NCBI GenBank assembly: GCA_029262995.1
Contig: JAJCYH010000025.1
Location: forward strand, 16,256 to 80,255
Source: Saprospiraceae bacterium
GTDB taxonomy: Bacteria > Bacteroidota > Bacteroidia > Chitinophagales > Saprospiraceae
Direction: 5' to 3'
DNA: 64,000 nucleotides
Below, in pieces: positions 1-64,000 of the stretch. Below the pieces are notes generated by a model that did not search any database, had not been told where the DNA came from, and saw only the letters and a program-made list of their open reading frames with translations. Numbering within the stretch: the stretch's first letter is position 1; each line of letters starts with the position of its first letter. Made by a program: the position numbers and the translations under genes.

Positions 1-858
1 TAATCCAAAGTATCTATTTTCAATTGTTTCAATTTTATGCTTTAAACTATTAAATGATTGGCTATATGGACAAGTACTTATTAATATTAAATTCTTAAAG
101 CGAGTCTCATAATTAGAATTATACATTTTTAAAGTCGAAAAATTAAATCCTCTTAAGTCTTGACGGTTTTCTGAATTAAAAAACAATACATTCTCAATAC
201 GTTGTAATAGTTTAGAATTTCTGAAAGAAAACTTCTTTAATTTTTCAAAGCTTGTTTTATTCAAAATAACATATGATAATTTTTCATTTAATTCATCTAA
301 AGTTGTTGCATAAGTCTTAGAAGAAAAAAAAGTAGAAAGAAAGCTTTTATCCTTCTCAAGGACATTAAGAATTGTATTAGGAAATAAAGAAGCACATGGA
401 TTTCTACTTTGTAATGAAGTGTAAAATAACTTTTGTTCCCCTAGTTTATTTCTATTTGCAACAATATCCTTGTAAGCCTTTTGATGGCTTTTAACCCCTT
501 CTGGTATCATAAAAATTGAAAGGGCTTTCTCAATTTTCGCTATTTCTGAAGTCATTAGATTATTAACAACTTTAGATTGATCATGCAACAATCCTAGTAA
601 AAATAGTTTTATTACTAAAAATGTTGCTAGAGTTTGTGAGTGCCTTTCATTTAATCTTTCTATATGTATATGAATGTATTGGAAATTACTTTCTTGAGAC
701 ATACTCTGGGACAATATTCTATCAATATAGATAAGTAATTTTTTCGCTTCGTTTTTGTATTCATCTTCTAAAGCATTAAATGTAATTTCGAATCCTAATT
801 CTGGCTCCGAAAGAACTGTATTCATATATTGCTTTATATGTTGCTCTAATAAATTCAA
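1..858 (-). CDS. Hypothetical protein, 3' part cut by window edge, third gene of the MTase/NERD-helicase cargo
   Basis: Manual translation of the minus strand from TTG at 858 is open for 286 codons to position 1 (LNLLEQHIKQYMNTVLSEPELGFEITFNALEDEYKNEAKK...). It begins 2 nt after the helicase stop codon (860..862). An in-frame ATG lies 11 codons further in. Absent from the supplied ORF track because it is truncated. Confidence 0.7.
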   Translation of the reverse strand, partial: MNLLEQHIKQYMNTVLSEPELGFEITFNALEDEYKNEAKKLLIYIDRILSQSMSQESNFQYIHIHIERLNERHSQTLATFLVIKLFLLGLLHDQSKVVNNLMTSEIAKIEKALSIFMIPEGVKSHQKAYKDIVANRNKLGEQKLFYTSLQSRNPCASLFPNTILNVLEKDKSFLSTFFSSKTYATTLDELNEKLSYVILNKTSFEKLKKFSFRNSKLLQRIENVLFFNSENRQDLRGFNFSTLKMYNSNYETRFKNLILISTCPYSQSFNSLKHKIETIENRYFGL

Positions 859-859
859 A

Positions 860-2593
860 TCATTCTACTAAAAGGATTTCAAGGTTACTTATAGCTCTAG
901 TTATTCCAATATAAGCCTCATATTTATTTCCCATAGATATAACTAAAAAAACATTTATTTTTTCCAACCCTTTAAATTTTAAAATTGAAGTATATCTAAG
1001 TTTATTACTTGTATCAATTACGTTTACTTTAGAAAGTTTTTCGACATCTTTTATTTCCATATAGTAATCCATGTCTGGCTCCCCTTTAAAGGAATCTTTA
1101 AGGAATGTAGATTCAATTAAAAGAATACAATCTTTTCCTTTAAGAGAAGAATTCTTATTGCGTAAATTGTTAAGAAAGTTATGAACAATATATTTTTTAA
1201 CGTTTCTTAGACTATTGTGTGTAGTAATAGTAATATTTGAATAACTATGTGATGATGAACTTATTTTTCGAAAAAAATCAACTTCAGAGAATACGAGATT
1301 TGCTAATTTTTTTATCTCAAAATTTTGAGCACTTCTTTTTACTTCATGTAATTTGAAATGAGAAAAATCATCACTCAATATATCTGCATATTCGACTATA
1401 TTTCTTCCTGCATTAACATAGCTTTGGTCAATGTCATAGAGAATCATTAACTGACTATTTGTGAGACCTCTTTGATGCCCACATAATTCATTAATTATTA
1501 TGTTGATTCCCCTATCAAATATATCTTGACCCTCATCAATTATTATATAATCATAATTTGGCAATTTTGACGACGATTTTAAATCTTCAATAATATCATT
1601 TACTAATTGATAAAAACCTTCTTCATCACATTCTAAAAATTTATTATTACTAATTGTAGGATTTAAACTCTTTAAAAATCCTATTAAAGTATTAACCTCA
1701 ATTTCTCCAACTATTTGTCTATTATTTAATAGAATCTTTATTGAGTGCATTAATAAATTATTCCAACAAAGGAACAATCCCTTTTTTCCTGTCTGCCTAT
1801 CAATATATGCTTTAGCTATAGTAGTTTTTCCACTTCCGGGTGGGCCTTCAATCATTATTCTCTTATTCTTTTCCAATCCGTCAAGTATTTCCAAATTATC
1901 AACTTTTAGCCATTCCAAAGTATTGGAAATGGAGTATCTATTTTCATCTTTAACCATTGGGCTGAGGATATTCTTAATAGACTCTATCTCTTGGGAATTT
2001 AGATTAAAATATACTCTGTTATAATGCTTATGTCTTTCTTTATTAACTTCATAAACCGAGTTGAGAAAGAATTCAATTGAATTTGAGTATTCACTAGCTG
2101 TAAATTTGGTCCAAAGAATTTTTTGATCAATAACTTTTGAATCAAATGATCTCTCGGAGTGCGGAAAACAAACGCAATGGCAAAAAAAACATTTTACTGC
2201 ATTGTTTAGTACTTTGTCTTTAAGTGTATATTTGTATCCTTCAGCTTGGCTAAAAGGATTTTGATTTATCTTTTTTTCAAAATTATTTCCATAATAAAAT
2301 GTGTTGTCTTTTAATGAAATAGGACCACCTTTAACTTCTATAATGAGAATCCCTTGTTTGGATAGGATTAAAAAATCTATTTGAGCACTAGTCTTCTTAT
2401 AAGGATTATAATTATCAGAATGTCGAGGAAGTTTTAAATCATGCCAAACAAACCATTCATCTTTACTCATTGAAAGATCATTGTATAACTTTCGATAGAT
2501 TTGTATTTCTCCATTTAATGGAGTCCCGTCCTCCTTCACTATTCTATTTTCTAGTGAACCAATGGGATTATCAGGATAAAATTTTACGGGCAT
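860..2593 (-). CDS. NERD-domain nuclease fused to SF1 (UvrD-like) helicase/ATPase
   Basis: N-terminal NERD-like core (SAQIDFLILSKQGILIIEVKGGPI), Walker A GPPGSGKTT, Walker B/motif II YIIIDEGQD, and C-terminal KFKGLEKINVFLVI...YIGITRAISNLEILLV typical of UvrD-type helicases. Confidence 0.85.
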   Translation of the reverse strand: MPVKFYPDNPIGSLENRIVKEDGTPLNGEIQIYRKLYNDLSMSKDEWFVWHDLKLPRHSDNYNPYKKTSAQIDFLILSKQGILIIEVKGGPISLKDNTFYYGNNFEKKINQNPFSQAEGYKYTLKDKVLNNAVKCFFCHCVCFPHSERSFDSKVIDQKILWTKFTASEYSNSIEFFLNSVYEVNKERHKHYNRVYFNLNSQEIESIKNILSPMVKDENRYSISNTLEWLKVDNLEILDGLEKNKRIMIEGPPGSGKTTIAKAYIDRQTGKKGLFLCWNNLLMHSIKILLNNRQIVGEIEVNTLIGFLKSLNPTISNNKFLECDEEGFYQLVNDIIEDLKSSSKLPNYDYIIIDEGQDIFDRGINIIINELCGHQRGLTNSQLMILYDIDQSYVNAGRNIVEYADILSDDFSHFKLHEVKRSAQNFEIKKLANLVFSEVDFFRKISSSSHSYSNITITTHNSLRNVKKYIVHNFLNNLRNKNSSLKGKDCILLIESTFLKDSFKGEPDMDYYMEIKDVEKLSKVNVIDTSNKLRYTSILKFKGLEKINVFLVISMGNKYEAYIGITRAISNLEILLVE

Positions 2594-2601
2594 ATCATTT
2601 G

Positions 2602-4320
2602 CTATTTGTTAGCCATACTAGTAATTTTATTTACAGCGTATAGAGCAAACATTTGTTTTACTGGGACTTGTTTTTTTAATTTGAATACTTTAATATTTGT
2701 TTTCTCCAAATAAATCCCAGTCAAATTAAGTTCTTCAATAATATCAGCTATTTTTTCAATTAAGCAGGTTGGCTCAAGATATTTAATGGTGGAGTTTTGG
2801 GTTTCATACATTTCTTGTAATTGCTTTCCAGATGCTATTTTTTCACTAAATCCATTATTTATAATCTGAAGAAAATCTTTACCATAATCCAATTCATTTA
2901 TTTTAGGTTCAATTTTCAAATAATAATTGTCAGGGAAATTGACTGTAGGGTATCCATCACCGTTTCCGAGTTGAACTGAAGTAAACCATTTTATACATTT
3001 CTTTGACTTTGTCTTTTGTTTTATATTATAATTTGATAATGTAACAGTTAAATTACCATCCTTAAAAGGGTGCATTCTAAAACGAGAACCTTTTTTCTTT
3101 ATAGGAGGGTTATCAAATACCTTTAATGAATAAGTATTTAAGTTACAAATATCTTTCAAATTAGGTTTTAGGTTTAGTTTAGGAACTAAAACTCTTTTCA
3201 GACCCAACTCAGACCTTAATTGAGCAGCAATAGATCTACTAATAGAAACACAAACTGCATTTCCTACTAATCTAGCTTTTGAATTCTCACTTCCTCCTTT
3301 GAATTGAAATGTTAAAGGGAATCCCATAATTGTAGCCATTTCTCTTATAGTTGGACATCGATATTCACCATCTCCGTCTCTTAATAATTCTGACCTGTAT
3401 ATTATTGCTTCTCTAGATGTCCCTATATAAGTAGCTGTAATAGTTCTGCTGGGTTTATTTTCATTTTCGGGAAACGACATTTTTCCCATAAAAGGGTGAT
3501 TTCGCTTCATAAAAAGAGAATTCTTCCATTGACTTTTGTATAATCCTGTATCATAAAAATGATCGCTGATTTCATCAAGTTTCATGCTTATTCTTGGATA
3601 CAATGGATCAGTAATTCTTCGTTTTGATTTTTTAGAAAATGGATTGGGGATATTGTCTTTGATATTTTTTAGTGCAAAATAATTAGGAAGATTGATTTCT
3701 AAATCACTCTTAATAGCATTTGTAATTCTTGGCTTATTAAAACTTCCAAGAGAAAGGTTCTCTCCTGTAATAACCCTATTTCTAGATTGTACTGCACCAT
3801 AATTCGCGGAGTTTAATATAAAACTATTGCCTAAAATCGAAACAGCTATATCATGTGGGTCAAGGCCATTTTCTTTAGCCCAAGAATTCAAATCTAAATC
3901 AATGAAAGAGTATTGATCTTTTAGATACTTTAAGGAATTAGGTACATTCTCCATATACCATGCTTTTAACTTTGATTTCTCTTTAAATTTCTTAACGGCT
4001 ACAATTTTAAGATATGCCTCTGTTAATCTTAATCCTAAAGATTTATCTGCTTTTCCAGACTTGTTTGAATTCGAAAAACTTACACATGGAGGACTTCCAA
4101 TAATTACATCAGAGTCTGGCAACCCTTCAATTAATGATATATCCTCACTAATTTTTAATATATCTGCTGTTGAACAATTAAGGTTAAAATTATGGTTAAA
4201 TGTAGATATTGCCGGTTCCCACTTATCTATTCCATATATAACTGAAAATCCTTGTTGCCTAAATCCTTCAGAGAAACCTCCTGCTCCACAAAAAAAGTCA
4301 ACTACAGTAATCTTTGCCAT
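2602..4320 (-). CDS. DNA (cytosine-5) methyltransferase with ~190-aa C-terminal extension
   Basis: Motif I DFFCGAGGFSEGF, motif IV GSPPCVSFS, motif VI ENVPN, motif VIII QSRNRV, motif X GNAVCVSISRSIA. Confidence 0.93.
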   Translation of the reverse strand: MAKITVVDFFCGAGGFSEGFRQQGFSVIYGIDKWEPAISTFNHNFNLNCSTADILKISEDISLIEGLPDSDVIIGSPPCVSFSNSNKSGKADKSLGLRLTEAYLKIVAVKKFKEKSKLKAWYMENVPNSLKYLKDQYSFIDLDLNSWAKENGLDPHDIAVSILGNSFILNSANYGAVQSRNRVITGENLSLGSFNKPRITNAIKSDLEINLPNYFALKNIKDNIPNPFSKKSKRRITDPLYPRISMKLDEISDHFYDTGLYKSQWKNSLFMKRNHPFMGKMSFPENENKPSRTITATYIGTSREAIIYRSELLRDGDGEYRCPTIREMATIMGFPLTFQFKGGSENSKARLVGNAVCVSISRSIAAQLRSELGLKRVLVPKLNLKPNLKDICNLNTYSLKVFDNPPIKKKGSRFRMHPFKDGNLTVTLSNYNIKQKTKSKKCIKWFTSVQLGNGDGYPTVNFPDNYYLKIEPKINELDYGKDFLQIINNGFSEKIASGKQLQEMYETQNSTIKYLEPTCLIEKIADIIEELNLTGIYLEKTNIKVFKLKKQVPVKQMFALYAVNKITSMANK

Positions 4321-4432
4321 ATCAATAAAATTGACATTAAAACCTTAAATTAATTTAAAAAAAGAACTAAGAATTAAAATAACTATCTATTAAGAGAATT
4401 AATAATCTGCTAAAGCTTATTTTTTCCACGGT

Positions 4433-4969
4433 TCAACTACTTTTTTCAATATTCTTCCCTGAGTGCTTTCTAATAATTGCTTGAAAATCCAAAGGTTCTT
4501 TATTGTACTGCTCACCATTTTCATCAATCATCAGAATTTTAGCTGATAACTTAGAAAAGATATCCGATTCAAGGGGCGTAAGGTCCTTGAAATTTATTTT
4601 ACTCTTTCCTTCATTATCAGAACCAAGCATTTCTATAGACTCCAGTGCTAAAGTAGGTCTTCCATCTACTCTATTTAATAAATCAATCAATACCCTATCC
4701 GATTTAAACACTCTCTTAATGTAATGAGCCGAAATTGACTCACTGGTAGGTAAATTGACACTGACATTAACTTTTTCACCAGTTGGACATCCGGTAGAAT
4801 CTAGTAAATTCGCTCCCTGAATGTCAATGCTTGAATTGTTGGTTTCAAAGAGTCTTCTAACGATTGAATACAAGAGAGATCTATTGGCCCCTGATCGATT
4901 AATGTTTTGCGGATTTTCCCTAAATCCATTCGAATTGGCTTTTGGATGTTTATGAATTTGTCCTTTCAT
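4433..4969 (-). CDS. Small protein resembling terminase small subunit / DUF5681-type proteins
   Basis: N-terminal GFRENPQNINRSGANR and internal LLNRVDGRPTLALE resemble the GNPxNxxxxGR and LLDRxDGKP patterns seen in DUF5681/terminase-small-like proteins. Confidence 0.45.
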   Translation of the reverse strand: MKGQIHKHPKANSNGFRENPQNINRSGANRSLLYSIVRRLFETNNSSIDIQGANLLDSTGCPTGEKVNVSVNLPTSESISAHYIKRVFKSDRVLIDLLNRVDGRPTLALESIEMLGSDNEGKSKINFKDLTPLESDIFSKLSAKILMIDENGEQYNKEPLDFQAIIRKHSGKNIEKSS

Positions 4970-5018
4970 TATTTGATTTTAATTCCTTATCAGTTGCTTA
5001 TCGGTTGCTATTTTTCAA

Positions 5019-5267
5019 TTAATTACCTGAGACTCCTTCGTGATTTCGTAATTTTTTAATTACAGATAGAACCAAGGAATTAGTAAATTCATCATCTTGC
5101 AAAAACTCAAAATTGTCTTTTGAACATTTAGTAAAAGCCATCATTAATGCATCGTAAACCAAATCTCGTTCCTCTCTAGAAAGGGTAATTGATATTAAGT
5201 CAGACATTCCAAAATCTATATTTCTCATATACATAATTATTTTTATAATGGTATTAATTATTGTCAA
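5019..5267 (-). CDS. Small hypothetical protein (start may be an internal Met near 5228)
   Basis: ORF in the same orientation as flanking element genes; no recognised domain. Confidence 0.45.
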   Translation of the reverse strand: MTIINTIIKIIMYMRNIDFGMSDLISITLSREERDLVYDALMMAFTKCSKDNFEFLQDDEFTNSLVLSVIKKLRNHEGVSGN

Positions 5268-5274
5268 ATTTGAC
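5263..5274. promoter_or_regulatory. Perfect 12-bp palindrome GTCAAATTTGAC between the replication-like gene and the 82-aa ORF
   Basis: Read directly; the reverse complement is identical. Confidence 0.4.
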
Positions 5275-5338
5275 CAAGTGTTTAGATGTGATATGTTTTC
5301 ATTTTCGACCTACATTTTCAACTATATTACAAGCTTGA

Positions 5339-6223
5339 TCATGAATGCAATAATTCCATGAACTTTTCATCTACTTGAATAATTACATCATTCATTAAGT
5401 TCATCCTATTTCCCAACATTATCCTTTTGAACTTTTCTTGATCTCTTTTATATGTTGAAGGTGAATTTCTCTTTATTGCATTGCGAGCTGCATTATCTTT
5501 CATTACTAAGTATGATTTAATTTCTTGAGAAGTATATCTATCATAATCTATGTCAGTTATTATGTTAATCTTGGAAAGATTGTTTATTAAGTCTTCTTTC
5601 ATAGCCAATATTTTTTTTTCATTTTTTAAATCGTCAAATACATTTATACCAATGGGTTGAGATCTTTTATTGTAATGTCTCATATATTTGACTTCCTTTT
5701 CGATCCGATGAACTGGGCTTTCAGTTTTTACACGATAATGGATTTTTTGTTCTGTTTGTTTATCATACCCCTTAATTGAATAATCTGATAAGAAATATTT
5801 AGCTCCATACTTTTTATTTCCATATCTCATGCTCTCAACAGGAATAGCTTTATATGTGGACCAAAATGGATAGCCTGATTTAGATATATTAACGCCTGTT
5901 GAAATTTTCAATATTCTGCTCTTTTTTAAAATACCATGCAATTGGTCATTTATTTCGTCTATAGTATTTTTCATTTCCCCGAATTTAAAATCACTAGCAT
6001 TTGTTCCATGCCTATACACATGCATAGAGTTTTCAATAAAAATCTTATCTCCAATTATACAAAGGCGAATATTTTTACTCTCTCCCCTATAGGCAATATG
6101 TTTCTTCTTTTGAATAGGATAAAATTTAATGTCATCAAACAAGTCAAATATTTCATACTTTTGCTCTCGTACAATTGGAGGAATATCATTAAGAAGCGAA
6201 ACTGCTTTTATCGTGTCAACCAT
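5339..6223 (-). CDS. Probable phage/plasmid-type replication protein (gene II/X-like)
   Basis: Size, position directly after the HTH gene and overall sequence character resemble replication initiators of small Bacteroidota integrative elements; catalytic motifs not proven. Confidence 0.45.
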   Translation of the reverse strand: MVDTIKAVSLLNDIPPIVREQKYEIFDLFDDIKFYPIQKKKHIAYRGESKNIRLCIIGDKIFIENSMHVYRHGTNASDFKFGEMKNTIDEINDQLHGILKKSRILKISTGVNISKSGYPFWSTYKAIPVESMRYGNKKYGAKYFLSDYSIKGYDKQTEQKIHYRVKTESPVHRIEKEVKYMRHYNKRSQPIGINVFDDLKNEKKILAMKEDLINNLSKINIITDIDYDRYTSQEIKSYLVMKDNAARNAIKRNSPSTYKRDQEKFKRIMLGNRMNLMNDVIIQVDEKFMELLHS

Positions 6224-6225
6224 AA

Positions 6226-6501
6226 TTATTTGAGTTGGAGACTTTTAATGGCTACTCTTACTTCTGACTTTAAGAATACAGGTTTCCCTCTTGTTTTTCC
6301 ATCAGATAAGTAAATAGCTTTTAATATACCCGCTCGCCTAAGGTTATCAACAGTGGATTGACTTCCTCCTATATATTTAGCTGTCTGTTTCTTGTCCATG
6401 CAAAAATCTTCGTCAGGGAAAATTATCGGAGTAAATTTTCCAAATTCCTCTATGAAGATTTTTCTTATATCGCTTTCGGAAGGTATCTCAAGATTTGCCA
6501 T
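6226..6501 (-). CDS. Helix-turn-helix excisionase/MerR-like DNA-binding protein
   Basis: DKKQTAKYIGGSQSTVDNLRRAGILKAIYLSDGKTRGKPVFLKSEV: typical winged-HTH excisionase pattern. Confidence 0.75.
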   Translation of the reverse strand: MANLEIPSESDIRKIFIEEFGKFTPIIFPDEDFCMDKKQTAKYIGGSQSTVDNLRRAGILKAIYLSDGKTRGKPVFLKSEVRVAIKSLQLK

Positions 6502-6567
6502 TCTTTAGAAATTATTTTTTCCAAAGATTAAATATCTATATGATATTTACATTATGGTGAATTCAAT

Positions 6568-6579
6568 ATCGGATCCGAT
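6568..6579. promoter_or_regulatory. Perfect 12-bp palindrome ATCGGATCCGAT upstream of the HTH gene (candidate operator)
   Basis: Read directly; lies in the intergenic gap between 6501 and 6580. Confidence 0.45.
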
Positions 6580-7293
6580 TTAATTTAATTCATGCCAATA
6601 TTTTACAAAATCTGAAAACTTTAAAAACTCTTTTGGAAGATGTGGTTTCGTATATTCCCAAATACTCTTTATTTTTTTTTCATCATTGGTTCGTTCTGCA
6701 TCTTCAAATTTGTCCTTTGCAGTGTTATATCCTCCTTTTAGTTTATTTAAATTATCAATATATGATAGTTCAATATTGAGGAACTTAATAGTCGCTTTAA
6801 TTTTTTTTTCTATAGTATTTTCCTTATGAATGTCATTAAGTTTAAATTTTTCAAAGGTATTTGTGAGCCAACCAATTCTTGAAGAATCTAATTTTATTTC
6901 TTCAATTGTTCTTTTCTTCTTAAAAAATGTTTCGACGACCTCTTTGATCCTTGAAGAAATAGTAGATCTTATATTTTGATACCGAATTATCTCTATAGTT
7001 GTTAAACTCTTTAATTCTTCATCATTAAAATAAGCTCTTATATCAGCTTCTTCAGATTCATAACTATTAACATCATAAACAATGTTTGCTAGTTTTGTAC
7101 ATCTAATTGAATAATTATTTAATTTATCTTGAAGCTCAATTTCTAATATGTCATAATCAAGAAGAACTATACAAATTTCATCTATGTCTTTAAATATTAA
7201 TTCTTTTAAATCATTCGTCAAGTCTTCTATCTTTCCGTCCAGAGATGAAGATATTTTTTTTAGTTTGATAAGTTCAGCATATATAGCACTCAT
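6580..7293 (-). CDS. Hypothetical coiled-coil protein, translationally overlapped with the integrase
   Basis: 237-aa ORF; start overlaps the integrase stop by 4 nt; charged helical sequence with no recognised domain. Confidence 0.7.
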   Translation of the reverse strand: MSAIYAELIKLKKISSSLDGKIEDLTNDLKELIFKDIDEICIVLLDYDILEIELQDKLNNYSIRCTKLANIVYDVNSYESEEADIRAYFNDEELKSLTTIEIIRYQNIRSTISSRIKEVVETFFKKKRTIEEIKLDSSRIGWLTNTFEKFKLNDIHKENTIEKKIKATIKFLNIELSYIDNLNKLKGGYNTAKDKFEDAERTNDEKKIKSIWEYTKPHLPKEFLKFSDFVKYWHELN

Positions 7294-8612
7294 ATTACTT
7301 TCAATTTAACCTCACCCATAGCCTTAAATGTCTTAGCTCTAACTTTTGCTGCGTTTTTCTTCTTATCACCTCTCTCGTAACCCATAAGGACTTTAAGAGT
7401 CTGCCCAGTTACTTTCATTAAATCTTTAGCTGGTATATCATATTCATTAAGCATAATATTTATAAAAGTATATCTGGCAGTATGGTTAGTCACTAGTTCA
7501 GATAATTGTGTCTCAATTGTTAAAAGTTTACCACCTTTACTTTTTGTATCCTGCACTATTCTATTAATTCCAACTATCCGACATACTTCTTTAATGTATT
7601 TATTCATTTTTTGACTACTATATGCTTTGGGAATTTCATACTGATACTTTTGAACTAACTGTTTGACTATAGGTAGAACAGGAATAATGACTTTAGTATC
7701 ATCTTTAGTTGAGCTTCCTTTATATGTATTTATCTCAATATCCTCTGAACCGTCACTGTTGGAAATAAAGTGTGTTTTTTCTAATCTGGAAAAATCTGAA
7801 TATCTCAAACCTGTATATGCAGCTATCAACCACAGATCACGTGATCTATTCAGTTTTTCATTTTCATCAAAATCATAATTAGCTAATTTCTCCAACTCAT
7901 TAATTTCTAGATAATGTTTAGAAGTCACAACTCGTTTTACACTAAACTTTCTGCTTTGATACAAGGTATTATTATGATACCCATTTTCATGTGCATCTCG
8001 AATTATTTGTTTAAGGGTTTGAATAATCTTAGAAACATTATTTTGAGACATCGACTTAGTCTTATAAAGCCAATTTGTGATCTTTTCAGATAATTCAGCA
8101 TTTACCATTTCAAATGTTAATTTGTAACCAATAGCTGCTTCATACCTGCAAATGTGATTATAAACTCCTTCATACTTGGCTATAGTTCTATTATGCCGGT
8201 TACTTTTTGAAATAAAAATTCTTATGTATTCTAAAAGAGAAATGTCTTCTTTTAACTTAGGTCTTCGTTTATTTCCTATGACATAATCTAACTCCAATTT
8301 GAAGTCCGTAACGGATATGTCAGGATTACTTGCAACTATTTCAAGACATGAATCCTTCAATAAAGAATTTTTGTTGTTAATTCGATTTGCATTTGGTTCT
8401 GGTAGTCTTACCCCTTGTATTGCAATTTGCATTTTTCGATCCCAATTCTTAGCATATATCTTTTCTCCGGTTGAATACTTCATGAGGATATGTTTTCCGT
8501 TATCATCTTTCTTATAGCGATACATAAGGAAAATAAGTTGAGGAGACTTATTGTCTTTACTATAATTCAGGTTGAATCTAGGGGAGCTTGATTTATTTCG
8601 TTTGGATATCAT
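7290..8612 (-). CDS. Tyrosine-type site-specific integrase (Bacteroidota phage-integrase family)
   Basis: SAM-like N-terminal region, then catalytic elements AAYTGLRYSDFSRL, NHTARYTFINIML, and C-terminal MKVTGQTLKVLMGYERGDKKK. Confidence 0.93.
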   Translation of the reverse strand: MISKRNKSSSPRFNLNYSKDNKSPQLIFLMYRYKKDDNGKHILMKYSTGEKIYAKNWDRKMQIAIQGVRLPEPNANRINNKNSLLKDSCLEIVASNPDISVTDFKLELDYVIGNKRRPKLKEDISLLEYIRIFISKSNRHNRTIAKYEGVYNHICRYEAAIGYKLTFEMVNAELSEKITNWLYKTKSMSQNNVSKIIQTLKQIIRDAHENGYHNNTLYQSRKFSVKRVVTSKHYLEINELEKLANYDFDENEKLNRSRDLWLIAAYTGLRYSDFSRLEKTHFISNSDGSEDIEINTYKGSSTKDDTKVIIPVLPIVKQLVQKYQYEIPKAYSSQKMNKYIKEVCRIVGINRIVQDTKSKGGKLLTIETQLSELVTNHTARYTFINIMLNEYDIPAKDLMKVTGQTLKVLMGYERGDKKKNAAKVRAKTFKAMGEVKLKVI

Positions 8613-8635
8613 ATAGACCCACTTTATGGTAATAT

Positions 8636-8659
8636 AACGCTATTGGTTTATATAGCGTT
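8636..8659. promoter_or_regulatory. Interrupted palindrome AACGCTAT-N8-ATAGCGTT just upstream of the integrase
   Basis: Arms 8636..8643 and 8652..8659 are exact reverse complements, 24 nt before the integrase start. Confidence 0.5.
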
Positions 8660-8724
8660 CATATAAAATAAGAAAATGTGGCAAAGTGTAATATCCTGAA
8701 ACCAGAAGAATTTCGTAAGTTCCT

Positions 8725-8766
8725 AAAAAACAGAACCCTTACCAATTACAAATTGACAAGGGTTCT
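8725..8766 (-). terminator. Rho-independent terminator downstream of tRNA-Met
   Basis: Inverted repeat agaaccctt (8732..8740) / aagggttct (8758..8766) followed on the minus strand by GTTTTTT. Confidence 0.75.
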
Positions 8767-8774
8767 TAATTAAG

Positions 8775-8847
<73 letters not shown>

Positions 8848-9014
8848 ATATGTCTTGAAATCTGCATCCAGATTCATATTTCAGCATCATTGGGACGGCA
8901 AATATATGGCAATCACCCTTTAAAATCCAGTATTTACTTATAAATATACAAGTCAAACAGGGAAAAAGTTTCACCTATGCTTCACATTGTTGATTATCAA
9001 TGCAATACGTTTAG

Positions 9015-9257
9015 TTATTCACTACAATCGCAGTCCTGGCATTCCACTAAAGTCTCAAATGGTACCACCCCACTACATCCACCCCAAATAAATTCAAGAC
9101 ACTTCATAGAATCCTTATCATAATAATAAATAGGAATTGCTGCATTACATGGACCTACTTCTGGTGATAAATTGCATTCCGGACAAGAATCCTTATCATC
9201 AGAACAAGAGAATAACACACAAGTAAATATAACTATACAATACAATAGAGATTTCAC
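9015..9257 (-). CDS. Lipoprotein with a divergent Kunitz/BPTI-type protease-inhibitor domain
   Basis: Lipobox VLFSC, then C-x8-GPC-like-x15-C-x7(FIWGG)-C: CNLSPEVGPCNAAIPIYYYDKDSMKCLEFIWGGCSGVVPFETLVECQDC. Cys spacing 8-15-7 equals BPTI. Confidence 0.8.
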   Translation of the reverse strand: MKSLLYCIVIFTCVLFSCSDDKDSCPECNLSPEVGPCNAAIPIYYYDKDSMKCLEFIWGGCSGVVPFETLVECQDCDCSE

Positions 9258-9574
9258 ATCTATACTTTTCTATTATGACGATAGATTAAGACAAACTGTT
9301 GGAATTTAAAAAGAGTACATAATCCCTTATTTCTAGCTTTCTTGTATTCAAAATGCCAAACCAAATAAATGATTTCTCCTACTATGCATATTTATTTTGA
9401 AGCAATAATCCTATATTCATTAAGATTACCGCCAAGATCGGCTAATTCTGCTAAAGCACAGCTGCAATAGGGTGTCAATACTAGCCCAAAAAAAATCTAC
9501 AAAGCCATAAAAAAGTAGATTTATTTTGAATTTAATGTGAACTTGAAATGTTCTGAAATAAATTAAATAACACA

Positions 9575-10471
9575 TTGAAACTAATATTAATCTTTGTACT
9601 TATTATAGGCTCTTTAAAAGCTCAGGTTTTAGAAATTCCTTTGGACAAATATGCATTCACCAAATTTGACAATACCATCGATAGCAAGCTAACTCTGGAG
9701 CTTCAAACCATCTTGAACAAAAACAAAGAATGGAAAAGCTTGATAAAAAACAAAAAACTTTGCCTTGGGGTCGTTGACATTAGTAACCCCGATAAACCTA
9801 TCAGTGCTTTAATCAATGGCAATCACATGATGTATGCTGCCAGTTTACCCAAAATAGCTATTCTATTGGCCGTAATGGATGCAATTGACAAAGGCGAATT
9901 GGAAATGACTCCTGACTTAGATAAACTTATGAGCGATATGATCAGGGTATCCAGTAATTCAAGCTCTACTGCTCTTATTGATCTAGTAGGTTACGAACAT
10001 ATTGCAAACGTATTGCAAGATGAACGATTTAATTTTTATGATGAAGATCAACATGGTGGTCTTTGGGTGGGGAAAAGATATGCGGCAGGTGGAAGAAGGT
10101 ATCCCGAACCAATAAAAGGACTTAGCCATGCGGCAACGGTCAAACAAGTATGCAGATACTATTATATGCTTGCTTATGGCAAAATGATTGATTGCACAAG
10201 ATCAGAACAAATGCTATCCTACCTTCATGACCCACACCTTCATCACAAATTTGTTAACTCCCTAGAAAAGGTTGCACCTTTAGCAGACCTATACAGAAAG
10301 TCAGGTACATGGCAAGTCTATCATGCCGATTCTGTTCTTGTTATTGGAGACGAATGGCGTGCATATATCCTAGTGGGCTTAATCGAAAGTCCAAATGGAG
10401 AAGATCATATGAGAAGAATTTTAATGGAAGTTGATAACTTACTGTACAAGAAAAACTTCAAATCGAAATAA
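9575..10471 (+). CDS. Secreted class-A beta-lactamase-like serine hydrolase
   Basis: Signal peptide; SLPK (SxxK), SSNSS (SxN-like) and KSGTWQ (KTG-like) motifs; TTG start. Confidence 0.8.
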   Translation: MKLILIFVLIIGSLKAQVLEIPLDKYAFTKFDNTIDSKLTLELQTILNKNKEWKSLIKNKKLCLGVVDISNPDKPISALINGNHMMYAASLPKIAILLAVMDAIDKGELEMTPDLDKLMSDMIRVSSNSSSTALIDLVGYEHIANVLQDERFNFYDEDQHGGLWVGKRYAAGGRRYPEPIKGLSHAATVKQVCRYYYMLAYGKMIDCTRSEQMLSYLHDPHLHHKFVNSLEKVAPLADLYRKSGTWQVYHADSVLVIGDEWRAYILVGLIESPNGEDHMRRILMEVDNLLYKKNFKSK

Positions 10472-10559
10472 TTAGAATAAAATTTAGGTCATCACTAGGT
10501 ATATATTAAGAAACAAGTCTTTAGAATGGATTAGATCCATAGATTCTACGGTATGGCGC

Positions 10560-13136
10560 ATGCAGCGGATTATTTTCTGCCTGATCTGCGCTCTGTTACT
10601 TGTTAAGCCAACTTCCAATTCTCTATTCTTATCTATACTTGGCATTGATTCATTGCCGTTCGCTTATATTACAGTTAGTGCAATTGCTTTAATCATTAGT
10701 CTTTTTTACAACAAGCACATTGATATAGTTGCACCAAAAAAGCTATTCATTATAAGCTCCTTGGTTAGTGCAATGCTTTTGGTCGCAATTGCTTATTGCC
10801 TTTATTATAATTTTTTCCAAGATACAGTTGTATTTGCTTTTTACCTTTTTGTTTCTGTATTTGGAATTCTCTCTGCTTCTCAGTTTTGGATTCTATTCAA
10901 TCAAATCTTCAATGCCCGGCAGGCAAGAAAGTATTTTGGTGTTATAGGCAGTGGCGCTATTGCCGGTGGAATTGTAGGTGGCTACCTTGCAACCATCATT
11001 ACAGCAATTACAAGTAGCGAGTTTGTTTTAATTGCAGCTGCTATATTTATCCTAACTGCAGTTTTTGAAGTTACTAAACTAAAGAAAGAAGGTCTTAACT
11101 CCTTGAAAAACAGAGAAGCCAACAACGACCCAAAAGCATCTATACTCAGACCGTTCTTTTTGATAAAAAGCACTAGGCACCTAAAACTCTTTGCACTCCT
11201 AGTAACTGTAAGTGTATTTGTAGCCAAGTTGATTGATTATCAGTTTGGGTACTTTGCATCACAAGCATTTACAACCGAAGATGAATTAACAGCCTTTTAT
11301 GGGTTTTGGTATTCGAGCTTTAACCTCGTAGCCTTGATCATACAACTTTTTATAACCAATAAGATTGTTGGAAGGTTTGGAGTAGCTCATAGTATCCTAA
11401 TATTACCGGTTCTGGTATTGATGGGTAGTGTTCTTTTACTAATTCTGCCTGTGCTTATGTTTGCCTTAACGATCAAACTATTAGATGCAAGTTTGAAGCA
11501 ATCCATAAATAAGGCATCGTTTGAACTTATAATGTTGCCAATACCTGAAGACATCAAACTAAAAACCAAAACATTCATCGATCTATTTATAGATAGTCTA
11601 GCAACCGGGATATCAGGACTCGCCATTATCTTTATCATCAATGCCTTAAACCTTCCCAATTATGTAATAACTATTATCATAATTGCCGCAGGCTTCGTTT
11701 GGTATTATTACGCAAACGTTATTCGTAAGGAATACAAAGAAGTATTCAGGAATAGTTTGAAGTTAAAATCTGATCATGGCGTCATTTCCAACAAGAACTT
11801 GCTTGAGCAATATGAAGAAGTTCTCAGCTCAGGTAATGATTTTCAAATACTAAAAACATTAAAAATTCTTAAATCGACAGATTTTAAAATTAATAGTACT
11901 ATTGTAAACAATCTTCTAAACAACCAAAATCCAAAAATTGTAATCGCGATTATTCATCAGATTTTATTTGAAAATTCAGACTATGCGACCGAGGTTAAAG
12001 CTTTACTGAACCACCCAATCTCAGAAGTTAAAAGCGCTGCCTTTGAATATCTAATAAATCATCAGGATCATCTTGAAACACACTTTCTACTTAAATATCT
12101 AGAAAGTAAAGATTATGATCAATTAATCATGGCCTTGTCTGCCTATTCAAAAGAATTTGGTAATAATATTACTATTCTCAAAGTTCTCGATATTGAAAAA
12201 AGAATACAACTTCTTATTGATGAATATCGGAAAGATAGCAACATTCTTAAGCCTTATCACTTGACCGGAATTGTCAATAGCATAGCCTCCTGTAAATTTG
12301 AATCTCTATACTATTTTATTGAGGAACTAATCTATCATCAAGATAAAGAAATTAGAGGCTTCGCTATTTTAGAAGCAGGCGTAACTGGATCAGAGAATTT
12401 CTTAAAAATACTTAGTTCATTGCTTAGTAATCCAGAATACGATGAGCAAGAAGAAATTTATATAGCTTTAGCTAAGTATGGCTTAAAAGAACTATACGTT
12501 TTAGAAAACCAACTTAGTGTATCCGGAGATTATTTAAGTCTTCGTAAGATTCCATATATATACAGCAAGATTGCTAAGCAAGAAGCAATTACCAGGCTCG
12601 AAGGGCTTCTAAAGCATAAGGATCTCGTCATACGAAACAACAGCATTCATGCTATGTCTGAACTTCTTAATAAATATCCTTTATTGAAAACTAATAGCTC
12701 AGCACTATCACTATTGTTGATTGAAGAATCAAAATACAATAATGCTATTGTTAAGGTCCTTATTGAATTTGATGAAAAACAAAAAACCGATAAATCTCCC
12801 CACGAACTTATTAATGTATTGAAATCAAAAATTGACAGTAATCTAAAAGTAATTTTTAGCCTGCTTGACATGATTTACCCACCTGAGGATTATCTTCAAT
12901 TATATGAATATGTAAAAGGTTCTGATGAAGATTTAAGAAACAATGCAATAGAGTATGTTGACAATTCTTTGCAACCAAATTTAAAGAACATTATCATTCC
13001 GTTAATAGAATATCATTTTAATGAAAGTTCTTACAGCATTGATGACATTAAAATCCAAGAGTATGAAATGAGATCTTTCTTAATTGAAAATAGAGATGAA
13101 GAAATAAGAAAAGCTGCCAACAAGTTTTTCAATTAA
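10560..13136 (+). CDS. MFS/Npt-type (ATP:ADP antiporter-like) membrane protein with C-terminal HEAT-like repeats
   Basis: Multiple TM helices in the first ~400 aa with ARKYFGVIGSGAIAGGIVGGYLA, reminiscent of Npt1/Npt2 nucleotide transporters; helical-repeat C-terminus. Confidence 0.65.
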   Translation: MQRIIFCLICALLLVKPTSNSLFLSILGIDSLPFAYITVSAIALIISLFYNKHIDIVAPKKLFIISSLVSAMLLVAIAYCLYYNFFQDTVVFAFYLFVSVFGILSASQFWILFNQIFNARQARKYFGVIGSGAIAGGIVGGYLATIITAITSSEFVLIAAAIFILTAVFEVTKLKKEGLNSLKNREANNDPKASILRPFFLIKSTRHLKLFALLVTVSVFVAKLIDYQFGYFASQAFTTEDELTAFYGFWYSSFNLVALIIQLFITNKIVGRFGVAHSILILPVLVLMGSVLLLILPVLMFALTIKLLDASLKQSINKASFELIMLPIPEDIKLKTKTFIDLFIDSLATGISGLAIIFIINALNLPNYVITIIIIAAGFVWYYYANVIRKEYKEVFRNSLKLKSDHGVISNKNLLEQYEEVLSSGNDFQILKTLKILKSTDFKINSTIVNNLLNNQNPKIVIAIIHQILFENSDYATEVKALLNHPISEVKSAAFEYLINHQDHLETHFLLKYLESKDYDQLIMALSAYSKEFGNNITILKVLDIEKRIQLLIDEYRKDSNILKPYHLTGIVNSIASCKFESLYYFIEELIYHQDKEIRGFAILEAGVTGSENFLKILSSLLSNPEYDEQEEIYIALAKYGLKELYVLENQLSVSGDYLSLRKIPYIYSKIAKQEAITRLEGLLKHKDLVIRNNSIHAMSELLNKYPLLKTNSSALSLLLIEESKYNNAIVKVLIEFDEKQKTDKSPHELINVLKSKIDSNLKVIFSLLDMIYPPEDYLQLYEYVKGSDEDLRNNAIEYVDNSLQPNLKNIIIPLIEYHFNESSYSIDDIKIQEYEMRSFLIENRDEEIRKAANKFFN

Positions 13137-13147
13137 TCTTAAAGCCA

Positions 13148-14419
13148 TTAAATATTACTTTCCTTTACAATCTTATCTATACTTCCAGCAAGAAGGTTAT
13201 GATCAATATTAGAATTTTTACGCAGGACATTACTCATTAAAGCTACCATATATTTACGGCCATCAGTATGTTCAACTATGGCAACTGAATTCATAAAATT
13301 ATCTACATTGCCTTTATACTTCTCACAGACATAATTTTCTTCTTGTCTACATTTATACAAGGATCCAGATTTAAAATAAACAGCTGCAGACTTAAGCGAG
13401 CTGTTTGATGCAAATCGTATACGTCTGTCCGTCAAATACATCAACTTCTTAATTTCAAGGCTGGATTCTGTATCTATAATTTGTCCATGCTCCAATGTAT
13501 AAAGCCATTTGATTAATCCTGTAACAGTAGCTTGACTTCCACCATAGGGTGTGATTTGATTTGTAGCACCTCTGGTAAAAAAGCTGCCTAATCGAAATTC
13601 ATTATCTGATATTCCTATTTCACGCAAGGGCTCATTGACCAGGTCTACTGCTAATCTGGAAAGCATTCGCTTGTCTGCATTTTTAAAAAATTCAATGCTG
13701 CCTTCAGAACTTAGTTCGGGATAGTCAAGCCCCAATTGATTCATCAACAACAACTCTCTCCACACAACACTAGCGGCACCATTGCTGCTAACAGAAACCA
13801 TATGATCTAACCATTCAAACAAACTAAAGACATCCGATTCAACCAATAATCGTTTTTCAAAAGTATTCTTCTCAGGATTATAGATTGGTACGGGGTGGAT
13901 ATTAGGCAGTGCCCATTTCCCCGCTTTTACTTGTTTGTTTTTTAATAATTCAATTCTTTTATCAAAATCATATGGATATAAGTTTTCCAATTCACAGAAC
14001 ATTGCAGTTAATATAGCCAATTTACCAACACTCCCTGGCTGATAAGCTCTGCTACCCTTCCGCTCCGCATATCTTATATCCTCAATGTTTGTAATATCAA
14101 TAATGGCTATACTGTATGAGTCATCAAGATTTGGAAAAAGACTATTGATTTTCTTTTGAAAAGCAGCATCCGTCTCAGGAAAATCTTGGACATTGTGATC
14201 CAATAAAGATAATCTGATGCTATCAGAAATCAACAATGCGCCTGTTGGAAGCCCACTTTTCCCTGGAGCATCTAATTCCATTTTCTGAACACGCAACAAT
14301 CTTCTGATTCCTGTTCTTGCAAAACCATCGATTGGATACGCCATTAGTACTTCCATGGACATTATACAAACAATAAATAAACCTAGTGAAAAGCGATATA
14401 AGATTTTATAACTGATCAT
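13148..14419 (-). CDS. Secreted beta-lactamase-family serine hydrolase
   Basis: Signal peptide; PGSVGKLAIL (SxxK), SSNGAASVVW (SxN), KSGSLYKC (KSG). Confidence 0.75.
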   Translation of the reverse strand: MISYKILYRFSLGLFIVCIMSMEVLMAYPIDGFARTGIRRLLRVQKMELDAPGKSGLPTGALLISDSIRLSLLDHNVQDFPETDAAFQKKINSLFPNLDDSYSIAIIDITNIEDIRYAERKGSRAYQPGSVGKLAILTAMFCELENLYPYDFDKRIELLKNKQVKAGKWALPNIHPVPIYNPEKNTFEKRLLVESDVFSLFEWLDHMVSVSSNGAASVVWRELLLMNQLGLDYPELSSEGSIEFFKNADKRMLSRLAVDLVNEPLREIGISDNEFRLGSFFTRGATNQITPYGGSQATVTGLIKWLYTLEHGQIIDTESSLEIKKLMYLTDRRIRFASNSSLKSAAVYFKSGSLYKCRQEENYVCEKYKGNVDNFMNSVAIVEHTDGRKYMVALMSNVLRKNSNIDHNLLAGSIDKIVKESNI

Positions 14420-17309
14420 TGATTTTAATTTTTAAGTTTTCTGGAATCTGAGGATCAAGACCTATAAGGTAAGAAGATGAAACGGCTTTTTTATTTTCTA
14501 CAAAAGGTCTAATTTGAAACAAGTACAAGTTATCTCCAACAAATCCCAGTTCAATATCATAAGGAGGATTCATACCTGTTGATGGCATTTGTTCACGGAT
14601 GACTTGATAAGCTTTCCAAAGCTCCTTTATATTATCATAACTTAACAATCGCTGTGACAACTTAGTCTTTCCCGTACTTGTAGCACCACTAGATGACAAG
14701 TATTTATAATCTAAATCCCTGCTAGGTGACATCAAAATATTCTTTCCGTTTGGCAACAAAATCCAAGCTTCCGATTTTTGACCATCAACAGCTCCTCCAA
14801 CGCCTTGACTGAAGGCTACGTTTAAAGCATTTGTATAATCGCCATTTAGATCTTTAGAAATGACAACCCCTGACTTGTCTACAAATACACTAGGAATTAT
14901 CAAAATACTTGGATAAACATCTAAAGGGTTGGTCAAAAATTTCTGTCTCCACTTGTAACTGCGCTCAGAATACGGAGAGGCCCAAACTTTCTTAATACCA
15001 TGAAATATTTTATCCTTATCGATTAAATTAAATAAAGTAAGATTTAGACCAGCTCCTGTAAAATCTTTAAGATCTTCCATATTTGTATCAGACCGAAGAA
15101 AGACAGGTATATTGCCCAAATTTTTACCAAATTCTGACTGGAACATCGATTCCATCTGCTTTTTAAACGATTCTTTCAGAGGCATATCCAGAATGAATTC
15201 AGAGAGCCGCTTTAAGCGATCGATACAATATTTATTTATGTCATCGCTATTACTACCCGAATCCTCCATCGCCTTTGCAGACGTAAATGTATCATCTAAA
15301 AATGACCAATAACTGAAATCCTTACCAGGAACCATTTGCTGCATATGATCTCTGAATATACTAAATGGGACTACCATCCCGTTTACCAGTTTGTCTGGAA
15401 AAAGCTGTTTTAATTTGCCAAAATTAGCAGCCTTTGGACCACATAATACTCCTGAAGATGAAGCATCCACCTCATTTATAGAAAGGACCCGATTAGAGAC
15501 TAAGTCAAGTCTAGAGATTGGTACTTCTACGACGTTTTCATCTATACTTACTTTTGAAAATAAAGCAAGCTCTTCCTTGTCCATATCTTTGGCCAATTTT
15601 AATACAACACCACCTTTGGGAGAAACAGCATAAAACACTTCTTTCTCATCATAGCTTCTGAGCTGCTTAAAGACATCATTGGTTATTATCGAGTTAGGGA
15701 TACCTAGATTCCTTGCCAGTAGTTGAATATGAGAAACCATATTTCCTTCACTAATAGAAAGTATTCCAGATACAGGCAATAAATCAGAAGGGGGATTTTG
15801 AAAAGCATAAATAGCTCCAGGTTCAAAATTATCTTCATCGATATGATCAACCACCTTTAACTTTGCTCGCACATAACCAGGGTTAACGCCATTAAGATCC
15901 CCTGTGTTTTTACCAAACAAAGAATTCTTGAACTTAATTTTCGTATTGATGTAATCATGCAACTGTGATGTTGTCGTGCCTAATGCCAAAAGAACACTGG
16001 ATCTGATTCTGTCATCTACAAACCCATTCACCAATCGTTCAAAACCCAAAAACATCTGAAGCTCATGATCAAAGCTCATACTCACAAGACCACTACCCCA
16101 TTGAATATTTTTCTTTAAGCTTCGGTAAAAATAGTAAACATCATCAAAGGCTATATTATCCATATTTACTTGACTAAATACGGTCATGAGTTCTTCGAGT
16201 TCCCATTCGAAAATATATCCTGTAGATTCCGAAATTTTAGAAAGATAACATGCTTTATCCAATACTTGAGAGAGAGTATTTGCCTTCCAACCTCCAAGGT
16301 CAGATAGTAATTTGGCCTCTATTTCTACAGAAATGTCCATCAGATTCATTTTAGCCTTTGAAGACATTGAAGACAAGAATTTCTGCTTTAATAATGATAG
16401 CAAATCCGAGGAACGCATAATCAATTCTTCACCTGAAATTCGATCTGCGGTAGTCATGAAATATTCAAGTTCAGTTCTAAGGGAAGAATTTTGTGCAAAC
16501 AAGGACAATCGATTTTCAATTATACTCTTGTACGTTTTTGCATAAAACAATTCCATATTTCCAATAAGCTTATCCAAGTCTACCAATATCGCCTTCGAAA
16601 GTTTATCTTCATTATCCAATTTATACTTCTTGCAAGATTCTATATCTGCAGCAGAAGGGTTACCATGTATTTTGATTCTTATAGGCATAAAATCTTGGCG
16701 AGTATCTGAAATCGACTTAGAAATAGCTCTTATATTTTGAATTAAAGCAGTTTCTTTTTTATGAGGAATGTATTTGAACATTTCTCTAGTCAGATAAAAG
16801 TTGTCTTCAGTTTGTGCCTTACTTTCCAATAGCCATAATAGGAATACATTACCCCAAGCCGATTCGTCTTCATCCTGCATGGCTCCTCTGTAGAACCTTG
16901 ATTTTCGTTGAATCCAACCATCATCTGCTAGATATAAAAACTGCTCTAGAATATATTGCTTGACTCTAGAGAAGCTATTCTTATCATCTAAAAAATCTTG
17001 ATTATCTGTTCCTGCTAAGATTTGACCTAAATAAATATGATCCTTCTGTCCTAAGTCTAGAACCCAATCTTTATATCTGGCTCTTTGAATGCCACCAGGT
17101 TGAGAACAGTTTTGACCAGGAGGTAAAGTACTACCATCGGGGCAAAACCATCTTATGTCTTTATAAGGACCACGTAAATCCTCTTTAAAGTCTTGGATGT
17201 GTTTTATGATATCATTGGTGCGTTGTAAACTTAAACCATTTTGCGCTAAGCCTATTTTGCATAACAATGCAAGAAAAAGAATTATAAAAATCCTTTTGGA
17301 TATAAACAT
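14406..17309 (-). CDS. Secreted PEP/pyruvate-binding-domain protein with phosphohistidine domain N-terminal to ATP-grasp domain (glucan water dikinase-like order)
   Basis: Signal peptide MFISKRIFIILFLALLCKIGLAQ; EGNMVSHIQLLARNLGIPN (phosphohistidine loop) followed by GPKAANFGKLKQLFP and FLRSDTNMEDLKDFTGAGLNLT (PPDK_N/ATP-grasp). Confidence 0.8.
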   Translation of the reverse strand: MFISKRIFIILFLALLCKIGLAQNGLSLQRTNDIIKHIQDFKEDLRGPYKDIRWFCPDGSTLPPGQNCSQPGGIQRARYKDWVLDLGQKDHIYLGQILAGTDNQDFLDDKNSFSRVKQYILEQFLYLADDGWIQRKSRFYRGAMQDEDESAWGNVFLLWLLESKAQTEDNFYLTREMFKYIPHKKETALIQNIRAISKSISDTRQDFMPIRIKIHGNPSAADIESCKKYKLDNEDKLSKAILVDLDKLIGNMELFYAKTYKSIIENRLSLFAQNSSLRTELEYFMTTADRISGEELIMRSSDLLSLLKQKFLSSMSSKAKMNLMDISVEIEAKLLSDLGGWKANTLSQVLDKACYLSKISESTGYIFEWELEELMTVFSQVNMDNIAFDDVYYFYRSLKKNIQWGSGLVSMSFDHELQMFLGFERLVNGFVDDRIRSSVLLALGTTTSQLHDYINTKIKFKNSLFGKNTGDLNGVNPGYVRAKLKVVDHIDEDNFEPGAIYAFQNPPSDLLPVSGILSISEGNMVSHIQLLARNLGIPNSIITNDVFKQLRSYDEKEVFYAVSPKGGVVLKLAKDMDKEELALFSKVSIDENVVEVPISRLDLVSNRVLSINEVDASSSGVLCGPKAANFGKLKQLFPDKLVNGMVVPFSIFRDHMQQMVPGKDFSYWSFLDDTFTSAKAMEDSGSNSDDINKYCIDRLKRLSEFILDMPLKESFKKQMESMFQSEFGKNLGNIPVFLRSDTNMEDLKDFTGAGLNLTLFNLIDKDKIFHGIKKVWASPYSERSYKWRQKFLTNPLDVYPSILIIPSVFVDKSGVVISKDLNGDYTNALNVAFSQGVGGAVDGQKSEAWILLPNGKNILMSPSRDLDYKYLSSSGATSTGKTKLSQRLLSYDNIKELWKAYQVIREQMPSTGMNPPYDIELGFVGDNLYLFQIRPFVENKKAVSSSYLIGLDPQIPENLKIKINDQL

Positions 17310-17409
17310 TTGATTGATTTTGTCAAAGAATTGTGAGTAATGAAAATTGGTATCAGAACAAATATTAATTTGCGCTTTAATAAAGATGCAACAATTTTAT
17401 CATATTTGC

Positions 17410-17455
17410 TTTAGCAAAATTTAAAATAAAAGCAGGGCCCTAAGGCCCTACCCAA
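17410..17455 (-). terminator. Terminator downstream of the 55-aa ORF
   Basis: Minus strand reads AGGGCC-TTAG-GGCCCT then GCTTTTATTTT; a second upstream hairpin GAAACTAT...ATAGTTTC is at ~17458..17490. Confidence 0.65.
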
Positions 17456-17532
17456 AGCGAAACTATAATATCCGATAGGGATAGTTTCTCATATAAATTA
17501 TAATCTCAATTCCTATTGAAAGACTATTCCAA

Positions 17533-17700
17533 TTATGCTCTGACTCCTAGCGGAACGTCTATTGAATAACCATTATTGATTTCAGACTTGAGTTCATGCC
17601 ACTGAAGGATATAATCTAATTTCAATGGTAACCCAGCGTCAAAATAATCTTTCCCCTGATGGATGGCTGTTACTGCTTTAAGCATTTCTTCTCTATTCAT
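17533..17700 (-). CDS. 55-aa orphan small protein (start reassigned from 17790 to 17700)
   Basis: MNREEMLKAVTAIHQGKDYFDAGLPLKLDYILQWHELKSEINNGYSIDVPLGVRA; the N-terminal part of the listed ORF overlaps the upstream terminator region. Confidence 0.5.
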   Translation of the reverse strand: MNREEMLKAVTAIHQGKDYFDAGLPLKLDYILQWHELKSEINNGYSIDVPLGVRA

Positions 17701-17773
17701 AATTATTGATTTAATAGCTGATGAATGAATTAATACTTCAAATAAAGCAGTTACCATGCAACCTATTTGCACT

Positions 17774-17805
17774 ATAAAAAAGAGGAGCACAATTCAGTAC
17801 TCCTC
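17774..17805 (-). terminator. Rho-independent terminator of the large T9SS/cohesin gene
   Basis: Minus strand GAGGAG-TACTGAATTGTG-CTCCTC-TTTTTT. Confidence 0.75.
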
Positions 17806-17884
17806 TCATGGGTTTATAAAATTTTGCAGATTTCTTATAGGTATATTACTACCCTAAAGAATCCATACTATGTCATTTAGTGCA

Positions 17885-20800
17885 TTAATCGACTTTTAAT
17901 ACGCGTCCCGTCTGTACACCAGACTCGTTCCATAGTTTATAGATATATGTTCCTGAAGGTAAATTGATTAAAGAAACCTCATTAGCATCTTTAGTCTGTA
18001 TTACCCTTTGTCCTTCAATTGTAAATAATTCAAAATAAAGGCTTCCATTTCCTATTCCGTTTTTCAATACAAACCTGACAAGGTCTGTCGTTGGATTTGG
18101 ATATACATTAAAGTAATCTGCTATCGCTAGTTCTTTTGTTGATGTGCTAATCTCTCCTTCAAACAAATCTTCTATAAGTATCAATTCAAAGTTATTATCA
18201 AGAATATATGAATCATACAACTCTGAAAGTCCAAACACATTCTTTAAAGTACCATTCTGAAGCGCTTCAATTTCCAATGTTAAAAATGCAGTTTCTGAAT
18301 CCAAAATCATAGAATTCAATTGGTCATTCTTAGTAACCATACTGATACGATTGCCATTGATAATATTAAAACTGATTTGCTCAAAACTTTGATCTGAAGT
18401 AACATCAGTAATTTCAACCATGTTCTCATCAAAAATCAAATGCAATTCAGTAGCCAATGCTTCTACATTCCCTGTGATAAACATTGGAATTTGGTAAGTT
18501 TCTCCAGCATTTAACAACTGATCTTGTATTACTAGCGTATCGGATAATAGCTGAATACTAGTCTGTCCAAGATCTGAAGAGTCATCAATATCGCCAGGCT
18601 TGTATGCGATGTAGTGTGCCTTTGGCGCAAAGCCTGCAGAGGTCTCAACTGTCTGATCAACAAACTTCCATTCCTTGCTTAAAGGGGAATCAAATGACAA
18701 AATTATCTTCTCCATCTCTACTATATCAAGTGTTGATACGACCTGATCTTCGTTTATATCAGCAGCCAACTGCTCAAAGGAACTAAATGTACTTTGTCCT
18801 AGTACCCAAGCTCTTAACAACATCATATCTCGGATATTCAATCCATTTCGAGAATCATCGAGACGCTCAGGTGATATACTTTCTTCAGTATATGCCCTTC
18901 CTTCCTCATTAGTAGATGCAGAAGAATTCAATACTACACCTGGCACAGGTCTGTACTTATCAGTATTAACCGTTACCAATTTGCCGAAATTGGTCAAATC
19001 AATACTGATGAATTGTGTATAATACCATTCCAGTCCAGCAACATTATTTCTTGTTACTTTCCACTCTCTTTCTATTTCTAGTGATGTCTGGCTTAATTCC
19101 CCAAGAAAATCTATATAGCTAGCAGAATAGGCAGTTGGCGTATTAAAAAATATTGGTCTAGTATCTCCATACTCAATGCCAAGGCTATTGCTCAATTCGT
19201 CAGGACTGATTCTGTGGTCATTTAAGTCAAGGTCATCAGGCCATTCTACATCATCCTCCAAAGAGTGTCCTGAACTACAGTCCCCTACAGGTGCCGAGTT
19301 AGAAAGGAAGTCACAAATAAATCCAATATCGCTCACATTCGTAATCGTCTGACTAAAACTGTATGTATTCAAAGTCAACCAATCCAACAAAGTCCACGTT
19401 CGTATTATCCTAAATAAACCATTTCCATCTACAAATACTTGATCTTCATAGGCGACCCCAACTAAATTTTGGCAATTGCTTTGAAGTTGGACCACCGGAA
19501 ATACATCAGAGCTGTCAATCCCATTCAATAGCAACAATGAGTTAGGAGATAAAAATGTTGATATATTATTCTCATTTAGACCTTGTACAAAAACCTCAAG
19601 ATTCATGGTAGGCCAGGTAATATCTGATTCTAAAAAATTACAACTAGAGTCTAAAATAGATACGGACCCGTTATCCACCACATAAGGTCTATTCCCAAAT
19701 CCAGGACTTGAAACCTGTATTAATGTAGGACTTGAAACAAGTTCAACCAAAGAGACATCACCTTCTTCACCAGATAAATCAAAACACAATTCAAACAATG
19801 AACTATTATTTGCAAGATCTATAGGATTCTGACCTGTCATGTCAAACCATACAAACGTTAATTTACCTAAATCAACATTATTCTGATTTGTATTTGCCGC
19901 TTCACTAAATTCTGGTAAGTTAAAATTCTGAATGCTCGTAAAACTTAAAACAGATGGATCCCATATTATACTTCCTTGTGCCGTCTGAACATTTGTAAAA
20001 TTATTGACCCTAAGAGGTATACAAACTGAACTACCCCGAGCACCATAGAAATCATCCATAGAAAATTCCACGGTAAGCAAATCGTTTGGGTCTTCTTGCA
20101 ACATAACAGAAACTGAACAAAAGTCTGAATTGTCATTTTCATCCCACACATAAACAGCCATACTTAAACTTGAACCATCAGAAGGGATATCATCAGATGT
20201 TAAAGTTATAGATGAACTAGTTCCAGAAAAGTCAGGATCATCAGTCGGCAATACATCCGAAAAGCTAAACCTCAATTCACCTGCGTCAGTACAATTGTCA
20301 AAGCTACCGGCATCAAAATCAAGAGCAAACAATTCAATTTCGCCATTTATCAATTCAACAGTAAGACCATTGATACAATAAGGAGTAGGTGCAGTAAGGT
20401 CGTTCATACATGAACTTTGACCAACGAACAAACTACCATTTTCGATGCTAAAAGGGACCAACAGGCTAGAAGAAGTAATTTCAATTACTGTCGGATCATT
20501 ACTCATCTCAACAATAGTAGAACTTCCCATCGTGCCTATTACATCAAAGCAAAGCTCAAATACAGTTGCACCATCTGCTAAGGTAGCTGGAGTTGTTGTT
20601 GTATTGTCAAACCACAAGAAGCTTAGTTTACCTTGATCTGTTGAACTTAAGCCAAATGAGCCATTAGTCAATCCTGGAAGTCCGAATGCTCCAATACTTC
20701 TAAATTGTGCAATCGCTGGATTCCAGTTTATTGATCCTTGCAATGACTCTATATTCTCGAAATTCTCAACTCTTACCGGTAAACAAACCATTTCTCCTCG

Positions 20801-22582
20801 CTCTTCCGTTACATCAGGAATAATAAATTTAACAGCATTGGCAAAGCCTGTATTAACAGTAGCATTTACTGTCCATGACCATCTTCCTTCACCTGTATTT
20901 TCATCATATTGACATACGTCTAATACATAATATATCTTTTGTAAAGTTGTAACACCTGGCTGTTCATCCAATATAATTATTTCAGAAGCCCAACCGATCA
21001 AACTGCAGGACGAAGACTCCCAAAATGGCTCTTCGCATAATGCATCTTGACAATCAACCACAACATTGGCCCCAATCGGGTTTCCATTATTATCATAAAT
21101 CAACTCAATGTTTGAAGCATCTACTGCTTCACAAGCTGCTGTACATGCACCTGCATCATTATCACTGATCTCTACAATAGCATTAAGAGAATAAGGCCAA
21201 TCAATCATTGTCGTAGGGTCAAATGTTGAACCTGTATTGTTCAAGCCAATAATTTGACGACATGCTGTAGTTGAACCTGGAATTTCCCATACCCTGCTGA
21301 TAGAACCAAACTCACAAGCTTCTTCATAGCTCTCCTGGACTTTTACTCCATTAATAAAGTATTCATCATCCATGTCCCCATCTTGATTCTGGTCATAGCC
21401 TTGAAAGTCTTCATAGAGAGGAATACATCCTGTTGAAGAGCTTGCCATTCCCAATATATTTGAGATAATATTAGGGTCGTTAATAGCTGTTCCACAATCA
21501 ACAACGATATTAGGAGGACAAGCCATCTGTATAGCTTCCTTTAATTCAACATTTATAGTCGTTACTGCCGAGTTAGTGTTTCCTGATGCGTCTGTAACGA
21601 TAACCGTTACTTCTTGAGGACCTAACTGCGTACAATCAAATTCAAAAAATTCAGGCTCAAACACCAATTCGTTCTTTGTACTACAATTGTCATAAGTACC
21701 ATCATCAACTGTCTCTACAAAAACTTTCACAATCAAAGGATTGGAAGATGTAGAGAAGGTAAGATTCACCGTAGTTAAATTATCTAAAATAACGATTGGT
21801 CCAGTCTTATCATCTACAGCTACATTACCCCAACATTTAGTACCATTATTAGTATTGGTAACTTCAACTTCCACCTCTGTATCCATATCACTGCAATCAA
21901 CGCTTTGAGGGCTTATCTCCATTATACTATAATCATAAGGTCCACCTTCTAAAATCATATCAGGTGTAAGTGTAGTTATTCCACCAAATGGGCTTAGAGA
22001 AACATTAACGAGATTATTACAAGCAAGTATTTCAAGAAATCCTGAACAGTTGTTTCCTGTAATTAATATTGGCAAATGATTGTAATTGGCTCCTATATTG
22101 ATAAATCCACCATTATCAGCCAATACTTCGGTTTCATAAATCTCCGTCTTTAATAATTCAAAACTGGTATTACTACATTGAGGGCCAACAGCCTTAAATC
22201 TCATCGTAAATAAAAGGTGATCATCAGGTAGCGATTTTGCTTGCGCATCTGATGGAACCCATGCATGTCTCAGCCTTCCCTTGGTTCCTAATGTTGTTTG
22301 TTCAGGAAGTGAAAAAGCAGCAATATTTAAACCATTCAGATCTTGAGAGATGAAAGGAATATCAACGATTTCAAGCACTAATGAATCCCATAGAATTGTA
22401 AACTGCGTAGCAATAATGTCTTGAAAGTCGCTAACCCTGACATCTACATCTATAAGTCCGTTAACTACGGAAGTAGAATCAGAAGTAACAAATTTCATGT
22501 TTAGTGGCGCCTGTTGAGCTTCCACAATATTGATATAAAATGTTAAGCAAGATGTCAGTAAAAATGTAAAAATAATTTTCAT
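17885..22582 (-). CDS. Large secreted protein with several cohesin-like modules, a dockerin-like segment and a T9SS C-terminal sorting domain
   Basis: Repeated cohesin-like blocks (e.g. VCLPVRVENFENIESLQGSINWNPAIAQFRS; VCIPLRVNNFTNVQTAQGSIIWDPSVLSFTS); NGLNIRDMMLLRAWVLG...ADINEDQVVSTLDIVEMEKIIL; YPNPTTDLVRFVL...LPSGTYIYKLWNESGVQTGRVLKVD. Confidence 0.8.
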   Translation of the reverse strand: MKIIFTFLLTSCLTFYINIVEAQQAPLNMKFVTSDSTSVVNGLIDVDVRVSDFQDIIATQFTILWDSLVLEIVDIPFISQDLNGLNIAAFSLPEQTTLGTKGRLRHAWVPSDAQAKSLPDDHLLFTMRFKAVGPQCSNTSFELLKTEIYETEVLADNGGFINIGANYNHLPILITGNNCSGFLEILACNNLVNVSLSPFGGITTLTPDMILEGGPYDYSIMEISPQSVDCSDMDTEVEVEVTNTNNGTKCWGNVAVDDKTGPIVILDNLTTVNLTFSTSSNPLIVKVFVETVDDGTYDNCSTKNELVFEPEFFEFDCTQLGPQEVTVIVTDASGNTNSAVTTINVELKEAIQMACPPNIVVDCGTAINDPNIISNILGMASSSTGCIPLYEDFQGYDQNQDGDMDDEYFINGVKVQESYEEACEFGSISRVWEIPGSTTACRQIIGLNNTGSTFDPTTMIDWPYSLNAIVEISDNDAGACTAACEAVDASNIELIYDNNGNPIGANVVVDCQDALCEEPFWESSSCSLIGWASEIIILDEQPGVTTLQKIYYVLDVCQYDENTGEGRWSWTVNATVNTGFANAVKFIIPDVTEERGEMVCLPVRVENFENIESLQGSINWNPAIAQFRSIGAFGLPGLTNGSFGLSSTDQGKLSFLWFDNTTTTPATLADGATVFELCFDVIGTMGSSTIVEMSNDPTVIEITSSSLLVPFSIENGSLFVGQSSCMNDLTAPTPYCINGLTVELINGEIELFALDFDAGSFDNCTDAGELRFSFSDVLPTDDPDFSGTSSSITLTSDDIPSDGSSLSMAVYVWDENDNSDFCSVSVMLQEDPNDLLTVEFSMDDFYGARGSSVCIPLRVNNFTNVQTAQGSIIWDPSVLSFTSIQNFNLPEFSEAANTNQNNVDLGKLTFVWFDMTGQNPIDLANNSSLFELCFDLSGEEGDVSLVELVSSPTLIQVSSPGFGNRPYVVDNGSVSILDSSCNFLESDITWPTMNLEVFVQGLNENNISTFLSPNSLLLLNGIDSSDVFPVVQLQSNCQNLVGVAYEDQVFVDGNGLFRIIRTWTLLDWLTLNTYSFSQTITNVSDIGFICDFLSNSAPVGDCSSGHSLEDDVEWPDDLDLNDHRISPDELSNSLGIEYGDTRPIFFNTPTAYSASYIDFLGELSQTSLEIEREWKVTRNNVAGLEWYYTQFISIDLTNFGKLVTVNTDKYRPVPGVVLNSSASTNEEGRAYTEESISPERLDDSRNGLNIRDMMLLRAWVLGQSTFSSFEQLAADINEDQVVSTLDIVEMEKIILSFDSPLSKEWKFVDQTVETSAGFAPKAHYIAYKPGDIDDSSDLGQTSIQLLSDTLVIQDQLLNAGETYQIPMFITGNVEALATELHLIFDENMVEITDVTSDQSFEQISFNIINGNRISMVTKNDQLNSMILDSETAFLTLEIEALQNGTLKNVFGLSELYDSYILDNNFELILIEDLFEGEISTSTKELAIADYFNVYPNPTTDLVRFVLKNGIGNGSLYFELFTIEGQRVIQTKDANEVSLINLPSGTYIYKLWNESGVQTGRVLKVD

Positions 22583-22611
22583 GATTATTGATTATGTCTA
22601 AAAGTTGAATT

Positions 22612-24060
22612 TTAATTAAAAGGCTTAAAGCTCATCGATAGCTGTAAGCCCATATTATTATGTTTCAGGACGTAACCAGCTGAATTTATAACCATTGGTA
22701 ATGGTCTATAAGTCCAATATGGAGATAATCCAATACTGTAATGATTCTTATGAAACTCCAGGTTGATTGCAAACTGATAAGACAATCCGTATCGAGACCT
22801 ATACGGCTGTTCATCCTCGGCTACAAAACTAACAATACTTCCATTAATATTATCAAAGTAATATGCTTTATTAGAGCTAGATAAATTATATTTTAGCAAG
22901 GCTTCTCCACTTAGTCCAAAGGTGCCTATGTTTATTAATTGCTTCGATAAGCCAAGTTGAAAATCATAGGATTTATGCATGCGGTGGATATGAATATCGT
23001 TATAGTAAATATTTGTTCTTTCCAGATCAATAAGCTTTGTTTCTGTAAATCCGCTCTGATTAATTACATCCACTTCTGCAGGAAATTGTTCAATAATTCT
23101 ATCTATCGATTCATCTCTATATACTCTTACATCTGTTCGGTAGGACAAACCAACAATTCCAGCAATTCCAGATCGGTGTTCTATATTCCACCTAATATCT
23201 GATTGGGTTCCAATGCTGTATGTTTCCTTCTCAATAGATTCGAGCAAGAATGAAGGCTCAGAATCACTGATACTATAACTAGCTAAGGCAATATTAGCTC
23301 CAGATCTCAAATTCCAAAAAGAACGAAATTTTCGAATAGGGTTTTTCACTAATATGGCATTGGTTAACCTTCCATCAAGCAGATCATTTCCACTTAAATA
23401 AGCTAATTCAGAATAATCAATTATTTTTATTTTATCGACTTCCGTCAAAATTGTCCTTTGCTTATAAAAATGGTCTTTATCTTCCTTAAGCATTGACCCT
23501 GTAGTTTCTTCCCCAAAGTTTTCATGAGTCGCTGTGATAAGAGCTTCAGTCTGCTTTAAACTTTTTTCTTCTTTTTGCCTTAAAGGCAAAATTGATTTTA
23601 TGGCTACATCATTTGTAGTTTTTTCATTTACGGTAGGCGTTTTAGCAATACGGTCTGAATTCAAATCAGCAATACCGATATTGTTTACATTCCCATTAGA
23701 AGTAACTTGAGGTTTCTCGATTCCACCAACTCTTGTTTCATCATTTAATGTTTCCGTTCGGACTGATTCATCCTTCTCTTTTGAATAGTCATTTAGATCA
23801 TCCTGTTCAACCAAGGCATCTTCCACAACCAAGTATTGCTCTGATTTGCCACCCTCCTCAAAAAGACCATTAAGCCATAGAACAGAGCCTAATGATACAG
23901 CACCAAGCAGAAGGCCAAAAAACAACCAAGCAAATGGCTTGTTATCTTTCTTCTTTGGAAGTCTGTCAGAAATATTATCCCATATCTCAGTTTGATTCAA
24001 CTCAAATGAACTGTTTGATAATATCTCTTTAAATTTATTTTCTTTATTCGATTCAGCCAT
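22612..24060 (-). CDS. Single-TM protein with cytoplasmic anti-sigma-like N-terminus and beta-barrel-like C-terminal domain
   Basis: TM helix FAWLFFGLLLGAVSLGSVLWLNGLF, long linker, C-terminal amphipathic beta-rich region; start is 11 nt downstream of the ECF sigma gene stop. Confidence 0.6.
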   Translation of the reverse strand: MAESNKENKFKEILSNSSFELNQTEIWDNISDRLPKKKDNKPFAWLFFGLLLGAVSLGSVLWLNGLFEEGGKSEQYLVVEDALVEQDDLNDYSKEKDESVRTETLNDETRVGGIEKPQVTSNGNVNNIGIADLNSDRIAKTPTVNEKTTNDVAIKSILPLRQKEEKSLKQTEALITATHENFGEETTGSMLKEDKDHFYKQRTILTEVDKIKIIDYSELAYLSGNDLLDGRLTNAILVKNPIRKFRSFWNLRSGANIALASYSISDSEPSFLLESIEKETYSIGTQSDIRWNIEHRSGIAGIVGLSYRTDVRVYRDESIDRIIEQFPAEVDVINQSGFTETKLIDLERTNIYYNDIHIHRMHKSYDFQLGLSKQLINIGTFGLSGEALLKYNLSSSNKAYYFDNINGSIVSFVAEDEQPYRSRYGLSYQFAINLEFHKNHYSIGLSPYWTYRPLPMVINSAGYVLKHNNMGLQLSMSFKPFN

Positions 24061-24071
24061 ATTAACTGATT

Positions 24072-24665
24072 TTAGCTTCTAATAATTTTTAATCTAAATG
24101 TTTCACCGTCAACACCTGTATTGTTTCTTGGCATCGATAATGTTTTCGCTTCTTCTTCAAACGCTTCTATGATCATTTTTCTACCCCTAGAGACCAAAGA
24201 TCTAGAACTACTTTCTGAGATATTAAGTGTCTCACCTATTTCTTTATGTGAAAAACCTTCAACCAGAAACATGTTAATTGCAATTCGATATTGCGAAGGA
24301 ATTGTATCCAAAAAACTCATCACATCAGCGGTTTCTAATTTGTACGATATATTTTCATTCTGATATGGTTCTGCTGTATTTTCAATATCAGATACGGCAA
24401 ACCTTTTTTCTTTACGCAAAATGTCAAGACATTTCTTCACTGTAACTGCACTCATCCATGATAAAAACTTTCCTCTTTCTTCGTATAGATCTATTTTAGT
24501 AATAATCTGTATCAATGACTCCTGTAAACAATCTTTTGCTTTCTCATCATCGCCTACATATCTCTTGCAAATGGCATACAGGTACTTTGAGTACTTATCA
24601 ACCAAGGCCTTATAAGCTGATTGTTCTCGATTTTTACAACCCGATATGATGTCTTGCTCCTGCAA
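24072..24665 (-). CDS. ECF-type RNA polymerase sigma factor
   Basis: Sigma-70 region 2 (YKALVDKYSKYLYAICKRYVGDDEKAKDCLQESLIQI) and region 4 (VEGFSHKEIGETLNISESSSRSLVSRGRKMI). Confidence 0.9.
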   Translation of the reverse strand: MQEQDIISGCKNREQSAYKALVDKYSKYLYAICKRYVGDDEKAKDCLQESLIQIITKIDLYEERGKFLSWMSAVTVKKCLDILRKEKRFAVSDIENTAEPYQNENISYKLETADVMSFLDTIPSQYRIAINMFLVEGFSHKEIGETLNISESSSRSLVSRGRKMIIEAFEEEAKTLSMPRNNTGVDGETFRLKIIRS

Positions 24666-24682
24666 TTCTGAATTTAACTGTG

Positions 24683-26347
24683 TTAATTGGTTTTTATCAT
24701 TATTACGCCCTCAATTGCGTAGTTTCCCGCAATTGGAGGATTTATCGTTTGCGCCCAAATCTTTCCTTCGAATTCGACCCTGACCCATCCTTTTGTTGTC
24801 TCGAAATGGCTGAGTTCAAAATCATAAATGCCACAGCCCAAAGATGAATTTATACATGAGATAGAGTATCCTTTATCACCAAAACCTTCATCTTTGATAA
24901 ATATATTTACCTGTTCATTTGGATGATGTCCTAAATTGGAACCATCGAATTTGATCTCAAACCTCCCTTTGCTGTCTACGAGCTTTGTTTCTCCGTTTTC
25001 ACTATACCATTCAAAAGAATCATAAACCATTCTCTCACCGTTTAATTCTATCAAACTGAAGTTATCGGCAAGTGAAGAACAGCTTGTCAAATATCTGATT
25101 TCGCTACCATTGTTTGTATTCCAGTCTAGATCATTAACAATAGTATGGTCAACAAGGTTAAATGATTTCATTCTTACATTTCCTGGACAAACCGATGTAT
25201 ATCCTTCAATTTTGCCCGACGGATAAATAAATAGTCGCTCCTCTCCCATTTGCTCAATGACTAATGCTGCAACTTCATCGTCTTGGCCCAAACAATTAAC
25301 AATTTTTGCGTCAAGCAAAAGCATTCCTTGTTCATTATCATCAATCGAAAGTAAGTTGCTTTTAGAATTTACCTCGCCGGAAAAAACTGTCCAACTTGAA
25401 CTGCTTTGTCCACATTTTTTTCCTAAAGACATTGTAGCATCGACTCCTTTTTCGAAGACACCAATCCACCTTCCCAATGCAGAAGAATAGGTATGCTTCT
25501 GATTATAATTTAATCTGCTATAAGAAACTCTAGCATTTTGAAATTCAAGAATGCCTTCCATCAAAACCCCTGGTTCCACTTTTGCAAAAATGTATAAGCC
25601 CGAACCATCAAAGGACAACGTACTAGTCAAGTCATCAATCTCCTTTAAGATTCTTCCATTCACCAGCTTAAATAATCGAAGATCTTGTGAAAGCTCTCCA
25701 AAATTAATTGTATTCTTGGCTGGATTCAAAAACAACGGTTCCCCATTTTCTGTCAAAGATTCAATCCAATAGGCGTATTTAATATCTTTTAAAAGCAATT
25801 GTTCACCCTTACTATCGTAAGCTAATTGTGCAAGGTTTTGCAATCCGTCAGGATGCTCTATCAGGCTTGTATGTATATTAAATTGTCCAGCAAATAAATC
25901 CCCATTTTTGTCAAAAGCCTTTCCTTCATAGCTGAAAAACAAATTATCAAACAAGACCCCTTCCGAATGTAAATTTGCATCGATAGACTTAGTTTGATTA
26001 TTCTGAAATGCATTTATTTCAATATAGTTTATATCGTTTTCTATAAGTATTGACTGTTTGACTCCGATCGTCTTTCCTTCTGACTTAAGTTTGAGAAACT
26101 CTCCTGTCTTGGCAATCTGATCCAACTCAATTAAAAATGTAACTCCTTGTAATTCAAAGAATTGATCATCAAATTCAAGACTTAGCTTTTCTGAATCATA
26201 ATTCTCAATATTATTAATCTTCCCATTTATCCTTGTGGAAATAATAGTTGTAGGTTTATCCTCAACGACTTCAACGCGGCTATTGTCATAGTCATCATAA
26301 CATGCAGTCAGAAGTATCATTAAAGAAAAAATATAAAACTTATTCAT
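24683..26347 (-). CDS. Lipoprotein of unknown function paired with the downstream-numbered TonB receptor
   Basis: Lipoprotein signal MNKFYIFSLMILLTACYDD; start reassigned to the internal Met. Confidence 0.6.
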   Translation of the reverse strand: MNKFYIFSLMILLTACYDDYDNSRVEVVEDKPTTIISTRINGKINNIENYDSEKLSLEFDDQFFELQGVTFLIELDQIAKTGEFLKLKSEGKTIGVKQSILIENDINYIEINAFQNNQTKSIDANLHSEGVLFDNLFFSYEGKAFDKNGDLFAGQFNIHTSLIEHPDGLQNLAQLAYDSKGEQLLLKDIKYAYWIESLTENGEPLFLNPAKNTINFGELSQDLRLFKLVNGRILKEIDDLTSTLSFDGSGLYIFAKVEPGVLMEGILEFQNARVSYSRLNYNQKHTYSSALGRWIGVFEKGVDATMSLGKKCGQSSSSWTVFSGEVNSKSNLLSIDDNEQGMLLLDAKIVNCLGQDDEVAALVIEQMGEERLFIYPSGKIEGYTSVCPGNVRMKSFNLVDHTIVNDLDWNTNNGSEIRYLTSCSSLADNFSLIELNGERMVYDSFEWYSENGETKLVDSKGRFEIKFDGSNLGHHPNEQVNIFIKDEGFGDKGYSISCINSSLGCGIYDFELSHFETTKGWVRVEFEGKIWAQTINPPIAGNYAIEGVIMIKTN

Positions 26348-26443
26348 TTCATCGTCTTTACAATTAGATAAGGCACGAAGCATTTAAAACGCTGCAAGGA
26401 AGTTAAAGGAAAACATAAAATATTGAGAAAAAATCCTGATATG

Positions 26444-28966
26444 TTAAAATTCCATTTTAAATCTAAGATTCACTCTTCTCGATGTTAGGAAATTAGGAAT
26501 CGCATATTGTTGATTTCCAATAGTTTTAATCCAGGTATTGGATCCTACGTTTGCTATTTGAAGCAAGTTAAATATCTCAAGGCTAATCCAGGTGCTTTTG
26601 GTAAATCTGAAAGCATGATACGGTTTATCTTCCTTTTTATTCTGATCCCATATCTGATAGGAAAATCCAATATCGACTCTCTGATACGCCTTGAATCTAA
26701 AAGTATTCCTATAGATTACATTATTACCTCTCTGTCCAAAAGGAAGACCCGAACCATAAGCCAGATTTAAGTTCATCTTAAAATCTTTATTCTGAGGGAG
26801 ATAATCCTGAAAGTATATGTTTAAATTAAATGACTGATCAGTTGGTCTAGGTACATAATCTACTTCCTTCGGTTCTGGATCACCAAAGGTCTGTGAAAGG
26901 TGCTGAACGCCTTCAATACTTTCTCGTGCTTGCAGAAAAGATAGGTTGACCCATGATTCTGCTCCAGGGACAAATTCTCCATTTATTCTCATATCCAAAC
27001 CAGCGACATATCCGCTAGCATTATTGAGTCCAGAATATCTAATCCTTACATTATCGATTTCATAAGAAACCAAATTATCGAGCTTTTTATAGTAAGCCTC
27101 GGTAATCAATCTGAATTTCTTGTTGCTATGTTTGAGCCAATCAAAATCATAACTAAAGCCTGCTACAATATGGGTTGATTTTTGAGCCAGCAAATCTGGA
27201 TTCACTTCCCCGGATAGATTCCTCAATTCTCGATAAAAAGCGGGCTGTGCATAAATGCCACCTGATAATTTGAATGTAAAATCCTTTTCCCAAGACAGTG
27301 GTCTGTAAAAAAACTGAACACGAGGGCTGATATTGCTTTGGCCATTCAAACTCCAATAATGTAATCTTGCTCCAGCGGTTAACTTTATTTCGTACTTATC
27401 CGCTATTCCGAAGCTGTAACTGTTCTGGAGAAACGTCTGTATTCTATAGGAATTCAAATCATTGGTAGATTTGATCACTTCATTCAACAACACCTCGGAC
27501 TCACTAAAAGGTATAGAATAGCCAGCCGAATCAATTCTTTCCCACTCACTTAATCTGTCATTGATTGATTCTTTTTGGTATTTGATACCAAACTGGATAA
27601 AGTTATTTTTACTCTTATTATCTGTTTGCAATTCAATGCCACCTCGAAGCTCAATATTGCTTACTTGACTTTCAAGTCGGTTTCTTGCATAAAGATGTTG
27701 CGTTCCAACGCCAAGAACACCCACTTCATTCAATGCGCCATCACCTTCCAGATCAAACTCTACCTGGGATAGCCTATAAAATCCTAGTATATCAAATTTT
27801 TCAGTTTCATAATTATCATAACGCGAAGCCAATAACTTAAAAAACAAAGGATTTTTGTCACGTTGAGGAATGTAGGTCATTGAGACACCGCCCATTGTAT
27901 TTTCAAACCCCGTATTCTCTTGCCCTTCAAAAGCAGTAGAAAGCTGTAATACCTGAGTAAATAATCCAGAAGCACTTACTCTTTCTGTGGGTATAAAATC
28001 ATATTGACTGAAATTATAATTGGCCAATACAGCAAATTGTAAATCCTTGCTTATGTCGTATGTGATGTATGTTTGCACGTCAGCGAAATTAGGGATATAC
28101 TCCCCTTGTACATCAAGGGACCCCAACAAGTATCGCGTCGTTTTATAACGAGCACCAACCAGATATCTTAGTTTATTATAAGCATTTGCACCAAGCTTTT
28201 TACTTCCTTCCACATGTGCACTTGCTCCTAGAAAACTCATTGACGCAGAAGCCGAAAATAACTCTGGACGTTTGTATCTTACATCTAATACTGAAGACAT
28301 CTTATCTCCATATTTTGCTTCGAAGCCTCCTGATGAAAAAGCAACATCTCTAATCAGGTCTACATTTGGAAAACTCAATCCTTCTTGCTGACTACTTCTT
28401 ATCAATAATGGTCTGAAAATTTCAAAATCATTAACGTAGACAAGGTTTTCATCATAATTTCCTCCTCGTACATTGTACTGAGAACTTAATTCTCCCCCAC
28501 TACCACTGCTTGTCCCCAATGCAATATGTGGAAGGATGCTTTCAAAATTACCACTAGCGGTGGGCAGCTTTTTAAACTCGGTAATCTCCTCTTTCACCAT
28601 ACCCACATCTTCAATCTTAGCGCTTCTGATGATTACATCAATATCTGACAACTGAGCAGCCATCTGCACATTTATATTTCGTTTAGTTCCAGATTTCATA
28701 GCAGAAACAGAAGTAACCGTTTCCGAATATCCAATCCTTGAAAAACCCAATTCGACAGCTCTATTGGCAGGAACCTTTATGGAGTATTCCCCAAAGGCAT
28801 TGGTTTCTGTCGCCTCAAAACTTCCCTTCACATATACAGATACAAATTCAACAGCATCGTGTGTATCAATATCCTTGACAACTCCAAAAACAGTAGCATT
28901 TTCCTGGCTTAAGCCAAGGGATAAAAATGTGCCAAAAAATATTATTGAAAATAAAAGTTTCTTCAA
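26444..28966 (-). CDS. TonB-dependent receptor with carboxypeptidase-like regulatory domain
   Basis: Signal peptide; ATVFGVVKDIDTHDAVEFVSVYVKGS; plug LPHIALGTSSGSGGELSSQYNVRGGNYDENLVYVNDFEIFRP; beta-barrel. Confidence 0.9.
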   Translation of the reverse strand: MKKLLFSIIFFGTFLSLGLSQENATVFGVVKDIDTHDAVEFVSVYVKGSFEATETNAFGEYSIKVPANRAVELGFSRIGYSETVTSVSAMKSGTKRNINVQMAAQLSDIDVIIRSAKIEDVGMVKEEITEFKKLPTASGNFESILPHIALGTSSGSGGELSSQYNVRGGNYDENLVYVNDFEIFRPLLIRSSQQEGLSFPNVDLIRDVAFSSGGFEAKYGDKMSSVLDVRYKRPELFSASASMSFLGASAHVEGSKKLGANAYNKLRYLVGARYKTTRYLLGSLDVQGEYIPNFADVQTYITYDISKDLQFAVLANYNFSQYDFIPTERVSASGLFTQVLQLSTAFEGQENTGFENTMGGVSMTYIPQRDKNPLFFKLLASRYDNYETEKFDILGFYRLSQVEFDLEGDGALNEVGVLGVGTQHLYARNRLESQVSNIELRGGIELQTDNKSKNNFIQFGIKYQKESINDRLSEWERIDSAGYSIPFSESEVLLNEVIKSTNDLNSYRIQTFLQNSYSFGIADKYEIKLTAGARLHYWSLNGQSNISPRVQFFYRPLSWEKDFTFKLSGGIYAQPAFYRELRNLSGEVNPDLLAQKSTHIVAGFSYDFDWLKHSNKKFRLITEAYYKKLDNLVSYEIDNVRIRYSGLNNASGYVAGLDMRINGEFVPGAESWVNLSFLQARESIEGVQHLSQTFGDPEPKEVDYVPRPTDQSFNLNIYFQDYLPQNKDFKMNLNLAYGSGLPFGQRGNNVIYRNTFRFKAYQRVDIGFSYQIWDQNKKEDKPYHAFRFTKSTWISLEIFNLLQIANVGSNTWIKTIGNQQYAIPNFLTSRRVNLRFKMEF

Positions 28967-28989
28967 AATAGCTTTTCTAATTGTGATGA

Positions 28990-29664
28990 TTACAGATCAA
29001 AATTATTGATTTCCAGTGCTTTAAATTTCGCTATAGTTGCTATCGGATCTTCGCTTTTGAATACGCTACTTCCTGCAACCAAAACGTCAGCTCCAGCCTT
29101 CAGCAGAGATTCTGCATTATGCAATCCTACTCCGCCGTCGATCTCGATTAGCAAATCCAGATTCCTTGCGTTTGCTTCAGCTCTAAGTTTTCTAGTCTTT
29201 TCCAAAGTCCGATAAATAAATTTCTGTCCACCAAAACCAGGGTTTACAGACATCAAGCAGACCATATCCAAGTCTTCCAGAATATCATAAAGCGATTCTG
29301 CCGTCGTTTGTGGATTTATTGCAACTCCAGCAATTACCCCTTTTTCTTTAAGATGATGTATCAGTTTGTGTGCATGATTTGTTGCTTCAATATGAAAGCT
29401 TATGCTTTTAGCTCCGCAATCGATAAAAGAATCAACATACTTTTCAGGTTCTACAATCATTAAATGAACATCAAGTGGCTTTGTACAACTTTTGTTCATC
29501 GTTGATACCAACATTTGACCAAATGAAATATTAGGAACGAAAACACCATCCATCACATCAACATGAAGCCAATCTGCTTTTGAGCTATTGACCATTTGGA
29601 TTTCTTCATTTAAACGTCCAAAATCTGCTGCTAGTATTGATGGTGCCAACCGAAAATTACTCAT
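28990..29664 (-). CDS. rpe: Ribulose-phosphate 3-epimerase
   Basis: LAPSILAADFGRL, HVDVMDGVFVPNISFG, LMSVNPGFGGQKFI, IEIDGGV. Confidence 0.97.
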   Translation of the reverse strand: MSNFRLAPSILAADFGRLNEEIQMVNSSKADWLHVDVMDGVFVPNISFGQMLVSTMNKSCTKPLDVHLMIVEPEKYVDSFIDCGAKSISFHIEATNHAHKLIHHLKEKGVIAGVAINPQTTAESLYDILEDLDMVCLMSVNPGFGGQKFIYRTLEKTRKLRAEANARNLDLLIEIDGGVGLHNAESLLKAGADVLVAGSSVFKSEDPIATIAKFKALEINNFDL

Positions 29665-29772
29665 ACTATTAAATTATGCTGCAAAAATAATTTAATTAGA
29701 CACCATTCATTCATTAATTAGCAATCAATCCGTAAATAGATTCAAATTATTTCAGCATAAATTATAAGAAAC

Positions 29773-30525
29773 TTAACTTCCTTGGCTTATCATTTCAATC
29801 CTCAAGGACTTAAAATCAGAACTTGACAATTTGATATACAATTCAGCAGTTGCTTTAACGTCATTTTCGCAGTACCTTTTAATTTTTTCTATCTTTTGCC
29901 CATACCAGTATGCTATGTGCATACTGGAACCGTCCATATCGGACTTTGGTGAATCAATCTTAAAAATATTACAAAGCAACTCCAAGGAACTATAACTTTT
30001 ATAATCTCCGAATCTCCACATTTCAAGCGTATCGATAATATTATTTACCTGCCACGGTCTCTTATTTTTGTAATCCATAAACGCTGGAATTCGCAAACCA
30101 TTTATGAGTGCTCTTCTGCATATAAATGGCAAATCAAACTCTCGGATATTGTGTCCACAATAAAAACGAAAACGATCAGATTGAAAGGCATCCTCAACCA
30201 TATTAAAAAATGACTGAATCATTTCATCTTCTGGACATCCATAAAATGATTTTATTTTAAGGATTAAGCTTTTTTCCCCATTGCTTTTAAAATAGGCACA
30301 TGAGATGCAAATAATTTGAGCAAATTCTGAATAGATTGCTGACTTTAATAAATAAATTTCCTCATCAGGTAATTGCTGTAAAGTTTCGTCAAACCTCCTT
30401 AATCTATTGGCTTTATGCGTCCACAAAGCTTTCATCTCTATCGTCAAATCAAGGAATGATTTACTTGATCCGGATGTTTCAATGTCAATAAATAAAATAT
30501 TTTCTAATGAATTATGGTTATCCAT
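29773..30525 (-). CDS. 3'-5' exonuclease (ribonuclease H-like, PolB-type)
   Basis: LFIDIETSG (motif I), CGHNIREFDLPFICRR (motif II), YCENDVKATAELY (motif III). Confidence 0.85.
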   Translation of the reverse strand: MDNHNSLENILFIDIETSGSSKSFLDLTIEMKALWTHKANRLRRFDETLQQLPDEEIYLLKSAIYSEFAQIICISCAYFKSNGEKSLILKIKSFYGCPEDEMIQSFFNMVEDAFQSDRFRFYCGHNIREFDLPFICRRALINGLRIPAFMDYKNKRPWQVNNIIDTLEMWRFGDYKSYSSLELLCNIFKIDSPKSDMDGSSMHIAYWYGQKIEKIKRYCENDVKATAELYIKLSSSDFKSLRIEMISQGS

Positions 30526-30662
30526 AGTAGTTGCTATAATCAGAATATTGGGGAATCTCCTAGGTACAATGAGAAAAGACTTTAGAAGTAATCACCCATT
30601 TTACTGTATTGTGCTTTATTATCTTGTACATTAAAAGCATATTTGTATAAAATACTCCAAAC

Positions 30663-31637
30663 ATGAGTCCTAAATCAAACAATCTATCCTTAATTGGCAT
30701 TATCGGCATTATTCTTCTTATCGGATTAGTCGGTTACTTATTTATGAATAATTCTTCTTTAAAAAAACAACTGAAGGAGAAAAAAGAAACCTTGCTTGAA
30801 CTTGAAAAAGTGCATACAGAACTGGATCAAAACTATGAAGCAGCACTTCAAGATTTAGAAGATCTTAGAGGTGATAATCAAAAATTAAATGAACTGATCG
30901 ATACGCAGAAAGATGAGCTTGAAAAGCAGAAAAATAGAATCAGCGGTTTAATATGGTCAGAAAGAGAACTAGGTAAAGTTAAAACCGAAATGGCAAACCT
31001 AAATAAAATGGCTGCTGATTATGTTGTTGAAATTAAAAAACTTAAAGAAAGCAATGCAAACCTTCTTGCTGAAAACACAGACCTAAGTTATTCTAATCAA
31101 AACCTTTCACAGGAATTACAAATCAATAAAGAAAAAGTCAGCAATCTTGATTCTATGCAAAAAGTATTGATTAGCACAAAAGACAAACTAGAAAAAAGTA
31201 ATACAACCTTATCTACTAAAGTAGATATGGCTGAAGCCATTAAAATCAACTTTATTGAAGTAAAAGCCTATGACGATAATGGAAAAGGAAAAGTAAAAGA
31301 AAGGTCTAGAGCAAAAAGAGCTAACATGCTAAGAACTTGCTTTACTACAGAAACCAATCTTGTCACTAAAGCTGGAGATAAAACTTTTTACCTAAGGTTT
31401 ACTTCTCCCACAGGTGAATTACTTTATGTAGAGGAACTGGGATCAGGTGTGCTTAAAAACAAATTGAATGGTGAAAACGTCAGATATACAACCTCCGGAA
31501 CAACAACTTACAACAATGTCGATCTAACTGCTTGTATAGACTGGAAACCAAATTTTTCACTTTCTAAAGGGAATTATACCATTGAGATCTTTCAAAATGG
31601 TTTTAATGTTGGTAACGGCACATTTAGATTGAAATAA
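30663..31637 (+). CDS. Membrane-anchored coiled-coil protein
   Basis: N-terminal TM helix and long heptad-rich region. Confidence 0.7.
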   Translation: MSPKSNNLSLIGIIGIILLIGLVGYLFMNNSSLKKQLKEKKETLLELEKVHTELDQNYEAALQDLEDLRGDNQKLNELIDTQKDELEKQKNRISGLIWSERELGKVKTEMANLNKMAADYVVEIKKLKESNANLLAENTDLSYSNQNLSQELQINKEKVSNLDSMQKVLISTKDKLEKSNTTLSTKVDMAEAIKINFIEVKAYDDNGKGKVKERSRAKRANMLRTCFTTETNLVTKAGDKTFYLRFTSPTGELLYVEELGSGVLKNKLNGENVRYTTSGTTTYNNVDLTACIDWKPNFSLSKGNYTIEIFQNGFNVGNGTFRLK

Positions 31638-31722
31638 ACTATTGTTACATAACAAACAATCACGCATTATTATCGTTAGTATTGCTAGAGTTCTAAATTA
31701 TCGATAAACAAGCAAGACAATA

Positions 31723-32823
31723 ATGCGTGGTTGGAAGTTTTCTGCATTTATACCTTCAGGAGAGGGTACTCTTTTTGATCGACTTCTCAAGTTGTTTGAA
31801 GAGATTTTAATTCACACTTCCGGAGATGTCTCAGAAGCACTTTCATGGCTCACAGAAATTGACAAACAGCATAAACTTACAGATGATACTTATGGAATTG
31901 CTGACTTCATCCAGGAACTGATTGACAAAGGTTTTATAAAAGAAACCAAACAAGGCACTCAGATCGTTGGAATGCAGCCAACCAAAAAAATGGAAGTATC
32001 CCTAAGGAGACATGCTCTTGATGAAATTTTTGATCAGATAAAAAAATCCAAACCGGGCAAACATACGACCAAATCTGCTGGTCAGGGCGATGAGTTCACC
32101 TCTGAACTTAAGCCGTTTGAGTTTGGTGATAAACTTGATAAAATATCAATTTCTGAATCTCTAAAGAATGCACAAATCAATCACGGGCTTGATGATTTTA
32201 AATTAACGCAAGGCGACTTAGAAGTTCACGAAACATTTTTCCAATCTCAGACTAGTACTGTCTTGATGATTGACATTTCACATTCAATGATATTGTACGG
32301 TGAGGACAGAATCACGCCTGCCAAAAAGGTTGCGATGGCTTTGTCTGAACTTATAACAACACGTTACCCAAAAGACAGCCTCGATATTATCGTTTTCGGC
32401 AATGATGCATGGCAAATCGAAATTAAAGATCTTCCCTATCTGGAAGTGGGACCATACCATACCAATACTGTAGCTGGACTGGAATTAGCCATGAATATCT
32501 TAAGAAGAAGAAAAAACCCAAACAAGCAAATCATGATGATCACAGACGGGAAACCGACGTGCATTAAAAAAGGGAAAAAATATTACAAAAATGCTTTTGG
32601 CCTTGATAGAACAATTCTCAACAGAACTCTTTCTCTGGCGGTTAAAGCGAGGAAATTATCAATACCAATCACAACTTTTATGATTGCCCGAGATCCTTAT
32701 CTTGTTCAATTTATCGATCAATTTACAAGAGCTAATAGCGGTAAGGCATTTTACAGTTCACTTGAAGGTCTTGGAGAGTTCATATTTATGGATTATAAAG
32801 ACAATAAGCGCAAACAAAAATAA
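31723..32823 (+). CDS. von Willebrand factor type A domain protein
   Basis: MIDISHSM (MIDAS), TNTVAGLELAMNILRRR, MMITDGKPT. Confidence 0.88.
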   Translation: MRGWKFSAFIPSGEGTLFDRLLKLFEEILIHTSGDVSEALSWLTEIDKQHKLTDDTYGIADFIQELIDKGFIKETKQGTQIVGMQPTKKMEVSLRRHALDEIFDQIKKSKPGKHTTKSAGQGDEFTSELKPFEFGDKLDKISISESLKNAQINHGLDDFKLTQGDLEVHETFFQSQTSTVLMIDISHSMILYGEDRITPAKKVAMALSELITTRYPKDSLDIIVFGNDAWQIEIKDLPYLEVGPYHTNTVAGLELAMNILRRRKNPNKQIMMITDGKPTCIKKGKKYYKNAFGLDRTILNRTLSLAVKARKLSIPITTFMIARDPYLVQFIDQFTRANSGKAFYSSLEGLGEFIFMDYKDNKRKQK

Positions 32824-32829
32824 AATACA

Positions 32830-34293
32830 TTGAAGTACGACATTAATAAGATAAAAAATCTAGGACAGCTTAAATCGGCTGGCTACGTTTCGAAATCGAT
32901 AAAACAGGAAATAAGAGAAAACCTGATTGATCGTTTAACAAACAATCAGTCCAACTACGAAGGCATAATAGGATATGAGAGTACCGTAATGCCCGATATA
33001 GAAAGAGCACTTTTATCTAAACACAATATATTATTGCTAGGACTTCGAGGTCAAGCAAAAACTAAAATTGCTCGATTAACTGCAGATTTACTTGATGAGT
33101 TTATTCCTATAATTGACGGATTAGAACTAAATGACGATCCATTAAATCCAATTACTTCTGAAGCCATCGATATCCTTAACAAGCAAGGGGACAAAACAGC
33201 AATTCGATGGATTTCACGAGAAGAAAGATATATTGAAAAACTAGCGACTCCTGATGTGAGTATCGCAGATTTGATTGGGGATGTAGACCCTATTAAAGCA
33301 GCTAGTCTTAAACTTCCATATTCTGATCCAAGAGTAATCCATTATGGTTTGATTCCTCGTTCACATAGATCAATCTTTGTGATTAACGAGCTTCCTGACC
33401 TACAAGCACGAATTCAGGTTTCCCTGTTTAATATTCTCCAAGAAGGAGACATACAAATCAGAGGTTTCAAATTAAGATTGCCACTGGATATCCTCTTTAT
33501 TTTCACTGCCAACCCAGAAGATTATACCAACCGAGGAAGTATAATCACACCACTAAAGGACAGGATTGAAAGTCAGATCCTAACGCACTATCCTGAGTCA
33601 ATAGAAATTGCACGGCAAATCACAGATCAAGAGGTAAGAATATCAGAAGATGTAAAAAATAAAATCATCATACCTGATTTATTAAGAGATTACCTGGAAA
33701 TGATAGTATTCCAAGCAAGAGATTCCGAACTTATAGACGATAAAAGTGGCGTCTCAGCTAGGTTGAGCATCACTGCTATGGAGAATCTTTATTCTACAAT
33801 TGAACGAAGAATGCTTTTGAATAAAGAAAAAAAGAGTACAGGTAGATATTCAGACTTCTGGGGAGTGATTCCTTCAATTACAGGAAAGGTCGAATTGGTT
33901 TATGAGGGCGAGCAAGAAGGTCCATATAACGTTGCTCTACATTTGATGAGTGCTGCATTAAAAGATCAATTTCTTGAATTGTATCCTCATCCCGATCAAA
34001 GCAATACAGGTGAGAAAGACTTATATGGCACTCTACGTGCTTGGTTTGGTGCCGGGAATGAATTACTGATAACTAACGATTGTACCGATAAGGAATATAT
34101 CGAAAAACTAAACAGTGTTCCTGGATTGAAAAAAGTTGCAGAATCAATCAAGGTTGACAAAAAACTTACGCCTCTATTGATGGAGTTTGTTTTACATGGA
34201 CTTACTGAATTTGAAACCATAAGCAAGGAGTTTCTTGATAATGACATTTCCTTCAAAGATCCTTTGGCGAATATTTTCACCGATTTAAATTGA
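32830..34293 (+). CDS. MoxR/magnesium chelatase-type AAA+ ATPase
   Basis: LLLGLRGQAKTKIARL, VFVINELPDL-type Walker B (IFVINELPDLQARIQVSLFNILQEGDIQIRG), FTANPEDYTNRGSIITPLKDRI; TTG start. Confidence 0.9.
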   Translation: MKYDINKIKNLGQLKSAGYVSKSIKQEIRENLIDRLTNNQSNYEGIIGYESTVMPDIERALLSKHNILLLGLRGQAKTKIARLTADLLDEFIPIIDGLELNDDPLNPITSEAIDILNKQGDKTAIRWISREERYIEKLATPDVSIADLIGDVDPIKAASLKLPYSDPRVIHYGLIPRSHRSIFVINELPDLQARIQVSLFNILQEGDIQIRGFKLRLPLDILFIFTANPEDYTNRGSIITPLKDRIESQILTHYPESIEIARQITDQEVRISEDVKNKIIIPDLLRDYLEMIVFQARDSELIDDKSGVSARLSITAMENLYSTIERRMLLNKEKKSTGRYSDFWGVIPSITGKVELVYEGEQEGPYNVALHLMSAALKDQFLELYPHPDQSNTGEKDLYGTLRAWFGAGNELLITNDCTDKEYIEKLNSVPGLKKVAESIKVDKKLTPLLMEFVLHGLTEFETISKEFLDNDISFKDPLANIFTDLN

Positions 34294-34321
34294 TGACTAT
34301 CTTTATACCAAATTTATCAAT

Positions 34322-34753
34322 ATGAAAAATATCCTTCTTTGCTTTTTATTATGCATTATTTCTCTTTGTGTCTGTGCACAAAAAACACAGCATTATACAC
34401 CAGCACCTCAAGGCGTTAATAAGAAGGTTTTTGGAATGAGTTTCCAACAAAGGCATTTTGATCTTGGGAAAGTCAAGAAAGGAGAAAAAAGAGACATTAC
34501 TTATAGCTTTTCCAATACCGGAACAGAGGATATCGTAATTGAAATTATATCAGCATGTGAATGCACAACACTTGACTGGCCTCGGAGTGGTATAAAACCT
34601 GGTGAAACTGCTGAAATCAAGGCAGTTTTTGACAGTTCTGAAAAAGAAGCTTCTGAAACTATTGAAATCGATATCAATTTGAAAAACAAGGAAGCAGACA
34701 CGGGATATAAAAGATTGGAAATAGTAAGCTATTCCTTCGAATTAATTAAGTAA
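34322..34753 (+). CDS. DUF1573 family protein
   Basis: FDLGKVKKGEKRDITYSFSNTGTEDIVIEIISACECTTLDWPRSGIKPGETAEIKAVFDSS. Confidence 0.9.
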   Translation: MKNILLCFLLCIISLCVCAQKTQHYTPAPQGVNKKVFGMSFQQRHFDLGKVKKGEKRDITYSFSNTGTEDIVIEIISACECTTLDWPRSGIKPGETAEIKAVFDSSEKEASETIEIDINLKNKEADTGYKRLEIVSYSFELIK

Positions 34754-34762
34754 AATTACTTC

Positions 34763-36556
34763 TTAATCACTGATTTTCAATACCTCAAGGAAAGCTTTTT
34801 GAGGCACTTGAACATTGCCAATTTGTCTCATCTTCTTTTTACCTTTTTTCTGTTTTTCTAAAAGCTTTCTTTTACGGGTTATATCACCACCATAACATTT
34901 GGCAGTAACATCTTTTCGCATCGCACTTATCGTTTCCCTAGCGATAATTTTTTGCCCAATTGCAGCTTGAATCGCAATAACGAATTGTTGCCTAGGCAAT
35001 AATTCTTTAAGCTTTTTACATATACGACGGCCAAATGAATCCGCTTTAGATCTATGAACCAAGGAAGACATTGCATCAACGTTATCGCTATTCAATTTAA
35101 TGTCCAGCCTTACAAGATCTGATGCACGGTAATCTAAAGGTGAATAATCAAAAGATGCATACCCTTTTGATATAGACTTCAGTTTGTCATAAAAGTCAAA
35201 TACAATTTCTGCCAATGGAAGTTCGAAAGTTAGCTCTACCCTGTCCGTCGTCAAATAATTTTGCTTGGTCAGAGTACCTCTTTTATCCATACACAAACTC
35301 ATTATTGATCCTATATAATCAGGTTGGGTGATTATTTGTGATCGAATATAAGGCTCTTCCACTCTGTCAAGAAATGTAGGATCCGGTAGATCATTGGGCG
35401 TATTAATGGTTAATCTATCTCCTTTTTTAGTATAGGCTACATAGGAAACGTTAGGTACGGTAGTGATCACTTCCTGGTCAAATTCTCTGCTCAATCTTTC
35501 TTGTACAATCTCTAAATGCAGCATCCCAAGAAACCCAACTCTAAATCCAAATCCCAAGGCAACGGAAGATTCAGGTTCGAATACCAAAGCAGCATCATTT
35601 AATTGAAGCTTTTCCAAACTGTCTCTTAGGTCTTCAAAATCATCATTATCGATAGGATATATTCCAGCAAAAACCATAGGTTTAACCTCTTCAAAACCCT
35701 TTATGCCCTCGGTACAGGGTCTGGCTACAGTGGTGATGGTGTCTCCTACCTTAATATCTTTACTTTGCTTTATTCCAGTGATGATATAGCCTACATTCCC
35801 AGCTTTAAGTTGCTTTCGTGGTTCCATCGTCATTTTTAGAATACCTATTTCGTCTGCATGATATTCATTTCCTACATTAAAAAATCTCACATTTTCACCA
35901 CTGTTCAAGGTTCCATTTATAATCTTAAAGTAGGCAATGACACCTCTAAAGGAATTAAACAAGGAATCAAAAATTAATGCCTGCAATGGTGCTGATTCGT
36001 CACCTACCGGATGCGGAATTTTATCAACTATTGCTTTAAGAACATTTTCAACACCTTGACCTGTTTTTCCACTGGCGTGAATGATATCTTCCAAATCAAT
36101 GCCGAGAAGATCTATAATTTGATCTGAGACCTCCTCAAGCATAGCACTTTCCATATCCACTTTATTCAATACAGGGATTATTTCAAGGTCATGTTCTAGG
36201 GCGAGGTATAAGTTAGAGATGGTTTGAGCCTGTATTCCTTGACTTGCATCTATAAGTAGTAAAGCACCTTCACAAGCTGCAATTGAACGGGATACTTCAT
36301 AGGAAAAATCAACGTGACCTGGCGTATCAATTAAATTTAATGTATAAACTACACCATCGGTATGTGGATATTGCAATTGTATTGCATGACTCTTAATAGT
36401 AATCCCCCTTTCTCTTTCAATATCCATATCATCGAGCGTCTGATTCTGCATATCTCTTTCAGATACGGTTTTGGTATGTTCCAGTAATCTGTCAGACAGA
36501 GTACTTTTGCCATGATCAATATGCGCAATAACACAAAAATTCCTAATATTCTTCAT
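34763..36556 (-). CDS. lepA: Elongation factor 4 (LepA)
   Basis: [45 protein letters not shown]. Start reassigned from 36802 to the conserved Met at 36556. Confidence 0.97.
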
Positions 36557-36659
36557 AGGCGACAAAGATATATTATTCATACAATCCATTCGATTAAAAA
36601 TTAACAAATTGAAGAGGTTTTTAGCTCCTATTACGTGGAAACTTCTATTTTTACAAACA

Positions 36660-37457
36660 ATGAAGCATTTAAAATATTTATTATCGCTTACCGCCCTCAT
36701 TTTTACTATGATTTCATGTGAAAAAGAGGCTCCTGATCCAATTGTAGTTGTTTCAGTTGAGCAGGATTTTGAAGTTTTTCCTTCACAGATATTGGGTTCC
36801 AATGGATACGAGACCTATTTAACTATCAGAAGTTCTGAACCAGATTTATGTTTGAACTCCATTTTGGATGCCCAAATGTCCCTAAGTGGAAACAATATCA
36901 CAGTTCAGATCAATGGCATCATTGCGCCACAAGTATGTGAAGAAGCAATGGCACATATTCAAAAGGAATTTCTTTTGCCTCAAGGCGTAGGCACATACCA
37001 TATTGAATTTATTAAATCCGATCTTATCAGCACCTCAGGTACTTTAACAATTTCAGAAAATGAAATTGACTTAGACATCGAAAGCCTAGGCGGTGTTTTT
37101 GTAGTTGAAAGCCAACTCAATCTGATAAAGAAAACTTTCGTTTGGGGATATTTTATTCAGGATGAGGGTGTTTTTGGAGGTGCGGAAATCAATGTTGAGG
37201 AAGTTCATTCTGAGTTTGCAAGTGTCATCCAGAATTTTAATTGGTTAACAGAAGGAGATTATAATTTCTTTTCTGTGGATTCTAATGGTAAAGTTAACAT
37301 CCCAGATGTGAAAGAATCAGCTTTTATGACAGCATTGGAATTGAATGAAGAATTAGGATGGCTTAATGTCAAAAGAGCTATAGATCTAGTATTCGATAAT
37401 CGTCCAAATCTAAAATACCATTTCAGCAACGGGAACGGTGAAGAATACAGCAATTAA
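36660..37457 (+). CDS. Hypothetical lipoprotein
   Basis: [25 protein letters not shown] lipobox; start reassigned from 36609. Confidence 0.65.
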
Positions 37458-37466
37458 TAAAATTGA

Positions 37467-38195
37467 TTAAAGCTCGAAATTGAAACCATTTTCTTTAGCT
37501 TCCTCATATTTAAAAGCATCGAAAGAATAGAACTTTGCTGGTCTATGTGCAACGCCTTGCTGAAGTTCACTATGAACTTGAAGGATGTTCATACTTAATA
37601 TCTTCTTTCTGAAATTTCGCTTGTCTAAATCTTTTTCCAAAATGGATTCGTACAGCTTTTGAAGCTCAGTCAAAGTAAATTTCTTTGGCAATAATTCAAA
37701 TCCAATAGGTCTATACTTCACATTTCTACGCAACCTTTTGAGGCAGGTATCCATAATTTCATAATGATCATAGGCTAATGTTTCAATTGACCTGATTTCT
37801 TTCCATTCTACTTTATCAGCAAATGAAGAGGGCCTGATGTTTACATCATCTATATTTATTAAGGAATAGTAAGCAACTGTAATAACACGACCGCGCGGAT
37901 GCCGGTCTACCTTTCCAAAGGTGTGAACTTGCTCAAGATATACATTTTGAATCCCCGTCAGTTGCTCCAATACTTTCAAAGCTCCTTTGTCCAAATCTTG
38001 GTCTTGCTCAACAATATCACCTGGTAAAGCCCAATATCCTGCAAAAGGATCATGCTTACGTCTGATCAGTAATACTTTAAGGTTATCACCATCAAATCCG
38101 AATATGACATTATCGACAGAAAACGCAGACTTGTAAAATTCATCCTGAAAAGGCATCCAGAGTTTATTAGATTTGACACAAATATAAAGATTCAT
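37467..38195 (-). CDS. NUDIX-domain regulator with winged-helix C-terminus (NrtR-like)
   Basis: RRKHDPFAGYWALPGDIVEQDQDLDKGALKVLEQLTGI, then LTELQKLYESILEKDLDKRNFRKKIL. Confidence 0.85.
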   Translation of the reverse strand: MNLYICVKSNKLWMPFQDEFYKSAFSVDNVIFGFDGDNLKVLLIRRKHDPFAGYWALPGDIVEQDQDLDKGALKVLEQLTGIQNVYLEQVHTFGKVDRHPRGRVITVAYYSLINIDDVNIRPSSFADKVEWKEIRSIETLAYDHYEIMDTCLKRLRRNVKYRPIGFELLPKKFTLTELQKLYESILEKDLDKRNFRKKILSMNILQVHSELQQGVAHRPAKFYSFDAFKYEEAKENGFNFEL

Positions 38196-38199
38196 TGGA

Positions 38200-39222
38200 A
38201 TGCAAATAAATTTAATCAGTGATACAATTACAAAACCATCAAGACAAATGCTTGACTTTATGGTTAATGCCGAAGTTGGTGACGATGTTTTTGCTTCAGA
38301 TCCTACTGTAAATGCATTACAAATTCAGATGAGCGAGATGTTTGGGATGGAAGATGCGCTATTCTGCCCATCTGGAACGATGACAAATCAAATCGCAATT
38401 AAAATGCATACAAAGGCCTTGGATGAATTGATTTGCGAGGAAAATTCTCATGTCTTTCAATATGAAACTGGTGGCTATGCATTCAATTCATCAGTGGCCG
38501 TAAATCTAATCAGAGGAAAATATGGCAAACTTGAAGCACAACAGATATTGGATGCCGTAAAACCAATCCATGACTGGTTACCTATTTCCAAAATGGTAGT
38601 CATAGAAAATTCAACCAACAAAGGAGGAGGAAATTATTATACTCTAGCTGAAATTGCCAAAATACAAGCTGCTTGCAAGGAGAAATCTCTCAAACTGCAT
38701 CTTGATGGAGCAAGACTCTTTAATGTTCTTGTCGAAACTGGAGAATCAACTAAAGATGTAGGCAAGTACTTTGACAGTATTTCTATCTGTCTCTCCAAAG
38801 GACTAGGCGCCCCTATAGGTTCTGTTTTAATAGGAAGTAAAGAAGAAATCACCCAAGCACGAAGGTATCGGAAAGTTATGGGTGGTGGAATGCGTCAGGC
38901 AGGCGTGTTGGCAGCGGCAGGAATCTTCGCATTAAATAATAATATTGCAAGACTGAAGGAAGACAATGATCGTGCAAAGCTTTTAGGAAAATGCCTTGAA
39001 AACTGCTCTTATGTAGAAAGCATCCAGCCCGTAAAAACCAATATCATCATCTTTACATTAAAGGATTGGACAGCAGAATACTTTTTAAATTTAATCGATA
39101 AACATGACATTCTTGCGGCACCATTTGGGCATAAGCAAGTTAGATTTGTTACACACATGCATTTTGATGACAATCAACTGGAGAAAGCTTCAAAAATATT
39201 AAGGGACTTGGAAAATACTTAG
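38200..39222 (+). CDS. ltaE: Threonine aldolase (PLP-dependent, beta-eliminating lyase family)
   Basis: INLISDTITKPSRQML, VGDDVFASDPTVNALQ, LHLDGARLFN, SICLSKGLGAPIGSVL. Confidence 0.92.
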   Translation: MQINLISDTITKPSRQMLDFMVNAEVGDDVFASDPTVNALQIQMSEMFGMEDALFCPSGTMTNQIAIKMHTKALDELICEENSHVFQYETGGYAFNSSVAVNLIRGKYGKLEAQQILDAVKPIHDWLPISKMVVIENSTNKGGGNYYTLAEIAKIQAACKEKSLKLHLDGARLFNVLVETGESTKDVGKYFDSISICLSKGLGAPIGSVLIGSKEEITQARRYRKVMGGGMRQAGVLAAAGIFALNNNIARLKEDNDRAKLLGKCLENCSYVESIQPVKTNIIIFTLKDWTAEYFLNLIDKHDILAAPFGHKQVRFVTHMHFDDNQLEKASKILRDLENT

Positions 39223-39818
39223 GATTTGGAATGACCAGATTCTCTGCGTTTCAGCTCATCTCTGATTAAAGCTGCCTTTTCATAATCTTCAGTTTCAAGA
39301 ACATCACTTAACAGTTTGTTGAGTGCGCTTATAGAATAATTATCAAAGGAATCAGGATTTGATTCTTTAATTGGAGGTTCTTCAAATTCATCAATTGATT
39401 CATCGGAATCCTCTAAGACTACTCCTGCTTGTTCCATCACAAAATCAAAAGTAAATAGTGGAGATTTAAACCTTACAGCCATAGCGATGGCATCAGATGT
39501 TCTAGAGTCTATTACAAATTCGCTTCCTTCTCTCACACAGACCAACTGTGCATAGAAGATGCCATCAAGCAAATTGTTGATAATCACTTCCTTAAGTTCA
39601 ATGTCAAACGTATCCAAAGTGTTTTTGAATAAATCATGTGTCAGAGGTCTGTTGGGTGTCATTCTCTCCATTGCTACAGCGATTGCCTGAGCTTCAAATC
39701 CTCCAATGACAATTGGTAGTCTTCTACTCCCACCTAATTCTCCCAATACAACCGCATAATTATGAGATTGTGTCACACTGTGGGATAAGGCTACAATTTC
39801 TAACTCCAATTTTTTCAT
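39219..39818 (-). CDS. Bifunctional nuclease family (DUF151) protein with C-terminal UvrB/UvrC motif
   Basis: LPIVIGGFEAQAIAVAMER..PRPLTHDLF-like, DSRTSDAIAMAVRFKSPLF, LNKLLSDVLETEDYEKAALIRDELKRRE. Confidence 0.9.
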   Translation of the reverse strand: MKKLELEIVALSHSVTQSHNYAVVLGELGGSRRLPIVIGGFEAQAIAVAMERMTPNRPLTHDLFKNTLDTFDIELKEVIINNLLDGIFYAQLVCVREGSEFVIDSRTSDAIAMAVRFKSPLFTFDFVMEQAGVVLEDSDESIDEFEEPPIKESNPDSFDNYSISALNKLLSDVLETEDYEKAALIRDELKRRESGHSKS

Positions 39819-39999
39819 AAAACAAAATTTTCAGCTGTTCCGTTATAGAACAATCTCTTACTTCTTATAACGCAAAGGAAAGCTATTTTTTCTTAAAACA
39901 TTATAAAAAATGTCTATAAATGGGGCAAATGACATTACTAAGCATCCAAGTTTTAGCATTTTATTTAACTCTCAGTCAATAAAGTAATTAGAAACTATT

Positions 40000-40953
40000 C
40001 TACCCTTCCTTAAATTTTTTAAGTGACTCATTAAGGCGAGGAACTACATCAAAAAGGTCAGCAACAACTCCATAATCAGCAGCCTTAAAAAACGGCGCTT
40101 CAGAATCTTTGTTTATGACTACTATGGTTTTAGAATTATTGACGCCTGCCAAATGCTGAATAGCACCTGATATGCCAATAGCTATATATAAGTTTGGTTT
40201 GATTGCAATACCTGTTTGTCCTACATGCTCATGATGAGGTCTCCAGCCACTATCTGAAACTGGTCTTGAACAAGCTGTCGTAGCACCTAGTGTCTCTGCG
40301 AGTTCCTCTATGATTCCCCAATTCTCAGGGCCTTTCATTCCTCTTCCAGCAGAGACGACCAGTTCGGCTTCAGGCAATGGAACCGTGCCTTGAACTCTAG
40401 TGGTTTCTACAAGTGAAACATCAGATGAATAACTGCTTGCATCAAATGTTTCAACATTGGATGGCTTGGATATTTCTTGTACGCCAATCGAATTTCTAGA
40501 AACAGATATAATCTTAAAGTTAGATACCATCTGAAAGGTGCCGACAGATTTTCCTGAAAACAAAGATTTGTCAACAGCAAACTGATTGGTCAAATCAGGT
40601 AATGTAGTAACGGAAGAGACAACGGACCCATCCATACGTGTAGCGATTCTTCCCAACAAGGATTTACCTCTTGAATTATCTGCCAATATAACAACTGAAG
40701 CATCATTTGCTTTTGCAAAATCTGAAATCAATTTTGTCATCATCTTAGAGTCATGAAGTGCTTCATGACTAAAGTTGACAATTTTATCTGCACCATAATT
40801 GGATAATTTTTGAGCAACAGAAGAATCTGCATTGGTCAATGCGATGCACTGGGTAGACATAGACTCAGCCAATTTGCATCCATAATTACATAATTCGTAA
40901 GCTGCCTTTTTGAAGTTGCCATTAATGGCTTCTATATATACTAATATTGACAT
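40000..40953 (-). CDS. etfA: Electron transfer flavoprotein alpha subunit
   Basis: VSAGRGMKGPENWGIIEELAETLGATTACSRPVSDSGWRPHHEHVGQTGIAIKPNLYIAIGISGAIQHLAG. Confidence 0.97.
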   Translation of the reverse strand: MSILVYIEAINGNFKKAAYELCNYGCKLAESMSTQCIALTNADSSVAQKLSNYGADKIVNFSHEALHDSKMMTKLISDFAKANDASVVILADNSRGKSLLGRIATRMDGSVVSSVTTLPDLTNQFAVDKSLFSGKSVGTFQMVSNFKIISVSRNSIGVQEISKPSNVETFDASSYSSDVSLVETTRVQGTVPLPEAELVVSAGRGMKGPENWGIIEELAETLGATTACSRPVSDSGWRPHHEHVGQTGIAIKPNLYIAIGISGAIQHLAGVNNSKTIVVINKDSEAPFFKAADYGVVADLFDVVPRLNESLKKFKEG

Positions 40954-40970
40954 GAATTTCTTTTTATTTA

Positions 40971-41711
40971 TTAAATTACTTTAGCTTCTTCATGAAGCAA
41001 TCTCACCAATTCATCCATATCCTGTGGATCTATCAATCTAACTCCTGATTTTTCAGCAGGCAGTTGGTATTTGGTAATTTGTTCCTTAGCGGAAAAATCA
41101 ACAGGACCAATAACTTCTAATGGCTTCTTTTTAGACATCATAATTCCACGCATATTCGGAATACGTTGCTCTGCCATCCCCTTAGAAGCTGACACAACAA
41201 ATGGAATTTGTAATTTGAGAACTTCAACACCACCTTCAATATCACAGGTAACTGTCGCTTCATTACCTTCAAGCTTCATTTTACTTGCATAACTCAAAAA
41301 CGGTAAATCTAAATATTCTGCTATCATGGCACCTACTAGAGATCCATTATAATCAATTGATTCTTTTCCAAGCAAAATCATATCAAAGGATTTGTCTTTT
41401 GCATATTCTGCAATTTGCTTTGCAACATAGGACGCCGATTTAGCTTCTCCATCAATTCGTATTGCTTCATCTGCACCGATAGCCAAAGCCTTTCGGATGA
41501 CAATATCATTTTCTGCAGGACCGACATTTATAACAACAACTTTACCTCCCATTGCTTCTTGTAACTCAATAGCACGAACTAGAGCATACCATTCATCATA
41601 AGGATTCATGATATATTGAATGCCTTCTGTATTAAATTCAGTAGAGTCAGCATTAAAAGAGATTTTTGCTGTGGTTTCTGGGGTTTTACTGATACAAACA
41701 AGTAAATTCAT
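40971..41711 (-). CDS. etfB: Electron transfer flavoprotein beta subunit
   Basis: MNPYDEWYALVRAIELQEAMGGKVVVINVGPAENDIVIRKALAIGADEAIRID. Confidence 0.95.
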   Translation of the reverse strand: MNLLVCISKTPETTAKISFNADSTEFNTEGIQYIMNPYDEWYALVRAIELQEAMGGKVVVINVGPAENDIVIRKALAIGADEAIRIDGEAKSASYVAKQIAEYAKDKSFDMILLGKESIDYNGSLVGAMIAEYLDLPFLSYASKMKLEGNEATVTCDIEGGVEVLKLQIPFVVSASKGMAEQRIPNMRGIMMSKKKPLEVIGPVDFSAKEQITKYQLPAEKSGVRLIDPQDMDELVRLLHEEAKVI

Positions 41712-41826
41712 AAAATAAGAATCTATATATTCTGATTAAGAAATAATTCAGGAAGCTTTACTCCTGATTTCAAGCTGCAAATATAGTAAATTAATACGCT
41801 TAACTTAGGGCAAAAATTACGCTTAT

Positions 41827-42156
41827 ATGGATAACCCAAGACTAGAAAAATTGTTGAAATTTTATGACAATGATCCTAAAGATGCCTTTATCATTTTTGC
41901 TCTAGCTAAAGAATATGAACAATTGGAGAATGAAGAAAAAGCCTTGGAACTATATGAGCAAATCAGAATAGATCAACCTGATTACATTGGCGTCTATTAT
42001 CATCTAGCCAAACTACAAGAGAAAAGAGGGGACTTTGCTATCGCCTTAGATATTTATGAAGAAGGCATCAAAAAGGCAACGGCGCAAAATGATTTCCATG
42101 CTTTATCGGAATTAAAAAATGCAAAATTAAATCTTGAATTAGAAGAAGGGCTTTAA
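41827..42156 (+). CDS. TPR-containing protein
   Basis: Tetratricopeptide pattern FALAKEYEQLENEEKALELYEQIRIDQPDYIGVYYHLAKLQEKRGDFAIALDIYEEGI. Confidence 0.85.
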   Translation: MDNPRLEKLLKFYDNDPKDAFIIFALAKEYEQLENEEKALELYEQIRIDQPDYIGVYYHLAKLQEKRGDFAIALDIYEEGIKKATAQNDFHALSELKNAKLNLELEEGL

Positions 42157-42939
42157 TCATATTCTGTATATGCCTTCAAAAACTTCTTCAGATGGACCTA
42201 TTAAATAGATATCACTAAACCCTTTACCCTTTCTTTTATAAGCTACTTGTAAATTGCCCCCTACTGCTTTTACCTGGATTGGTGAAATCTCTGTAAATTG
42301 ATTTATTATACAAGCAAGACTGGATGCTACAACCCCGGTCCCACAAGAAAGTGTTTCATCTTCGACGCCCCTTTCATACGTTCTAATCTCTAGAATATCA
42401 TCTTTAAACTTTACAAAATTTACATTGATGCCTTCAGATTTGAACCTATTGTTATAGCGAATTTTTCTGGCTTCCGCCAAAATGTCAAATTGATCGAAAT
42501 GCTCTACAAACTTTATATAGTGTGGTGATCCTGTATCTATGATTATATCTTGATTCTCACGTTCATAATGGTCAATATCAATCATTTTTAAAGATACATT
42601 AGTCGGATCTATACTGGCTTGATGTACGCCATCGATAGCTAAGAATACGGTTTCATTACTAATATATCCTAATTTATGCGCCAAAGTTACGATGCATCGT
42701 CCTCCATTACCACACATGCTACTGGTTCGTCCGTCGGAATTATAGTATATCATTTCAAAATCATAGTCCTCAGAAGCTTTTAGAATCATCAATCCATCTG
42801 CTCCTATACCAAAATGCCTGTCACACATTGCTTTTATGTACTCTTCTGTAAGCTTGCTTTGGATGCCTTCATATTTAAATCCGTCAATTAATATGAAATC
42901 ATTTCCAGTGCCATGATATTTATAAAATGTAAATTCCAA
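42157..42939 (-). CDS. dapF: Diaminopimelate epimerase
   Basis: FYKYHGTGNDFILID, MCGNGGRC, LSCGTGVVAS. Confidence 0.96.
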   Translation of the reverse strand: MEFTFYKYHGTGNDFILIDGFKYEGIQSKLTEEYIKAMCDRHFGIGADGLMILKASEDYDFEMIYYNSDGRTSSMCGNGGRCIVTLAHKLGYISNETVFLAIDGVHQASIDPTNVSLKMIDIDHYERENQDIIIDTGSPHYIKFVEHFDQFDILAEARKIRYNNRFKSEGINVNFVKFKDDILEIRTYERGVEDETLSCGTGVVASSLACIINQFTEISPIQVKAVGGNLQVAYKRKGKGFSDIYLIGPSEEVFEGIYRI

Positions 42940-43164
42940 TCTTTATAAGTTTTTAAGTGATCAACACCTAAGTTATATTTGAAAATTATTTTGATTACAA
43001 ATTTCTAAAAAATTAATCATCAAAAGACATATATAAATTTTACTAATTTATTACTTTGATGCTTTTTTCAAATATTTTTGATCTTTAGATCTATTTTTTA
43101 AAATTTTAATCTTCTATTAACAGTTTATTAGGTTAAATAACAGTCTTACAACAAAGCATTTGTT

Positions 43165-44202
43165 ATGATTAATGAGATAGCCATAGAACGAGAACACAAA
43201 AGGAAGAGTTCATTGTACACTTTTATCATTCACATCCTTATCCTACTGCTAGCCTTTTTCAGTACATGTGAATATCAAAAAGCTGTTGACAATCAATATT
43301 CAGTAGCCTTAAATTTCGAGGAAATAATACCTCCTAAGCTAGAAGAGATGTCAGAAGCAAGCAATAGTAATAAAGGTAAAGAAGCGGAAGGTAAGGCAAG
43401 AGAAAAAGCTGACCGTCCAGCTGATATTCAGGACCAACAAACCAAGACTATTGAAAATAATAGACCTGAGATTAAATTACCTAAACCAACACCTACGCCT
43501 CCAGTACCTACAACGGACCCTGTCATCAGTGAAACCACAATAGATGAAGAGTCTGATGTAACCGCAGCTGAAGAAGAAATTGAAATTGATGCTCCAGAAA
43601 TGGAAGAAGTCCCAGATCCAGTAGTTGTAGAAACTGACAATACCAGTGATGAACCTCCTGCGGATAAAGCTTCTGAGTCCATCAAGACTAAAATTGGTAA
43701 AATATTGGATGTCTTTAAAACAGGCGGCTCAAAAGACAATGGAAATCCTGATGGTAATCCATCAAGCAAAGACGGTTCTAAAGACGGTACCGGCAAAGGC
43801 AATAAAGGTGATGGTAGAGGAAGTGATACATCCGGAAGTGATGGCGATAGCGGATCTGGAACTGGTGGTGATGGAGAAGGGCAATACGATGGATCTGGTA
43901 ACGGCATCTTTGGACGAAAAGTAATTAAAAGAAATATCAATGAAGTTATGAGAGTAGGCTTTGAAAATCAGGAAAACAAAAGGATTGTTGCAAAAGTATG
44001 TATTAACAGAGCTGGTAATGTCGCCTATGCTGAACTTCTAAATCGTGAAACAACGGCTACCATTCCTAAAGGAAAAGAAAAAGAGCTATTGGAAGGGATA
44101 TATGGGTATAAATATGAACCAAATCCAAGAGCACCGATTGAAGAATGTGGAAAGCTCACAATGATTCTTCAAAACATCAGTGCTCTTACAATTAAAAATT
44201 AG
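43165..44202 (+). CDS. TonB-like energy transducer with Gly/Ser/Asp-rich linker
   Basis: N-terminal TM, Pro/Glu-rich then Gly/Asp-rich linker, C-terminal VCINRAGNVAYAELLNRETTATIPKG. Confidence 0.65.
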   Translation: MINEIAIEREHKRKSSLYTFIIHILILLLAFFSTCEYQKAVDNQYSVALNFEEIIPPKLEEMSEASNSNKGKEAEGKAREKADRPADIQDQQTKTIENNRPEIKLPKPTPTPPVPTTDPVISETTIDEESDVTAAEEEIEIDAPEMEEVPDPVVVETDNTSDEPPADKASESIKTKIGKILDVFKTGGSKDNGNPDGNPSSKDGSKDGTGKGNKGDGRGSDTSGSDGDSGSGTGGDGEGQYDGSGNGIFGRKVIKRNINEVMRVGFENQENKRIVAKVCINRAGNVAYAELLNRETTATIPKGKEKELLEGIYGYKYEPNPRAPIEECGKLTMILQNISALTIKN

Positions 44203-44211
44203 AATACTAAT

Positions 44212-45435
44212 TTGGAAGCCTATTCTCTTTACGAGGTAAATCAATACATAAAACGCGTCATTGCGCTAAATTTTGAGGAAGCTGTTTGGGTCGAATGCGA
44301 GATCAATCAGCTTTCTCATTCACGTAGTAACATTTACATGGATCTCATCGAAAAAGATGAAAGCACAGATGAGATAGTTGCCAAAGCATCAGCTACCCTT
44401 TGGTACCGTCAACAACTTTTTATCAAAAAGAAATTAGGAAAAATTGCAGATCAAGTTCTGAGTGCGGGCATTAAAGTAAAACTTAAAGTAACCATTGAAT
44501 TTTCAGAGCGCTACGGCCTTAGCTTTAATATTGTAGACATTGATCCTACCTATACTTTTGGTCAATTTGAAATGGACCGCCAAAAAACAATAGAAAGGCT
44601 GCAGAAAGAAAAACTAATTGAGAAAAACAGGGCTCTTTATCTTCCAACAGTTATTCAAAACATTGCTATTATCTCTTCGGAAACTGCTGCTGGCTATAGA
44701 GATTTTATGGAAGAGCTAAGTCATAACGCCTACGATTATGCCTTCACAACAGATCTTTACAATGCAGCAATGCAAGGACAAAATACTGAACCTGAAGTTG
44801 TAAAGGCATTAAAACAAATAGCTGACAAATCTTATGATGTAGTTATCATTATTAGAGGTGGTGGTTCCAAATTGGATCTTTCTGCATTCGATCATTACAA
44901 TATTGCAGAAGCTATTGCCAAATTATCGCTCCCTGTTATAACTGGGATTGGTCATGAGATTGATCAAAGCGTAAGTGATCTGGTTGCACATACCAACCTT
45001 AAAACACCTACCGCTGTAGCAAGCTTCATTATTGATCATAATTTGCAATTTGAATATGAAATGGACCAACAAATGATGGAACTCTCAGACTTGGTAATTC
45101 AACAACTTGCCTCAAAAAAACTGAAGTTATCACATTTGCAATCCAACTTGGTATCCTATCCCAAATTGCTCATCAGTCAAAAAATGATGGAAATCATAAA
45201 CTTGCAGGACAAGTCAATTGGCAATAGTCAGCAACTTATAAAAAGTAAAAAACAAAAATTAGAAAAGATTGAAGGCGTTATCAATATCCTGAATCCTCAA
45301 AACATCTTAAAGAGAGGATTTACGCTTGTAAAATCAGGAAACCAATACGTTTCTCGAAAATCACAATTATCAAAGAAAGATAGCGATCTTAGTATTGAGT
45401 TTTATGATGGAGATCTCCCAATAAATAAAAAATAA
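44212..45435 (+). CDS. xseA: Exodeoxyribonuclease VII large subunit
   Basis: OB-fold N-terminus, VVIIIRGGGSKLDLSAFD, PVITGIGHEIDQSVSDLVAHTNLKTPTAVA; TTG start. Confidence 0.95.
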   Translation: MEAYSLYEVNQYIKRVIALNFEEAVWVECEINQLSHSRSNIYMDLIEKDESTDEIVAKASATLWYRQQLFIKKKLGKIADQVLSAGIKVKLKVTIEFSERYGLSFNIVDIDPTYTFGQFEMDRQKTIERLQKEKLIEKNRALYLPTVIQNIAIISSETAAGYRDFMEELSHNAYDYAFTTDLYNAAMQGQNTEPEVVKALKQIADKSYDVVIIIRGGGSKLDLSAFDHYNIAEAIAKLSLPVITGIGHEIDQSVSDLVAHTNLKTPTAVASFIIDHNLQFEYEMDQQMMELSDLVIQQLASKKLKLSHLQSNLVSYPKLLISQKMMEIINLQDKSIGNSQQLIKSKKQKLEKIEGVINILNPQNILKRGFTLVKSGNQYVSRKSQLSKKDSDLSIEFYDGDLPINKK

Positions 45436-45632
45436 TGGCAAAAAAAGAAAGTTTCGATAAAGCGTTTGAAGAATTGCAATCAATCATTGGCAAACTGCAA
45501 AATGAAGATGCCAGTATTGATACTCTGAGTGAACAACTCAAAAAAGCCAAGGGCTTAGTAGATATTTGCAAATCTAAATTGAGAGATGTCGAGGCGGATA
45601 TCGAATCCATTCAATTCAATGACGAGGAGTAG
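45435..45632 (+). CDS. xseB: Exodeoxyribonuclease VII small subunit
   Basis: FDKAFEELQSIIGKLQNEDASIDTLSEQLKKAKGLVDICKSKLRDVE; overlaps the xseA stop. Confidence 0.92.
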   Translation: MAKKESFDKAFEELQSIIGKLQNEDASIDTLSEQLKKAKGLVDICKSKLRDVEADIESIQFNDEE

Positions 45633-46654
45633 CTATGCTTGCCCTGTTCTTCGTATGCTTTTATCAGTTCGATCATGAGGTCATAACTTAGGATGCCTGC
45701 AGAAACACCATGAGTTTTTAGATATTTATCATAAATTATATCTCTGTATTTGGGCATCCAATCCTTGAACCTTTGACTGTGTTTATAAATTTCTTCGAGA
45801 TCAACCAACAACAAGGGGTTCATTTCGAAATAATTGTCTTGCCATTCGACCCTAAATAATTTTCGATAGTAATAAGCGAGATATCTCCAATAGGCTAATT
45901 CTGCGCTATACCTCATCAAATCGTTATCAATCATTCCAAGACTTATGTATGCGATAAAATTGCATTCACTCTCATCAGAAATCCCATAACCATGTGCCAT
46001 TTCGTGTGCCATCGTAAAAGCTTTCTGTCGGTAATAGAGACCACCGTCAATATGTCCTTCAAAAGCATGTGGGATATAAATACCAGAAGTTCTGAAATGC
46101 AATAAACTTCCTGGAGGAATAGTACGAACACGCACTCTGCCCAAAACAGGTATCCCCCAAGCGTCTAATATTTTTTCCTGAACTTGTCTGATCAGCTCTT
46201 CCATGTTATCTGGATAACTCTGTAATTCACTAGACTGAAGAAACTTATCCAGAACTGAAGATTGTGCCATAAAACTGTCATAAATGTAACAGCTGTCAAT
46301 CGCAGAGGTGTTGAGATTAAGTTTGTCCTTTAAATTAACCTGCTGATAATTAAATGCCCAAAAAATATAAAACAAGTTTACAATCCAGATCAATACGATT
46401 ATAAAACGACGTAAAATTCCTCTGATTGTTCTTTTTGTATTATAAATTAAGGAGAACAGAACAATCGGAATAACAAGATAGATGCTTGCAAAAGGCAACA
46501 ACCCAAAGCTAAAATCATGAAACAATCTGAAACCCTGGAAAATACCAAACAAATAAAAGTATTCATAAAATACAGTCGCTTTAGAAAAAAGGAAGTTTAG
46601 TATTATCACAAAAAATAAAACAGATAAGGCTAGATTTAAACTATTCCATTTCAC
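45611..46654 (-). CDS. DUF3810 family membrane protein (HExxH-like metalloprotease motif)
   Basis: N-terminal TM helices; FTMAHEMAHGYGISDESECNFIAYISL. Confidence 0.85.
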   Translation of the reverse strand: MKWNSLNLALSVLFFVIILNFLFSKATVFYEYFYLFGIFQGFRLFHDFSFGLLPFASIYLVIPIVLFSLIYNTKRTIRGILRRFIIVLIWIVNLFYIFWAFNYQQVNLKDKLNLNTSAIDSCYIYDSFMAQSSVLDKFLQSSELQSYPDNMEELIRQVQEKILDAWGIPVLGRVRVRTIPPGSLLHFRTSGIYIPHAFEGHIDGGLYYRQKAFTMAHEMAHGYGISDESECNFIAYISLGMIDNDLMRYSAELAYWRYLAYYYRKLFRVEWQDNYFEMNPLLLVDLEEIYKHSQRFKDWMPKYRDIIYDKYLKTHGVSAGILSYDLMIELIKAYEEQGKHSYSSSLN

Positions 46655-46761
46655 AAACGTATTTTTGATAGAACTTTTTATAATTGTACAATGTTAAAAA
46701 GTTGGATTAAATATTTTATTATTCAATTATTTATTAAAAATAGATATTAAAACGACAAAAA

Positions 46762-47079
46762 ATGGCATTTGAATTCACAGACAGTAACTTCCAGGAAGCA
46801 GCTTTGGAAACTGACAAACTAGTACTTGTTGACTTTTGGGCCGAGTGGTGTGGACCATGTAGAATGATCACTCCTATTATAGAAGATCTAGCCAAAGAAT
46901 ACGAAGGAAAAGCAGTGATTGGAAAAGTTAATGTTGATCACCATGCAGGGGTATCCATGAAATATGGTGTAAGAAGTATTCCTACGATCCTATTGATTAA
47001 AAATGGAGAAGTAGTTGACAAGCATGTCGGAGCAACCACAAAAGCTGTTCTTGAGCAAAAAATGGCTGAGCATCTATAG
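46762..47079 (+). CDS. trxA: Thioredoxin
   Basis: VLVDFWAEWCGPCRMITPII, YGVRSIPTILLIKNGEVVDKHVGA. Confidence 0.97.
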   Translation: MAFEFTDSNFQEAALETDKLVLVDFWAEWCGPCRMITPIIEDLAKEYEGKAVIGKVNVDHHAGVSMKYGVRSIPTILLIKNGEVVDKHVGATTKAVLEQKMAEHL

Positions 47080-47106
47080 AATTATTATTATTTTTAAAAT
47101 ATAATT

Positions 47107-47139
47107 AAAGCTCTTAAGCGTTATGTTTAAGAGCTTTTT
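47107..47139 (+). terminator. Rho-independent terminator of trxA
   Basis: AAAGCTCTTAA-GCGTTATG-TTTAAGAGCTTTTT. Confidence 0.8.
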
Positions 47140-47154
47140 CATTTAATACATAAT

Positions 47155-48078
47155 ATGTCCTATTTCGAACGTTTTGATCTCAAACAATTAGATAACCTAG
47201 AGTTTCTTGCCAAGCAAGTCGTTGAAGGATTTATAATTGGATTGCATAAATCTCCATTTCACGGTTTTTCTGTTGAGTTTGCCGAGCATCGAATTTACAA
47301 TCAAGGCGAAGCCACCAAGAACATAGACTGGAAGGTATATGCAAGAACCGACAAAATGTTTGTCAAAAAATTTGAAGAAGAAACCAATCTTCGTGCACAG
47401 ATCGTCATAGATACATCCTCGTCAATGTATTTTCCGAAAGATAGAAAGGAAAATGAGTTAAACAAACTAGAATTCAGTGCTGTGGCTGCTGCATCTTTGA
47501 TGAGTTTGTTAAAGAAACAAAGAGATGCTTATGGCCTTTCGCTTTTTGATGAAACACTTAACATTCATACAAAAGCAAAATCCAGCTCAATTCATTATAG
47601 GTTGTTACTCACCTATCTGGATACTCTGATCAAAGACAATATAGACAAGAAAAAAACATCCGTTGCTGATACACTGCATCAAATTGCAGACAGCATCCAC
47701 AAAAGATCATTGGTAATTATCTTCAGTGATATGTTTGATCGCGCAGAAAATACAGAATCACTATTTTCAGCATTGCAACACTTGAAGTACAACAAACATG
47801 AAGTTGTACTTTTTCATGTTATGGATAAAAAACTGGAAGGTGAATTTAAATTTGAAAACAGACCTCATGAATTCATAGATATGGAATCCGGAGAAACTGT
47901 GAAACTGCAATCTAACCAGGTCAGAGAATATTATACTAAAAAGCTCGCCGATTATACAGATGCATTAAAAATGAAATGCCTGCAATACCGTATTGATTTT
48001 GTGGAAACAGACATTCGAAAAGGTTTTGTACCTATCCTTGAATCCTATCTTGTTAAAAGAAAAAAAATGAGGACATAG
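47155..48078 (+). CDS. DUF58 domain protein (vWA-like)
   Basis: HRIYNQGEATKNIDWKVYARTDKMFVKKFEEETNLRAQIVIDTSSSM. Confidence 0.9.
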   Translation: MSYFERFDLKQLDNLEFLAKQVVEGFIIGLHKSPFHGFSVEFAEHRIYNQGEATKNIDWKVYARTDKMFVKKFEEETNLRAQIVIDTSSSMYFPKDRKENELNKLEFSAVAAASLMSLLKKQRDAYGLSLFDETLNIHTKAKSSSIHYRLLLTYLDTLIKDNIDKKKTSVADTLHQIADSIHKRSLVIIFSDMFDRAENTESLFSALQHLKYNKHEVVLFHVMDKKLEGEFKFENRPHEFIDMESGETVKLQSNQVREYYTKKLADYTDALKMKCLQYRIDFVETDIRKGFVPILESYLVKRKKMRT

Positions 48079-48109
48079 TCAAAATCAATTTTTGTATAAA
48101 TTTATAGTC

Positions 48110-48874
48110 ATGAAAATTGAATTAAGCAAACTGTCCACAAAAGCACCTGATACACTTAAAAAGTCCTCAATAAAAAACAAGACCAAAGCTTTGGCAAAAG
48201 AACTAAAGGAATTAGCTTCCTTAATGTATGCCAATAAAAAGCACAATCTACTTGTTGTTCTGCAGGGTATGGATTCCAGTGGCAAGGATGGCGTATCAAA
48301 AGCTGTTTTTAGCTACGTAAGTCCTACCATGGCTAGTGCACATTCCTTTAAAAAGCCTTCTGAAGAAGAATTTAGTCATGACTTCTTATGGAGAGTTCAT
48401 CAACATGCTCCTGCAAAAGGATCGATAAAAATATTTGTTCGTTCGCATTATGAAGACATACTGATACAACGTGTCCACAATTGGATTGATGAAGATCGTG
48501 TTGGGGTGCGTATTGATGCCATCAATGCATTTGAAACTCTGCTTCAAAAGGATAATAATACCATCGTTTTGAAATTCTTTTTACAGCTTTCCAAGGAAAG
48601 ACAAAAAGAAAAACTAATTGAACGTATTGAACGTAGTGATAAAAACTATAAGCATAACGATGGAGATTGGAATGAAAGGAAGCTGTGGGACAAATACATG
48701 ATGGCTTATGAAGATGCGATCAACAGATCTGAGATTCCCTGGACTATTGTTCCCTCTGACCAAAACTGGTACAGAAACTACGTTGTCGCAAAAAAAGTAG
48801 TTGAAGAACTCAAGAAGCTAAACCTTAGCTATCCTGTTTTAGAAGAAAAACCTAATATCGATATAAATGGCTGA
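48110..48874 (+). CDS. Polyphosphate kinase 2 family protein
   Basis: LLVVLQGMDSSGKDGVSKAVF, PSEEEFSHDFLWRVHQHAPAKGSIKIFVRSHYEDIL; start reassigned from 48092. Confidence 0.93.
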   Translation: MKIELSKLSTKAPDTLKKSSIKNKTKALAKELKELASLMYANKKHNLLVVLQGMDSSGKDGVSKAVFSYVSPTMASAHSFKKPSEEEFSHDFLWRVHQHAPAKGSIKIFVRSHYEDILIQRVHNWIDEDRVGVRIDAINAFETLLQKDNNTIVLKFFLQLSKERQKEKLIERIERSDKNYKHNDGDWNERKLWDKYMMAYEDAINRSEIPWTIVPSDQNWYRNYVVAKKVVEELKKLNLSYPVLEEKPNIDING

Positions 48875-49286
48875 AAAGATGCGCGTTGACAAATGGTTAT
48901 GGGTTGTTAGGCTTTTTAAAAGCAGAACCAAAGCTGCAGATGCGTGTAAAAAAGGCAATGTAAAATTGTTAGAAAGCAAACTAAAGCCTTCTTCTCTAAT
49001 TTCAGTAGATGATACGATTACACTCCACAAGAATGGATTCAATCTGGCATTCAAAATAAATAAATTGATTCCCAAAAGGGTTTCAGCAACTTTAGCTGAA
49101 CCTTGTTATTCCAATCTCACCCCAGAAGATGAACTCAATAAGTTTAAAAGCTGGTATATCGGTAAGTCTCCTGCGGAAAGAAGAGAAAAAGGTGCGGGCA
49201 GACCAACCAAAAGGGAGCGTCGAGAATTAGAACAACATAAAGATGAAATTTATCTCGATGATTGGTTTAATGACTCCCCTATTTAA
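48867..49286 (+). CDS. S4-domain RNA-binding protein (Hsp15-like)
   Basis: MRVDKWLWVVRLFKSRTKAADACKKGNVKL; C-terminal GRPTKRERRELEQ. Confidence 0.9.
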   Translation: MAEKMRVDKWLWVVRLFKSRTKAADACKKGNVKLLESKLKPSSLISVDDTITLHKNGFNLAFKINKLIPKRVSATLAEPCYSNLTPEDELNKFKSWYIGKSPAERREKGAGRPTKRERRELEQHKDEIYLDDWFNDSPI

Positions 49287-50166
49287 AGGATGCAGAGACA
49301 ACTATATCTTTTGTTTCTTTTGAATACTTGTAGAATCCTTCTCCTGTTTTTTTGCCTAAGTTATTAGCCGTAACCATATTTACCAATAATGGACATGGCG
49401 TATATTTAGTTAAGCCAAAACCATTGTGCAATACCTTAAGAATAGCCAAACAAACATCAAGGCCTATAAAATCTGCCAATTGTAAAGGACCCATCGGATG
49501 TGCCATTCCAAGTTTCATAACTGTATCTATTTCCTCGACCCCGGCTACACCTTCATATAAAGTGTAAATAGCTTCATTAATCATTGGCATCAATATCCTA
49601 TTGGCTACAAATCCAGGATAATCATTTACTTCTACAGGAATTTTAGATAAGGTTATTGACATTTCCATGATTGTAGCTGTCGTTTCATTTGAAGTATGAT
49701 AGCCTCTGATCACTTCAACAAGCTTCATAACAGGCACAGGATTCATAAAATGCATACCAATGACTCGATCTGGTCTTGTTGTAACGCTTGCTATTTTAGT
49801 GATTGAGATAGAAGAAGTATTGGATGCCAATATACAATTTGGTGGACATGCATCATCTAGCTCTCTGAAAATAGAAAGTTTCAAATCCATATTTTCACTA
49901 GCAGCTTCAATAGCCAGATCACAATCTCCAACAGCATCTTCGATACTTGTAAAAGTGGATATATTCTCTATACATTGCTCTTTAACAGTCTCATCAATTT
50001 TCTCTTTTGCTACCATCCGCCATAGGTTTTTATCTATTGTTTCTATGGCTTGTTCCAATCTATCCTGAGAAACATCAACCAATGAAACTTTGAACCCATT
50101 CATGGCAAAAACATGTGCAATTCCGTTTCCCATAGTACCGGCACCAATTATAGCTATATTTTTCAT
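49279..50166 (-). CDS. 3-hydroxybutyryl-CoA dehydrogenase family protein
   Basis: NIAIIGAGTMGNGIAHVFAMNGFKVSLVD, SNTSSISITKIA, GMHFMNPVPVMKLVEVI. Confidence 0.94.
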   Translation of the reverse strand: MKNIAIIGAGTMGNGIAHVFAMNGFKVSLVDVSQDRLEQAIETIDKNLWRMVAKEKIDETVKEQCIENISTFTSIEDAVGDCDLAIEAASENMDLKLSIFRELDDACPPNCILASNTSSISITKIASVTTRPDRVIGMHFMNPVPVMKLVEVIRGYHTSNETTATIMEMSITLSKIPVEVNDYPGFVANRILMPMINEAIYTLYEGVAGVEEIDTVMKLGMAHPMGPLQLADFIGLDVCLAILKVLHNGFGLTKYTPCPLLVNMVTANNLGKKTGEGFYKYSKETKDIVVSASFK

Positions 50167-50325
50167 CGATTCTTATTTGTTTATGTTGATTAAATAGATG
50201 CACACGAAAATATGAAAGATTCGAATAGGGAACATATATTTATTTACACAATATGTTGTATGTTTAGATTTGATTGTAAACCAATTGGATTTTTGCGTCA
50301 AGCAAAGACTTAACATTTATCGATA

Positions 50326-51309
50326 ATGAGTGAAAAATTGAAAAGAATTGCAGTTCTAACTTCAGGTGGCGATGCTCCTGGAATGAATGCAGCAATCCGT
50401 GCTGTGGTAAGAGCATCAAAGTACTTTGGGCTAGAAGTCTTTGGAATCAACAGAGGATACCATGGTTTGATGTTTGGAGATCTAAAAAAGTTAAATACCG
50501 GTGATGTTGCTAATATCATCCATAGAGGAGGTACAATATTGAAGACAGCAAGAAGCGAAGAATTCAAAACCAAAGAAGGCAGAACCCAAGCTGCTAATAT
50601 GCTAAAAGAGCACGAAATAGAAGGTCTTATTGTTATTGGAGGTAATGGAACCTATACTGGGGCAATGTATCTTTGCGAAGAGCATGACATTAAAGTAATT
50701 GGTTTACCTGGCACTATAGACAACGATATTTACGGGACAGATTTTACAATTGGATTTGATACAGCAATCAATACTGCAATTGAAGCAGTAGATAGAATTC
50801 GAGATACCGCAGATTCACACAACAGATTGTTTTTTATTGAAGTTATGGGTAGACATAGTGGCTATATAGCCTTACATACAGGTATCGGTAGCGGTGCAAG
50901 TGAAATCTTTATTCCAGAAGAAGATAATTCCATTGAAGAATTCGTAGAAGTTCTTAAAAAGTCCAGCAGAAGGAACAAACTGTTTAATCTAGCCATTGTG
51001 GCTGAAGGGAATCAGAACGGAGATGCCAATCAAATTGCAGCAAAGGTAAAGTCCCTTTATGATAAAGTAGACACACGAACTGCCGTGATAGGACATTTAC
51101 AACGAGGAGGTTCTCCAACAGCCAATGATCGTATCTTAGCAAGTCGTTTAGGATATCAAGCTGTAGAAGCGCTCTCGAATAACAAATTTAATTGTGCTTT
51201 AGGAATTGTAGATAAGAACATTTCATATACTCCCTTTAACGATGCGATAACAATAAAGAAAAACCTTGAACAGGAATTGATTAAAATGGCTGAAATTCTA
51301 TCACTATAA
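50326..51309 (+). CDS. pfkA: 6-phosphofructokinase
   Basis: IAVLTSGGDAPGMNAAIRAVVR, LPGTIDNDIYGTDFTIGFDTA, MGRHSGYIAL. Confidence 0.97.
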   Translation: MSEKLKRIAVLTSGGDAPGMNAAIRAVVRASKYFGLEVFGINRGYHGLMFGDLKKLNTGDVANIIHRGGTILKTARSEEFKTKEGRTQAANMLKEHEIEGLIVIGGNGTYTGAMYLCEEHDIKVIGLPGTIDNDIYGTDFTIGFDTAINTAIEAVDRIRDTADSHNRLFFIEVMGRHSGYIALHTGIGSGASEIFIPEEDNSIEEFVEVLKKSSRRNKLFNLAIVAEGNQNGDANQIAAKVKSLYDKVDTRTAVIGHLQRGGSPTANDRILASRLGYQAVEALSNNKFNCALGIVDKNISYTPFNDAITIKKNLEQELIKMAEILSL

Positions 51310-51319
51310 TAAACACTCT

Positions 51320-51634
51320 ATGATAAGTATTATATTTTCTTCCTTTTCTACTAAAGATTCCGCTCTTAGAATCGGAAAACTTTTGCTGGATAAAAGATTA
51401 ATTGCTTGCTCTAATATCATTAGAATGGAAAGTCAATATGTCTGGAAAGGCAAATTTCATGAAGGAGAAGAATTTGGTGCCTATTTCAAAACAAGTTTGA
51501 CCAAGAAAAATGAAGTCGTCAGATTCATCAATCAGCATCACCCCTATGAGATTCCATGCATTACAAGTAAAGATGTAGTCATTAACAATGCTTACAAAGG
51601 ATGGATGGATTCTTTTCTGATGGGAGAGATTTAG
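51320..51634 (+). CDS. cutA: CutA-family divalent cation tolerance protein
   Basis: SALRIGKLLLDKRLIACSNIIRMESQYVWKGKFHEGEEFGAYFKTS. Confidence 0.92.
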   Translation: MISIIFSSFSTKDSALRIGKLLLDKRLIACSNIIRMESQYVWKGKFHEGEEFGAYFKTSLTKKNEVVRFINQHHPYEIPCITSKDVVINNAYKGWMDSFLMGEI

Positions 51635-51699
51635 CCAGCATTGACACAAAACATAACTGTAAAACGTTTTAATCACAATTCAAATACTTTATTTGTCAC

Positions 51700-52884
51700 T
51701 TGACAATTTCCACTAAATACAAATCGGTACTTTCCATCATTATCCTCACGGCTTTCTTGACTCTAAATCACTGCCTTGCTAATAATGAATTAAACTACAC
51801 CAAATCATTTTCAAGAGCGCAGAAACAAGCAATCAAAGAAGATAAATTCATCTTTGTCTACGTCTTTACCAGTTGGTCCCTTCCTAGTCAAAGGATGGAA
51901 GCAACTACTTTAAAAGACAGCTCCATTGTCAAAGAACTTAATGCCGAATACATCAATGTATTTATTGACGCAGGTAGAAATAGGGATTTCACAGAAGACT
52001 ATGAAGTACATGTGTTCCCTTCTATGATGGTAATGGACAAATTCGGTACTGCCATAGTGAGAAGTTCGGGCTTTAAGACGCCTAACGAATTACTCCAAAT
52101 CATTTACAAAACCAGATCCAAATCCCGTTACCTCCAGCAAAGCATTGATTCAATAATGCAGGAAGTTACGGAACAAAACATACTTAGCGTTATTGATTCT
52201 GTAATTCTATACCGCGATGAATACACCGCTAAAAATCTAGCAAAAAAATATCTGGATAGAAACAAAAATAACTGGGGAACAGAACAATGCATGCTATTGC
52301 TCAAGAAGTATTTTTCTCTAGATAAGAAATATTTAAAGTTTGTTTCCAGAAACCATAAGGTATTCTTTATGAAATACGACAGTATTGAACTTAAAGAGAA
52401 TATCGCCTTTCATGTATTTATCAATTCCTTGAAGAAAGATACAAGAGGGAGACTCAAATTCGAATACAAACCTCTTCGAAAATGGTTTAAAAAATATAAG
52501 ATTTCAGACATTGATAAAATGGAAAACTTTGTCAGAATCAAATATTTGTTGTGGGGAAGAGGTCCTTCAGTAAGGTCATCAATCAAATTGATAGAAAACT
52601 ATCCTGAAACCAGCAATGAAAGTGTTCTCTATTCTTCAGTCATAAGAATATTGTTAACAGAAAACTATAGACGTTCCATTGATTATGATGAACTGATTAG
52701 ATCCATTGAGAACACACTTGAAGAAGGCTCCTATTGGCGATATGATGTCTTAGCACTACTATATTACAAATTGGGTAACAAGCAAAAAACACAAGAATGC
52801 ATTGATACGGCTAAAGAGATTGCAGCTATCTTGGATGAAGAATACACACCAATCCTTGACTTCTTAAAAGATCATATTAAATAA
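51700..52884 (+). CDS. Secreted thioredoxin-fold protein lacking the CxxC motif
   Basis: DKFIFVYVFTSWSLPSQRMEATTLKDSSIVKELNAEYINVFIDAGRN: the WCxxC position reads WSLPS; the cis-Pro FPSMMV is retained. Confidence 0.75.
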   Translation: MTISTKYKSVLSIIILTAFLTLNHCLANNELNYTKSFSRAQKQAIKEDKFIFVYVFTSWSLPSQRMEATTLKDSSIVKELNAEYINVFIDAGRNRDFTEDYEVHVFPSMMVMDKFGTAIVRSSGFKTPNELLQIIYKTRSKSRYLQQSIDSIMQEVTEQNILSVIDSVILYRDEYTAKNLAKKYLDRNKNNWGTEQCMLLLKKYFSLDKKYLKFVSRNHKVFFMKYDSIELKENIAFHVFINSLKKDTRGRLKFEYKPLRKWFKKYKISDIDKMENFVRIKYLLWGRGPSVRSSIKLIENYPETSNESVLYSSVIRILLTENYRRSIDYDELIRSIENTLEEGSYWRYDVLALLYYKLGNKQKTQECIDTAKEIAAILDEEYTPILDFLKDHIK

Positions 52885-52893
52885 AGTTCTGAA

Positions 52894-53865
52894 TTAAGTA
52901 TAGGATATACCAGTCAAGTTCATTATCTCCTCCAGTAAAGTCATTAATTGTTTACTATCTGCATGGGACCATAGTTCACTTTCATTAATAGCCAAATTTA
53001 TACATCTTTTGCATTCTGCTATTTCTCCAGTAAATCCATTTCCAAGCAGAGGATAAGAAAAATCTTGTTCTACCCCATTCTTAATCAAACTTAATCCTGC
53101 CGCCTCATGCCATCTGTCATGCAGCAAAATATACCCATGTTCACCATAAATTCGCGCTTCCATTTTTGATTTAACATCAAATGAAGAATAGAGCATGCTA
53201 TGAGCATCTTCGTATTTGAACATTATTGCACATTGTTGATCAACTCCTGACGCATGAAAATTAGCACTAGCATTGATTGATGATGGCAATCCTAAAATAA
53301 GGTAACTCAAAAACACAGGATAAATGCCGATATCAAGTAGACTCCCGCCAGCCAATTTTATATTAAACAATCGACCTTCTGGATTAATGGTGGCTGGAAA
53401 GCAGAAATCTGCATTGATGTATTTAACCTGACCAATTTCATTGTTTCTAATAAGAGCTAAAGCTTTTTGTATGGAATGATTAAATCTTGACCACAATGCT
53501 TCCATATAAAATACATCATAATCTTTTGAAGCCTTTACCACCTTACTGAGTTCATCTAATGAAAGACTTGCAGGCTTTTCACATAGTACATGTTTGCCTG
53601 CTTTCATAGCTTGAATTGACAATTCTGCATGCAAATGGTGGGGCGTGGCTATATAGACTATATCAACATCACGATCAGCAAACAGTTCATCATATGAGGA
53701 ATAATATTTTGATGCTTTATTGCTTACCACAAAACTTTTTGCACGATCCAAACTTCGAGACCCCACAGCAAATATTTCATTTCCATTTACCAGTTTGAGA
53801 TCATCGGCAAATTTCTGGGCGATCTTGCCAGGACCAACTATTCCCCATTTCAATATATCGCTCAT
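52894..53865 (-). CDS. Gfo/Idh/MocA family oxidoreductase
   Basis: WGIVGPGKIAQKFADDL, DVDIVYIATPHHLHAELSIQAMKAGKHVLCEKPASL; start reassigned from 53895. Confidence 0.94.
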   Translation of the reverse strand: MSDILKWGIVGPGKIAQKFADDLKLVNGNEIFAVGSRSLDRAKSFVVSNKASKYYSSYDELFADRDVDIVYIATPHHLHAELSIQAMKAGKHVLCEKPASLSLDELSKVVKASKDYDVFYMEALWSRFNHSIQKALALIRNNEIGQVKYINADFCFPATINPEGRLFNIKLAGGSLLDIGIYPVFLSYLILGLPSSINASANFHASGVDQQCAIMFKYEDAHSMLYSSFDVKSKMEARIYGEHGYILLHDRWHEAAGLSLIKNGVEQDFSYPLLGNGFTGEIAECKRCINLAINESELWSHADSKQLMTLLEEIMNLTGISYT

Positions 53866-53920
53866 ATCAATTCTATAAAATATGATAATATACAAATCAT
53901 AATCATATTTATTAAATTTA

Positions 53921-54967
53921 TTGCCTATGGATCAAGCAGATCATATTAGAGCAAGCGAGGAATTAAATTGGCAAAATCTTGAGGATTATCTTCTTAAGCA
54001 AATTCCTGATTTAATTCCTAAAATGAAAGTACTCCAGTTTCATGGTGGGCATGCCAACCTATCTTACCTCCTCATGTTTGGGGCCAAGGAATTTGTCTTG
54101 CGCAGACCTCCTTTTGGCAAGATTGCTCCTAGAGCTCATGATATGAACCGAGAATTTGGCATATTGTCCAAAATTCATAAGCACTATCCACGTGCACCAA
54201 AAGCCATTCATTTCTGTGATATTGTAGATATAATTGGATCTGAATTCTTAATCATGGAACGAAGACAAGGCATCGTTATTAGATATCAAGTTCCAGACTC
54301 ATTTAAATCATTTCCTAATATCGAAAAGAGGCTTACTAATGCATTAATAGAGGCTCAAACAGATTTACATAAAATTGATATTTCACAAGACCAATTGCAA
54401 TTGTTGGGAAAGCCAAATGGGTTTTTAGCCAGACAAATAAAAGGTTGGAAGAAAAGGTGGGAATTATCCAATAAAACAGAAGATCGTGAAGTATCAGAAT
54501 TTATATCTGAACTTGAGAAACAATTACCTGAAAATAGAAATGTGTCCATCATTCATAATGATTTTAAATTTGACAACTGCCAGTTTGTAGAATCCAATCC
54601 TGACATGGTAAGTTCCGTATTTGATTGGGATATGTCAACCTTAGGAGATCCATTGTTTGATTTTGCTTCTAGTCTTGTTTATTGGAGAGATGAATATTTT
54701 GGAGACAAACTGGATTCGATGCTGTTAAAGGGTGATTTTCCACATAAACAAGAACTCAAAGACAACTACCAGAACGCAACAAATTATAATCTTGATGGCT
54801 TAAGCTGGTACGAGGCTCTCGCCTACTGGAAAAGCTCTATCATCGCAAAACAACTATATGTTCGCTATCAAAATGGTGAAAGCAAAGATAATAGAATGGA
54901 AAAATTCGATTACATCTCTAAAGCTTTTACAGACAAAGCATTAGAACTATTTAAGAAAGGTTTTTAA
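53921..54967 (+). CDS. Aminoglycoside-phosphotransferase-fold kinase-like protein (ACAD10-type)
   Basis: FVLRRPPFGKIAPRAHDMNREFGILSKI, SIIHNDFKFDNCQF, SSVFDWDMSTLGDPLFDFAS. Confidence 0.9.
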   Translation: MPMDQADHIRASEELNWQNLEDYLLKQIPDLIPKMKVLQFHGGHANLSYLLMFGAKEFVLRRPPFGKIAPRAHDMNREFGILSKIHKHYPRAPKAIHFCDIVDIIGSEFLIMERRQGIVIRYQVPDSFKSFPNIEKRLTNALIEAQTDLHKIDISQDQLQLLGKPNGFLARQIKGWKKRWELSNKTEDREVSEFISELEKQLPENRNVSIIHNDFKFDNCQFVESNPDMVSSVFDWDMSTLGDPLFDFASSLVYWRDEYFGDKLDSMLLKGDFPHKQELKDNYQNATNYNLDGLSWYEALAYWKSSIIAKQLYVRYQNGESKDNRMEKFDYISKAFTDKALELFKKGF

Positions 54968-55754
54968 ACATATCCACCATACTCATACGGTTTCCGTGTA
55001 AATGTTCAGTACCATCCACATATAGAGTAGTACCACTAATGTAGGATGATAGTGGACTAGCGTAAAAGCAAACAGCATTAACTACATCATCAATTGTTCC
55101 CAAGCGTTTCATCAGGATTTCATCCTTCGCCTTTTCCAATAAAGCTTGAACAAATGAATTGTATTGTTCCAACCCCGAGGAAACTATAATACCTGGTGCA
55201 ATTGCATTCAATCGAATGTTAAATCTCGCCCATTCCTGAGCTAATGTCTTGGTCATATTCTCTACACCAGCTCTTGCCGCACCAGTATGTACCATCCCCG
55301 GAAAACCTCTAAATGTACTTGCAATAATATTAACCACTACACCATTTTCCTGAGGAATGAAAAAGTGCTTTGCACAGGCTTTAGTCATATAGAAAGTACC
55401 GTTCAAGTTATTATTGATGACTGCATTCCAACCATTCTCAGAAATATTTTCAGCAAGGGAAGGAAACTGTCCTCCAGCGTTATTGACTAGAATATCTAGC
55501 CTTCCCATCTTTTGAGAAATGGCTTCCATCAGTTTTTCAATTTCATCGGTTTTTCTGATATCACAGACATGGCCTTCGCATTCTCCACGCTTCTGTAAGT
55601 CAGAAACTGCCATTTTAAGCTTTTCTTCATTTCTAGAACAGATAAAGACTTTTGCGCCAAGCTCAATAAATTTTTGAGCAATACCAAAACCGATACCACT
55701 TCTTCCACCTGTTATTAACGCAATTTTACCTTTAAATAAATCTTCTTTATACAT
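54951..55754 (-). CDS. Short-chain dehydrogenase/reductase (2,4-dienoyl-CoA/trans-2-enoyl-CoA reductase-like)
   Basis: ALITGGRSGIGFGIAQKFIELGAKVFICSRNEEKL, LVNNAGGQFPS, TGAARAGVENMTKTLAQEWA. Confidence 0.92.
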   Translation of the reverse strand: MYKEDLFKGKIALITGGRSGIGFGIAQKFIELGAKVFICSRNEEKLKMAVSDLQKRGECEGHVCDIRKTDEIEKLMEAISQKMGRLDILVNNAGGQFPSLAENISENGWNAVINNNLNGTFYMTKACAKHFFIPQENGVVVNIIASTFRGFPGMVHTGAARAGVENMTKTLAQEWARFNIRLNAIAPGIIVSSGLEQYNSFVQALLEKAKDEILMKRLGTIDDVVNAVCFYASPLSSYISGTTLYVDGTEHLHGNRMSMVDMFKNLS

Positions 55755-55825
55755 TTGAACTGTTGTTTGATTTGAAGATAAGCATCAATTAATAAGTAAC
55801 CAGTAATTTTATTAATTAAAAAGAC

Positions 55826-56830
55826 ATGAAGGTAATTAGTATACAGGATGGAAAAGCACTTGGTAAAATCAAAATGGAAGAACGCCAGCCATCGGTTCTA
55901 CGAGATGATGAACTTAGAATCAAATGGCATGCTAGCTCATTAAATTTTCATGACTATCTGGTTGCGATAGGAGGTATTGTTGTTCCAAAAGGACGTATTC
56001 CAATGTCTGATGGAGCCGGTGAGGTAATCGAAAAAGGAAAAGATGTACACGAGTTTAATATCGGCGACAGGGTGATGTCTTTGTTTTTTCCAGCGTGGCA
56101 GGAGGGAAATGCATCATTTTCTAAGATTGCGGGAATAACCGGGGAGAGTATTGATGGTTGTCTCTGCGAAGAGAGTTGCCTGCCTGCTCAATATGTTACC
56201 AGAATACCAAAAGCATTCAGCTATGCGGAAGCAGCTTGTTTGCCTACAGCGGCATTAACCTCTTGGAATGCCATCATGCATACAGCTCCGATTTCATTTG
56301 GTCAGTCACTTATGGTACAGGGAACAGGTGGTATGTCAATGTTTGCTTTGTTATTTGCCATGGCCGCAGGAGTAGAGGTTTATGCCTCAACTTCTTCTGA
56401 AGAAAAGTCGGAAAGACTAAAGTCTTTAGATGTCTCTGGGGTTGTTAATTATAAAGAAGATATGTATTGGGGCAAGAGTATTTTCAAGATGTCAGGAGGA
56501 GGTGTAGATCAGCTTATAGATGTTGGAGGAGGATCAACTATGAAGCAATCTATGGAGGCCATAAAGATTGGAGGTCATATTCATGCCATTGGTATTCTGG
56601 GAGATGGTAGGAAGGGTGAAATTACCTTTCCAAAGCTATTCTTTAAGTTTATTAAAATGGAAGGTCTTGCAGTGGGCAGTAAGGAAATGCAAAACCGGAT
56701 GGTTAAAGCTTTGGATTTAAATCCGATCAAACCTATAATAGACAAAAGCTTTGGGTTTGACCAATTGACTCAGGCGTTTGAATATCAGATGTCTGGCAAG
56801 CAATTTGGAAAGATAGTGCTTGAATGGTAG
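55826..56830 (+). CDS. Zinc-type alcohol dehydrogenase/quinone oxidoreductase family protein
   Basis: MDR fold; PMSDGAGEVIEKGKDVHEFNIGDRVMSLFFP, VQGTGGMSMFALLFAMAAGVEVYA. Confidence 0.92.
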   Translation: MKVISIQDGKALGKIKMEERQPSVLRDDELRIKWHASSLNFHDYLVAIGGIVVPKGRIPMSDGAGEVIEKGKDVHEFNIGDRVMSLFFPAWQEGNASFSKIAGITGESIDGCLCEESCLPAQYVTRIPKAFSYAEAACLPTAALTSWNAIMHTAPISFGQSLMVQGTGGMSMFALLFAMAAGVEVYASTSSEEKSERLKSLDVSGVVNYKEDMYWGKSIFKMSGGGVDQLIDVGGGSTMKQSMEAIKIGGHIHAIGILGDGRKGEITFPKLFFKFIKMEGLAVGSKEMQNRMVKALDLNPIKPIIDKSFGFDQLTQAFEYQMSGKQFGKIVLEW

Positions 56831-56854
56831 GAATAAATAAATAGATGAAATAAA

Positions 56855-56886
56855 GAAAAGCCATCCAAATGGGATGGCTTTTCTTT
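56855..56886. terminator. Bidirectional hairpin terminator between the dehydrogenase and tRNA-Ser
   Basis: AAAAGCCATCC-AAAT-GGGATGGCTTTTC flanked by A/T tracts. Confidence 0.7.
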
Positions 56887-56977
56887 TGGCGGAAGAGGAG
56901 GGATTCGAACCCCCGGTACGATCTCTCGCACGCCGGTTTTCAAGACCGGTGCATTCAACCAGCTCTGCCACTCTTCC
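56887..56977 (-). tRNA. tRNA-Ser (TGA)
   Basis: Reverse complement GGAAGAGTGGCAGAGCTGGTTGAATGCACCGGTCTTGAAAACCGG...GGGGGTTCGAATCCCTCCTCTTCCGCCA: long variable arm, anticodon TGA, encoded CCA. Confidence 0.95.
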
Positions 56978-57094
56978 TTAGCTTCGTTTGATTTCAAAGC
57001 GTGGCAAAAGTAAAATCTATTTTCTAATAAAAAAAGAATAGAGCCAAAAAAGACTCTATCCATAATTATAATTGGTTAACGAATGATTATTTGC

Positions 57095-57775
57095 CTAGGA
57101 GAGACTGGATATATCCCTAATCAAAATACTTTTTCTTTTGAAATAGATCTGATTTTGTCTCTTGAGATCATTTAATACGTAAGTCACTGTTTGTCGTGAT
57201 GTACCTGTATAATTTGCTATATCTTGTTGAGTTAAACTATGTTTGACGAGCATTTCTAATCCGATCTGACGACCATTTATTTTGGCGTTATCCTTTAGGA
57301 AATCGATGATTCGTTCTCTGGCGTCCTTGAATACCAAGGATTCAAACCTTTCTTCAACGTACATCAATCTTGTTCCAAGCATTTTTATAAATCGATCGGT
57401 TAGTTGCCAGTTGTTTTTAAGGTATATCTTAAAATCATGAGAACTAATATGCAGACACATCACATCTTTATCTACTGACTTAGCAGAATTGGACCTAGTG
57501 CCCTGTGCTGAAATATATTCTGTTCCAAATAATGATTTGGGGTGAATTATGGTTTTTATTACTTCTCTTCCGTCTAAAGACTTAGAAATAATCTTTACAA
57601 CACCATTTATTAATATATATACATCATCTGCAGGATCATCTACACGATATATTATTTGATGTTTGTTGTACTTCTTTACATTACTAAGTTCGGCAAGATC
57701 TAACAATTCTTGACCAGACAAGTCTTCAAATAAAGACACTTCACTCAGATTTCTAACTTTGGTACTTAAATCCAT
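57095..57775 (-). CDS. Crp/Fnr-family transcriptional regulator
   Basis: cNMP-binding domain DPADDVYILINGVVKI plus HTH LTQQDIANYTGTSRQTVTYVLNDLKRQ. Confidence 0.93.
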   Translation of the reverse strand: MDLSTKVRNLSEVSLFEDLSGQELLDLAELSNVKKYNKHQIIYRVDDPADDVYILINGVVKIISKSLDGREVIKTIIHPKSLFGTEYISAQGTRSNSAKSVDKDVMCLHISSHDFKIYLKNNWQLTDRFIKMLGTRLMYVEERFESLVFKDARERIIDFLKDNAKINGRQIGLEMLVKHSLTQQDIANYTGTSRQTVTYVLNDLKRQNQIYFKRKSILIRDISSLS

Positions 57776-57913
57776 TCTCCAGTTTTTTTTAATAAATTGG
57801 TGTAAGCTGACGTGAAGACTAATAGTGTAATTATAGCAGTCTTACGCCAAGAAAAAATTCAAGGTGATTAAAGGTGGATTTAGTGGAAAATAAAAAATGG
57901 TCTTTGCAAGAGG

Positions 57914-58789
57914 TTATTCGATTACAATCGAATCAATGACGGTGCTGTGCAAAGCAAACAGTCCGTAACCATTAGAAATGTTAGTAAAGGTAGTAGTGGG
58001 TAATAAAAAGGGATTTGAATTGGATTCTGTCAACTGAGACAGAGATTTATGATAAAGATAATAATCCTCCGTTACAGTTTTAAGATTAAGGTGTAAAAAT
58101 GAGCCTTTTAAGAGCTCAATATCCAATGAATTCAAAATATTTGCATAAAATGACAAATGCTTGTCTTCTGGTAACTTGTCATAATCAATAAGTATGCCAT
58201 TTCGTTGAGTTAATATCTCTGCACCGTTATAAAGCTTCCTGAAATCAGTTATTTCTAATTCATCAGAATTTCCCTCGGCATCGATTAAATAGACATTTAT
58301 ATGATAATAGCTTTTGAAATTCGGAGATTTTTCAAGTGTCAAATCGATTTCAATTTTTGTTTCGCCTTCGCTCACAAAAGCACTTTCTGCAATTAAAGAC
58401 CCTGGTCTAGGTGCAGTAACTTCAGATTTTACCTGTGGAATTATATTTTGAGCTGGACTAATCTTCAAAAAATAAGTCTCCCCTTCATGAAAACTAAAAT
58501 CCCCAGGCATTTGCCAAAAGCTTTCATTGTCGGAAACTGCAGTCAGCTTTTTAGATACAGGATTATTCTCTTCAAAGACTTCAACCAATAAGTCTTCAGG
58601 AAGATTAGCCTGCTCGCCCGCATTATTAATAGTAGTATGAATCCTTATAACTTGCCCTGGTAGTTCAGTTTCGATCTCACCACTCACAACAATACTAAAA
58701 CTGTCATCCCAGTCTTCAGGTGTATACTCTTTAATACAAGAATTAAAAAGTGCCACGATGAATAATAAAAACAAAACTTTTATTGGCAT
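57914..58789 (-). CDS. DUF4249 lipoprotein
   Basis: LFNSCIKEYTPEDW lipobox; IVVSGEIETELPGQVIRIHTTI; follows the TonB receptor gene. Confidence 0.75.
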   Translation of the reverse strand: MPIKVLFLLFIVALFNSCIKEYTPEDWDDSFSIVVSGEIETELPGQVIRIHTTINNAGEQANLPEDLLVEVFEENNPVSKKLTAVSDNESFWQMPGDFSFHEGETYFLKISPAQNIIPQVKSEVTAPRPGSLIAESAFVSEGETKIEIDLTLEKSPNFKSYYHINVYLIDAEGNSDELEITDFRKLYNGAEILTQRNGILIDYDKLPEDKHLSFYANILNSLDIELLKGSFLHLNLKTVTEDYYLYHKSLSQLTESNSNPFLLPTTTFTNISNGYGLFALHSTVIDSIVIE

Positions 58790-58880
58790 AACTTACTATA
58801 GGCATTAATGATTAGCTAAGATATTAAAACTAATTTATATATGTATTTATTAAGAACCCATTATTAGTCCTAGAGACAAA

Positions 58881-61568
58881 TTAGAAACTAAGCTTGTAAG
58901 AAAGCGTAGGCAGAACGGGCAACAAGGTGACATCTTCAAAACGGATAGGGCCGATAGGATCAGTCAAGTCAACAACGACTTCCCTGTAAAAAGCATTTTG
59001 ACGATTATAAACGTTATAGAGCCCAATTGTAAAAACGGAATTCCCCCAGGAGTAGTTATTTCTAAAATTAAAACCAAAATCCAATCTGTGGTAATCTGGA
59101 AGCAAAGCATTATTGATGCCCTCATAAACCAAAACTAGAGTAGGGTCACTTCCATTCTCTGAATACTCAAAATAACGAGCTCCAGATGGCATGGTTACCG
59201 GTGTTCCTGATGCATATTGCCAATTGATCGCAAAATCAAGGTTGGGGTTAAGCTTATGAACCACAGAAGCATGAAGAATATGTCTTCTGTCAAATCTGAA
59301 TCTAAACCTGTCACCGTTATTAATCTGATCAAATTGCCTATCTGACCATGATAATGTATAGGCTAGATTGAAGTTGGTTTTACCGTGGCCTTTATTAAAA
59401 GTAACTTCCATACCATAGGCTCTTCCCTCTCCTATTGGAATTTGAGATTCCCAATTAGAATTTTCTGATATATCAATCAGCTCTTCATTACCGTATCTTG
59501 TAAGGTTTTGCATTTCCTTTAAAAAGAATTCGATGCCTATCAATCCAAGATTTTGAGTTTTAAAGAAATGACCTGTGGAGACCATCCATGATCTCTCCGG
59601 TGCCAACTTATCTGTCGATGGCAGCCACACCTCAATTGGTACTCCAAGTCCTGTATTCACAAGCGAGTGCAAAAACTGTCCTGCTCTACCCCACGATGCT
59701 TTAAACGTATAATTCTCAGAACCTGTACTGAACAAGATTCTAGGTTGAGGAATGTGATATTCCGTATTTTTTGCTTTTACGTACAAATGATTATAACCCA
59801 GATTTAACCTTGTGTAAGGGCCCCATTTAAATTCATCTGAAATGAAAAACTCATATTCCTCAGAGGCAAGGTCAGGGCTTTGGATTTGCTTCTGGAGATC
59901 TGATTCTAAAATAGGTGTATCGAATAATGTCAAGGAATCGGATTGATCAACCAATAATAAAGAAGGGCTGAAAATATGCTTAACATAGGCAGCTCCAAAC
60001 TTGATATGTTGTCTAGCATTGGGTATGTAATCAAATTCTAACCTATTTCCAATATCCTGTATCCTACTTTGGTACATTCCTGCCTCATAAATTGAACTTA
60101 ATATATTGGATTGTAACTTATCTCGAATTTCCAATCTATCATGATCGAAAGTACTAAATTTGTAATCCGAAGAATATATTGAAGCATTCACAAACATCTT
60201 GTGTGACAAGCGCCAATTCCAACGTACCGATGCCAATGTATTGCCCGTATTCCAGTTTACTTCATCTCGGTCAAGAAACCTAAAGTCTCCATCTTCCGAT
60301 CTTGTTGTTACATCAGAATCAAATTGATCACTTCCATTGTAGTAACTGAAATAGATTTTGGAATTCTTCCCTAGGCTAAAGTTTAGTTTAGCATTAAGGT
60401 CATAAAAATAAAAATTGGTTCTTCCTTCTTTATCGATGCGCCTATTTAGTGCTTCTGTTGCTGAACCGATCCAAGGATCTACAAAAGTTCTACGGGCAGA
60501 AACCAAAAAAGAGGCTTTATCCTTTATAATGGGGCCTTCTATACTTGCTTTTGCTGTAAATAACCCGACGCCAACATTAGCATGTAATTCTTTGAAATTC
60601 CCTTCTCTTGTTCGGATATCCAAAATTGAAGATAATCTCCCAGAATAATGTGCGGGGATTGTTCCTTTATACAAGTTAGCACTCTTAATTACATCTGAAT
60701 TGAATATAGAAAAAAGCCCAAAGGCATGCTGAGCGCCATAGACGGGTATGCCATCGAACAATATCAGGTTTTGATTCTCTGATCCTCCCCTGACACTTAT
60801 ACCACCAAAGCCATCAGCACCCGAAGAGACACCAGCAGACGTTAATGCAGCACGTATCACATCTGGTTCTCCTGCTAGTGGAAGTGTTCTTTTAATTCTG
60901 TCAAGAGACATATTGGAAACACTTACAAGTTCATTTTCTTTATGAACAAGAGGCTTTATCTTCAATTCAGATATTACAATTTCGCGCAAGTAATTAGACG
61001 GCTGTAAACTGATATTGACTGTTGTATCTTTTTTAAGCTGCAGCTCTATAATTTCACGTTCAAAACCCAGATAGGAAATGTAAATCCGTTGTGTTCCTTT
61101 TGGCAAGGTTAAGCTGTAAAATCCAAAATTATTGGTAAAGGCAATTTCAGAGTTGTCAAAGGTATAAAGGTGTGCATCAATTAGTGCTTCCCCAGATTGA
61201 CCATCTAGTACATATCCAGAAAAACTAATTCTATCTTCTGCGTCACTAAGTTGATTCCTTACTATGGACAGTTGATTGCCGACAATTTTATATTTTAACT
61301 TATGAGCTTCAATCAGGTAATCTAACACCTTACCCAGTCGCTCGTTTCTTACTGAAAGGTCGACTAGTGAGTCTGAAGGTATGATTTGATCTTGCCAAGC
61401 CAAAGTTACGCCTGATAATTCACTGAGATCAAACAATACATTCCTCAGTGTTTTTTGCTCGCAAGAATAGTCTATTATCTTTTCGTCAGGAATAATGCGT
61501 TGTGCATTCCCTTCGGAATAGATTCCAAGAAAGATTAGGAGGATTATGGATTTTTTAAAAAAAGGCAT
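58881..61568 (-). CDS. TonB-dependent receptor with N-terminal STN (FecA-like signalling) domain
   Basis: KIIDYSCEQKTLRNVLFDLSELSGVTLAWQDQII (STN), then carboxypeptidase-like domain and plug EPDVIRAALTSAGVSSGADGFGGISVRGGSENQNLILFDGIPVYG. Confidence 0.92.
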   Translation of the reverse strand: MPFFKKSIILLIFLGIYSEGNAQRIIPDEKIIDYSCEQKTLRNVLFDLSELSGVTLAWQDQIIPSDSLVDLSVRNERLGKVLDYLIEAHKLKYKIVGNQLSIVRNQLSDAEDRISFSGYVLDGQSGEALIDAHLYTFDNSEIAFTNNFGFYSLTLPKGTQRIYISYLGFEREIIELQLKKDTTVNISLQPSNYLREIVISELKIKPLVHKENELVSVSNMSLDRIKRTLPLAGEPDVIRAALTSAGVSSGADGFGGISVRGGSENQNLILFDGIPVYGAQHAFGLFSIFNSDVIKSANLYKGTIPAHYSGRLSSILDIRTREGNFKELHANVGVGLFTAKASIEGPIIKDKASFLVSARRTFVDPWIGSATEALNRRIDKEGRTNFYFYDLNAKLNFSLGKNSKIYFSYYNGSDQFDSDVTTRSEDGDFRFLDRDEVNWNTGNTLASVRWNWRLSHKMFVNASIYSSDYKFSTFDHDRLEIRDKLQSNILSSIYEAGMYQSRIQDIGNRLEFDYIPNARQHIKFGAAYVKHIFSPSLLLVDQSDSLTLFDTPILESDLQKQIQSPDLASEEYEFFISDEFKWGPYTRLNLGYNHLYVKAKNTEYHIPQPRILFSTGSENYTFKASWGRAGQFLHSLVNTGLGVPIEVWLPSTDKLAPERSWMVSTGHFFKTQNLGLIGIEFFLKEMQNLTRYGNEELIDISENSNWESQIPIGEGRAYGMEVTFNKGHGKTNFNLAYTLSWSDRQFDQINNGDRFRFRFDRRHILHASVVHKLNPNLDFAINWQYASGTPVTMPSGARYFEYSENGSDPTLVLVYEGINNALLPDYHRLDFGFNFRNNYSWGNSVFTIGLYNVYNRQNAFYREVVVDLTDPIGPIRFEDVTLLPVLPTLSYKLSF

Positions 61569-61633
61569 CTCTTATTGAAAGATCTTGGATAATGTAATTT
61601 TGCTTGCTTGGTTTTTGGGAGCTTAAGTAATTT

Positions 61634-62773
61634 TTAATTGGATTTTATATCACTGACTTCAATTTTTCGCAATCCTTTTCGTCTGATGGTCATCTCAATC
61701 GACTCATGTAGCAAATCAAGGCAGTCATTCAGATTATTAGACATAGATAAAGTGGCAGTAAAATTGATATTCTCCATAGAGGAATTATCAGTAAGTTCAA
61801 CATCAACACCATAAAACCTTTCAATATTCTTGAATACATCTTCAAGAGTTGTATTGTCAAATACCAAAATGCCTTTATGCCATTTATAAGGATTAAGCTT
61901 TGGCTTATCTGCTTGGCTTAAGGTCTTATTATTTTTATTAAACACTGCCCTTTCTCCCGCTTTAATGATATACGCATTATTCTGACCATCATAAAGTACT
62001 AGGAATCCTTTTTGGACGTCAATCGTAACTATATTTTCATCTGTATAATTTTGCAAATTGAAAGCTGCATTGCGAGTACCTACTGAAACATTGTCACTTA
62101 ATCCAAGGAAAGCCTGGCTTTCGTTTATTGATTTCAATTCAAAAAAGCCCTGACCAGAAAAATCTTCTATTATATAATTCTTTTCTGCTGGCTCAAACAA
62201 TGACGCTACAGGGGAATATAATTGACTACTAGAATTAATTAAATTTTCATGCTTTTTATCCTCTAAAATCGTAAAGAGCTTTTCGTAGTCTTGTTTTTGA
62301 TTATCGGAAAGCATAGAAGATGCGCCTAGCATATAACCAGACTCAGGTGCCAAAGTCAAGGAAGAGAATTCATCCAGCTGCATGGTCATTACATGCATAT
62401 TATCATTTGTAATTCGCTGGCTAGCAAAAATGCCAGAAAAATAAATTAAAGTGATAAGGCTTATTACGAATAAAATAAGGATAGGAAGCTTAATTGAAAA
62501 ACTTAGCTTCTTTTTGGCTAAAGCCTCTAGAACAGAAGGCTCTGCTTTAGGTATATCATATGTTCTTGTAAAGTTTTGGAAAGCAGCATCGGTATTTACA
62601 GACATACCCTGTTTGTATTGGCCAGAAAGATTCCAAACAGATTTGAAGTCATCCATTAATGCGGAATTGTCCTTGCTCGTATTTAACCATGAACTCAGGT
62701 CCTTCAATTGAGATGCATCAAGTTCCTTGCTTAATTTTCGGGTGATTAGAGATATGTAAAATTCCTTGTTCAT
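61634..62773 (-). CDS. FecR-family anti-sigma factor
   Basis: Single TM; IDVQKGFLVLYDGQNNAYIIKAGERAVFNKNNKTLS; C-terminal secretin/TonB-short-like LEDVFKNIERFYGVDVEL. Confidence 0.9.
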   Translation of the reverse strand: MNKEFYISLITRKLSKELDASQLKDLSSWLNTSKDNSALMDDFKSVWNLSGQYKQGMSVNTDAAFQNFTRTYDIPKAEPSVLEALAKKKLSFSIKLPILILFVISLITLIYFSGIFASQRITNDNMHVMTMQLDEFSSLTLAPESGYMLGASSMLSDNQKQDYEKLFTILEDKKHENLINSSSQLYSPVASLFEPAEKNYIIEDFSGQGFFELKSINESQAFLGLSDNVSVGTRNAAFNLQNYTDENIVTIDVQKGFLVLYDGQNNAYIIKAGERAVFNKNNKTLSQADKPKLNPYKWHKGILVFDNTTLEDVFKNIERFYGVDVELTDNSSMENINFTATLSMSNNLNDCLDLLHESIEMTIRRKGLRKIEVSDIKSN

Positions 62774-62796
62774 GATTACTGTTATAATGACACAAT

Positions 62797-63375
62797 TTAT
62801 AAGAGGATACCCCTATCAGAGCTATTCATTTTTTCGGCGTTTTTGAAGTTAATCATCTCTTCTCTGAGTATTCGCAAAGCTTTTGACATTTGGTTCTCTA
62901 CTGTTTTGACAGAAATTTCCATTTTAGCGGCTACTTCTTTATAACTTAATTGCTCAAATCTGTTTAACACAAAAACCAATCTACACTTCTTGGGCAATGA
63001 ATCTATCACCTTGTGTAAATAAGCTACGAGCTCATTATATTCCATCTGCTCTTGAGAATTGGATTCATTATCACCCAATTCATAGTTAATATCGTCCGTA
63101 TCTACAAATCCTCGTTGGCTTTTCAGTTTGTTTAATGACCTGTTGTACACAGATCTCTTCAAATAGCCAATAATAGATTCAATATTAAGGTCAGCAGCTT
63201 TTTTATAGAGTTCAAAAAGAACTTCTTGGACGATATCTTCCGCCAAACTCAAATCTCTGGTTATTCTTACGGCAGTCAGACAAAGCGTTTCATAATATTG
63301 TTTAAAGATCAACTCAATGCCTGCTGAGCTGTCTTGATTAAATATTGCAAGTAATTCTTTATCTGTGTAAGTCAA
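62797..63375 (-). CDS. ECF-type RNA polymerase sigma factor
   Basis: GIELIFKQYYETLCLTAVRITRDLSLAEDIVQEVLFELYK and LNRFEQLSYKEVAAKMEISVKTVENQMSKALRILRE. Confidence 0.94.
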   Translation of the reverse strand: MTYTDKELLAIFNQDSSAGIELIFKQYYETLCLTAVRITRDLSLAEDIVQEVLFELYKKAADLNIESIIGYLKRSVYNRSLNKLKSQRGFVDTDDINYELGDNESNSQEQMEYNELVAYLHKVIDSLPKKCRLVFVLNRFEQLSYKEVAAKMEISVKTVENQMSKALRILREEMINFKNAEKMNSSDRGILL

Positions 63376-63610
63376 TTAATAGATATATGCTGCCAAATTT
63401 AGCGAAAAAAATATACATATCCCATTTCTGTTATATGTAATTATAACTTATTCAGTATTATCGATATTAAAAATATTTATATTTAAAAATATCACATACA
63501 ATCTTCAATATTTATTTTCTCATAGTATTTTATATTGTTTTGATTAATACTATTTTTGCCTTCCCTAAACGATGAAAGGCTTTAATAAGTCTTATATTTA
63601 AAATTAAATG

Positions 63611-63684
63611 GTGGTTGTAGCTCAGTTGGTTAGAGCATCGGTTTGTGGTATCGAGGGTCGCGGGTTCGAATCCCGTCTTCCACC
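63611..63684 (+). tRNA. tRNA-His (GTG)
   Basis: GTGGTTGTAGCTCAGTTGGTTAGAGCATCGGTTTGTGGTATCGAGGGTCGCGGGTTCGAATCCCGTCTTCCACC; anticodon GTG; a G at -1 is present at 63610. Confidence 0.92.
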
Positions 63685-63687
63685 CTA

Positions 63688-63732
63688 CTGACGCAAAAAA
63701 AGAGATCCTTTGTGGTCTCTTTTTTTGGTCAG
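63688..63732 (+). repeat. Hairpin repeat unit 1 downstream of tRNA-His (terminator-like)
   Basis: CTGACGCAAAAAAAGAGATCC-TTTGT-GGTCTCTTTTTTTGGTCAG near-perfect inverted repeat. Confidence 0.7.
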
Positions 63733-63756
63733 CATGGGCTGACCCGCGGAAGTAGT

Positions 63757-63788
63757 GCTGACGCAAAAATGATTTCTTTTTGGTCAGC
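63757..63788 (+). repeat. Hairpin repeat unit 2, sharing outer arms with unit 1
   Basis: GCTGACGCAAAAATGATTTCTTTTTGGTCAGC; outer arms repeat those of unit 1. Confidence 0.7.
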
Positions 63789-63849
63789 ATTATCATATAA
63801 GATTGCGAAATGAAGTGAAGAAAGCCTCGGCAGTATTATACAATCTAAT

Positions 63850-64000
63850 ATGGAGTTTCACGTCTATATACTATATTCTCATAAACTCAATCGGTTTTAC
63901 ATCGGTCAAACCACAAATCTTGCAAATAGATTAGAAGAGCATAATAAAGGCCAATCTTCTTATACATCTAAAGGCACTCCTTGGATACTTATTTGGTCTA
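63850..64000 (+). CDS. GIY-YIG nuclease family protein, truncated by window end
   Basis: Manual translation MEFHVYILYSHKLNRFYIGQTTNLANRLEEHNKGQSSYTSKGTPWILIWS: VYIL...FYIGQT...RLEEHN matches GIY-YIG. Confidence 0.88.
   Translation, partial: MEFHVYILYSHKLNRFYIGQTTNLANRLEEHNKGQSSYTSKGTPWILIWS

Follow-up and report, generated by a model that had tools for sequence, protein, structure and literature searches.

Two formal classes of DISARM serve as the reference for the present locus. Class 1 is composed of DrmA, DrmB, DrmC, DrmD and DrmMI, and class 2 of DrmA, DrmB, DrmC, DrmE and DrmMII. The class 2 definition used by PADLOC demands DrmC (PMC9252829). In the solved DISARM structure, a trigger loop in DrmA keeps DrmAB inactive and DNA with a 5'-overhang opens the complex, while the ATPase activity of DrmAB is lowered by methylation (PMC9142583). 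In the Serratia system, DrmC fails to co-purify with DrmAB; this protein is dispensable and often absent. DNA degradation in DISARM has been termed a mystery (PMC9142583). A 2025 preprint on the YprA family describes the DISARM-like clade as comprising many uncharacterised classes, and NERD in TALON only, a different lineage (PMC12458937).

Organisation of the operon and its carrier element

The locus compared here was met at the left edge of the window, i.e. the whole stretch of 64,000 nucleotides analysed from a Saprospiraceae genome, whose base 1 is base 16256 of contig C25. The original prediction was a cargo of three genes, coding for a methyltransferase, a NERD-SF1 helicase and a truncated third protein (ORF3), in one tight minus-strand unit. 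The two genes and the ORF3 start are indeed all on the minus strand, and the short gaps (8 nt from the MTase to the NERD-helicase, 1 nt from there to ORF3) bear out a tight arrangement. ORF3 adjoins the helicase stop as described, at a distance of 1 nt instead of 2 nt, with TTG as start codon. It is truncated by the window edge alone, the gene being intact on the contig. The operon was completed with the flanking 16 kb of contig C25 past the window edge. The three-gene extent had to be rejected, as this flank carries drmA and drmB in the same run: drmA overlaps the end of ORF3 and drmB begins 2 nt past drmA. The order is C5-MTase, NERD-SF1 helicase, ORF3, DrmA and DrmB, over a span of ~12.4 kb (Table 1). 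The gene set had first appeared unlike DISARM drmABC because the window edge cut the operon before these two genes. No classical restriction enzyme gene is found among the five, in line with what had been noticed on the shorter stretch.

Table 1. Features of the operon, of its carrier element and of the adjoining sequence (L003 coordinates are those of contig C25)
Feature	Position	Strand	Description
C5-cytosine DNA methyltransferase (predicted DrmMII-like role)	window 2602..4320	-	572 aa; PF00145, motifs and alignment
NERD domain fused to SF1 helicase, candidate effector	window 860..2593	-	577 aa; PF08378
ORF3 start, putative strongly diverged DrmE	window 1..858	-	held-out and profile-profile tests
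ORF3 whole gene	L003:14615-17113	-	832 aa; reaches 1640 bases past the left edge of the window
DrmA	L003:10447-14628	-	1393 aa, outside window; PADLOC, NF038325, 7s9v_A
DrmB	L003:8183-10444	-	753 aa, outside window; NF038324, 7s9v_B
Tyrosine integrase of the carrying element	window 7290..8612	-	PF13102 Phage_int_SAM_5, 45.6 bits
tRNA-Met	window 8774-8847		next to integrase
Attachment-site repeat TAAGTAGCGGAGGCAG	window 8771..8786		16 bp; tRNA-Met 3' end, right end of element
Attachment-site repeat, second exact copy	L003:3106-3121		same orientation, 21.9 kb to the left, outside window
KAP-family NTPase	L003:5597-7540	-	PADLOC candidate family PDC-S49, 195.8 bits
Type I restriction subunit C-terminus fragment	L003:7452-7958		168 aa; T1RH-like_C
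Secreted-looking protein	window 9015-9257	-	80 aa; Kunitz/BPTI protease-inhibitor domain, 45.7 bits (cut-off 21)

The predicted location on a mobile element is confirmed by the tyrosine integrase, the tRNA-Met and the attachment-site repeat. The exact 16-bp repeat pair delimits an integrative element of 21.9 kb at C25:3106-25041. The same element carries the KAP-family NTPase gene, overlapped by the restriction subunit fragment. The small gene on the other side of the tRNA-Met codes for a Kunitz/BPTI domain, which is unusual in bacteria.

The methyltransferase, DrmA and DrmB

From its sequence, the MTase can be assigned with certainty to the C5-cytosine methyltransferases. The DNA_methylase domain (Pfam PF00145) is matched at residues 5-368 with 125.6 bits, and motifs I, IV, VI, VIII, IX and X were all found, as predicted. 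The C-terminal extension, first put at ~190 aa, measures ~200 aa (residues ~370-572; window 2602-3210, minus strand). It is kept in all seven aligned proteins and matches no Pfam model; the AlphaFold2 model of the MTase is of low confidence (pLDDT 36.6). PADLOC scored the protein at 76.8 bits for DrmMII versus 143.1 bits for its generic MTase_II models. In the Chitinophagaceae copy of the locus, a Vsr mismatch endonuclease gene (L011:6044-6499, plus strand) lies directly before the MTase gene, and Vsr-like genes stand beside a C5-MTase in several further NERD-DrmAB loci.

PADLOC, a check proposed with the original prediction, found DrmA at 3e-171 once applied to the extended locus. DrmA scored 720 bits with NF038325, under the 950-bit equivalog cut-off of that model, and matched the solved chain 7s9v_A at 8e-109. 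DrmB (DUF1998) is encoded by a separate gene. It scored 285.9 bits with NF038324, over the cut-off of 240, and matched chain 7s9v_B at 2e-38. The impression that the gene set does not resemble DISARM is overturned by these matches.

Putative relation of ORF3 to DrmE

ORF3 obtained no useful score from PADLOC, Pfam or NCBIfam, it failed every curated DrmE model, and no match was found among PDB sequences. DrmE was nevertheless suspected because ORF3 is placed before DrmA. In neighbouring DISARM-like loci, the large protein encoded upstream of DrmA scored 79.6 and 74.4 bits with NCBIfam DrmE_fam, whose cut-off is 80 bits, and 81.7 bits in the G058 locus. A held-out C-terminal profile was made from ten DrmE-like proteins encoded upstream of DrmA and zero ORF3 members. 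It scored 29.6 bits for the Psychroflexus member of the ORF3 family, 23.0 for that of G610 and 14.5 for the window ORF3, the best reversed control reaching 7.5, and the ORF3 relatives match it at the same C-terminal place. When full-length profiles of ORF3 and DrmE were compared, positions 5-810 aligned co-linearly at scores of 45-46. Controls with reversed profiles or unrelated proteins of the operon stayed at 14-24. The hhalign probability for this relation is ~40%. ORF3 is taken, with caution, as a strongly diverged DrmE, i.e. a putative remote homologue, where the third protein had been called unknown. The AlphaFold2 model, computed for the Pedobacter protein with four sequences, has a mean pLDDT of 51.7; a C-terminal helical domain is among its few confident parts. 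Foldseek comparison of this model to the PDB returned nothing below E 0.2.

Conservation of the five-gene operon

ORF3 relatives were found in two other genomes among the 396 of the phylum sample and in one more among 395 class genomes. GTDB added Chitinophagaceae UBA1931, Pedobacter sp. ASV17 and Psychroflexus curvus, the last locus being that of G053 in the phylum sample and counted once. No relative was found in plasmids or viral contigs. A 19-bit weak match in G089 was rejected as spurious, the genes of that locus being unrelated. The MTase, the NERD-helicase, ORF3, DrmA and DrmB are encoded in the same order on one strand in all six distinct full loci, each from a Bacteroidota genome and the present one included, by genes that overlap or sit a few nt apart. 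The edge of a contig in G727 shows the MTase, NERD and a partial ORF3. A seventh full locus, in G396, keeps this gene order; identity is 51% for the MTase, ~28% for NERD, 35% for DrmA and 34% for DrmB, and the third gene has drifted almost past recognition. Identity to the window proteins is 45-57% for the MTase, 41-56% for the NERD-helicase and 23-32% for ORF3, which is the fastest-evolving since its identities are the lowest. Among the 27 DrmA proteins placed in a maximum-likelihood tree, those of the six loci group together as a single clade (support 100/100). In other hosts the neighbours of the operon differ. The three genes first proposed as a unit are thus conserved together, within a five-gene order. 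The idea of a conserved defence module with self-marking by the MTase and a probable NERD-helicase effector is supported, in a larger extent than the three genes.

The NERD-SF1 helicase and the distribution of DrmC

The prediction of a NERD-SF1 helicase 8 nt downstream of the MTase agrees with the NERD domain match (Pfam PF08378, 58.6 bits, cut-off 22.1). The NERD ExK, the Walker A and the SF1 motifs are all present in the window protein. Residues D73, E86, K88 and Q116 of NERD and the helicase Walker A are invariant in seven aligned proteins with identity down to 41%. The operon has no DrmC; the top match of the genome to the DrmC model NF038319 scored 21.4 bits, versus a cut-off of 133, and lies on another contig.

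The phylum sample, public plasmids and the relatives of ORF3 together supplied 46 DrmAB loci for a census, in which NERD was counted as adjacent when a protein with this domain was encoded no more than 7 kb from DrmA. NERD was found near DrmAB in 20 loci, DrmC in 8, both in none and neither in 18. The hypergeometric P for zero overlap is 0.006, a value to be read as a guide only because the loci are related, which the calculation ignores, and some were chosen for carrying this NERD type. Since 18 of the 46 loci have neither protein, a nuclease need not lie next to DrmAB. Pairs of NERD and DrmAB are found at separate, distant places in the DrmA tree, and also in other phyla, e.g. on Rhizobium and Azospirillum plasmids with NERD directly after DrmB. 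In some loci NERD is directly beside DrmA or DrmB with no MTase between, and NERD-helicases also exist without DrmA (e.g. L088, L091). Because DrmC is absent, NERD and DrmC never occur together in the census, NERD-DrmAB pairs are scattered and the catalytic residues are invariant, we infer a putative role of NERD-SF1 as the nuclease arm of the operon.

Other genes occupy comparable places elsewhere. In G057, a Piwi-domain (prokaryotic Argonaute-like) gene (L056:14134-16206, minus strand) lies directly upstream of a DrmE-like, DrmA and DrmB run with neither NERD nor DrmC; it possibly codes for an alternative effector of DISARM-like systems. A UvrD-type helicase gene takes the DrmE-like place upstream of DrmA in plasmids L070, L095, L102 and L104, and in L070, L095 and L102 a NERD protein follows DrmB.

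Proposed mechanism and alternative explanations

The locus is probably a DISARM-type anti-phage operon, a variant in which the NERD-SF1 protein would be the nuclease in the place of DrmC. The MTase would mark host DNA with 5-methylcytosine. DrmAB would sense unmodified foreign DNA with a 5' single-stranded overhang, load onto it and translocate, as in Serratia DISARM. These two steps follow from established knowledge of the family. NERD-SF1 could then join the opened DNA and cleave it, thereby standing in for DrmC, the PLD nuclease. DrmE may act as an accessory or bridging subunit.

In a different reading of the same DISARM variant, NERD-SF1 would be an accessory remodeller or sensor, and phage DNA would be blocked by DrmAB translocation or cut by host nucleases. 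Bravo et al. proposed that DrmAB may itself block replication or recruit host PLD nucleases (PMC9142583), and the 18 loci with neither NERD nor DrmC nearby fit such a role. The invariance of all NERD catalytic residues and the recurrence of NERD next to DrmAB on distant branches of the DrmA tree argue against it, and this reading is rather unlikely. The adjacency of the MTase and NERD genes, together with the existence of NERD-helicases without DrmA, could suggest a self-contained restriction-modification pair, with the NERD-helicase as restriction enzyme, merely adjoining an independent DrmE-DrmA-DrmB module. This is very improbable given the five-gene order kept in seven genomes by closely packed or overlapping genes, and the loci where NERD directly touches DrmA or DrmB without an MTase between.

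Helicases and nucleases also serve the maintenance of mobile elements, and the operon is carried by one, so that a function of the operon in replicating or repairing the integrative element, and not in defence, was also considered. This is the least credible explanation: the family of DrmA and DrmB is proven to act in defence, the MTase has been conserved alongside both, the PDC-S49 defence candidate lies on the same element and the operon has different neighbours in other hosts.

In the preferred reading, with NERD-SF1 as the nuclease, a wider generalisation can be put forward tentatively, at somewhat less than even chances. NERD-SF1, interchangeable with DrmC, may be the effector nuclease that has long been missing from a large, unnamed part of DISARM systems, and the five-gene operon may be a distinct Bacteroidota DISARM class. 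If NERD-helicases do fill the place of DrmC, the question of the DISARM cutter becomes testable by point mutations in a single compact operon, and names could be given to many DrmAB loci that fall outside the class definitions now in use.

Comparison with described systems

With DISARM class 2, the operon shares the C5-MTase, DrmA, DrmB and a putative remote DrmE homologue in one operon. It differs by the lack of DrmC, by the NERD-SF1 gene between the MTase and DrmE, and by a DrmE and an MTase that escape recognition as such by curated models. DrmA and DrmB are also shared with class 1, whose DrmD, DrmC and adenine MTase are missing here; no DrmD or DrmMI came up in the scan of the operon proteins and neighbouring genes. 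The locus falls outside formal classes 1 and 2 because DrmC, DrmD and DrmMI are absent.

TALON shares a YprA-family helicase with a NERD nuclease (PMC12458937). Its own features are an ARMADA-like single-chain YprA with TPR-CSD and TBP genes, in contrast to the split DrmA/DrmB and the C5-MTase of the present operon. TPR and TBP had no match among the neighbours scanned and DrmA and DrmB are of DISARM type by the models, which separates the operon from TALON. Full-text searches of openly readable papers found none in which NERD is described as part of DISARM.

The operon also resembles the other loci combining a NERD-helicase and DrmAB (G143, G179, G205, G241, G375, G387 and the Rhizobium and Azospirillum plasmids). 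They too have NERD-SF1 next to DrmA or DrmB and no DrmC, and in many of them a DrmE-family protein and a C5-MTase accompanied by a Vsr-like gene are encoded close by. They differ in gene order and in the part of the tree where their DrmA is found. Overall, the operon is not categorically new; it is best read as a DISARM variant with a NERD gene.
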